Assembly: GCA_017431345.1 (NCBI GenBank) | Contig: JAFRLH010000050.1 | Location: 1-38,494 of the forward strand | Reading direction: 5' to 3' | Length of the DNA: 38,494 nt | Source of the DNA: Lachnospiraceae bacterium | Lineage (GTDB): Bacteria > Bacillota > Clostridia > Lachnospirales > Lachnospiraceae | Shown here: positions 1 through 38,494 of the stretch, piece after piece | How positions within the stretch are numbered: the first letter of the stretch is position 1 | Layout of the letters: every line of letters starts with the position of its first letter | Program-made: the position numbers and the translations under genes | Notes under the pieces: generated by a model | What the model saw: the letters and a program-made list of their open reading frames with translations, nothing else | Told to the model about the DNA's origin: nothing | Database searches by the model: none

Positions 1-43
1 TATATTCACAATTAAAAAGAGAACCGAAGGCTGATCTTCTGGG

Positions 44-79
44 GAGGCGGGCGCCGTAAAAAAGCGTCCGCCTCTTTTA
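44..79 (+). terminator. Rho-independent terminator of a gene upstream of the window
   Basis: An 11-bp stem (44-54 with 64-74, one G-T wobble) encloses an A-rich loop and is followed by TTTTAT. It sits before the promoter at 113 and presumably ends a + strand transcript that begins outside the window. Confidence 0.8.
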
Positions 80-112
80 TCTTATAAATCTCCGGCGGAG
101 AGGCATCTTCAT

Positions 113-141
113 TTGACAGAAACCCTGCAAGTGGCTACAAT
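113..141 (+). promoter_or_regulatory. Sigma-A promoter of the UDP-sugar pyrophosphorylase gene
   Basis: TTGACA at 113-118, a 17-nt spacer and TACAAT at 136-141 give 6/6 and 5/6 consensus matches at ideal spacing. Transcription would start near 148, leaving a leader of about 40 nt before the ATG at 191. The TTG of the -35 box is in frame with the gene and could be mistaken for its start codon. Confidence 0.85.
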
Positions 142-190
142 AAACAATGGATTAAAAGCGCCGCCTGCGGCCGCATCAGAGGAGGGAACG

Positions 191-1411
191 ATGGATTCTG
201 TATTTACCATGCTGAAAAAATATGATCAGGAGCATCTGATCGCTTTTATGAACAAACTTCCGGAGAATATGAAGGAAACCCTGATCAGGGAACTCGACGG
301 TCTGGACTGGGGTCTTCTGGACATCATCAGGAATAAAGACAGCAAAGAAGGCCGGGGAGAGATCTCTCCGATCTCTGTCCTTACCATTCCGCAGATCAAG
401 GAAAAAGAGGAAGCGTATACAGAGACCGGGATCAAAGCCATTCAGGAAGGAAAGGTCGCGGCTATGCTGCTGGCCGGCGGCATGGGGACAAGGCTTGGCT
501 GCAAAGGCCCGAAGGGCGTCTTTGATATCGGCGTTACCCATGAACTCTATATCTTTGAGCAGCTTTTCAGGAACGCGATGGATTCTGCAGAAGCAGCAGG
601 AAAGGAATTCCCGTTCTTCATCATGACCAGCGACAAGAACCATGAGGAGACCGTACAGTTCCTGAAGGACCACAACTTCTTCGGCTATCCTGCGGAACTC
701 GTCCATTTCTTTAAACAGGACATGGCGCCCTGCGTGGATTTTGACGGGCATCTTCTGATGGAGTCAGCCGGAAAGCTTGCAACTTCCCCCAACGGAAACG
801 GCGGATGGTATTCTTCCTTCGTAAAAGCCGGCATGCTTCCCGTAGCGGAGCAGTACGGTGTGGAATGGCTGAACTGCTTTGCAGTGGACAATGTGCTGCA
901 GCGGATCTGTGATCCCTGTTTTATCGGTGCGGTGCTTGCGGAAGGCAAGGTATCCGGTGCAAAAGTCGTCAGCAAGGCGGATCCGCATGAAAGAGTCGGC
1001 GTGCTCTGCCTGGAGGACGGAAAGCCTTCCATCGTTGAGTATTATGAGCTTGGTGAAGACATGGCCATGGCCAAAAACGAAGCCGGTGAATATCTTTACA
1101 ATTACGGCGTTATCCTGAACTATCTCTTCAGGATCGACAAGCTGAATGAGATCATCGACAAGCGGATGCCGCTTCACGAAGCGGAGAAGAAGATCCCTTA
1201 TGTCGATCCGGACGGCACAGCCCATTCCCCTGAGACGCCGAACGGGTATAAGTTTGAAACACTGATCCTGGACATGGTCCATATGATGGACGACTGTCTC
1301 GGTTATGAAGTCGACAGGAACAGGGAATTCGCGCCTGTAAAGAACAAAACAGGCGTAGATTCCGTGGAATCCGCCAGAGCGCTTTTGAAGCTGAACGGCG
1401 TAGAACTGTAA
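191..1411 (+). CDS. UDPGP-family nucleotidyltransferase (UTP-hexose-1-phosphate or UDP-HexNAc pyrophosphorylase)
   Basis: A 406-aa cytoplasmic enzyme of the UDPGP (type 1, eukaryote-like) family, which transfers UMP from UTP to a sugar 1-phosphate to make a UDP-sugar. The nucleotide-binding signature LAGGMGTRLG is at residues 94-103 with PKG at 107-109, and a later segment contains FAVDNVLQRICDP, as expected for the family. The frame is open back to a TTG at 113, but that TTG lies in a promoter -35 box. ATG 191 has GGAGGG at 181-186 and is taken as the start. The next gene, a glycosyltransferase, follows after 54 nt, which suggests that the UDP-sugar feeds envelope glycan synthesis. Glucose versus N-acetylhexosamine specificity cannot be read from the sequence. 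Family assignment is firm; the exact substrate is not. Confidence 0.88.
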   Translation: MDSVFTMLKKYDQEHLIAFMNKLPENMKETLIRELDGLDWGLLDIIRNKDSKEGRGEISPISVLTIPQIKEKEEAYTETGIKAIQEGKVAAMLLAGGMGTRLGCKGPKGVFDIGVTHELYIFEQLFRNAMDSAEAAGKEFPFFIMTSDKNHEETVQFLKDHNFFGYPAELVHFFKQDMAPCVDFDGHLLMESAGKLATSPNGNGGWYSSFVKAGMLPVAEQYGVEWLNCFAVDNVLQRICDPCFIGAVLAEGKVSGAKVVSKADPHERVGVLCLEDGKPSIVEYYELGEDMAMAKNEAGEYLYNYGVILNYLFRIDKLNEIIDKRMPLHEAEKKIPYVDPDGTAHSPETPNGYKFETLILDMVHMMDDCLGYEVDRNREFAPVKNKTGVDSVESARALLKLNGVEL

Positions 1412-1417
1412 AACTGT

Positions 1418-1435
1418 CCTCTCTGTAAAGAGAGG
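1418..1435 (+). promoter_or_regulatory. Small hairpin that could compete with the downstream ribosome binding site
   Basis: CCTCTCT (1418-1424), loop GTAA and AGAGAGG (1429-1435) form a 7-bp stem just after the stop codon. No T tract follows, so it is not a normal terminator. The same CCTCTC could instead pair with GAGAGG at 1455-1460, the ribosome binding site of the glycosyltransferase. A regulatory role is inference. Confidence 0.4.
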
Positions 1436-1465
1436 GGCGCCCGGCCCGGTGCGGGAGAGGTCACT

Positions 1466-2452
1466 ATGAAACTGTCTCTTGTCATACCCTGTTATAATGA
1501 AGAAAAGAATGTCCGCCCGATGTACGATGCCGTAAATGCCGTCTTCGGGAGGACAGGATTTTCCTATGAAATGATCTTCGTTAATGACGGCAGCAGGGAC
1601 GGTACATGGAGAGAACTGAAGGACCTGGAGCCTGTCGGGAACGGCAGCCTGAAATGCATTAATTTCTCCAGAAATTTCGGCAAGGAAGCCGCAATGTACG
1701 CGGGACTTACGGAATCCTCCGGAGAATATGTCACGATCATCGATGCTGACCTGCAGCAGCGCCCGGAGACAGCGCTCGAAATGGTGGAATATCTGGACGC
1801 TCATCCGGAGACAGACTGTGTGACAGCATTTCAAAGCGACCGCAATGAAGGGATCCTCCTGAGATTTTTCAAGTACTGTTTTTACGGGATCATCAATGCG
1901 GTCAGCGAGGTGGATTTCCACCAGGGCGCCAGCGATTTCAGAACATTCCGGAGGAATATGGCGGACGCGATCCTTTCTCTCGGGGAATACTGCCGTTTTT
2001 CCAAAGGCATCTTCTCCTGGGTGGGTTTTGAAACGTATTTTATGCCATATAAGGCGGAGGAACGGAATGCCGGGAGATCATCCTGGTCATTCAGAAAGCT
2101 TTTTAAATATGCGATCGAAGGAATCGTCGCGTTTACGACCAAACCGCTCCGGATCGCGACCGGCGTCGGCATCCTGATGTCGCTGCTGTCGCTTCTTTAT
2201 CTGATCATCGTCGTGGTCCAGAAGCTGACAGTCGGCATCGATGTGCCCGGCTACGCTACGCTGATCGTACTGATCCTTCTGATCGGCGGGATCCAGATGA
2301 CCACGCTCGGCATTGTCGGGGAATACATTGCGAAGATCTATATACAGGGAAAAGAAAGACCTATATATATAATGAAGGAAATGGTCCGGCTGCCTGCTGA
2401 ACCGCAGAGGGAGCGCGATGCGGCTGCAGAGGACGCAGACCCGCTGATTTGA
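1466..2452 (+). CDS. GT2 glycosyltransferase of the GtrB/ArnC/DPM1-like type, membrane anchored
   Basis: A 328-aa family 2 glycosyltransferase expected to move a sugar from a nucleotide donor to polyprenyl phosphate at the inner membrane face. The N-terminal GT-A domain shows VIPCYNEEKNV near residue 6, FVNDGSRDGT around 38-47 and the metal-binding DAD at 93-95 followed by LQQRPE. GASDFRTFRR lies further along. Two hydrophobic segments at about 230-255 and 268-290 end the protein, as in GtrB and ArnC relatives, and a short charged tail follows. GGGAGAGG at 1453-1460 sets the ATG start. It probably shares a transcript with the pyrophosphorylase upstream. The sugar, the acceptor and the downstream flippase are not determinable here; no GtrA-like flippase is adjacent. 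Confidence 0.88.
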   Translation: MKLSLVIPCYNEEKNVRPMYDAVNAVFGRTGFSYEMIFVNDGSRDGTWRELKDLEPVGNGSLKCINFSRNFGKEAAMYAGLTESSGEYVTIIDADLQQRPETALEMVEYLDAHPETDCVTAFQSDRNEGILLRFFKYCFYGIINAVSEVDFHQGASDFRTFRRNMADAILSLGEYCRFSKGIFSWVGFETYFMPYKAEERNAGRSSWSFRKLFKYAIEGIVAFTTKPLRIATGVGILMSLLSLLYLIIVVVQKLTVGIDVPGYATLIVLILLIGGIQMTTLGIVGEYIAKIYIQGKERPIYIMKEMVRLPAEPQRERDAAAEDADPLI

Positions 2453-2477
2453 CGCAGCATGTTCTTTATAGTATCAT
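2449..2477 (+). promoter_or_regulatory. Promoter of the penicillin-binding protein transcription unit
   Basis: TTGACG (2449-2454), a 17-nt spacer and TATCAT (2472-2477) each match the sigma-A consensus at 5 of 6 positions. The -35 box overlaps the TGA stop (2450-2452) of the glycosyltransferase. The predicted start near 2484 leaves about 40 nt of leader before the ATG at 2526. Confidence 0.7.
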
Positions 2478-2525
2478 TAATCGGTTAAGGGATACTGATG
2501 TCTATCGTTTTTACGGAGGAAATGC

Positions 2526-5177
2526 ATGAACTTCGGCCGTGAGAATACAAGAAAAAAACTGAGGAATCTGCAGTCCAGGGGCAGGAAGGTAAAAAATAAA
2601 TCGATCCTTCTTGCCGTGAGGGCCGTTTTCTTTGCGTGCATCATACTGGCTGTCTGCGGAATCACCGCCGGCTACGGCGTTGTGCAGGGAATCATTGCGG
2701 AGTCGCCGGACATGAAGGCGGTGGATGTTTCCCCGCAGGGAATCGCGACGTCGGTCTATAATCAGGACGGAGAACTTATTCAGACGCTGGTCACCTCCGG
2801 CGCGAACAGAGATCCTGTGGAGTACAAGCAGATCCCGAAGGACCTGGTGAATGCATTTGTTGCGATCGAAGATTCCAGATTCTGGCAGCATCACGGTGTG
2901 GATATGCGCGGAATGATCCGTGCGGTGGTCCTGGGAATCAAGAGCCGTTTCAACAGCACACAGGGTGCCAGCACGATCACGCAGCAGCTGATCAAGAACA
3001 ATGTGTTTTCGGGAGGCGCTGAAAAAGGGATCGGTGCGAAGGTCGTCAGAAAGATCCAGGAGCAGTATCTGGCGATCGAGCTGGAAAAGGTAATGCCCAA
3101 GGAAGAGATCCTGGAGAATTATCTTAACACGATCAACCTGGGCGCGAACAGCCTCGGCGTGCAGACTGCAGCAAGAAGATATTTCGACAAGGATGTCAGT
3201 GAACTGACACTCTCGGAATGCGCTACGATCGCCGGTATTACCCAGAATCCTGTGGGATACAATCCGATCACGCATCCGGAAAACAACAAAGAGAAAAGAG
3301 AAATCGTCCTGCGCTACATGGAAGAGCAGGGTTATATAACGAAAGAACAGCACGAAGAAGCGCTTGCGGACGATGTTTATGCCCGCATCCAGAGCGTGAA
3401 TGCACAGGTAAAAAAAGAGGACGAAGAGCCTTATTCCTATTTTACCGACAGACTGGTAACAGAAGTGCAGCGCGATCTGGTCGAGAAATGCGGTTATACC
3501 GAAGACCAGGCGTATAAGCTTCTGTACAGCGGCGGACTGGAGATCTATACAACACAGGATCCGGACATGCAGAAGATCGTGGATGAAGAGATCTCGGATC
3601 CTTCCAATTACAATGAGGTTGCGAACCGCTACTCTTTCAACTATTATCTCGCAGTAAACCGTGACGGCGAAGCGTTTTATTTCAACGAATACAATGTAAA
3701 GAAAGAACTGAACCTCGCTTCCCTGAATGTGGATGACAAGTCAAAGATCGAGGACTATGTCCAGCGGTTCAAAGAGAAAGTGCTGGTCCAGGGAGACCGC
3801 ATCATCAGCGAAGTGCTCAATCCCGTCCTGCAGCCGCAGGCTTCCGTTGTCGTGATCGACCAGATCTCCGGACAGGTCAGAGCCATCGCCGGCGGAAGGG
3901 GTGTCAAGAACACCTCCCTTTCGCTCAACCGCGCGACCGGTACAAGACGTTCTCCCGGTTCCACCTTTAAGGTGCTTACCGCTTTTGCACCGGCGATCGA
4001 TACGTGCGGCGGCACGCTGGCATCAGTCTACTATGACGAACCTTATACCGAACCGACCACGGGAAAGACCTTCCGGAACTGGTGGGGCGATTCGTATGTC
4101 GGATACGCCAATATCCGGGAAGGCATCGTCTATTCCATGAATATTCTGGCGGTGAAGACGCTGATGGATACCGTAACGCCTGAACTCGGATTCGAGTATG
4201 CGGAAGATTTCGGTTTCAATACGCTGTACCGTCAGAAGGAAGTCAACGGAAGCATCTATACCGATATTTCCCCGTCGCTGGCACTCGGCGGACTGACGGA
4301 CGGCGTGACCAATCTGCAGCTTACTGCTGCGTATGCAACGATCGCCAATATGGGCGTCTATCAGAAACCGATCTTTTATACAAGGATCGTTGACCGTTCC
4401 GGAGCAGTGCTGATCGACAATACGCCTGATATGCATCAGGTGATCCAGGCCAGCACCGCCTTTCTGCTGACCGATGCGATGAGGCAGTCGATGGAACCGT
4501 CCAGCCTGTTCGGGCTCCACAATTCGACCAGTCCTGTTGCGGCGCTTGACTATATGCCGGCTGCCGGAAAGAGCGGAACCACCACGGGAAAGACAGATCT
4601 GTGGTTCGTCGGATTTACGCCTTATCTGACCATGGGCATCTGGACTGGATTTGATGATCAGACGACCATGGAAGCGAATGAGAGCTCCAGTTATCACAAA
4701 GTCATCTGGAAGAAGATCATGGACCGCATCGATGTCCATGAAAAGTATTTCGCAAAAGATTTCATCAAACCTTCGGATATTGTTGCGTGCGAGATCTGCG
4801 CGAAGTCCGGTAAGCTTGCAAAGAGCACCTGCAAGGGCGATCACAGGGAAGGCATGGTCTACACGGAATACTTCAAGCGCGGGACCGAACCGCTGGAAGA
4901 ATGCGATATCCATTATTCCGTAAGAGTCTGCTCCTCTAGCGGCATGAAGCCGAACCAGTGGTGCCCGAAGACGTATTACAAGACCTGCATCAAACTTCCG
5001 GAGGAGACCACGGGAAGCACGGACGATTCCGGCCATACCGCAGGCAGGGCGTATAAGACCTGTACGGTCCATAAGGCACCCGCCCCTGTGATCCCGCCGC
5101 TGGAAGTCGAGACCGGTGCAGCGAATAAGACAAAGACAAAGAAGAAAAAGACGGAGGAAGCGGAGCCGGTAGGCTGA
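2526..5177 (+). CDS. Class A penicillin-binding protein 1A (transglycosylase/transpeptidase)
   Basis: An 883-aa bifunctional peptidoglycan synthase. A basic cytoplasmic tail is followed by one membrane helix at about 26-50. The GT51 domain shows EDSRFWQHHGVD at 115-126 (catalytic Glu115) and GASTITQQ at 147-154. The transpeptidase domain carries all three motifs: STFK with Ser479, SMN at 537-539 and KSGT at 682-685. Both activities are therefore predicted intact. After the transpeptidase comes an extracellular tail with about eight cysteines (for example CEIC, and Cys in NQWCPKTY and YKTCIK) and a final Lys/Glu-rich stretch. Similar Cys-containing tails occur in clostridial PBP1 proteins. GGAGGA at 2515-2520 supports the ATG. 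The gene opens a run with very short gaps that continues to 12033. Confidence 0.95.
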   Translation: MNFGRENTRKKLRNLQSRGRKVKNKSILLAVRAVFFACIILAVCGITAGYGVVQGIIAESPDMKAVDVSPQGIATSVYNQDGELIQTLVTSGANRDPVEYKQIPKDLVNAFVAIEDSRFWQHHGVDMRGMIRAVVLGIKSRFNSTQGASTITQQLIKNNVFSGGAEKGIGAKVVRKIQEQYLAIELEKVMPKEEILENYLNTINLGANSLGVQTAARRYFDKDVSELTLSECATIAGITQNPVGYNPITHPENNKEKREIVLRYMEEQGYITKEQHEEALADDVYARIQSVNAQVKKEDEEPYSYFTDRLVTEVQRDLVEKCGYTEDQAYKLLYSGGLEIYTTQDPDMQKIVDEEISDPSNYNEVANRYSFNYYLAVNRDGEAFYFNEYNVKKELNLASLNVDDKSKIEDYVQRFKEKVLVQGDRIISEVLNPVLQPQASVVVIDQISGQVRAIAGGRGVKNTSLSLNRATGTRRSPGSTFKVLTAFAPAIDTCGGTLASVYYDEPYTEPTTGKTFRNWWGDSYVGYANIREGIVYSMNILAVKTLMDTVTPELGFEYAEDFGFNTLYRQKEVNGSIYTDISPSLALGGLTDGVTNLQLTAAYATIANMGVYQKPIFYTRIVDRSGAVLIDNTPDMHQVIQASTAFLLTDAMRQSMEPSSLFGLHNSTSPVAALDYMPAAGKSGTTTGKTDLWFVGFTPYLTMGIWTGFDDQTTMEANESSSYHKVIWKKIMDRIDVHEKYFAKDFIKPSDIVACEICAKSGKLAKSTCKGDHREGMVYTEYFKRGTEPLEECDIHYSVRVCSSSGMKPNQWCPKTYYKTCIKLPEETTGSTDDSGHTAGRAYKTCTVHKAPAPVIPPLEVETGAANKTKTKKKKTEEAEPVG

Positions 5178-5201
5178 CCGGCCGCCGGAGAAGGAGAGAA
5201 T

Positions 5202-6836
5202 ATGATCACTGTCAGCAATGTTACGCTGCGTTTCGGCAAGAGCGCGCTGTTTGAAGACGTAAATGTAAAATTTGTTCCGGGGCACTGCTACGGACTGATC
5301 GGCGCGAACGGTGCCGGAAAATCAACGTTCTTAAGAATCCTTACGGGCGAGCTGGAGCCGACCAAGGGGGAAGTGATCATCACGCCCGGCGACAGACTTT
5401 CCTTCTTAAAGCAGGACCATTTCCAGTACGAGGATGAACATGTGCTGGATGTTGTCATGCTTGGAAATCCCCGCCTCATCGAGATCATGAAGGAAAAGGA
5501 CGATCTTTATGCAAAGGAAGACTTTTCCGATGAAGACGGTATCCGCGCCAGCGAACTGGAAGCGGAATTTGCGAACATGAACGGCTGGGAAGCCGAATCG
5601 GATGCCGCCTCGCTCCTGAACGGACTCGGGATCGAAACAGAACTGCATGACAAATATATGAGAGAGCTCTCCGGCAGTGAGAAAGTGAAGGTGCTGCTCG
5701 CGCAGGCGCTTTTCGGAAATCCCGATATCCTGCTGCTCGACGAGCCGACCAACCATCTGGACCTGGCGGCGATCGCCTGGCTCGAGGAGTTCCTGATCAA
5801 TTTCGAGAACACCGTTATCGTTGTTTCCCATGACAGATATTTCCTGAATAAAGTCTGCACCCAGATCGCGGATATTGATTACGGGAAGATCCAGCTGTAC
5901 GCCGGAAACTATGATTTCTGGTATGAATCCAGCCAGCTGATGATCCGCCAGATGAAGGAAGCGAACAAGAAGAAGGAAGAAAAGATCAAGGAACTGCAGG
6001 AGTTCATCCAGCGGTTCTCCGCGAATGCTTCCAAATCAAAACAGGCGACTTCCAGGAAGAGAGCGCTTGAAAAGATCCAGCTGGATGAGATCCGTCCTTC
6101 CAGCAGGAAGTATCCTTATATTGATTTCAGACCGGAGAGAAGCATCGGCAACGATGTACTGGAGGTGCATAACCTGACAAAGACCATCGACGGCGTCAAG
6201 GTGCTGGACGATATCTCCTTTACGCTGAATCATGATGACAAGGTCGCTTTTGTCGGGTCCGATGAACTGGCCAAGACCACGCTCTTCCGGATCCTGATGG
6301 GCGAGATCGAACCGGACTCCGGGAGTTATAAATGGGGCGTGACTACATCCCAGGCGTATTTTCCGAAGGACAGCTCGGAAGAATTCAAGTCGGATTATAC
6401 GATCACCGAATGGCTGACCGGATACTCCGAGATCAAGGACGTCACCTATGTCAGAGGTTTCCTCGGCCGCATGCTCTTTGCCGGTGACGACGGAATGAAG
6501 AGACTGAATGTGCTTTCCGGCGGAGAGCGTGTCCGCTGCATGTTCTCCAAGATGATGATCTCCGGCGCGAACGTGCTCATTTTCGACGAACCCACGAACC
6601 ATCTGGATATGGAATCCATCACCGCGCTCAATAACGGAATGATCAAATTCCCGGGCGTCATGCTTTTTGCAAGCCGTGACCACCAGATCGTGCAGACCAC
6701 CGCGAACAGGATCATGGAGCTGATCGGCGGAAAGCTCATTGACAAGATGACGACGTATGACGAGTATCTGGCAAGCGACGCCATGGCTATGAAGAGACAG
6801 GTATATACCGCCGAGAACAAGCCCGAGGATAACTAA
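5202..6836 (+). CDS. ABC-F ATPase, YbiT/YkpA-like
   Basis: A 544-aa soluble protein with two ABC ATPase domains and no membrane segments, so an ABC-F translation-type factor rather than a transporter. Domain 1 has a normal Walker A (GANGAGKST, 34-42), a LSGSE signature, DEPTNHLD and a switch histidine at 210 (VVSHD). A charged linker follows, rich in Lys/Glu around 245-300. Domain 2 is degenerate: its Walker A reads GSDELAKTT (352-360) and its switch position reads SRDH with Arg492 in place of His, although LSGGE and DEPTNHLD are kept. Length and the AKTT feature fit the YkpA/YbiT branch, whose role is poorly understood; ribosome binding is inferred from the family. It starts 24 nt after the penicillin-binding protein with a GAAGGAGAG site. 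Confidence 0.9.
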   Translation: MITVSNVTLRFGKSALFEDVNVKFVPGHCYGLIGANGAGKSTFLRILTGELEPTKGEVIITPGDRLSFLKQDHFQYEDEHVLDVVMLGNPRLIEIMKEKDDLYAKEDFSDEDGIRASELEAEFANMNGWEAESDAASLLNGLGIETELHDKYMRELSGSEKVKVLLAQALFGNPDILLLDEPTNHLDLAAIAWLEEFLINFENTVIVVSHDRYFLNKVCTQIADIDYGKIQLYAGNYDFWYESSQLMIRQMKEANKKKEEKIKELQEFIQRFSANASKSKQATSRKRALEKIQLDEIRPSSRKYPYIDFRPERSIGNDVLEVHNLTKTIDGVKVLDDISFTLNHDDKVAFVGSDELAKTTLFRILMGEIEPDSGSYKWGVTTSQAYFPKDSSEEFKSDYTITEWLTGYSEIKDVTYVRGFLGRMLFAGDDGMKRLNVLSGGERVRCMFSKMMISGANVLIFDEPTNHLDMESITALNNGMIKFPGVMLFASRDHQIVQTTANRIMELIGGKLIDKMTTYDEYLASDAMAMKRQVYTAENKPEDN

Positions 6837-6860
6837 AAGAATTATTCCGGAGACAAGTGG

Positions 6861-9560
6861 ATGAATCAGGTTAACGAACAATCGAACAGATCCGGATCAC
6901 GGCTTCCCATGATCCTGTCATTTGTACTGCCGATGGTAGTGATGGTCGGTATTTTTGCAGGGAAGCAGATCTATCCGTTCGGCGACAACAGCTTCCTGCG
7001 CACGGACATGTACCACCAGTACGCACCGTTCTTCAAGGAATTCTCCAGGCTTCTGAAAACGGGAGGAAGCCTGACTTATGATACCAGGATCGGCCTGGGG
7101 AGCAATTTCGTCGCTCTTTATGCATATTATCTGTCCAGTCCCTTCAACTGGCTCCTCATTCTGGTGCCGGAGGGGCTGGTCATTGAATTCATGACATACC
7201 TGATCGTCGTAAAGACCGGTCTGGCCGGCTTTATGATGGCCTGGTATCTGAAAAAGCATTTCAGGGACTGCAGTCTCGCGGTCACAGGGATCTCCATGCT
7301 GTATGCGATGAGCGGATATATGGCTGCCTACAGCTGGAACATCATGTGGCTTGACTGCATCTGGATCGCGCCAGTGATCCTGCTCGGGATCGAGCTTCTT
7401 GTCAGAAAAAACAGGCCGTTCCTGTACGTGATCGCACTTGCTTTCGGCATAGTGGCAAATTACTATATTGCCATTATGCTCTGTATTTTTGCGGTCATTT
7501 ATTTTATCGCGGAACTCGTACTTCTTCCGAAGCAGAAACCGAACATATACGCAGCAAAAATTGCGGTCTTCGGTATCTTTTCGCTGCTGGCCGGAGGCCT
7601 GGCGGCCTTTCTTCTGCTGCCGGCCTATAAGTGTCTGATGACGACCGCCTCTGCGGATACCACTTTCCCCACTTCCCTTGTATCCTATTTTTCCGCGCTG
7701 GAGATGCTGGCGCGTCATATGATGAATGTGGATGTAGAGATCGGACTGGATCACTGGCCGAATCTGTATTCCGGCGTCATCTGCATGCTTCTGTATCCGC
7801 TTTATATTCTCAACCCCAATATTTCATCCAAACGGAAGATCGTTAAGAGCACCGTGCTGGGAATCATGCTGATGAGCTTTTCCATGAATATTCCGAATTA
7901 TATCTGGCACGGAATGCATTATCCCAACTCGCTGCCCTGCAGGCAGTCCTTCCTGTATACGATCCTTCTGCTCTCGGTCTGCTATGATGGCGTTCGCCGT
8001 GTGCGGGAGCTGAGTGTAAAAGCGATCGCGGGATCCTTCTGGGGCGCCATCGTGTTTATCATGATCTGCCGCGTTGTGATCGATGTGGATGATTTTTCTT
8101 ATCATGTGTATCTGCTGTCGGCACTGTTCATCGCACTGTACGCGCTGATCCTGTATCTTGTGAATACCGGAACGCTGAAGGCAGTCACCGCCTGTATTCT
8201 TGCCCTCGGGCTGATCGTGATGGAGATGGGCATCAATATGGCGGTCACCAGCGTTACGACCACAAGCCGCAGTGAATACATCAAGTACACAAACAGCTAT
8301 CAGATCCTGATCCAGCAGGCGGAAAGCCGGTTCGGGGACGGGTTTTTCCGGGTCGAGAAAGCATCCCGGAAAACCAAGAACGACGGCGCATGGACAGGGT
8401 ACCGTTCTGCTTCGATTTTTTCCTCCACGACACAGGCAGCCGTAAGTGGTTTTTATAAGGAATTCGGCATGGAGGGAAATACAAATGCATACAGCTTTAC
8501 GGGATCCACGCCGCTCATGAGTTCCCTGCTCTCCGTGAAGTATCTGATCTCTTCCTCGGAACTGGATGACAGCCCTTACTATGAATATATCAGCTGGCAC
8601 GGAGATACTTTCCTGTATGAGAACCTTTATACAATGCCGCTGGGATTTATGGTACCGGAAACGGCAAATGATGAAATCACCGCGAATGAACCGTATAATC
8701 CTGCGGAAGCACAGAACTATCTGGTCAGCCAGATGACGGGATCGGGAGAGGTGCTCTCCATTATAGAAGAGAACTTTGAGAACGATTCCTTTGATTTTAC
8801 GGTTCCTGAAAAGGGACATATCTTCGTTTATGTTGACAACAGCAATGTTTCCGATGTGACCGCTTATAAGGACGACGACACGCTCAGCTTCAGCAATGTA
8901 GACAGAGGATATCTGCTGGATCTCGGGATCTGTGAAAAAGGGACGGATATTTCACTGCTCTGCGGCGGCGAAGAAGATTACAGCGTGACCGGAACGGCGT
9001 ACATGTTCGAAGAGAGCGCGTTCAGGGACTGGTACAATGTGCTGTCCGCACAGGGAATGACCGTGGATGAATACAACAGCACGCTCTGGGATACAAGCTT
9101 TACCGGCAGTGTGGAAGTAAAGGAAAAAGGAACGCTCTTTACATCGATACCCTATGACGAAGGATGGACCGTCACCGTGGATGGAGAGGCAGCGGAAACG
9201 AAGCCGTTTGACAACACATTCCTGTGTCTGGATCTGCCGGCAGGAAGTCATGTGATCATGTTCCGGTACCGCGTTCCGGGGCTGATGGAAGGGATCCTGC
9301 TTTCGATTGCATCCCTGCTGATCCTGGGCGCATTATTCGCCATTGTCATGTCTCATAACCATAAGCGCCATGCGGTGCTTCCGGTCATCAGAGGCGGTAC
9401 AAGGGCAGGTAAGAAGATCCATAAGCGCAGAAAACGGCGCAGCGAAAAGTCTTTTCAGCAGGCAGCGATGCCCATGCCGGAAGAACTCGAGGATGACGAT
9501 ATGTCGGATGAAGCCGTTACAAATATGGTGATGAAGGAGATAGAGGAGGACGCGAAATGA
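6861..9560 (+). CDS. YfhO-family polytopic membrane protein
   Basis: An 899-aa integral membrane protein matching the bacterial YfhO family. [10 protein letters not shown] near the N-terminus, after the first membrane helix, is typical of that family. About a dozen hydrophobic helices fill residues 15-440. A large, probably extracytoplasmic domain follows at about 445-805, with a last helix near 811-832 and a cytoplasmic tail that is first Lys/Arg-rich and then acidic. Members resemble GT-C glycosyltransferases, and B. subtilis YfhO has been linked to lipoteichoic acid glycosylation; activity here is inferred. GGAGA precedes the ATG. The stop codon overlaps the argH start as ATGA (9557-9560), so translation is probably coupled. 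Confidence 0.87.
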
Positions 9561-10924
9561 AGCTTTGGGGCGGACGGTTTAAAGGAAATACGGATGAACT
9601 TGCATTCTCCTTCAACGAATCGCTCTCCTTTGACAGGAGACTGTACAGAGAGGATATAGAGGGAAGCCTCGCGCATGTAAAAATGCTGGCAAAACAGGGG
9701 ATCCTGACGGAAGAGGAGAGAGACCGGATCGCGGACGGCCTTGTGTCGATCCGGGAAAGACTGGATTCCGGGGCGCTGCAGTTCGATGGGTCCCAGGAGG
9801 ATATCCACAGTTTTATAGAAGGAACGCTGACGGCGGAGATCGGCGAAGCCGGCAAGAAGCTCCATACCGGCCGCAGCCGGAATGACCAGGTCGCCGTGGA
9901 CATGAAACTTTATACCCGGAGGGAGACCGACGAGATCATCACGCTTACGACGAATCTGATCGATGTGATCCGTGCGCTGATGCAGGAGCATAAGGAAACT
10001 TATATGCCCGGCTTTACGCATCTGCAGAAAGCCCAGCCGGTCACGCTGGCACATCATCTCGGCGCTTATGAAGCGATGCTGCTGCGCGATGTCAGCAGAC
10101 TTACCGATACCAGAAAACGCATGAACGAGTGCCCGCTGGGAGCGGGAGCGCTCGCAGGCACCACTTATGACCTGGACAGAGAGTATACGGCTGCGCTTCT
10201 CGGGTTTGACAAAGCGACGGAGAACAGCATGGATTCCGTGTCTGACAGGGATTATATTATTGAACTGCTTTCGGATCTCTCGATCCTGATGATGCATCTT
10301 TCCAGATTCTCAGAGGAGATCATCCTGTGGAATTCGAATGAATACGGTTTCATCGAGCTCGACGACGCCTATTCGACCGGCAGTTCCATCATGCCGCAGA
10401 AAAAGAACCCGGATATTGCCGAGCTTGTCCGCGGAAAGACCGGCAGGATCTACGGGCATCTCATGCAGATCCTGACTACGATGAAAGGACTGCCGCTCGC
10501 TTACAACAAGGATATGCAGGAGGACAAGGAAGGCGCGTTTGACGCAATCGACAATGTGAAGCCCGCCCTGATCCTGTTCGCCGGCATGCTGTCCACGATG
10601 AGAGTAAATAAAGACGCCATGGCGAAGAGCGCTATGAACGGCTTTACCAATGCAACAGATGCCGCTGATTATCTGGTCAATCACGGAATTCCGTTCCGGG
10701 ACGCCCACGGGATCATCGGCGGACTGGTACTCACCTGTATTGAAAGAGGATGCTCGCTGCTCGATCTTTCCATGGAAGACTACAAGTCAGCATGCAGTGC
10801 ATTTGAGGAAGATATCTATGATGCGATCTCGCTTAAGACCTGTGTGAGCAAAAGGCTTACAAAAGGCGCGCCCGGAGAACTGATCGGGCGGCTGAAGCAG
10901 ACGGAAAGCGGAGGGGAAGGATAA
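9557..10924 (+). CDS. argH: Argininosuccinate lyase
   Basis: A 455-aa enzyme that splits argininosuccinate into arginine and fumarate, the last step of arginine synthesis. It opens with KLWGGRF, carries [15 protein letters not shown] in the middle and the fumarase/lyase superfamily signature [12 protein letters not shown] at 275-286, whose flexible loop holds the catalytic serine. Length is normal. GAGGAGGA directly upstream lies inside the end of the YfhO gene and the two overlap by 4 nt. The stop codon overlaps the next start by one base (TAATG at 10922-10926). No argG or other arginine gene is visible, so argH is separated from its pathway and embedded in an envelope-related run. Confidence 0.97.
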
Positions 10925-12033
10925 TGAAAAGAGCGGGGAAACGCTGTTTTTCCGGCTGTATGACCGCAGTCCTGCTGATCCTTATTTTTATGCAGGCTGT
11001 GCCGGTGCTTGCTGCTGAATCGCTCAGCAAAACAAAGCTTGTTCTTGCGGTAGGAAAGAAATACGATCTTGATGCTGATGGAGCAGCGGGAACGGTCGTC
11101 TGGTCGTCTTCCAATGAAAAGACGGCAGCGGTATCGGAAGCGGGAACGATCACTGCGCTTGCAGCGGGAAAGACTGTAATTTACGCAAAGACCGGAGAAA
11201 ATACACTGAAATGCAAAGTAACGGTCAGAAAGCCGGTAAAATCCGATAAAACGCTGAAAAAGAAATCCGGCAAGTGGAAAAAGCAGTACGGTGCAAAATA
11301 CTATCTGCTGAAGGACGGCTCCATGGCAGTCGGGGCCCGTCGTATCGGAGGGCAGTATTATGTGTTTGACGCCAACGGCGGGCTGCTGCAGCCGAAAAAG
11401 AATGCGATCGTGAAATCCGGCAGCCGCAGATACTATGTGACGCCCGAAGGAAAGGCAATCTCCGGGTGGAACATCATCAAAAAGAAGCTGTACAAGACAA
11501 CCAAACGAGGAAAGATCCTGACGGATAAAACGGTCGACGGGATCACGCTTACAAAAAACGGCAGCGCGAAGGACAGCACCAGCACTGTCTGGAAGAAAAA
11601 ATTCATAAAGACCGTAAACGCGATCACGAATGCGAAGATGACCAAGAGAGAGAAGCTGCGTGCCTGCTGGAATTATCTGGTCAGTCACAGGCATTTCAGA
11701 TATGCGCTCAAGTATCCGAAGCTTTCCGAAAAAGACTGGCAGAAGAAAACAGCTTATAATATGCTGGTCACAGGATCAGGGAACTGCTACAGCTTCGCCT
11801 GTGCCTTTGCGGCTATGGCAAACACGGTGGGATATAAATCCTATGTGGTCTGCGGAAGAGTATCCGGATCGAGAGACCACGCCAGAGACGGCCTTACCAG
11901 ACATGCGTGGGTCCGGATCAGCGGCCTGAATTATGATCCGGAAGGACAGTTCGCCGGATGGTACAGGGGATGCTACGGCGCATCCGGCTACCGGATCCGG
12001 CATACTGTGCAGAGGACCGTTAAATTCTGGTAA
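10924..12033 (+). CDS. Exported protein with Big2 Ig-like domain, repeats and transglutaminase-like domain
   Basis: A 369-aa exported protein. Residues 1-30 form a signal peptide with likely cleavage after VLA. A bacterial Ig-like (Big2) domain covers about 33-100, recognisable from VVWSSSNEKTAAVSEAGTIT. Lys/Tyr-rich repeats resembling wall- or glucan-binding modules span about 110-200. The C-terminal half is transglutaminase-like with an ordered triad: Cys288 (GSGNCYSFACA), His327 (RHAW) and Asp338 (NYDPEG). Such domains may cross-link, hydrolyse or bind peptides; the reaction is unknown. The ATG overlaps the argH stop by one base, so it is probably co-translated with argH. It is the only paralogue here with an Ig-like domain; the other three triad proteins lie 1.6-6 kb downstream, beyond serS. 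Domain calls are from motif recognition. Confidence 0.82.
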   Translation: MKRAGKRCFSGCMTAVLLILIFMQAVPVLAAESLSKTKLVLAVGKKYDLDADGAAGTVVWSSSNEKTAAVSEAGTITALAAGKTVIYAKTGENTLKCKVTVRKPVKSDKTLKKKSGKWKKQYGAKYYLLKDGSMAVGARRIGGQYYVFDANGGLLQPKKNAIVKSGSRRYYVTPEGKAISGWNIIKKKLYKTTKRGKILTDKTVDGITLTKNGSAKDSTSTVWKKKFIKTVNAITNAKMTKREKLRACWNYLVSHRHFRYALKYPKLSEKDWQKKTAYNMLVTGSGNCYSFACAFAAMANTVGYKSYVVCGRVSGSRDHARDGLTRHAWVRISGLNYDPEGQFAGWYRGCYGASGYRIRHTVQRTVKFW

Positions 12034-12065
12034 GAATACACCCGACCACAGTCAGCCGGGTATCC

Positions 12066-12094
12066 TTGCATATCAGGCTTTTGTGTGATATGGT
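12066..12094 (+). promoter_or_regulatory. Candidate extended -10 promoter for serS
   Basis: TTGCAT (12066-12071) lies 17 nt before TATGGT (12089-12094), which is preceded by TGA, an extended -10 (TGN) motif. The -35 match is weak (3/6). The 121-nt gap also holds a weak ATGCC/GGCAT hairpin but no T-box motif and no clear terminator for the gene before it. Confidence 0.4.
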
Positions 12095-12154
12095 TTTGTA
12101 AACCGATGCCCTGACCGGCATGACGCAATATAGAAAAGAGACGAAGGAGAAATC

Positions 12155-13444
12155 ATGTTAGACATTAAATTTGTCCGGGAAAATCCCGAACTCGTAAAAG
12201 AGAATATCCGGAAAAAATTCCAGGATGCCAAGCTTCCGCTTGTCGATGAAGTCATCGCACTGGACCGCGAGAACCGTGACATCAAAGGGGAAGTAGAGGC
12301 GTTAAGAGCGAACCGCAATAAGCTCAGCAAGCAGATCGGCGGTCTTATGAAGCAGGGAAAGAAGGACGAAGCCGAGGCTGTCAAGGCGCAGATCGCGAAG
12401 GATGCCGACAGGATCGATGCACTTTCCGCGAGGGAAAAGGAAGTAGAGGAAGAGATCAAACAGAGAATGATGCGTATTCCGCAGATGATCGATCCTTCCG
12501 TACCGATCGGCAAGGATGACTCCGAAAACGTGGAAGTAAAGCGTTACGGCGAGCCTGTCGTTCCGGAATATCCGATTCCCTATCACACAGAGATCATGGA
12601 AACCTTCCATGGCATCGATCTGGATGCTGCAAGAAGCGTTGCCGGAAACGGTTTCTATTATCTGATGGGAGATATCGCAAGGCTTCATTCTGCTGTTCTT
12701 GCCTATGCAAGGGATTTCATGATCGAACGCGGTTTCACCTATTGCGTACCGCCGTTCATGATCCGTTCGGATGTTGTGACGGGCGTCATGAGCTTTGCCG
12801 AGATGGACGCCATGATGTACAAGATCGAGGGAGAGGATCTCTATCTGATCGGCACCAGCGAACATTCCATGATCGGAAAATTCATCGATACGATGCACAG
12901 GGAGGAAGACCTTCCCTATACGCTCACGAGCTATTCTCCCTGCTTCCGCAAGGAAAAAGGCGCGCACGGCATCGAGGAGAGAGGTGTATACCGTATCCAC
13001 CAGTTCGAAAAGCAGGAAATGATCGTTGTCTGCAAGCCGGAGGAATCCCCTTACTGGTTCGACCAGCTCTGGCAGAATACGGTCGATCTGTTCCGTTCCA
13101 TGGATATCCCGGTGCGCACGCTGGAGTGCTGTTCCGGAGATCTGGCGGATCTGAAGGTAAAATCCGTAGACGTGGAAGCATGGTCTCCCCGTCAGCAGAA
13201 ATACTTCGAGGTCGGCAGCTGCTCGAATCTCGGAGATGCACAGGCAAGGCGGCTCCGCATCCGCGTAACGTCTCCGGAAGGCAGAAAATATTTTGCGCAT
13301 ACGCTGAACAATACTGTGGTCGCACCGCCCAGAATGCTGATCGCATTCCTGGAGAATCATCTGCAGGAAGACGGTTCCGTGACCATTCCCGAAGTCCTTC
13401 GTCCTTACATGGGCGGAAAGAGCGAACTCAGACCCGCGAAATAA
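12155..13444 (+). CDS. serS: Seryl-tRNA synthetase
   Basis: A 429-aa class II aminoacyl-tRNA synthetase that charges tRNA-Ser. The N-terminal tRNA-binding arm (about 27-100) is an antiparallel coiled coil rich in Lys/Glu, and the class II catalytic core follows. Motif 2 is visible as SPCFRKEKGAHG with RIHQFEKQEM after it. The motif 3 region contains NNTVVAPPRMLIAFLENH near the C-terminus. Length is typical for the family. ATG 12155 is preceded by GAAGGAGA. It stands as its own unit: a possible promoter at 12066 and a strong terminator at 13469-13495. No T-box leader was found, although clostridial serS genes often have one. Confidence 0.97.
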   Translation: MLDIKFVRENPELVKENIRKKFQDAKLPLVDEVIALDRENRDIKGEVEALRANRNKLSKQIGGLMKQGKKDEAEAVKAQIAKDADRIDALSAREKEVEEEIKQRMMRIPQMIDPSVPIGKDDSENVEVKRYGEPVVPEYPIPYHTEIMETFHGIDLDAARSVAGNGFYYLMGDIARLHSAVLAYARDFMIERGFTYCVPPFMIRSDVVTGVMSFAEMDAMMYKIEGEDLYLIGTSEHSMIGKFIDTMHREEDLPYTLTSYSPCFRKEKGAHGIEERGVYRIHQFEKQEMIVVCKPEESPYWFDQLWQNTVDLFRSMDIPVRTLECCSGDLADLKVKSVDVEAWSPRQQKYFEVGSCSNLGDAQARRLRIRVTSPEGRKYFAHTLNNTVVAPPRMLIAFLENHLQEDGSVTIPEVLRPYMGGKSELRPAK

Positions 13445-13468
13445 TAAAGATCATTCATACCGATACCA

Positions 13469-13495
13469 GGGACAGCCGGCAGGCTGTCCTTTTTT
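13469..13495 (+). terminator. Rho-independent terminator of serS
   Basis: A perfect 8-bp GC-rich stem, GGACAGCC (13470-13477) with GGCTGTCC (13482-13489), a 4-nt loop and a run of six T. It separates serS from the exported-protein operon. Confidence 0.93.
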
Positions 13496-13551
13496 GTCCT
13501 GCAGGCCGGGAAGGGGCGTGACAAATCTTCAGACACCGCATCCCGAATTTC

Positions 13552-13580
13552 TTGACACTTTACGGGACGGATTGTAAAAT
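13552..13580 (+). promoter_or_regulatory. Near-consensus promoter of the exported repeat-protein operon
   Basis: TTGACA (13552-13557), a 17-nt spacer and TAAAAT (13575-13580) match the sigma-A consensus at 6/6 and 5/6. A start near 13587 leaves a leader of about 52 nt before ATG 13639. The -35 TTG is in frame with the gene and can be mistaken for its start. This promoter probably serves the genes up to the terminator at 17809. Confidence 0.88.
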
Positions 13581-13638
13581 GAAAACTGCGGATTTCTGCG
13601 GGGATACTCCGTCGATCAGTACAGGAGGAGCTGGGACA

Positions 13639-14532
13639 ATGGGAAAGGCTATCAGGACGGGCTGTGTTTTGCTTATTCTCGCATGCATGATTTCCTGCCG
13701 GACCGGGCGGATCTATGCGTCCGGCGGTACTGCTGCGGAATCGGGCGTTTCTGAAGAAACGGCAGACAGCCGGGGCAGTCAGGAAGAAGGAAAGAAGAAT
13801 TGCTGGATCAAAGAGAACGGCAGGATCTACCGGATCGGGGAGAACGGAAAACGATACACAAAGACAGGGTTCCGGAAGATCGAAGGAAAAAAATATTATT
13901 TTAAGAAGGACCATTCCGCTGCCGTCGGCTATACGAAGATAAAAAAGAAGTATTATCTGTTCAGCAAAAAAGGCGTTCTTGTCACAAAAGACAGGAAAGT
14001 AGATGGCGTAAAGTATTACATCAAGGATAAAAAAACGGTAGAAGCATACAAATCCGGCGGGAAATATTATTATCCTTCCGGGAAGAAAATGTCGAAGCTG
14101 GACGCGTATGATTATGATACCTATCAGACTGCCAGAAAGATCGCTGCTGATATTACGACCCGGAAGATGAGCAAAGCCCAGAAACTGAAGAAGGTCTTCA
14201 AGTGGGTCATGAAGAAATCCTACATTACGAAAAGAAAATTTACCACAAAGCCCGGATGGATCCCGCTTTACGCAAATGACCATTTCCACGGAAAGGGCAG
14301 TACGTGCCAGGGAGACGCGGCGGCGTTTGCCTATCTTGCAAAGGCTGTAGGATACAAGAAAGTCTATGTCTGCATGGATTCGCCCAGACCCGGAGGGCAT
14401 GCATGGACAGAGATCGACGGAAAAGCTTATGATCCTCTTTTTGCACAGAACAGAGGATTCTACAAACATTACGCAATAGAATACGGAAAGGTGTTCAGAC
14501 TGAGACCGAAAGTACATATCAGGATATCCTGA
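13639..14532 (+). CDS. Exported repeat protein with transglutaminase-like domain
   Basis: A 297-aa exported protein. ATG 13639 has GGAGGAG at 13624-13630; the longer frame back to 13552 is rejected because it begins in the promoter. The signal sequence is hydrophobic at about 8-20 and probably cleaved near IYA at 25-27. Residues about 55-155 hold four to five degenerate units of the type GFRKIEGKKYYF. The C-terminal domain is transglutaminase-like with Cys223 (STCQGDAAAF), His254 (GGHAWTEIDG) and Asp265 (YDPLF), His and Asp being 11 apart. The protein is strongly basic. It is the first of five co-directional small exported genes. Substrate and reaction are unknown; wall association is inferred from the repeats. 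Confidence 0.82.
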   Translation: MGKAIRTGCVLLILACMISCRTGRIYASGGTAAESGVSEETADSRGSQEEGKKNCWIKENGRIYRIGENGKRYTKTGFRKIEGKKYYFKKDHSAAVGYTKIKKKYYLFSKKGVLVTKDRKVDGVKYYIKDKKTVEAYKSGGKYYYPSGKKMSKLDAYDYDTYQTARKIAADITTRKMSKAQKLKKVFKWVMKKSYITKRKFTTKPGWIPLYANDHFHGKGSTCQGDAAAFAYLAKAVGYKKVYVCMDSPRPGGHAWTEIDGKAYDPLFAQNRGFYKHYAIEYGKVFRLRPKVHIRIS

Positions 14533-14576
14533 CAATCTGACAACAGGATCTTACTATTGAGCGGAGGAGACTTTTC

Positions 14577-15506
14577 ATGAAAAAAGCTGCCGGAATACTT
14601 ATCACGATTGCTGCCGTACTTCTGATGGCCGTTTCAGCCGGCCCCGTATTTGCTGCCGAAACGGAAACGAATGTTTCTTCGGAGACCCCGGCGTATAAAA
14701 ACGAATGGGTAAAGAAGGGCGGCAAATACTATTACTATCAGAATAACGGTGAGAAGTACACGCAGACCGGTTTTAAAAAGATCGACGGCGAATATTACTA
14801 TTTTACCGGGGACGGATCGAGGATCAATAAGAAAGGCTTTCGGAAGATCGACGGGAAATATTATTATTTTCAGAAGAACGGGAAGGTCTATAAAAAAGCA
14901 GGGCTCAAAAAGATCAAAGGCGCGGTCTACTGCTTTACGAAGAAGCGGTATGTCGTTGCAGGTGCTGCCAAAAAGACGAAAGGCGTTCTCCATGTCTACG
15001 GCAAGACCGGGAAGATGCTGAAGAAAAAGCGCCTGTATACGCTGAACGGAAAATACTACCGGATCGACAGCAAAGGCAAGGCGGAAAAACTTTCGAAAGT
15101 GCAGGCTGAAGCCAGCAGGCTCACATGGGTGTTCATCAATAAATACACCAACAAAGGAGACAGCAATGCTGTCAAGTTCCGCAAGTGCTTCAACCGCATG
15201 GAATGCGCTAATTACAGACCCGGATACATAAGGCGAAGCGAGACGGACGGAAAAGACTGGCCGTATAAGATCGTGGTCAAAGTGCTCCGCAATAACAACC
15301 GTTGGACGCACAACTGCTACGGATTTGCGTGCACCATTGCATCCCTGGCAAGAGAACTCGGCTATAAACCGTATGTGTGCGTCCTGCAGCAGGATCACGC
15401 GGTCGTGCAGATCAACGGAAAGTATTATGACAATATGGGTGCAAGATTCGGCGCTTCAAGTCCTGCGATCAAAGGCTTTAAGATCCACAAGAAATATAAA
15501 TTCTGA
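14577..15506 (+). CDS. Exported YYF-repeat protein with transglutaminase-like domain
   Basis: A 309-aa exported protein. The signal peptide ends near VFA (24-26). About six tandem units of roughly 20-22 residues follow at 38-178; the best conserved read GFKKIDGEYYYF and GFRKIDGKYYYF, like glucan/wall-binding repeats but very Lys-rich and lacking the usual Trp. The C-terminal domain carries Cys247 (HNCYGFACTIASLA), His274 (QQDHAVVQING) and Asp285 (YYDNMG), again 11 residues between His and Asp. The typical HAW is HAV here. GGAGGAG precedes the ATG. A 44-nt gap separates it from the gene before, and only 12 nt from the gene after. It is a paralogue of its neighbours; function is unknown. Confidence 0.82.
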   Translation: MKKAAGILITIAAVLLMAVSAGPVFAAETETNVSSETPAYKNEWVKKGGKYYYYQNNGEKYTQTGFKKIDGEYYYFTGDGSRINKKGFRKIDGKYYYFQKNGKVYKKAGLKKIKGAVYCFTKKRYVVAGAAKKTKGVLHVYGKTGKMLKKKRLYTLNGKYYRIDSKGKAEKLSKVQAEASRLTWVFINKYTNKGDSNAVKFRKCFNRMECANYRPGYIRRSETDGKDWPYKIVVKVLRNNNRWTHNCYGFACTIASLARELGYKPYVCVLQQDHAVVQINGKYYDNMGARFGASSPAIKGFKIHKKYKF

Positions 15507-15518
15507 GGAGAGAAGAAT

Positions 15519-16298
15519 ATGAAGAACAAGCTTTTTATGCTGCTCATCATCGCGGTGCTGACCGCCTGTGCAGTTCCTGCAAAAGCCGTGAAAGAAAATG
15601 AAATGCCGGGCGCAGCATCTGCAGAAACAAAAGAAGGCTGGGATGACGGTCAGTACTATCTCAACGGGGAAAAACTGACTTCTGTCCTTCAGAAGATCGA
15701 CGGGAAATATTACTATTTCGAAAGTGACGGCAAGGCAGCGGTCAATAAGCTGAAGACTGTCAAGGGAAAGAAGTATTATTTCGGCAAGGATGGCGCTGCT
15801 GTTACAGAGCAGTTCAAAAAAGTGAAGGACGGGAAAAAGAAATATACTTTCTATTTCGGAAAGACCGGTGCAGCCTATACGGCCAAAAAAGATAAATACG
15901 CCATAACAATGAAGCCTTTTAAGATCGGCAAAAAGACATATGGTTTTGATGAGAAAGCGCATATGGTCACGGGACTCTGGGTAGTGAACGGCGCAAAAAA
16001 GGATAAAGTATATTCTTTTAAGAAGAAGACCGGCGTCTGCAATACGAAGGTCTCGAAGAAACTCACAAAACTCGCAAAGGCAGGCAAAAAATCCAAGACC
16101 ATGTACAAGGATGTGCTGAAGAAGTTCGGAAAGCCGAAAAAGATCCGCAAGTCGGACGGCTGCAACGCCTTTGCCGGCGGTAAGGAAAAGGATTACAAGG
16201 ACTACAACTTCCGGTATCCGCACCTGGAGGTCAGTATTTCCCAGTATACCAAAACCGGGGTTTACCGTATGAACGGCGTTTATACCTATGACGAGTAA
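15519..16298 (+). CDS. Exported YYF-repeat protein without the transglutaminase triad
   Basis: A 259-aa exported protein with the same repeat type as its neighbours. The N-terminus contains LTAC ending at Cys17, which fits a lipobox, but signal peptidase I cleavage after AKA is also possible. Repeat units of the KIDGKYYYF kind span about 45-165. The remaining 90 residues lack the Cys-His-Asp order. They contain DVLKKFGKPKKI and DGCNAF, loosely recalling the small BLIP/SmpA-type alpha-beta fold in which a G-K/E-P turn follows a helix; this is only a resemblance. GAGGAGAGAAG precedes the ATG. It lies between two triad-bearing paralogues, 12 and 11 nt away, so a partner, inhibitor or adaptor role is conceivable but unproven. 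Confidence 0.75.
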   Translation: MKNKLFMLLIIAVLTACAVPAKAVKENEMPGAASAETKEGWDDGQYYLNGEKLTSVLQKIDGKYYYFESDGKAAVNKLKTVKGKKYYFGKDGAAVTEQFKKVKDGKKKYTFYFGKTGAAYTAKKDKYAITMKPFKIGKKTYGFDEKAHMVTGLWVVNGAKKDKVYSFKKKTGVCNTKVSKKLTKLAKAGKKSKTMYKDVLKKFGKPKKIRKSDGCNAFAGGKEKDYKDYNFRYPHLEVSISQYTKTGVYRMNGVYTYDE

Positions 16299-16309
16299 AG
16301 GAGAGGACT

Positions 16310-17089
16310 ATGAAAAAAAGACTGACAGCGCTGCTGCTTGCGTTCTGCATGGCATTTTCCTTTGCGCCGGCTGCTTTTGCCAGTGACGGTGCGGACAGCA
16401 CGGCGGAAGAAACAAAAGAAGGCTGGGACGGTGATTCGTATTTTGTTGACGGGACCGCCGTAAACGGAATGCAGTCGATCGGCGGAAAAGACTATTATTT
16501 TGTAAAAGATAAAGTCGTGAAGAACCAGATCGTTTACAAAATCGGAAAAAAATATTATTCCATCAGCAAAGACGGCGTCCTGAAAAAATATACGGGCGTT
16601 AAAGAACAGGCGGCGGAAAGGCTGAGGGCGCTGAACAAGAAGAAAGACATTCCGGCACTGGATGCGAAGAAGACGGAAAAACTGTTCAAAAAAGCTTTTC
16701 TGTGGTGCGCCAAATCCTGTGTGAAAGGGAAGTATAAGGGCGTCGCGAAGACCGGCAATTATAAAAAATATGCAGTGGCCGGCTTCAACACACGCAAAGG
16801 GGACTGCAAGACACAGGCGTCCATGCTGGCAGTGATGGCCGGGATCCTCGGCTATAAGAAAGTGAAATTCGTGCACGGGCTCGTTCCCACAACAACCGGA
16901 TTCCGCACGCACGCGTGGATCACCCTTAAGAGCGGGAAAAAGAAATACGTCTGCGATCCCAGTTTTAACACTTCGACGGACGCAAAGAAGCTGAGGAAGA
17001 AAAACAAATATGTCGGGTTCATGTTCCGCTACGGGGATAAGAATACCTACAAATACTATACCGCAAAGAGGAAACTGATCAAAAAATAA
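16310..17089 (+). CDS. Short exported transglutaminase-like protein
   Basis: A 259-aa exported protein with a signal peptide ending near AFA (22-24). Only about two repeat-like units remain, at 39-90 (SIGGKDYYF, KIGKKYYSI), fewer than in its paralogues. The C-terminal domain has Cys166 (KGDCKTQASMLAVMAG), His201 (THAWITLKSG) and Asp216 (VCDPSF). The spacing from His to Asp is 15 rather than 11. The match to classical bacterial transglutaminase-like domains (GDC, HAW, DP) is the clearest of the four. AGGAGAGG precedes the ATG, 11 nt after the previous stop. It is part of the same operon, and a lipoprotein gene follows after 12 nt. Confidence 0.82.
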   Translation: MKKRLTALLLAFCMAFSFAPAAFASDGADSTAEETKEGWDGDSYFVDGTAVNGMQSIGGKDYYFVKDKVVKNQIVYKIGKKYYSISKDGVLKKYTGVKEQAAERLRALNKKKDIPALDAKKTEKLFKKAFLWCAKSCVKGKYKGVAKTGNYKKYAVAGFNTRKGDCKTQASMLAVMAGILGYKKVKFVHGLVPTTTGFRTHAWITLKSGKKKYVCDPSFNTSTDAKKLRKKNKYVGFMFRYGDKNTYKYYTAKRKLIKK

Positions 17090-17101
17090 AGGAAATTGAA
17101 A

Positions 17102-17779
17102 ATGAAAAAGACAAAAAACCTGATCATAGCAGTGCTGGCTCTCTCCCTGGTACTGGGAGGGTGCGGCGGCAGCGCAAATTCTGCACCGGAGACAACAGCG
17201 GCACAGACAACGGAAGCGGCTGTGACGGAAGCGCAGACGGAAGCAGCAGAGACAACAGCCGCAGCAGAAACGGAAGCTTCCTCTGAAGCGGAAACGGCAG
17301 CGGAGACGGAAACCGCAGCAGCAGAAACTGCGGCAGAAACAGAAACTGCCGCTGAGACCATGACGGAAGAATCAGCAGCAGAGGAAACAACAGTTCCTGC
17401 GGAAACAACGGCTGCTGCCGGCAAGACCATGTATTCCACATGGGGACTTGCCATGAGAAAGGACGCCAGCAAGGATTCTGAGAAAGTGGGCTCCATCCCG
17501 GTCAATTCCGAGCTTACCGTTTTTGATGCAAGCGGAGAATATTTTGAAGTCGAGTTTGACGGTGTGCACGGATATGCACTCGGAAAATATCTGACGGAAG
17601 ACCCCGAAGAAGCCAAAGCTGCTTATGAAGAATCTGTCGCACAGGAAAAGGCGGAAAAGAAGAGTTCCTCAGGGGGATCCTCTTCCAAGAAATCCTCCGG
17701 GAAATCAACCAAGAAGAAATCTTCGGATAAAAAGAAGAAAAAAGACAAGGAATGCCTGACCGGAGGTATCCTTAACTGA
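17102..17779 (+). CDS. SH3b-like lipoprotein with low-complexity linker
   Basis: A 225-aa lipoprotein. ATG 17102 is preferred over an in-frame TTG at 17096, because AAAGGA lies 8 nt before the ATG but only 2 nt before the TTG. The lipobox LGGC places the lipidated cysteine at 21. A long Ala/Thr/Glu linker (about 25-105) reaches across the wall, then an SH3-like domain at about 107-165 contains GLAMRKDASKDSEKVGSI and GYALGKYL. The tail is Ser/Lys-rich and ends KECLTGGILN with one isolated Cys. SH3b domains usually bind wall peptides or glycans. As the last gene of the operon it may anchor or sense on the outer membrane face; this is inference. Confidence 0.82.
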   Translation: MKKTKNLIIAVLALSLVLGGCGGSANSAPETTAAQTTEAAVTEAQTEAAETTAAAETEASSEAETAAETETAAAETAAETETAAETMTEESAAEETTVPAETTAAAGKTMYSTWGLAMRKDASKDSEKVGSIPVNSELTVFDASGEYFEVEFDGVHGYALGKYLTEDPEEAKAAYEESVAQEKAEKKSSSGGSSSKKSSGKSTKKKSSDKKKKKDKECLTGGILN

Positions 17780-17808
17780 TCCTGCAGATCATGATACGGT
17801 AATATACA

Positions 17809-17841
17809 GAAGGCCGTCACACATCAGGCGACGGCCTTCTT
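17809..17841 (+). terminator. Terminator of the exported-protein operon
   Basis: A perfect 10-bp stem, GAAGGCCGTC (17809-17818) with GACGGCCTTC (17830-17839), 11-nt loop, followed by a short T-rich stretch (TTACTGTAT). The T tract is weak, so termination may be partial and read into the O-acyltransferase pair. Confidence 0.7.
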
Positions 17842-17895
17842 ACTGTATACCGCCATACTGCCGCATTTATACTGAATGAACCCGGAGGGACCCAG

Positions 17896-19410
17896 ATGTC
17901 GCTTGTTTCCAATACCTTTCTGATATTCGTGCTTCTGGCACTGGTCGTTTACTATATTGTGCCGAAGCATTTTCAGTGGATCGTACTGCTGCTGTTCAGC
18001 TACGTATATTATATGTGGGGCGGGCCGAAGTATGTATTCTACATCCTTTTTTCGACCGCTGCAGTATATTTTTTCGGAAGGCTGATCACGCATCTGGAGG
18101 AAACGGGAGCATCGAAAAAGACACTGAAGCTGACAGTGGCGGCCGGCCTGATCGTGAATCTGGGGATGCTTGGAATTGTAAAATATTCCGCCCCGTTCAC
18201 CGCGCTTCTGAATTCGGTCACGGGAACACAGCATGCCGGGCTGAATCTGGTTTTTCCGCTCGGAATCTCGTTCTACACTTTCCAGTCTTCCGGATATCTG
18301 CTGGATGTGTACTGGGACAGAGTCAAGGCTGAGAAGAATATCTTTAAATTTGCACTGTTCGTATCCTTTTTCCCGCAGCTTCTGCAGGGTCCGATCGGAA
18401 AATTCGGGAAGCTGCATCACCAGTTCTTTGAGGAACACAGACCGGATGCGGAAAACTTCAAATACGGCATGTACCGGATCCTGACCGGCTTTGCGAAGAA
18501 GATGATCATTGCCGACTGGGCAGGTGTCTTCGCGGACGCGATCTGGGCCGACATGGATATGTACAACGGCATCGCGCTGTTCGGCCTTCTGTTCTACGGT
18601 ATCCAGCTCTACGCGGATTTCTCCGGCGCGATGGATGTGGTGATCGGTACGGCAAGGCTGTTCGGAATCGAGCTTGACGAGAACTTCCGGAGACCCTATC
18701 TGGCAACTTCCATGGCGGATTTCTGGAAAAGATGGCATATTACGCTGGGAGACTGGATGATGAACTATGTGTTCTATCCGATCTCGCTGTCAAAGTGGAT
18801 GATGGGCTTCGCGAAGCACACCAAGAAGATCTTCGGGAGAAGGATGGGACGCGTGATCCCGATCGCGCTCGCGGACATCATCGTGTTCTTCTTCGTGGGT
18901 ATCTGGCATGGCGCGAGCATGAAGTATGTCGTGTACGGATTCCTGAACGGCGGCATTATCGCTTTTTCCGAACTGCTGACTTATCAATACAGGGACTGGA
19001 AGAAGGCGCTGCACATTTCCGGCAGGGAAACATGGTGGCATGTGTTCATGATCGTACGGACCTTCATTATCGTGAACCTGCGGTGGTTCTTTGACCGTTC
19101 GGACACGCTTGGTGACGCAGCCTATATGATCAAATGCGCCTGCACCCATTTCGATCCCTCCCAGCTGTTTCAGATCCCGGCCGGCAGTGCGGGTACAGCA
19201 TTTGTTCCGTATGCACTGCTGATCATTGCGGTCGGGAGCATTATCATGGTGGTCCTGGGGACGATGCAGGAAATCGGGAAGGAACCCTATGAGAAGGTAA
19301 AGGCCATGCCTGCTGCCGGCGTTTTTGCAGTATATGCGGTGCTGTTCGTGCTGATCGGTTTCCTTGGATCGACAGCGGCACCGAGAGGATTCATCTATGC
19401 GCAGTTCTAA
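17896..19410 (+). CDS. MBOAT-family membrane O-acyltransferase (DltB/AlgI-like)
   Basis: A 504-aa polytopic membrane protein of the MBOAT family, which passes acyl groups across the membrane to extracellular polymers. About ten hydrophobic helices are visible. The two family histidines are present: His281 in KRWHITLGDW and the catalytic His338 in GIWHGAS. PLGISFYTFQSSGYLLDVY early in the protein is also typical of AlgI/PatA/DltB relatives. GGAGGG at 17884-17889 sets the ATG. Its last 14 nt overlap the start of a DltD/SGNH-like gene, the usual partner. No dltA or dltC is nearby, so O-acetylation of a wall or exopolysaccharide polymer is more likely than D-alanylation, but this is inference. 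Confidence 0.92.
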   Translation: MSLVSNTFLIFVLLALVVYYIVPKHFQWIVLLLFSYVYYMWGGPKYVFYILFSTAAVYFFGRLITHLEETGASKKTLKLTVAAGLIVNLGMLGIVKYSAPFTALLNSVTGTQHAGLNLVFPLGISFYTFQSSGYLLDVYWDRVKAEKNIFKFALFVSFFPQLLQGPIGKFGKLHHQFFEEHRPDAENFKYGMYRILTGFAKKMIIADWAGVFADAIWADMDMYNGIALFGLLFYGIQLYADFSGAMDVVIGTARLFGIELDENFRRPYLATSMADFWKRWHITLGDWMMNYVFYPISLSKWMMGFAKHTKKIFGRRMGRVIPIALADIIVFFFVGIWHGASMKYVVYGFLNGGIIAFSELLTYQYRDWKKALHISGRETWWHVFMIVRTFIIVNLRWFFDRSDTLGDAAYMIKCACTHFDPSQLFQIPAGSAGTAFVPYALLIIAVGSIIMVVLGTMQEIGKEPYEKVKAMPAAGVFAVYAVLFVLIGFLGSTAAPRGFIYAQF

Positions 19411-20458
19411 GATACTCTTAAAAACAGGAATAATGATCGCTGTGCTGGTGTGCATCCTGCTTCTGCTGGATTTCGCGCTCTATCCGTGCACGTTTATGAG
19501 AAATGATATCCATGCTGTGGCGAACAATACCTATGATGATGTCTATATGGGCACATCGCACGGCAAGATGAATATCGATCCGTCGGCGGTCCTTGCGGAT
19601 TCCGGAAGGACCGGGCATAACATCTGCGTGGGCGGAGAGTACAGCATCGATACTTACTACATGATCAGAATGATGGTGGAGCGCGGGCATAAGCCGGAGC
19701 GGATCGTCTATGAGCTGTCGCCCGGTTATTATGTGCGGGAAAAAGAAGAAGGCAATAATTATCTTCTCTTTTACCATGAGTTCCCGATGGGCAGGGCGAA
19801 GCTAGCGTATTTCGCAGATGCTGTCGCGAAATGCAATTTCAGAACGCTGTTCTTTCCGTGGTATGAGTACCAGCTTTCCTATGAGATGGAGCATCTGCAG
19901 GAAACGGTGCGCAAAAAGGTGAACCGGGATTACAGCGCAGATGGTTTCGCGACAGAGACACAGAAATATCATGAGGACGGTTTCATCGAGCGATATCCGG
20001 TGGATCCGGAGGAATTTGACTGGGATACGATGGAAGAGATTTACCCGGAGGATCTCGTACAGAAAAATATCGATTATCTGAAGAAGATCATCGAATACTG
20101 TCAGGAGCAGGGCATCGAATTTGTCTCGGTCGTAACGCCGATGCAGGATGATGTGCTGGCAGAGTTTTCCGAAGGCTATGAAGCGCTGGATGCATACTTC
20201 GCGGAGCTGATGGCGGAATATGATGTGCCGTATATCAACTTCAATGAAGATCCGTACTACGGACTGACGGCGCATGATCCGGAATCCTTTACTGATCTGG
20301 ACGGGCATATGAACGGCGATGCGGCGAGGGAATTCTCGCTGACGCTGTCGCAGGTGCTGAACGGCAGCGGCGAGATCCCGGAGGAGGATGCGGAATCAGA
20401 GGAATATGAAGAGGACCCTGAGACGGAGGCGGAGGATGAACCGGAACTGCTGGGGTGA
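19397..20458 (+). CDS. DltD/SGNH-like exported partner of the MBOAT protein
   Basis: A 353-aa protein with one N-terminal membrane helix (about 8-28) and an extracellular domain. GTSHG at 52-56 places a candidate nucleophile Ser54 as in DltD and AlgJ/AlgX-type SGNH proteins, and TDLDGHMN near residue 300 supplies the Asp and His of the triad. The C-terminal 25 residues are almost entirely acidic. ATG 19397 is chosen because GAGAGGA lies at 19384-19390 and the protein then begins directly with its membrane anchor; the frame is open to a TTG at 19364. It overlaps the MBOAT gene by 14 nt, a strong sign of a functional pair that moves an acyl group to an envelope polymer. Confidence 0.85.
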   Translation: MRSSKILLKTGIMIAVLVCILLLLDFALYPCTFMRNDIHAVANNTYDDVYMGTSHGKMNIDPSAVLADSGRTGHNICVGGEYSIDTYYMIRMMVERGHKPERIVYELSPGYYVREKEEGNNYLLFYHEFPMGRAKLAYFADAVAKCNFRTLFFPWYEYQLSYEMEHLQETVRKKVNRDYSADGFATETQKYHEDGFIERYPVDPEEFDWDTMEEIYPEDLVQKNIDYLKKIIEYCQEQGIEFVSVVTPMQDDVLAEFSEGYEALDAYFAELMAEYDVPYINFNEDPYYGLTAHDPESFTDLDGHMNGDAAREFSLTLSQVLNGSGEIPEEDAESEEYEEDPETEAEDEPELLG

Positions 20459-20806
20459 GTGGTTGGAGTAATTGCTCGAACAGCAGACAAAGTGACGCTT
20501 CAGCGGCAGGATCATTCCAATTCTATTTGACTGATGACAGCCGTGACGGTATGCTTATACCGGGAACTGTAGAGCGGAGAGCGACAGCTTCGAGCGAAAC
20601 TGCCTCCAATTTTTCAACACGCTTTATTCGTTGAAAAATTGGTGTGCAAATGTTTCGTCCCGTAAGCGAAGCAATCGCAGCGACCCCTGTTTCCGGTATA
20701 AGCATACCGTCACGGCGTCACTCGGTCACTTCCCTACCTCCCATACCCTATGGTGCTGCAAGATCTCATTTGGATAACAACTTCATTACTATAGAAAGAA
20801 ATCATC
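20459..20806. other. 348-nt gene-free gap before tgt
   Basis: No credible gene is present. The gap holds the 201-bp palindromic element at 20528-20728. After it, TATAGA at 20790-20795 is a possible -10 for tgt, but no good -35 lies at the right distance. Confidence 0.75.
20528..20728. repeat. 201-bp imperfect palindrome (MITE-like element or long structured RNA)
   Basis: The outer arms at 20540-20563 and 20693-20716 are perfect 24-bp inverted repeats. They extend inward by four more pairs (one G-T) and outward, with single-base bulges, to 20528 and 20728. Middle stems pair 20587-20592 with 20667-20672, and 20594-20600 with 20652-20658 (one G-T). The tip is a perfect 13-bp stem, CCAATTTTTCAAC (20606-20618) with 20630-20642, around an 11-nt loop. 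The whole segment thus folds into one long hairpin. No target-site duplication, T tract or coding potential is obvious. Confidence 0.85.
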
Positions 20807-21949
20807 ATGGACAGATACACCCTCATCAAGACCAACGGCCGCGCCAAGCGCGGCGCCTTCAAGACCCCGCACGGCGAGATCCAGACGCCTGTGTTCATGA
20901 ACGTCGGCACCGCCGCGGCCATCAAAGGCGCTGTCTCCGCTGCCGACCTGAAGAACATCGGAACCCTGGTGGAGCTTTCCAACACCTACCATCTCCATGT
21001 CCGCCCCGGCGATCAGATCGTGAAGAAAATGGGCGGCCTGCACAGGTTCATGCACTGGGATAAGCCCATTCTCACAGACTCCGGCGGATTCCAGGTCTTT
21101 TCCCTCGCAGGGCTCCGGAAAATCAAAGAAGAAGGCGTGCGCTTCAATTCCCACATCGACGGCCGCAAGCTCTTCATCGGACCGGAGGAAAGCATGCAGA
21201 TCCAGAGCAACCTCGGCTCGGATATTGCCATGGCATTTGATGAATGTGCTCCGTATCCGTCCACGAGAGAATATATGGAAAACAGTGTTGCCCGTACCAC
21301 CAGATGGCTGTACCGCTGCAAGGCAGAGCTTGACAGGCTCAATGCATTGCCGGATACTGTCAATCCCGGCCAGGTGCTCTTTGGCATCAACCAGGGCGGT
21401 ACCTATGCGGATATCCGCATCGAACATGCAAAAGCCATCCGGGAACTCGATCTGCCGGGTTATGCGATCGGCGGCCTGGCTGTCGGAGAGACCCATGCGC
21501 AGATGTATGAGATCCTGGATGCAGTCGTCCCCGAACTGCCGCAGAACAAGCCTGTCTATCTGATGGGCGTCGGCACGCCTGCAAATATTCTGGAAGCGGT
21601 CGACAGAGGGGTGGATTTCTTCGACTGTGTGTATCCCACCAGGAACGGCAGACACGGACATGTCTATACGAATCACGGCAAGATGAACATGATGAATGCC
21701 TGTTATGAAACAGATCCCCGGCCGATCGAGGAAGGCTGCAGCTGCCCGGTCTGCAGGGAAGGCTATTCCAGGGCGTATATCCGTCATCTTCTGAAAGCAA
21801 AGGAGATGCTGGGACTGCGTTTTTGCGTCTTGCATAATTTATCTTTTTATAATACAATGATGGCTGAAATACGTCAGGCCATAGAAGAAGGCCGGTATTC
21901 GGACTATAAAAAAGAAAAGCTTGCGGGCGTGGAAGGCAGCCGGGACTGA
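20807..21949 (+). CDS. tgt: Queuine (preQ1) tRNA-guanine transglycosylase
   Basis: A 380-aa cytoplasmic enzyme that exchanges guanine at position 34 of GUN-anticodon tRNAs for preQ1, in queuosine synthesis. The catalytic residues are visible: Asp91 in TDSGGFQ and nucleophile Asp273 in FDCVYPTRNGRHG. The zinc site is Cys311, Cys313, Cys316 (CSCPVC) and His343 (VLHN). NQGG and GGLAVGE motifs lie between them. Length is standard. The ribosome binding site is weak (AGAAAGAAA before ATG 20807), unlike the strong sites elsewhere in the window. yajC follows after 54 nt, a common bacterial order that often also includes queA and secDF; those are not here. Confidence 0.97.
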   Translation: MDRYTLIKTNGRAKRGAFKTPHGEIQTPVFMNVGTAAAIKGAVSAADLKNIGTLVELSNTYHLHVRPGDQIVKKMGGLHRFMHWDKPILTDSGGFQVFSLAGLRKIKEEGVRFNSHIDGRKLFIGPEESMQIQSNLGSDIAMAFDECAPYPSTREYMENSVARTTRWLYRCKAELDRLNALPDTVNPGQVLFGINQGGTYADIRIEHAKAIRELDLPGYAIGGLAVGETHAQMYEILDAVVPELPQNKPVYLMGVGTPANILEAVDRGVDFFDCVYPTRNGRHGHVYTNHGKMNMMNACYETDPRPIEEGCSCPVCREGYSRAYIRHLLKAKEMLGLRFCVLHNLSFYNTMMAEIRQAIEEGRYSDYKKEKLAGVEGSRD

Positions 21950-22003
21950 TTTTCCCCGGTTTCCTTCATTAAAAAATGCTCCGCATGCAGGGAGGGTCAT
22001 AAT

Positions 22004-22306
22004 ATGTTACTTGCAGCCACCGGCGGCGGAATGAGCGGAACTTTCTGGGTTCTCTATATCGTCATTATCTTTGCGTTTATGTATTTTGTGGTCATTCGTC
22101 CGCAGAATAAGCAGAAAAAACAGCAGACAGAGCTCATGAACAGTATGGAAGTCGGGGATTCCTGCCTTACCACCAGCGGTTTTTACGGAACCATTATCGA
22201 TATCACCGAGGATGTCGTGATCGTCGAGTTCGGCAGCAACAAGAACTGCCGCATCCCCATGCAGAAAGCCGCCATTGTGCAGATCGAAAAGCCTTCACAG
22301 GAATAA
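22004..22306 (+). CDS. yajC: Preprotein translocase accessory subunit YajC
   Basis: A 100-aa protein with one membrane helix at about 10-33 (FWVLYIVIIFAFMYFVVIRP) followed by a soluble cytoplasmic domain that starts QNKQKKQQ and contains LTTSGFYGTIIDI. This is the YajC pattern; the protein associates with SecDF-YidC at the Sec translocon. GGAGGG precedes the ATG. It follows tgt by 54 nt and is closed by hairpins from 22348. Confidence 0.95.
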   Translation: MLLAATGGGMSGTFWVLYIVIIFAFMYFVVIRPQNKQKKQQTELMNSMEVGDSCLTTSGFYGTIIDITEDVVIVEFGSNKNCRIPMQKAAIVQIEKPSQE

Positions 22307-22347
22307 TCAGGCAGACGCACGAAGTGAACATGTAAGACTATTGTGAG

Positions 22348-22379
22348 GAGCAAATGATGCACATCATTTGCTCTCTTTT
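22348..22379 (+). terminator. Rho-independent terminator after yajC
   Basis: A perfect 11-bp stem (22348-22358 with 22363-22373, loop GCAC) followed by TCTTTT. It ends the tgt-yajC unit. Confidence 0.85.
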
Positions 22380-22380
22380 G

Positions 22381-22400
22381 AATGAACAGCGTTCATTTTA
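22381..22400 (+). terminator. Second small hairpin, possible back-up terminator
   Basis: AATGAAC (22381-22387), loop AGC, GTTCATT (22391-22397), then TTATTC. The stem is AT-rich and weak; it could equally be an operator-type palindrome for the gene at 22425. Confidence 0.4.
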
Positions 22401-22424
22401 TTCACTTGATTTCGGGAGCCTTGT

Positions 22425-23927
22425 ATGGCAGCAAAAAAAAGAAAAAAGGCAGAGGAACAGATAAAAGGGATGGTGCCGATCCGGCAGTATGAACTGGCCT
22501 TATTCTACGAGGATATGGCCGACAAGCTGCAGGTAGAGGAATACCGGTCCAGATATTACGCAAGAGCGAGAGATATTATCAAACTGCTTATCGAGATGGT
22601 AAAGTACGGAGATACCGCTTCCGGGGAATATGCAGAGGAAACGGAAGAGACGGAGACATCCGATCCGGATCAGGCAGAGGAGGACATGTCGGATTATTTC
22701 GGTATGCCGGAATCGTTTACGGATGATGAAGACGGTGCCGATCTCGATGATGATGAAGACACCGGCTCCGAAGATCCGGACTATATTGCGGAAGTACTGT
22801 CACTGAAAAATCTCAGGGCTGTACGGGACCGCATCCGCAGGAAAACGTATGATTCCAGAGCAAGGACGATCATTGAGGCGTATGAAAGTGCTGCGGCGCT
22901 CAGGGACAGTGCTGCTGCGGCTGCGGAATTAAGATATGCCGCTGAGCAGTTCAGTGATATGGAACGGCTTGTCCGGAGGAAAAGACTTCTTGAGAAATAT
23001 ATGGATCCGGTTCTGTTCAAACAGGCTTCCGCCTGCAGCGATTTTATGGAGCAGGCGGAAAAGCTGAGAAAACGCGCCATGAAAATGGAACGGCGTATCC
23101 GGCTCCGGATCTTCCTGATCAGTGCGGCGGCCATCATTGTTCTTCTCATCGCTTTTGGTTTCACAAAGACGAGCACCTATCTGAAGCTCAAAGGCGATTT
23201 TGAGATGGCAATAGGAATGGAGGAAAAAGCCTGGCAGGCGTACGGAAGCGCGCTGAAGAAACACGGCAGGGAAGATTTGCGGGAGACTTATGATGCTGCC
23301 AGAAGGGCTGCCGGGATAAAGGCTTTCCGGGAAGAGAACTGGAATGCTGCGAGGGATACGCTCCGGGAGATCGCACAGAGTGACGACACGGAAGCAGATG
23401 AGATGTATGCGGAAGCAGAGCGTAATGCCATTGGCGGCACTGCCCCGGGAAAGACCGTTCATTTTGCCGGGACGGACTGGACTGTTCTGGAAAATGACGG
23501 GACATCCGCACTGCTGCTCCGGCTGGAAAATATTCCGGAGACGGCGTTTTCCGCAGACGGGAAGCCGTGCACATGGGCGGATTCCTCGCTCCGGGAATAT
23601 CTGAACGGCAGGTATATAAAAGAAAAGTTCACGCCGGCAGAAACGGCGCTTCTGATGGAGAGCGAACTTGACGAAGAACCATCTGAGACCGGTTCCGCCG
23701 TGAATCCTGCCACTGCCGATACCGTCTATATTTTCAGCATTGGCGAGTTCGAAAAATATAAAAACAGCTTTCCGGAATGGACCAAGGATACCTGGTTACG
23801 GACTCCGGGTGAGTATGAAGGGATGGAAGCCTTTGCGGGAATCGGAAATACCGTAATGCCGAATGGCTATGATGTCGGCACAGACGCCATCCGCGTAAAA
23901 CCTGTAATAAAAATCAATCTTTCATAA
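22425..23927 (+). CDS. Membrane protein with TPR-like segment and DUF6273-like C-terminal domain
   Basis: A 500-aa protein of unknown function. Residues 1-70 are basic and helical; 70-125 are strongly acidic (runs of Asp/Glu); 135-220 are helical and charged. One membrane helix lies at about 228-247. After it, 247-335 look like one or two TPR-type helical pairs ([36 protein letters not shown]). The final domain (about 338-500) has the DUF6273 pattern: [41 protein letters not shown] and a closing [12 protein letters not shown]. Such domains are usually extracytoplasmic and recall the formylglycine/C-type lectin-like sulfatase-modifier shape, but no activity is known. It precedes ilvD by 25 nt without a clear terminator between. 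Confidence 0.72.
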
Positions 23928-23952
23928 ATCGAAAACACAGTACGGAGGGATA

Positions 23953-25620
23953 ATGATGAAAAGTGATTCTGTAACGAAGGGGATGCAGCAGGCACCGCAC
24001 AGATCCTTATTTAATGCGCTTGGAATGACGGAAGAAGAACTGTCCAGACCGCTTGTCGGCATCGTCAGCTCCTATAATGAGATCGTCCCGGGACACATGA
24101 ACCTGGATAAGATCGTTGACGCCGTAAAGCAGGGCGTCGCCATGGCCGGCGGAACACCCGTGGTATTCCCCGCGATCGCAGTCTGCGACGGCATTGCCAT
24201 GGGACATATCGGCATGAAGTATTCCCTGGTAACCAGAGATCTGATCTGCGATTCCACGGAGTGCATGGCGCTGGCGCATGCTTTTGATGCGCTGGTCATG
24301 GTCCCGAACTGCGACAAGAACGTACCCGGCCTGCTGATGGCAGCCGCCAGACTGAATATCCCTACCGTTTTCGTAAGCGGCGGCCCGATGCTGGCCGGTC
24401 GCGTAAAGGGACAGAAGCGTTCTCTTTCCAGTATGTTCGAGGCTGTCGGCAGCTACGCAGCCGGCAAGATGACCGAGGAGGATGTAAAGGAATTCGAAAA
24501 TTCCGTATGTCCTACCTGCGGATCCTGCTCAGGTATGTACACCGCGAACTCCATGAACTGTCTGACCGAAGCGATCGGCATGGGCCTGGAGGGCAACGGC
24601 ACCATTCCTGCGGTCTATTCCGCCAGGATCAAGCTCGCAAAGCATGCCGGCATGAAGGTCATGGAGCTGCTGGAAAAGAACATCCGCCCGAGAGATATCA
24701 TGAATGAGAAGGCATTCCTGAATGCGCTTACTGTCGACATGGCACTCGGATGCTCCACCAATACAATGCTTCATCTGCCTGCAATCGCCCATGAAGCGGG
24801 TGTCAATCTTGATCTTTCCCTTGCCAATGAGATCAGCAGACGCACACCGAACCTCTGCCATCTGGCGCCGGCGGGCCCTACTTACATGGAGGATCTGTAT
24901 CAGGCGGGCGGCGTGTACGCTGTCATGAAGGAGCTTACAAAGAAGAACCTGCTCTATACCGATCTGATCACCGCGACAGGAAAGACGGTCGGCGAAAATA
25001 TCGCGAAAGCCGTCAACAGGGATCCCGAGGTCATCCGGCCGGTCGAAAACCCCTATTCCGAGACAGGCGGACTGGCGATCCTTACCGGAAACCTGGCACC
25101 CGATTCAGGCGTGGTAAAACGTTCCGCCGTCGTTCCGGAGATGATGAAGCACGAAGGCCCCGCCAGGGTATTCGACTGTGAGGAAGATGCGATCGCTGCT
25201 ATCAAAGGCGGAAAGATCGTGGCCGGAGATGTTGTCGTCATCCGGTATGAAGGCCCGAAAGGCGGCCCCGGCATGAGAGAGATGCTGAATCCCACTTCTG
25301 CCATCGCGGGAATGGGCCTCGGCGCAAGCGTTGCGCTGATCACGGACGGAAGATTCTCCGGTGCTTCCAGAGGCGCGTCTATCGGACACGTTTCTCCTGA
25401 AGCGGCTGTCGGCGGTCCGATCGCGCTCGTGCAGGAAGGCGATATCATTTCCATCGATATCGACGCCTGCAGACTGGATCTGAAGGTCGATGAAGAAGAA
25501 CTTGCGAGAAGAAGAGCGGAATGGACGCCGAAGGAGCCGAAGGTCAGGACAGGCTATCTTGCCAGATACGAGAAGCTGGTCACGTCCGGGAACCGCGGAG
25601 CCATCCTTGAGATCAAGTAA
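23953..25620 (+). CDS. ilvD: Dihydroxy-acid dehydratase
   Basis: A 555-aa iron-sulfur enzyme that dehydrates dihydroxy acids to 2-keto acids in valine, leucine and isoleucine synthesis. Candidate cluster ligands are Cys78 ([10 protein letters not shown]), Cys120 (NCDKNVPG) and Cys192 ([13 protein letters not shown]). GRFSGASRG near the C-terminus is the conserved family loop. Where many relatives have PCN, this protein reads VPGHMNL, as in Clostridia. Two adjacent ATGs exist: GGAGGG at 23944-23949 is only 3 nt from 23953 but 6 nt from 23956, so 23956 may be the true start. ilvB follows after 18 nt. Confidence 0.97.
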
Positions 25621-25638
25621 GTACGGGGGAGTTAGTGA

Positions 25639-27318
25639 ATGAAACTGAACGGTTCGCAAATCGTAATGGAATGCCTTCTGGAGCAGGGGGTGGATACCGT
25701 CTTCGGATATCCGGGAGGCTCCATTCTGAATGTCTATGATGCGCTGTATCATTACAGAGACAGAATACACCATGTGAGAACTTCCCATGAACAGGGCGCT
25801 GCACATGCTGCGGACGGCTACGCGCGCACGACCGGGAAGGTCGGCGTCTGTTTTGCCACCTCCGGCCCCGGCGCGACCAATCTGGTCACCGGTCTGGCAA
25901 CGGCCTATATGGATTCTGTTCCGGTGGTCGCCATTACCTGCAATGTAGGGAATGCTGTCCTCGGAAAGGATTCCTTCCAGGAGGTCGATATTGCCGGCGT
26001 AGCTATCCCGATCACAAAATACGGAACGATCGTAAAGCGCGTGGAGGATGTCGCACCTACGATCCGCAGGGCGTTCCGGCTGGCACGCAAAGGCCGTTCC
26101 GGTCCGGTGCTTGTGGATATCACGAAGGATGTCACGGCGGCGGTAACGGAATTTGAGCCCAAGCAGCCAGACCCGATCGTAAAAGACGAAGTGAAGATCA
26201 GGGAGAAGGAGCTGGAAACGGCGCTTTCCATGATTCAGGAAGCGAAGAAACCGGTCATTTTTGCCGGCGGCGGTGTGATCGCCGCGGAAGCTTCTGCGGA
26301 GCTTGCCGAATTCGTGGACAGGGTCGATGCACCGGTCACGCTCTCCCTGATGGGCCAGGGCGCGTTTGACGAAGCGGATTCCAGATATATGGGTATGCTC
26401 GGCATGCACGGGACCAAGACGACGAATTTCTCTGTAGCGGAATGTGATCTTCTCATCGGCGTCGGCGTACGTTTCTCTGACCGATGCACCGGCAATACCG
26501 AGAAGTTCGCGTCAAACGCGAAGATCATCCATATTGATATCGATCCTGCGGAGATCAACAAGAATATCCGTACAGATGCAGCGATCATCGGGGATATAAA
26601 ACCCGTGCTGCAGGAGCTGAATGCGCGGCTGGAGAAGCAGTCACATCCGGAATGGATGGAGAAGGTACAGGAGCGCAAGCAGAAATATCCGATGCCGGTC
26701 GAGGAAGGCCTGTCCGGTCCCTGGATCATTTCGATGATCGATGAGAATACACCGGAAGATACGGTGATCGTAACAGATGTCGGACAGCATCAGATGTGGT
26801 CCGCACAGTATTACACCTACAGACATCCCCGTACTTTCTTAAGTTCCGGCGGACTGGGGACGATGGGCTACGGTCTCGGTGCGGCGATCGGCGCGAAGGT
26901 GGCATTTCCGGACCGTACAGTGGTCCAGGTAACCGGAGACGGATGCTTCCGTATGAACATGAACGAGCTGGCTACGGTCAGCGCCAATGATCTGGCTGTG
27001 ATCACCGTGATCGTGGACAATCACGCGCTGGGTATGGTCAGACAGTGGCAGAATCTGTTCTATGAGAAGCGTTATTCCGAGACCGTCGTAAAGGACAAAG
27101 TGAATTATGCTGCCGTAGCCGAAGCCCTCGGCGTAAAGGGATATACGGTAAGGACCAGGGAAGAAGCCGAGGCTGCCTTTAAGGAAGCGCTCGCATCCGG
27201 GAAAGCCGCCGTCATTGACTGCATGACAGACTGTGACGAAATGGTATTCCCGATGGTCGTTCCCGGCGGACTTCTTCCGGATACATTCGACAAAGGCGAC
27301 ATGACGGAGAAACAGTAA
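25639..27318 (+). CDS. ilvB: Acetolactate synthase, large (catalytic) subunit
   Basis: A 559-aa ThDP- and FAD-type enzyme that condenses pyruvate with pyruvate or 2-ketobutyrate, the first common step of branched-chain amino acid synthesis. Glu51 in EQGAAHAADGYAR is the cofactor-activating residue; the ThDP/metal motif begins GDG at 433-435 and ends at Asn461 (VDNHALGMVRQWQ). This VRQWQ context fits the biosynthetic rather than the catabolic enzyme. GGGGGAG before the ATG gives the start. It follows ilvD closely. No ilvN/ilvH regulatory subunit is in the window; instead the stop codon directly abuts the clpC start (TAAATG), an unusual neighbour. Confidence 0.96.
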   Translation: MKLNGSQIVMECLLEQGVDTVFGYPGGSILNVYDALYHYRDRIHHVRTSHEQGAAHAADGYARTTGKVGVCFATSGPGATNLVTGLATAYMDSVPVVAITCNVGNAVLGKDSFQEVDIAGVAIPITKYGTIVKRVEDVAPTIRRAFRLARKGRSGPVLVDITKDVTAAVTEFEPKQPDPIVKDEVKIREKELETALSMIQEAKKPVIFAGGGVIAAEASAELAEFVDRVDAPVTLSLMGQGAFDEADSRYMGMLGMHGTKTTNFSVAECDLLIGVGVRFSDRCTGNTEKFASNAKIIHIDIDPAEINKNIRTDAAIIGDIKPVLQELNARLEKQSHPEWMEKVQERKQKYPMPVEEGLSGPWIISMIDENTPEDTVIVTDVGQHQMWSAQYYTYRHPRTFLSSGGLGTMGYGLGAAIGAKVAFPDRTVVQVTGDGCFRMNMNELATVSANDLAVITVIVDNHALGMVRQWQNLFYEKRYSETVVKDKVNYAAVAEALGVKGYTVRTREEAEAAFKEALASGKAAVIDCMTDCDEMVFPMVVPGGLLPDTFDKGDMTEKQ

Positions 27319-29733
27319 ATGCGAAAATGGGATCATCCGCTTACTTCCAGGTCCGCAAAGGCACTGGGAGAAGCGGAAAAGACAGCAGCCGGTCTCGGAC
27401 TGCATTATACAGGCACCGAGCACATACTGGCAGGCATTTTAAAAACAGACTGTATGGCCAGCGAACTGCTGCAGGGATTCGGCGTAACCTATGCGCGCGT
27501 GACCGAGCTGATCGGAAAGCTCATAGCGCCGGAAGGGATCGTCCGCGTAAGCGGTGAGCCGGCGCTTTCGCCGAAAGCGCTGAAGGTCCTGGAAGATGCC
27601 TGGGCAATCGCGAAAAAGACCGGTCAGGATGTCATCGGTACGGATCATATCCTTCTGGCGCTGATCAGGAATGAAGACTGTGTGGCGGTAAGACTTTTTA
27701 ATACCATGGAACTGCGGTATGAAGCGCTTCTTACCGCTCTTTTTGACGCCATGGGAGAGGACGCCGCGGCGATCAGGGCAGAGTTTGAGAACACGCAGGA
27801 AAAAAGCGCTTCCCTGATAGAACGCTTCAGCAGGGACATGACCGCGCAGGCGGCTGCAGGCAGGCTCGATCCGCTGATCGGGCGCACGACCGAGATGAAC
27901 CGGATCATGCAGATCCTTGCGCGCAGAACAAAGAACAATCCCTGCCTGATCGGCGAGCCCGGTGTCGGAAAGACCGCCATCGTAGAAGGCCTGGCCGCCA
28001 GAATGGCGTCCGGGAACGTGCCGGAGAACCTGAAAGGGAAACGTCTTCTGGCGATCGATCTGCCGGGTATGGTCGCGGGCACAAAATACCGCGGCGAATT
28101 CGAAGAGCGCATCAAGAAGGTCATTGAAGAAGCGGGAAACGACAGCGGGATCCTGCTGTTCATGGACGAACTGCATACGCTCATCGGCGCCGGCGGCGCA
28201 GAGGGAAGCCTGGATGCAGCGAATATCCTGAAGCCGGCGCTGTCGCGCGGGCAGATCCAGATGATCGGTGCGACTACCGTGGATGAATACAGGAAGCATA
28301 TCGAGAAGGATGCCGCGCTGGAGCGGCGTTTCCAGCCGGTCATGGTCAATGAACCGACCGTGGCGGAGACCGCAGAGATCCTGTCCGGCGTCCGTTATGC
28401 TTATGAAGAGCACCACGGCGTGAAGATCGAGGATGCGGCTGTGCAGGCAGCGGCAGAGCTTTCTGCCAGATATATTTCGGACAGGTTCCTGCCGGACAAG
28501 GCGCTCGACCTGATGGATGAAGCTGCCGCCAGAGCGCAGATGGGGAGCCTTCGTGCTGCGGAAGAAGATCCGGAGGATGCTGAAAAGGAAGTGACTGCAC
28601 AGATCGAAGAAGCAATCATTTCCGGAGAGACACACCTGATTCCCGCGCTGATGAAAAAGAAAAAAGCACTGGAGAAAAAGAGCAGGGGAAAAGCCGGCAG
28701 ACATGCGGCGCGTGTTGTTTCCGCAGATACGGTAGCTGAAGTGGTCGCGGACTGGACCGGCGTTCCCGTTAAGAAACTGAAGGAAGCGGACGCCGTCAGG
28801 CTGAAGAACCTGGAGAAGGAGCTTCACAAACGCGTGATCGGGCAGGATGAGGCTGTGACTGCTGTCGCCAAAGCGGTCCGCCGCGGCCGTGTAGGGCTTT
28901 CCGATCCGAAAAAACCGGTCGGTTCGTTCCTGTTCCTGGGACCCACCGGTGTCGGAAAAACGGAACTTTCCAAAGCGCTGTCAGAATGTGTTTACGGAAA
29001 CGAATCCGCCATGATCCGGATGGATATGTCCGAATATATGGAAAAGCATTCGGTTTCCAGGCTTCTGGGCTCCCCGCCCGGTTATGTCGGCTACGAAGAA
29101 GGCGGACAGCTGGCGGAGAAGGTGCGCAGGAAACCCTGGTCGGTGATCCTTTTTGACGAGATCGAGAAGGCCCATCCGGATGTGTTCAATGTCCTGCTGC
29201 AGATCCTGGATGACGGAAGAGTAACGGATTCCAAGGGCAGGACGGTCGATTTCAAGAATACGATCCTGATCATGACGAGCAACGCCGGCGCAGAGCGGAT
29301 CCAGTCTCCGAAGAAGCTCGGTTTCGGCGCGGGAGAGGATGAGAAGGCGGATCACGAGCGCATGAAGAGCGGTGTGATGGAGGAAGTGAAGCGGATCTTC
29401 CGGCCGGAATTCCTGAACAGGATCGACGAAACGATCGTTTTCAGATCTTTAAATAAGGAAGATATGAAGAAGATCCTGAATGTCCAGATGAAGGGGATCA
29501 ATAAGAACCTGATGGATTCGCATTCGCTGAAGCTTACGCTGACAGCCCAGGCAAAGGCGGCGCTGGCGGAGAAAGGATATGATCCGAAATACGGTGCGCG
29601 TCCGCTCAGGAGGCTGCTGCAGAGAGAGATCGAGGACACGCTGGCGGACGGACTGCTTTCCGGAGAGATTCATGACGGCGACCAGCTGAGCATGAGTTAC
29701 AGGGACGGGAAGTTCGGCATAAAGGTGAAATAA
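27319..29733 (+). CDS. clpC: ClpC-like AAA+ unfoldase, ATP-binding subunit of Clp protease
   Basis: An 804-aa HSP100 protein. Two Clp-N repeats lie at about 5-75 and 80-150 (HYTGTEHILAGIL, VIGTDHILLALI). The first AAA+ module has GEPGVGKT at 212-219 and LLFMDELHTLIGAG; the second has GPTGVGKT at 541-548 and DEIEKAHPDVFN. LGF at 667-669 matches the loop with which ClpC/ClpX dock onto ClpP. The middle domain (about 415-485) is short, Lys/Ala/Glu-rich and lacks a clear UVR motif, unlike B. subtilis ClpC. The ctsR-mcsA-mcsB partners are absent. It starts immediately after the ilvB stop, with GGAGAAAC as ribosome binding site. ClpC versus ClpE/ClpA-type naming is not fully settled. Confidence 0.9.
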   Translation: MRKWDHPLTSRSAKALGEAEKTAAGLGLHYTGTEHILAGILKTDCMASELLQGFGVTYARVTELIGKLIAPEGIVRVSGEPALSPKALKVLEDAWAIAKKTGQDVIGTDHILLALIRNEDCVAVRLFNTMELRYEALLTALFDAMGEDAAAIRAEFENTQEKSASLIERFSRDMTAQAAAGRLDPLIGRTTEMNRIMQILARRTKNNPCLIGEPGVGKTAIVEGLAARMASGNVPENLKGKRLLAIDLPGMVAGTKYRGEFEERIKKVIEEAGNDSGILLFMDELHTLIGAGGAEGSLDAANILKPALSRGQIQMIGATTVDEYRKHIEKDAALERRFQPVMVNEPTVAETAEILSGVRYAYEEHHGVKIEDAAVQAAAELSARYISDRFLPDKALDLMDEAAARAQMGSLRAAEEDPEDAEKEVTAQIEEAIISGETHLIPALMKKKKALEKKSRGKAGRHAARVVSADTVAEVVADWTGVPVKKLKEADAVRLKNLEKELHKRVIGQDEAVTAVAKAVRRGRVGLSDPKKPVGSFLFLGPTGVGKTELSKALSECVYGNESAMIRMDMSEYMEKHSVSRLLGSPPGYVGYEEGGQLAEKVRRKPWSVILFDEIEKAHPDVFNVLLQILDDGRVTDSKGRTVDFKNTILIMTSNAGAERIQSPKKLGFGAGEDEKADHERMKSGVMEEVKRIFRPEFLNRIDETIVFRSLNKEDMKKILNVQMKGINKNLMDSHSLKLTLTAQAKAALAEKGYDPKYGARPLRRLLQREIEDTLADGLLSGEIHDGDQLSMSYRDGKFGIKVK

Positions 29734-29800
29734 TTTTCTTTGAAGTCTCTCAGCAATAAGAAATGCAGGGGTGTGATCATGAAAGCAGCATGGCAAAACT

Positions 29801-29833
29801 GTCATCCTGAGGGACGAAGTCCCGAATGGATCC
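29801..29833. repeat. Small palindromic repeat of GTCATCC type
   Basis: GTCATCC (29801-29807), then GAG, a 5-bp stem GGGAC/GTCCC (29811-29815 with 29819-29823), then CGAAT and GGATCC. This follows the widespread intergenic pattern TCATCCTGAG, stem, CGAAGGAT. It lies in the 164-nt gap before radA, which shows no clear promoter or terminator. A variant of the same pattern forms the terminator at 31275. Confidence 0.6.
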
Positions 29834-29897
29834 ACCGCGTAAAGACATGGGAATCCGTTAACTGAAGACCGGTATCTTTGGCAATAGGAGATATCTG

Positions 29898-31265
29898 ATG
29901 GCAAAAGCAAAGACTACAATCTTTTACTGTACCGAGTGCGGCAATGAATCTCCGAAATGGCAGGGCCAGTGCCCTGCCTGCAAAGCGTGGAACACGCTCG
30001 TGGAAGCGCCGAAGGAGGACAAACGCAGCCTTCCTTCCGCAAAAAAGATCCTGCCGGGGACTTCTTCGAAGCCGGTAAAGATCTCTGAAATCACACAGGA
30101 AAAGGAAACCCGGATCTCCAGCGGTTTTGCAGAACTGGACAATGTCCTGGGCGGCGGCATCGTTCCTGCTTCCCTCATTCTGGTAGGCGGCGATCCGGGC
30201 ATCGGCAAATCCACGCTTCTTCTTCAGACCGCGAAAAATGTTGCTGCTGCCGGTCACAAAGTGCTCTACATTTCCGGCGAGGAATCCCTGTCCCAGATCA
30301 AACTGCGTGCCGACAGAGTAGGAGAATTCTCCGACCAGATCCGGTTCCTGTGCGAGACATCACTGGACGTGATCTCCGAAGTGCTGAAGGAAGAAAAGCC
30401 GGAAATGGCAGTCATCGATTCGATCCAGACCATGTTCCGGGAGGATGTGCCCGCGGCGCCGGGAAGCATTTCCCAGGTGCGGGAGTCTACGCATGTCCTG
30501 CTGGGACTGGCGAAAGGACTCGGCATCACGATCTTCATTGTCGGGCATGTTACGAAGGAAGGCACAGTCGCCGGCCCCAGGATGCTGGAGCATATGGTCG
30601 ACACAGTGTTGTACTTTGAGGGTGATCACCAGGATACCTACCGGGTGATCCGGGGCGTTAAGAACCGTTTCGGTGCGACCGACGAGATCGGCGTGTTCGA
30701 GATGCGCGGCAGCGGTCTGCACGAGGTAAAGAATCCGTCGGAGCATCTGACTGAAGGTCGGGCCGCCGGATCGCCGGGTTCTGTCATAACCTGCGTGATG
30801 GAAGGCACCCGGCCGGTATTGCTGGAGGTGCAGGCGCTGGTCGCACGAACACATTATCCGAATCCGAGAAGGACAGCGGTAGGCGTGGATTTCAACCGGG
30901 TGAACCTGCTGGCAGCAGTGCTGGAAAAAAGACTGGGGCTGCGGCTTTCGGAATGCGATATTTACATTAATATCGCAGGAGGCATGCGGCTTTCCGAACC
31001 GTCGATCGATCTGGCGATCATCATGGCGATGATCTCCAGCTACACGGATAAACCGCTGCCGGAAAGGCTGGTGGTGTTCGGGGAAGTCGGCCTGACCGGC
31101 GAGATCCGGAGCGTGACCCAGGACAGGAAGCGTATCGCGGAAGCGGAGAAGCTCGGGTATGAGATGTGCGTGATGCCGAAGACGAACGCGGAGAAACTGA
31201 AGAATGTTTCCGGGATCCGGCTGACAGGGGTGTCATCGCTTGCAGAAGTCAGTAAAATAATTTGA
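29898..31265 (+). CDS. radA: DNA repair protein RadA (Sms)
   Basis: A 455-aa DnaB-like helicase that helps branch migration in recombination and repair. The N-terminal zinc finger uses Cys11, Cys14, Cys25 and Cys28 (CTEC, CPAC). The RecA-like core has GGDPGIGKS at 97-105 and the RadA-specific KNRFG at 255-259. The C-terminal third is the Lon-protease-like domain (ends in a conserved LAEVSKII-type tail), which lacks protease activity in this family. AGGAGAT precedes ATG 29898. It converges on the - strand hydrolase, with a shared bidirectional terminator 10 nt after its stop. Confidence 0.97.
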   Translation: MAKAKTTIFYCTECGNESPKWQGQCPACKAWNTLVEAPKEDKRSLPSAKKILPGTSSKPVKISEITQEKETRISSGFAELDNVLGGGIVPASLILVGGDPGIGKSTLLLQTAKNVAAAGHKVLYISGEESLSQIKLRADRVGEFSDQIRFLCETSLDVISEVLKEEKPEMAVIDSIQTMFREDVPAAPGSISQVRESTHVLLGLAKGLGITIFIVGHVTKEGTVAGPRMLEHMVDTVLYFEGDHQDTYRVIRGVKNRFGATDEIGVFEMRGSGLHEVKNPSEHLTEGRAAGSPGSVITCVMEGTRPVLLEVQALVARTHYPNPRRTAVGVDFNRVNLLAAVLEKRLGLRLSECDIYINIAGGMRLSEPSIDLAIIMAMISSYTDKPLPERLVVFGEVGLTGEIRSVTQDRKRIAEAEKLGYEMCVMPKTNAEKLKNVSGIRLTGVSSLAEVSKII

Positions 31266-31274
31266 TGAAAAATA

Positions 31275-31318
31275 AAAATGTCATCCAGAGGCGCTTCAGC
31301 GCCGAAGGATGACATTTT
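31275..31318. terminator. Bidirectional terminator between radA and the hydrolase
   Basis: AAAATGTCATCC (31275-31286) pairs perfectly with 31307-31318. Inside lie a 3x3 internal loop (AGA/GAA) and a 5-bp GGCGC/GCGCC stem with loop TTCA. The A-rich and T-rich flanks give a T tract on both strands, stronger for the - strand. The placement between convergent stops (31265 and 31323) fits a shared terminator. Confidence 0.88.
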
Positions 31319-31322
31319 CTTC

Positions 31323-32228
31323 CTATTCCTCACAGTCGTGTTCATTCATCCACTTGATGAGTTCCACACAGTAATCATCGTGCCTGTCCACGAAGCACGT
31401 ATGTCTCGCCCTCTCCCACAGGATCCATTTCGACCCTTTGATCCCGTCGTGCATCGTCTTCGCCACCAGCGGCGAGCACAGATCCGAAATACCGCTCATG
31501 ATCAGCGAAGGGATCTCGATCTCTCCCAGCCTGTCGATATATTCGTAATCCTTGAGCGTCCCTGTCGGCGCGAACTCATTCGGCCCCCAGCCGTACAGAT
31601 AGGATTCGCTGCCGGTCTTCTTCGGACGTTTGCAGCATTCCGGCACGTCCTCTCCCAGCCAGTAATTGCAGTACCGGTCCATATATTCCTGCAGCGCCCG
31701 CTCATATTCCGGACCGGAAAAATCGCCGGTCTCCAGCGCTTTTTGGATCGCTTCCTGCATATCTTCCGGCATCATTTTGATCCGGCGCAGACCTTCTCTC
31801 TCCCAGAGCGTGCTCGAAGGATGGCCGCTGGAGATGATGAAGCTTTTCACGCCTTTTGTCTCCGGCTTGTAATCCACGCCGTAAATGATCTGCATCATGC
31901 CGCCCCAGGACTGACCGATAATATGGCATTCGTCGAGTCCCAGGAATTTGCGCAATTCGATCAGTTCCTTCATCCAGACATCCTTGTGCCAGAGTTCGGG
32001 ATGTCCGTCCAAATAGGAATTGCCGCAGCCGATCTGGTCGTACATGACGATCATGCGGTCATCTTCATCGGCGACATTGTCCAGCACTTCATAATAATTA
32101 TGGGTGGAGCCGGGGCCTCCGTGCAGACAGATGAGCGGCGCTTTGCCGTTTTCTTTCTTCTCTCCGACGATCCTGTAGTAAGTCTGATAGTCCATGAACG
32201 GCATATAGCCTTCGGTGATCCTTGCCAT
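31323..32228 (-). CDS. Proline iminopeptidase-family alpha/beta hydrolase
   Basis: A 301-aa cytoplasmic serine hydrolase. HGGPG at 36-40 (oxyanion region) and GQSWGG with nucleophile Ser107 are the hallmarks of the proline iminopeptidase/L-amino-acid amidase group. Asp249 (SGISDLCSP) and His276 (ARHTCF) complete the triad. A helical cap lies between about 125 and 225. Such enzymes release N-terminal proline or other residues from small peptides. It is the only - strand gene in the window, has its own promoter (32285-32313) and AAGGAG site, and diverges from a peptide transporter operon, so it may process imported peptides. Amidase or esterase activity is an alternative. Confidence 0.88.
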   Translation of the reverse strand: MARITEGYMPFMDYQTYYRIVGEKKENGKAPLICLHGGPGSTHNYYEVLDNVADEDDRMIVMYDQIGCGNSYLDGHPELWHKDVWMKELIELRKFLGLDECHIIGQSWGGMMQIIYGVDYKPETKGVKSFIISSGHPSSTLWEREGLRRIKMMPEDMQEAIQKALETGDFSGPEYERALQEYMDRYCNYWLGEDVPECCKRPKKTGSESYLYGWGPNEFAPTGTLKDYEYIDRLGEIEIPSLIMSGISDLCSPLVAKTMHDGIKGSKWILWERARHTCFVDRHDDYCVELIKWMNEHDCEE

Positions 32229-32284
32229 ACCGGGAATCTCCTTCTTACCTTATTCATTAAGAATCCGCAAATGATCCTGAACAC

Positions 32285-32313
32285 AGTATAACTATTTTCC
32301 GGACAGATGTCAT
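32285..32313 (-). promoter_or_regulatory. Promoter of the - strand hydrolase gene
   Basis: Read on the - strand: ATGACA (32308-32313), a 17-nt spacer and TATACT (32285-32290), each a 5/6 consensus match. The transcript would start near 32278, about 50 nt before the start codon. Confidence 0.75.
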
Positions 32314-32354
32314 CAGAAAATTGCATATCGACCAGCCGCTGTATCCGGGATTCT

Positions 32355-32381
32355 CTATATTAATACAATATTAGAATATAG
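32355..32381. promoter_or_regulatory. AT-rich palindrome between divergent promoters, candidate operator
   Basis: CTATATT (32355-32361) and AATATAG (32375-32381) are inverted repeats, with TAATA/TATTA nested inside (32361-32365, 32369-32373). It lies between the two divergent -35 boxes, 27 nt before that of the opp promoter. It could bind a regulator or act as an UP-type element; both are inference. Confidence 0.45.
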
Positions 32382-32408
32382 TTCAGACTTTATTTTACCT
32401 TCTACACC

Positions 32409-32437
32409 TTGACAATTCCTTCATTCCTTTGTAAAAT
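32409..32437 (+). promoter_or_regulatory. Promoter of the opp operon
   Basis: TTGACA (32409-32414), 17-nt spacer, TAAAAT (32432-32437): 6/6 and 5/6 consensus. The start near 32444 leaves about 45 nt of leader before the oppA ATG, which has AAGGGAGG upstream. A strong promoter fits the abundant product expected for oppA. Confidence 0.9.
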
Positions 32438-32488
32438 TCTTTCGATAGCCGTAATAGTGCGGCATAATCAAGAAGGGAGGAACTTTCA

Positions 32489-34249
32489 ATGTCAAAGTTC
32501 AAGAAAGTACTTGCACTTATGCTGGCTGCAGCCATGATGGCTTCTCTGGCGGCATGCGGAAGCAGCAGTGCTCCGGCTGAGACTACAGCTGCTGCTGAGG
32601 AAGCTGCTGAGACTACAGCTGCTGCTGAAGCTGCTGAAACTGAAGCTGCTGAAGCTGCCGAGACTGAGGCTGCTGCAGAGCCTGCAGCAGAAGGCGGAAA
32701 GGAATTCCGTTATGCTGTTGCCACAGAGCCTACCACACTTGATCCCTCTAAGGGCAACTCCGTAGGCGACAACGAGATCCAGAGAGCTCTTACCGAGGGT
32801 CTTGTACGTACCATCGACGGACAGGTCGAGCCCGGCCTTGCCGAGACATGGGAGATCAGCGATGATCTGCTTACCTACACCTTCCATCTTCGTGAAGGAC
32901 TTCTGTGGTCCGACGGCGAGCCTCTTACCGCACAGGATCTCCTGTATGGTTTCCAGAGACTGGTAAATCCCGAGACCGCATCTCCTTACGGCTGGATCGC
33001 AACCGATGATGCTGCCCATATCGTAAACGCAGGCGCTGTCCTGGCCGGCGAAATGGGCGTTGAGGAACTCGGCGTAGAAGCACCCGATGATTCCACCTTC
33101 ATCATCCACCTGAATACACCCGCTCCTTACTTCCTGTCCCTGCTTGGTTCCTGCACAGAGTTCTCCCCTGTACGCAAAGACTTCGTAGAGCAGTATGGAG
33201 TAGACTTCGCAGCGACCGCTGACAAGAACGTTTATTCAGGTCCTTTCATCCTGACTTCTTCCGAGAACCAGGAACTGCATTATGCAAAGAACCCCAACTA
33301 CTGGAATGCTGAGCGCGTAAACTTCGATACCGTTGTACAGTACATCGTTCCCGAAGCTGCAACACAGGTTGCAATGTATGAGTCCGGCGACCTCGACATG
33401 GTATACGTACCTGTAGACATGGTCCCCGAATATGAGGGAATGGAAGGCGAGAGCAGCTATCAGAACGGTAATGATGACTTCGTATACATCAACTGCTCTT
33501 CCGAGACACAGCCTCTGCTTCAGGACAAGAACTTCAGACTGGCTCTGAACTATGCTCTGAACCATCAGGAGTACATCACACTGGCTACCAACGATGTTTA
33601 TGATCCCGCTACCACATTCGTTCTTCCGCTCGTAGGCGGCGCTGAGAAGACTTACGGCGAAGAGTACGGCAGCACCCTTTCCGCATTCCCGCTGGAGGGA
33701 GATCTGGACAAGGCTAAAGAGTGCCTGCAGCTCGCTATGGATGCAGCAGGATATTCCGATCCTTCCGAGATCACGCTGAACTTCACCTGCACTGACAATG
33801 AGACTGAGAAGAAGATCGTTGAGACCATCCAGTACATGTGGAAAGAGAACCTGGGAATCAATGTAGAGATCGATCAGATCACCTATGGTGAGAAGTACAC
33901 CGACGTATTCCCGAACCACAACTTCGAAGTTGGTTACGGCGGATGGAGCCCGGACTACTCTGATCCTTACACCTATCTTGCCCTGTACATCGGCGGAAGC
34001 CCCAACAACTATTCCGCATACAACAATCCTGATTTCGATGCCCTTCTTACTGCTTCCACCACAGAGCAGGATCCCAAAGCACGTATGGAAATGCTTGCTA
34101 AGGCTGAGAACATCCTTCTTGAGGATGGCGCTATGGTTCCTCTGCAGTATCGTACACAGCACTATCTGCTGAACCAGAACGTGACCGGCATCAAGTTCTC
34201 TCTTGGCGCTGTAAACCTTGACTGGCCTTTCGGCGACATCACACAGTAA
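32489..34249 (+). CDS. oppA: Peptide ABC transporter substrate-binding lipoprotein
   Basis: A 586-aa extracellular lipoprotein of the SBP_bac_5 (OppA/DppA) family that captures oligopeptides for the permease. The lipobox LAAC places the lipidated Cys at 23. A linker rich in Ala, Thr and Glu runs to about residue 70, then the binding domain starts EFRYAVATEPTTLDPSKG, typical of the family, and includes TYTFHLREGLLWSDGEPLTA. GGGAGG precedes the ATG. It heads the operon and is separated from oppB by 177 nt with a strong hairpin. Its codon choice (frequent CTT, CCT, GTA, AAC) looks different from the rest of the operon and suggests high expression. Ligand specificity cannot be told from sequence. 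Confidence 0.94.
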   Translation: MSKFKKVLALMLAAAMMASLAACGSSSAPAETTAAAEEAAETTAAAEAAETEAAEAAETEAAAEPAAEGGKEFRYAVATEPTTLDPSKGNSVGDNEIQRALTEGLVRTIDGQVEPGLAETWEISDDLLTYTFHLREGLLWSDGEPLTAQDLLYGFQRLVNPETASPYGWIATDDAAHIVNAGAVLAGEMGVEELGVEAPDDSTFIIHLNTPAPYFLSLLGSCTEFSPVRKDFVEQYGVDFAATADKNVYSGPFILTSSENQELHYAKNPNYWNAERVNFDTVVQYIVPEAATQVAMYESGDLDMVYVPVDMVPEYEGMEGESSYQNGNDDFVYINCSSETQPLLQDKNFRLALNYALNHQEYITLATNDVYDPATTFVLPLVGGAEKTYGEEYGSTLSAFPLEGDLDKAKECLQLAMDAAGYSDPSEITLNFTCTDNETEKKIVETIQYMWKENLGINVEIDQITYGEKYTDVFPNHNFEVGYGGWSPDYSDPYTYLALYIGGSPNNYSAYNNPDFDALLTASTTEQDPKARMEMLAKAENILLEDGAMVPLQYRTQHYLLNQNVTGIKFSLGAVNLDWPFGDITQ

Positions 34250-34313
34250 TGAACCGACTTGCCGGATGCTGATGGGGCATTTCGGTCAGGCCAATCTTTA
34301 TAAGAACTAAAAA

Positions 34314-34352
34314 GGGCTCCGGTGAGCAGATTTGCCTGGCTCGCCGGAGCTC
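34314..34352 (+). terminator. Intercistronic hairpin between oppA and oppB (partial terminator or mRNA stabiliser)
   Basis: A stem of 14 pairs with two G-T wobbles (34314-34327 with 34339-34352) and an 11-nt loop. Only broken T stretches follow, so full termination is unlikely. Such hairpins often raise the ratio of binding protein to permease. Confidence 0.6.
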
Positions 34353-34426
34353 ATTTCCGATTTAAGCGGGCTTTTCATTGCATTTGCAGAGGAATCCTGC
34401 ATTGCAGCAGTAAAAGAGGAGAAGTA

Positions 34427-35344
34427 ATGGCAAAATATATCGTAAAAAGAGTGATCGCTGCAGTCCTCACCCTGCTCGTGCTGATCACCGTTGTATTCTT
34501 CCTGGTCAGGCTCATGCCAGGTGAGCCGTTCACCAGTGAGAAGCTGAATCCGATCGTTAAAGAGAATCTGATTCATTATTATGGATTTGACAAACCTCTG
34601 ATCGTCCAGTACTTCCAGTATCTGGGCAATCTGTTAAAGGGTGACATGGGCTATTCCATGAAATTCACCAACAAGACCGTTAACTACATCATCGGCTCCA
34701 CCTTCCCCTTCTCGGCAGATCTGGGACTTCGTGCGCTGGCACTGGCACTTGTGCTCGGTATCTTCCTCGGCATCGTGGCTGCGCTGAACCGCGGCACGCC
34801 GCTTGATGTATTCTGCGTTATCCTTGCCATCATCGGAACATCCATCCCGGATTTCATCATGGGTGCAGCCCTGCAGTTGATCTTCGGCATCAAACTGAAA
34901 GTGCTCCCGGTGGCAAAATGGGCCGGGTTCAAGTATACGATCCTGCCGTCCTGCGCGCTGGCGTTCTATACGATGGCCTCGGTATCGAGGACCATGCGCG
35001 CCAGCATGCTGGAGGTCGTACAGCAGGATTATATCAAGACCGCCAGAGCGAAGGGCCTTTCCAACTTCCGTATTACATGGAAGCATCAGATCAGGAACGC
35101 CATCATGCCGGTCATCACCATCATGGGTCCGACCGTAGCAGCCGTTCTGACCGGTACCTTCGTTATCGAATCGATGTACGCTATCCCCGGCATGGGTAAA
35201 TACTACGTCGATTCCACCAATAACAATGACTATTCGATGATCCTCGGAATGACCGTTTTCTACGGCGCGTTCCTGATCTTCTGCAACCTGGTCGTCGATA
35301 TCCTTTACGGTGTTGTCGATCCCAGAGTACGTATCGGAAAGTAG
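34427..35344 (+). CDS. oppB: Peptide ABC transporter permease, OppB type
   Basis: A 305-aa inner-membrane permease with about six helices. It begins MAKYIVKRVIAAVLTLLVL, the classic OppB/DppB first helix ending in FFLVRLMPG. The EAA loop that contacts the ATPases is at about 195-220 (QDYIKTARAKGLSNFRITWK). ATG 34427 with GAGGAG at 34417-34422 is chosen; the frame runs upstream to 34322, but that region lies in the intercistronic hairpin and would add an unlikely N-terminus. Nine nt separate it from oppC. Confidence 0.95.
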   Translation: MAKYIVKRVIAAVLTLLVLITVVFFLVRLMPGEPFTSEKLNPIVKENLIHYYGFDKPLIVQYFQYLGNLLKGDMGYSMKFTNKTVNYIIGSTFPFSADLGLRALALALVLGIFLGIVAALNRGTPLDVFCVILAIIGTSIPDFIMGAALQLIFGIKLKVLPVAKWAGFKYTILPSCALAFYTMASVSRTMRASMLEVVQQDYIKTARAKGLSNFRITWKHQIRNAIMPVITIMGPTVAAVLTGTFVIESMYAIPGMGKYYVDSTNNNDYSMILGMTVFYGAFLIFCNLVVDILYGVVDPRVRIGK

Positions 35345-35353
35345 GTGTGACGG

Positions 35354-36328
35354 ATGGCGAAAAAGATTTTCAGAATGCCCTCCGGAGAAGTCGTTCCCGA
35401 GATTCCGGAAGTGCTCGATGCATCCTTATTTAAAGTAATCGGTAAGAATACCGAACGCATGGAATCCATCTCCCGTCCGTCGCTGACCTTCTGGCAGGAC
35501 GCCTGGAGACGTTTCCGCAAGAACAGAGCTGCTTTCGTCGGCCTGTGCGTCATTCTCATTTATGTGCTGCTTGCGATCTTCGCGCCCATGCTTTCCCAGT
35601 ACGGGTTCGATAAGATGGACGCGCATCTTAAGAATGCGCTGCCTTCCCTGCAGCACTGGCTTGGCTGCGATGATACCGGCCGTGATATCTGGGTCCGTAT
35701 GTGGATGGGCGCCAGAGTATCGCTGACGATCGGTTTCGTTGCCGCTGCCGTAAACATGTGCGTCGGCGCCGTGATCGGCGGCTTATGCGGCTACTATGGC
35801 GGATGGCTGGACATGGTCGTCATGCGTATCGTTGACGTTCTCTACGGTATCCCCAGCCTGATCATCACCATCCTTGTTATGATGGTCGTCGGCCGCGGCA
35901 TCCATTCCCTGATCATCGCGCTCTGCGTGGTCGGCTGGATCGGGTCGTGCCGATTTGTGCGAGGTGAGGTCTACCGATTGAAAAATCAGGACTATGTCAG
36001 TGCCGCGAAGGTGCTCGGCGTTCCTGATTTTACCATCATTATCAGACACATCATTCCCAATATCATGGGTATGCTGATCACGAACCTCTGTATGGCTATT
36101 CCCGGAGCGATCTTCCAGGAGGCATTCCTGTCCTACATCGGTATGGGAATCAAGCCCCCGAACGCTTCCTGGGGTATCCTGGCAAAGGAAGGCGTGAAGC
36201 TCCTTAGAGTCGCCCCTCATCAGGTGCTCTTTACCGCCTTCTTTATCTGCACCACCATGCTGTCGCTTACCATGATCGGTGACGGACTGCGCGACGCGTT
36301 CGATCCGAGACTGCGCGGTACGGAGTAA
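35354..36328 (+). CDS. oppC: Peptide ABC transporter permease, OppC type
   Basis: A 324-aa permease, partner of OppB in the translocation channel. An N-terminal cytoplasmic stretch of about 60 residues precedes the first helix (AAFVGLCVILIYVLLAIFAP), as usual in OppC. GTDDTGRD is seen in the variant LGCDDTGRDIWVRMWMGAR, a family hallmark in the periplasm-side loop. The EAA loop is at about 210-235 (QDYVSAAKVLGVPDFTIIIR). The C-terminus DGLRDAFDPRLRG is also typical. The ribosome binding site is modest (AGGTG). oppD starts 10 nt later. Confidence 0.95.
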   Translation: MAKKIFRMPSGEVVPEIPEVLDASLFKVIGKNTERMESISRPSLTFWQDAWRRFRKNRAAFVGLCVILIYVLLAIFAPMLSQYGFDKMDAHLKNALPSLQHWLGCDDTGRDIWVRMWMGARVSLTIGFVAAAVNMCVGAVIGGLCGYYGGWLDMVVMRIVDVLYGIPSLIITILVMMVVGRGIHSLIIALCVVGWIGSCRFVRGEVYRLKNQDYVSAAKVLGVPDFTIIIRHIIPNIMGMLITNLCMAIPGAIFQEAFLSYIGMGIKPPNASWGILAKEGVKLLRVAPHQVLFTAFFICTTMLSLTMIGDGLRDAFDPRLRGTE

Positions 36329-36338
36329 GGAGGGTATG

Positions 36339-37376
36339 ATGGCTGAAAAAGAAAAAATACTGGAACTGAAAAATGTCGTTTATTCCTTCCATACTTACGG
36401 CGGCATCGTAAAAGCGGTCCGCGACGTCAGCTTTGATCTTTATCAGGGCGAGATCCTGGGTATCGTCGGCGAGTCCGGCTGCGGAAAATCCGTTACGGCC
36501 CAGTGCATCATGAGACTGAATCCGGAACCTCCGGGATTCTTCTCGACGGGCGAGATCCTCTATAAGGGTCAGGATATCTGCCAGATGTCCCATGAAGAGC
36601 TGATGAAGATCCGCGGTACCGAGATCGGATTCATTTTCCAGGATCCCATGACCTCCCTGAACCCTACCATGCGCGTGGGCGATCAGATCGAGGAAGTCTT
36701 TATCCATGATAAAAGCATGAGCAAAGAGGAGAAAAAGAAACGCGCCATCGAGATCATGAGCAAAGTCGGCATCTCAGATGCTGAGAAGCGTTACAGACAG
36801 TATCCTCATGAGCTCTCCGGCGGTATGAAACAGCGTGTCATGATTGCCATGGCACTGGTGGCCAAGCCCTCCATCATCATCTGCGATGAGCCTACGACTT
36901 CCCTGGATGTTACGATCGAAGCCCAGATCCTGGAGCTGCTGCTGAACCTGCGTAAGGAATTCGGCACGTCCATTATCATGATCACACATGACCTCGGCGT
37001 GATCGCCAAGCTCTGCGACCGCGTGCTCGTTATGTACGGCGGAAAGATCGTGGAAAGAGGACAGGCAGGAGAGATCTTCTACAAGACCGGTCATCCCTAT
37101 ACACAGGGACTGATGAACTCCATCGCCGGCCTGGATACGGAGAAGGACGAAGTGCTGACGCCCATCGACGGTACGCCGCCCGATCTTTTCTCCCCGCCTG
37201 TCGGATGCCCGTTCGCCGCAAGATGCGAATACGCCATGGAGATCTGCCATAAGTATCCGCCGCAGGAAACGGATCTTTCGGAAAGCCATAAGGCGCACTG
37301 CTGGCTGCATCACGCATCCGCGCCGAATGTGGATCTGACGAAGAAGAAAAAGAAGAAAAAGGAGGAGCAGGCATGA
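36339..37376 (+). CDS. oppD: Peptide ABC transporter ATPase, OppD type
   Basis: A 345-aa cytoplasmic ATPase. Walker A is GESGCGKS at 44-51, Q-loop FQDPMTSLNP, signature LSGGMKQR, Walker B IIICDEPTTSLD and switch MITHDLGVI. The C-terminal oligopeptide-transporter extension carries the cysteine pattern GCPFAARC, then two more Cys (MEICHKYP, AHCWLHH), which in relatives binds an Fe-S cluster. It ends in a run of lysines. ATG 36339 is preferred over ATG 36336, because AGGAGG at 36328-36333 is 5 nt away rather than 2; the frame is open to a TTG at 36279 inside oppC. It overlaps oppF by 4 nt (ATGA). Confidence 0.95.
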   Translation: MAEKEKILELKNVVYSFHTYGGIVKAVRDVSFDLYQGEILGIVGESGCGKSVTAQCIMRLNPEPPGFFSTGEILYKGQDICQMSHEELMKIRGTEIGFIFQDPMTSLNPTMRVGDQIEEVFIHDKSMSKEEKKKRAIEIMSKVGISDAEKRYRQYPHELSGGMKQRVMIAMALVAKPSIIICDEPTTSLDVTIEAQILELLLNLRKEFGTSIIMITHDLGVIAKLCDRVLVMYGGKIVERGQAGEIFYKTGHPYTQGLMNSIAGLDTEKDEVLTPIDGTPPDLFSPPVGCPFAARCEYAMEICHKYPPQETDLSESHKAHCWLHHASAPNVDLTKKKKKKKEEQA

Positions 37377-38344
37377 GCAAGGTAGATTACAGTGTCGATC
37401 CTCTGGTACGTGTTGAGGATATGTGCAAGTTCTTCCAGGTGGGAAGACACGCCACGCTGAAAGCGGTCAATCATGTATCTTTCAATATCTATAAAGGCGA
37501 GACGGTAGGACTTGTGGGAGAATCCGGCTGCGGAAAATCCACGACAGGCCGCTGCATCGTCAAGCTGGATCCGCCGACTTCGGGACATGTGTACTATGAA
37601 GGTAAGGATATCTACAAATATTCTGCAGCCGAACACAAGCAGTTCACTGCCGATGTGCAGATGATCTTCCAGAACCCCTATGCATCGCTGAATCCCCGTA
37701 TGACCGTTAAGGATATCGTGGGCGAAGGCATGCGGCTGCACGGAAAATATTCGAACCAGGATCTGGACGCCAGGATCGAGGAACTGCTGAACAGAGTCGG
37801 CCTGGGCAAGGATCATATGTCCAGATTCTCCCATGAGTTCTCCGGCGGACAGAGACAGCGTATCGGTATCGCGAGAGCGCTGTCCGTGGATCCCAAGTTC
37901 ATCATCTGCGACGAGCCGATCTCGGCACTGGATGTTTCCATCCAGGCGCAGGTCATCAACATGCTGAAGAACCTGCAGGATGAACTGGGCCTGACGTATC
38001 TGTTCATCGCACACGATCTGTCTGTCGTTAAATACATTTCCGACAGAGTCATTGTCATGTATCTTGGCAATATCGTGGAGCAGGCGCCGGCGGAAGAGCT
38101 TTACGCGAACCCGCTGCATCCTTATACGAAGGCGCTGCTGTCCTCCATCCCTGTTGCGGATCCGGATGTCGCAAAGAGCCGAGTCAGGATCCCGATCAAG
38201 GGCGAGATCCCGAGCCCGATCAATCCGAAGGAAAGATGTCAGTTCGCTGACAGATGCCCTTACGCGACGGAGCGGTGCCAGAAAGAAGTGCCCGAGATGA
38301 AGGACTTCGGAAATCATCATAAGGCGGCGTGCCATATACTGTAA
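37373..38344 (+). CDS. oppF: Peptide ABC transporter ATPase, OppF type
   Basis: A 323-aa cytoplasmic ATPase that pairs with OppD. Walker A GESGCGKST lies at 49-57, Q-loop FQNPYASLNP, signature FSGGQRQRIGIARAL, Walker B IICDEPISALD and switch IAHDLSVV. The C-terminal extension again has spaced cysteines (ERCQFADRCPYATERC and a last AACHIL). GGAGGAG at 37361-37367 lies in the end of oppD, and the genes overlap as ATGA, so the pair is translationally coupled. No clear terminator follows within the window. Confidence 0.95.
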   Translation: MSKVDYSVDPLVRVEDMCKFFQVGRHATLKAVNHVSFNIYKGETVGLVGESGCGKSTTGRCIVKLDPPTSGHVYYEGKDIYKYSAAEHKQFTADVQMIFQNPYASLNPRMTVKDIVGEGMRLHGKYSNQDLDARIEELLNRVGLGKDHMSRFSHEFSGGQRQRIGIARALSVDPKFIICDEPISALDVSIQAQVINMLKNLQDELGLTYLFIAHDLSVVKYISDRVIVMYLGNIVEQAPAEELYANPLHPYTKALLSSIPVADPDVAKSRVRIPIKGEIPSPINPKERCQFADRCPYATERCQKEVPEMKDFGNHHKAACHIL

Positions 38345-38471
38345 ATACGCCGTTGAATATTCCCACCCCTCTTCATCCTCCGCGTTGCGGTTTTCGGTAT
38401 CCTGCCGAGGGCAGCATGATCTTATGGTCTGACGGCCAGAAAGGCAGAAGAAGGGAGAGGAGAATAAAGGG

Positions 38472-38494
38472 ATGGCCCTGACGGGCCAGGAAAA
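38472..38494 (+). CDS. Possible start of a gene truncated by the window end
   Basis: ATG 38472 is preceded by GAGAGGAGAA at an acceptable distance and opens MALTGQE before the window ends. The same bases form a 6-bp hairpin (TGGCCC/GGGCCA), so it could instead be part of a structured region. Too little sequence exists to name a product. The 127 nt between oppF and this point show no promoter. Confidence 0.3.

Follow-up and report, generated by a model that had tools for sequence, protein, structure and literature searches.

Exported Cys-His-Asp repeat proteins encoded beside MBOAT and SGNH-like genes in Lachnospiraceae

Genes and features at the locus

The window analyzed here is a stretch of 38,494 nucleotides from a Lachnospiraceae bacterium (GenBank assembly GCA_017431345.1, contig JAFRLH010000050.1, forward strand). 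A preliminary description of it had pointed to four exported, Lys-rich proteins with a C-terminal Cys-His-Asp order. Open reading frames (ORFs) were found at the given coordinates for all four, which we call transglutaminase-like (TGL) proteins and designate by the start positions given there (10924, 13639, 14577, and 16310). The spacings reported from Cys to His (39, 31, 27, and 35 residues) and from His to Asp (11, 11, 11, and 15) match the sequence exactly. The proposed operon, which comprises the 13639, 14577, and 16310 genes together with a repeat protein gene (15519) and an SH3b lipoprotein gene, has the layout described. The 10924 gene lies outside it, with another gene between. Export and a high Lys content are also borne out, in that six proteins each have a hydrophobic N-terminal stretch and contain 11 to 21% Lys. 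Downstream of the operon are genes for an MBOAT acyltransferase and then for an SGNH-like protein (Table 1).

Table 1. Positions of the genes and sequence elements discussed in the text
Feature	Position	Strand	Evidence
Exported protein with Big_2 domain, weak choline-binding repeats and TGL domain (10924 type); outside operon	10924..12033	+	ORF, Pfam, triad
Promoter-like site TTGACA-17-TAAAAT	13552..13580	+	11/12 positions match
Exported protein with repeats and TGL domain (13639 type)	13639..14532	+	ORF, Pfam, triad
Exported protein with choline-binding repeats and divergent TGL domain (14577 type)	14577..15506	+	Pfam repeats, triad, hhalign
Exported protein with choline-binding repeats and C-terminal C15X domain (about 16047-16295)	15519..16298	+	Pfam repeats, domain alignment
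Exported protein with repeat and TGL domain (16310 type)	16310..17089	+	Pfam, triad
SH3b lipoprotein with conserved C-terminal tail	17096..17779	+	ORF, Pfam, tail comparison
Tail CLTGGILN and stop codon	17753..17779	+	Only strict-tail-pattern match in the window's genome
Terminator-like hairpin with poor T run, between lipoprotein and MBOAT genes	17808..17840	+	Folding versus shuffles; not in terminator scan
MBOAT acyltransferase	17896..19410	+	PF03062, 69.6 bits (cut-off 27)
Acyl-shuttle hexapeptide FIYAQF, C-terminal end of MBOAT	19390-19407	+	FXYXXF motif match
SGNH/DltD-like protein with N-terminal membrane segment, GTS and DLDGH blocks	19397..20458	+	Motif blocks; PF13472 sub-threshold, 14.9 bits

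A terminator-like hairpin at 13468-13491 and the promoter-like site precede the operon. Our scan yielded 12 promoter-like and 17 terminator-like sites, compared to 5.9 and 8.8 in shuffled sequences, and therefore any single site is weak evidence. The scan lists no terminator on the + strand between the lipoprotein and MBOAT genes. The segment from 17780 to 17860 is nevertheless much more stably folded than its shuffled versions (z -4.6) and contains a hairpin which, standing between the operon and the MBOAT gene, is a point against their coupling.

The transglutaminase-like assignment to PF01841 is supported by Pfam for 10924 (43.9 bits), 13639 (26.7 bits), and 16310 (24.9 bits), against a cut-off of 23, while up to E 1 no match to this family was reported for 14577. 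When profiles built from 16 and 21 cores are compared, this divergent type, in which the catalytic His is not followed by Trp, is tied to the Pfam-positive 16310 type (hhalign probability 94.7, E 6e-8). Searched against the PDB, the 14577-type core profile matched only two uninformatively named proteins (E 0.01) and a ribosomal protein (E 1.4). The few matches of the 16310-type profile include the amide synthase GdmF (E 0.04), a TGL protein (E 0.19), and arylamine N-acetyltransferase 1 (E 0.26). These matches are at most a weak lead. A search of eight window proteins against the PADLOC models was negative at E 0.01, and a role in defence was set aside.

Choline-binding repeats score above cut-off in 14577 (PF01473) and in 15519 (PF01473 and PF19127). 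In Pfam searches, the same models are below cut-off or absent in 10924, 13639, and 16310. Besides its sub-threshold repeats, 10924 has a Big_2 domain. The preliminary description had treated 15519 as a repeat protein without the triad. We find that it ends in a conserved domain, termed C15X, whose sole invariant residue is a Cys. C15X fits no family in Pfam (best E 0.14) or NCBIfam (best E 0.1). A conceivable likeness to beta-lactamase-inhibitor-like folds was set aside, the lone PDB match being insignificant (E 0.34).

Conservation among relatives

Six aligned SGNH proteins, taken as seeds from TGL-linked loci, served as the query with which 56 loci were fetched. Records assigned to Blautia, Mediterraneibacter, and Ruminococcus, among others, are represented, and two loci (L112 and L113) are separate contigs of one assembly. 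An MBOAT gene is found in 54 of the 56 loci and a TGL gene in 46, rising to 26 of the 27 that have at least 5 kb on both sides. Five loci (L058, L059, L060, L064, and L086) share contigs with the seeds, and without them the TGL counts are 41 of 51 overall and 24 of 25 when fully flanked. Nine of the ten loci lacking a TGL gene have less than 3 kb of sequence on the upstream side. The tenth, L085, is complete and carries MBOAT, SGNH, carrier, and ligase genes, without TGL, tail, or C15X. The gene order for which a survey of Lachnospiraceae had been proposed is conserved in relatives. So is the triad, whose loss had been named beforehand as grounds for rejection. The order C-H-D is kept in 95 of 97 TGL domains from the fetched loci and the window, and the triad is therefore no chance arrangement; the two exceptions are an S-Q-D domain and one with no residue in the Asp column.

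The distribution of TGL genes excludes chance clustering with MBOAT genes. Around the SGNH gene their density per 10 kb is 3.3-4.3 at 2-6 kb upstream and 0.9-1.2 at 2-6 kb downstream, compared to 0-0.34 beyond 6 kb. Across 61 genomes, and among the matches listed, 14 of 156 PF01841 sites lie within 6 kb of an MBOAT site, where 2.0 are expected. For this count, second pieces of one MBOAT gene were dropped and the TGL rows of the window's genome were completed. Among the matches listed, 128 of 140 MBOAT sites have no TGL site within 6 kb, although at least 6 of these 128 do have one by our own profile. Of the 24 C15X matches in the 61 genomes, 16 are no more than 6 kb from MBOAT (0.4 expected). 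C15X is also fused to a TGL domain in L062 and L064 (4913-6106 in the latter) and, in reverse order, in L041.

TGL types were assigned by best match, some of them weak. By this measure the 16310 type is the most constant among relatives (39 of 56 loci), and the 14577 type occurs in 17 of 56. Because the 16310 type is found both upstream (32 cases) and downstream (9 cases) of SGNH, the linkage survives rearrangement. The 10924 orthologue adjoins the operon in one genome (G003, L021) and lies beyond the SGNH gene in another (G005, L024). The window's genome also has TGL/repeat genes with no MBOAT gene in the fetched stretch (L026, L031, and L033), and therefore TGL proteins do not require an adjoining MBOAT/SGNH pair. 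The same exported proteins surround a second MBOAT with an AlgX-like partner in the window's genome and eight others. All nine of these AlgX-type loci have TGL, seven have C15X, and none has the tail.

The hexapeptide FIYAQF ends 54 of the 56 MBOAT ORFs of the fetched loci, and 50 of 57 SGNH ORFs have both motif blocks (Ser; Asp/His). A carrier-protein gene accompanies the pair in 46 of 56 loci and an adenylation gene in 42, which constitutes a Dlt-like set. Neither is found beside the SGNH gene in the window. Elsewhere in the window's genome, one contig has a candidate ligase (C27) and another a candidate ligase and carrier (C37). The ligase of a relative is matched alike by single nonribosomal peptide synthetase (NRPS) adenylation proteins (up to 232 bits) and by DltA (204 bits). 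We rejected a glycine-specific enzyme, suggested by a top match to linear gramicidin synthase, because a score of that kind adds up two domains. The fetched stretches of the nine AlgX-type loci contain neither a carrier nor a ligase gene, and an amino acid is thus probably not the common feature. This likewise weakens the candidacy of an amino-acid-ester amine as the common TGL acceptor.

The tail of the lipoprotein forms the C-terminal 8 residues, behind a linker that varies, with the consensus CLx[GDN]G[LVI][LM]N and an invariant Cys. One protein per locus carries it in 45 of the 56 loci, a count that rests on an expression picked after the tails had been inspected. A less biased measure is that a Cys at position -8 ends 21 of 23 SH3-domain rows. 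The domains upstream of the tail are of two unrelated kinds, an N-terminal hydrophobic stretch is present in 41 of the 45 tail proteins, and L075 and L096 have the tail in five tandem copies. It is absent from all 21 other loci examined, 20 of which have MBOAT. Because the AlgX-type loci have TGL but no tail, the tail goes with the window-type pair and not with TGL.

A strict DNA pattern for the tail matches once in the window's genome (control 0) and at one site in each of seven genomes among 299 of the family (one per genus). The reversed control gives 22 matches in 21 of the 299 genomes, so the pattern alone is unspecific at this scale. Two of the seven genomes are that of the window and G012. 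We treat the other five sites as chance because no tail ORF is nearby and none of ten component profiles matches around them. True tail numbers are higher, since only tails with Leu-Asn at the end can match the strict pattern.

A possible role in envelope acyl transfer

The preliminary description envisaged surface enzymes that would act on wall peptides or host proteins. Its TGL-type domain joined to wall-binding-type repeats is supported by the Pfam matches for three proteins, the profile comparison for the fourth, and the triad. The coupling of TGL genes to MBOAT/SGNH genes is well supported. Taken together, the MBOAT/SGNH neighbors, C15X, and the lipoprotein tail favor acyl transfer over enzymes acting alone. 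MBOAT and SGNH pairs elsewhere carry acyl groups across membranes, and in bacteria they are known as polymer acylators. We give roughly even chances to the possibility that the TGL/repeat proteins form the outer, extracellular arm of an acyl-transfer island of the envelope, serving as wall-anchored thiol acyl-transfer enzymes.

By homology to such pairs, an acyl group would be activated inside the cell and passed to the MBOAT protein; wherever a Dlt-like ligase and carrier are encoded, this group would be an amino acid. MBOAT would load it onto the Tyr of its own C-terminal FIYAQF, from which the SGNH protein outside would receive it. The exported proteins probably bind the wall through choline-binding-type repeats. 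Our guess is that Cys-His-Asp chemistry lets the TGL proteins shift or take off acyl or peptide groups on acceptors attached to the wall, and that the Cys domain of 15519 and the Cys-containing tail of the lipoprotein might be their dedicated partners or substrates.

A more novel reading is a new Lachnospiraceae system for modifying surface proteins. The Cys-tailed exported protein would be the dedicated substrate of the wall-anchored TGL proteins and C15X, and a Dlt-like ligase-carrier-MBOAT-SGNH relay would deliver across the membrane the acyl or aminoacyl group by which it is covalently modified or tethered. We regard this reading as unlikely.

One alternative is that the TGL proteins trim wall peptides as peptidases or isopeptidases aimed by their repeats, as in PeiW and PeiP of archaeal phages, and that MBOAT/SGNH only modifies the polymer to which the repeats bind. 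In the available part of PMC4592898, these pseudomurein endoisopeptidases likewise have N-terminal wall-binding repeats followed by a C-terminal Cys-His-Asp domain. The stand-alone TGL/repeat genes of the window's genome and the several TGL types per locus, which would suit several wall bonds, are also consistent with hydrolysis. However, trimming leaves both the Cys tail and the linkage of MBOAT with the 16310-type TGL and C15X unexplained, and we consider it rather unlikely. If instead the CLxGG-type tail were the target of sortase-like TGL proteins, which would thereby join the SH3b protein, or another, to a wall acceptor, then the conserved terminal residues, the unrelated upstream domains, the single tail protein per locus, and the tandem copies would be accommodated. 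It also fits that the sole fully flanked locus without TGL, L085, lacks the tail and C15X. Yet the AlgX-type loci have TGL, and mostly C15X, with no tail, and a plain sorting signal needs no invariant Cys. A general sorting signal is rejected, given the one strict match in the window's genome and the one tail protein per locus. Such tail-directed attachment seems quite unlikely.

Alternatively, the tail Cys, together with that of C15X, might accept the acyl group carried by MBOAT/SGNH, with TGL editing or moving the thioester. The restriction of the tail to loci with the window-type pair and the invariance of Cys in both tail and C15X agree with protein acylation. Against it, C15X is also present where the tail is absent, and the MBOAT-SGNH pathways described in the available part of PMC12148441 acylate envelope polymers. 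We judge this alternative very unlikely.

Relation to known systems

The window's pair resembles PatA/PatB, DltB/DltD, and AlgI/AlgX in having a C-terminal FXYXXF on MBOAT and an adjoining SGNH-like protein. This motif, with its acyl-Tyr intermediate, is the signature of MBOAT-SGNH transferases according to the portion of PMC12148441 available, which also places the shuttle motif of the Dlt pathway in a separate microprotein, DltX. Here it is fused to MBOAT. Relatives share with Dlt D-alanylation a DltA-like adenylation enzyme and a small carrier beside MBOAT and SGNH, whereas ligase and carrier are not adjacent in the window. Unlike the three known pairs, this one is linked to several exported TGL/repeat proteins, to C15X, and to a Cys-tailed exported protein.

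The likeness to PF01841 proteins extends to the Pfam matches and the triad, the unmatched 14577 type being the difference. In Pfam searches of the six proteins up to E 1, no model of the PeiW/PeiP family or its repeats was matched, and the available part of PMC4592898 describes no MBOAT link. With choline-binding proteins, 14577 and 15519 share repeats above cut-off, unlike the other three TGL proteins, and choline binding is putative. Among the titles and abstract openings listed by a literature search that covered few subscription papers, we recognized none on TGL genes with MBOAT.

These data suggest one undescribed cell-surface modification system, which combines exported Cys-based enzymes bearing wall-binding repeats with acyl-carrying genes that adjoin them in relatives. 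The recurrent linkage with Cys-His-Asp enzymes, C15X, and the Cys tail would mean that acyl groups that cross the membrane feed further thiol chemistry at the wall. This would give several families of unnamed exported proteins of gut bacteria testable roles, and might bring to light a sortase-independent route by which surface proteins are attached or modified.

Exported proteins and the genes that follow them

The preliminary description of this stretch set out four exported proteins with a transglutaminase-like (TGL) Cys-His-Asp domain, and their coordinates and triad spacings proved exact. Three of them match PF01841 above the Pfam cut-off, but 14577 (genes are named by start coordinate) is unmatched by this family; profile comparison ties it to the 16310 type. 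In 14577 and 15519, choline-binding-type repeats pass a cut-off; in the remaining proteins Pfam scores them weakly or does not see them. The single operon proposed for three of the TGL genes also stands: 13639-14577-15519-16310-17096 form a tight run with a promoter match (11/12) in front, and 10924 lies apart.

What the description overlooked is next in line. Directly after 17096, which encodes an SH3b lipoprotein, comes a gene for an MBOAT protein (PF03062, 69.6 bits) ending in FIYAQF, followed by a gene for an SGNH/DltD-like protein. As outlined in PMC12148441, FXYXXF is a hexapeptide that acts as an acyl shuttle, and PatA forms an acyl-Tyr intermediate within it. The order 13639-14577-15519-16310-lipoprotein-MBOAT-SGNH is conserved in relatives, being found in two genomes of the same genus (G003 and G010) and partially in G005 and G008.

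The window's genome is a 3.27 Mb draft of 94 contigs. Locus L026 holds two exported repeat plus TGL genes side by side, with MBOAT absent from the 12 kb examined. In L040, choline-binding repeats are fused to a polysaccharide deacetylase domain, so further likely wall enzymes encoded in this genome also carry such repeats.

Positions of the window genes and of individual loci discussed in the text
Feature	Location	Start	End
TGL protein	window	10924	
TGL protein	window	13639	
TGL protein	window	14577	
Triad-less repeat protein	window	15519	
TGL protein	window	16310	
SH3b lipoprotein	window	17096	
MBOAT	window	17896	
SGNH/DltD-like	window	19397	
L026	G000 (window's genome), C75	28938	30558
L040	G000, C81	5689	6642
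L056	G003, C4	10590	17124
L122	G000, C89	7650	14936

Linkage to the MBOAT-SGNH pair

Six aligned SGNH proteins served as the query for a scan of a prokaryotic genome collection, which yielded 56 loci; the relatives' records are mostly named uncultured Lachnospiraceae and other Clostridia, and many are metagenome assemblies with short contigs. MBOAT is present in 54/56 loci and a TGL within about 7-8 kb in 46/56, or in 26 of the 27 that have 5 kb or more of flanking sequence both upstream and downstream. Each of the six seeds was taken from a TGL-linked locus, and 5 of the 56 loci are seed contigs themselves; with these removed, the counts are 41/51 overall and 24/25 fully flanked. TGL density per 10 kb around the SGNH gene is 3.3-4.3 upstream and 0.9-1.2 downstream (2-6 kb each), and 0-0.34 beyond 6 kb. 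In 61 whole genomes, with 156 TGL sites and 140 MBOAT sites listed, 14 of these TGL sites have one of the MBOAT sites no more than 6 kb away (expected, at most 2.0). The TGL accompanies a subset of MBOAT loci, not every one, because 128 of the 140 have no listed TGL nearby, although at least six of these 128 have a TGL by a profile made for this analysis. No description of the association was found in the literature searched, a scope outside which bioRxiv preprints and most subscription papers fell.

Two further elements recur. The lipoprotein ends in CLTGGILN, and one protein with the same kind of C-terminal tail is found in 45/56 loci, with Cys at -8 in 43 of the 45 tails after a variable, often low-complexity linker. 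The tail is carried by 21/23 SH3-domain rows and by 23/24 proteins of an unrelated exported type, and occurs as five tandem copies in one protein encoded upstream of MBOAT in L075 and L096. Among 3404 ORFs of the 56 loci the tail expression has one other match, an antisense ORF, and the tail was not found in a further 21 loci that were examined, of which 20 have an MBOAT.

The second element is in 15519. This protein lacks the triad as described, but it has more than repeats: it ends in a domain, C15X, that also occurs elsewhere. It was seen in 48 ORFs of the examined loci (some fetched twice), always with a [SAGT]-Cys pair (48/48); Cys is the only invariant column of a 31-sequence alignment, and no Pfam or NCBIfam family fits. 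A search of the 61 genomes gave 24 matches; for 16 of them, among which are the 14 best, a listed MBOAT is no more than 6 kb away (expected, 0.4). The profile used derives from C15X members of MBOAT-linked loci and may favour their kind. Fusions occur as repeat-C15X-TGL (L062 and L064) and repeat-TGL-C15X (L041). In L085, the sole fully flanked locus without a TGL, the tail and C15X are missing too; each of the remaining 26 has TGL and tail, and 22 of them have C15X.

Carrier, adenylation and AlgX-like genes

Adjoining the MBOAT-SGNH pair, mostly 3' of the SGNH gene, 46/56 loci have a gene resembling those for carrier proteins, about 75 residues long, and 42/56 have an adenylation gene (carrier 24/27 and ligase 22/27 when fully flanked); with the pair, these genes make up a Dlt-like core. 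In L064 the ligase matches AMP-binding at 198 bits, and the carrier has a sub-threshold Pfam match (17.4 bits vs 20.8). Neither gene adjoins the pair in the window; elsewhere in its genome, contig C27 has a ligase 48% identical to that of L064, and C37 a ligase-carrier-MBOAT-SGNH set. Six loci (L083, L084, L085, L090, L095 and L104; Pfam check on L083) have a PLP-dependent decarboxylase-like gene between the ligase/adenylation and carrier genes; the encoded enzyme may synthesise an unusual amino acid destined for the carrier. L122 encodes an NRPS-like protein of 2428 residues with adenylation domains; a further adenylation gene and a carrier-like one lie nearby. In L056, two MBOAT-SGNH pairs stand in tandem, with identical profile scores and ends for both MBOAT genes, which is due either to recent duplication or to the assembly.

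A second MBOAT type, with an AlgX-like partner (Pfam match checked for L027), is flanked by repeat and TGL genes, in some cases together with an SH3b lipoprotein; it occurs on C75 of the window's genome and in eight further genomes. These nine loci were chosen for a nearby TGL and are evidence of recurrence, not frequency. Their MBOATs end in FIYFRF (7/9), FIYFQF (1/9) or FIYAQF (1/9; L055), and none of the nine has a carrier or ligase gene within the fetched stretches.

A possible role for the exported enzymes

We infer functions throughout from sequence and context. A cysteine thioester on the TGL triad would be chemically apt, because arylamine N-acetyltransferases and amide synthases use one on such a triad; both enzyme kinds are among the few, insignificant PDB matches of the 16310-type profile (E 0.04 to 0.26). 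The main rival is that the TGL proteins are plain wall hydrolases like PeiW and PeiP (PMC4592898), and this suits the stand-alone TGL genes.

The acyl-transfer reading, which we consider the most likely, instead makes the TGLs thiol acyl-transfer enzymes that stay at the wall through their repeats; the Cys tail may then serve as substrate, donor or ligand. What the exported parts have in common is an MBOAT-SGNH pair in their surroundings, whether or not a Dlt-like front end is present. We therefore think that the TGLs handle groups delivered by the pair, or a wall polymer that the pair has modified.
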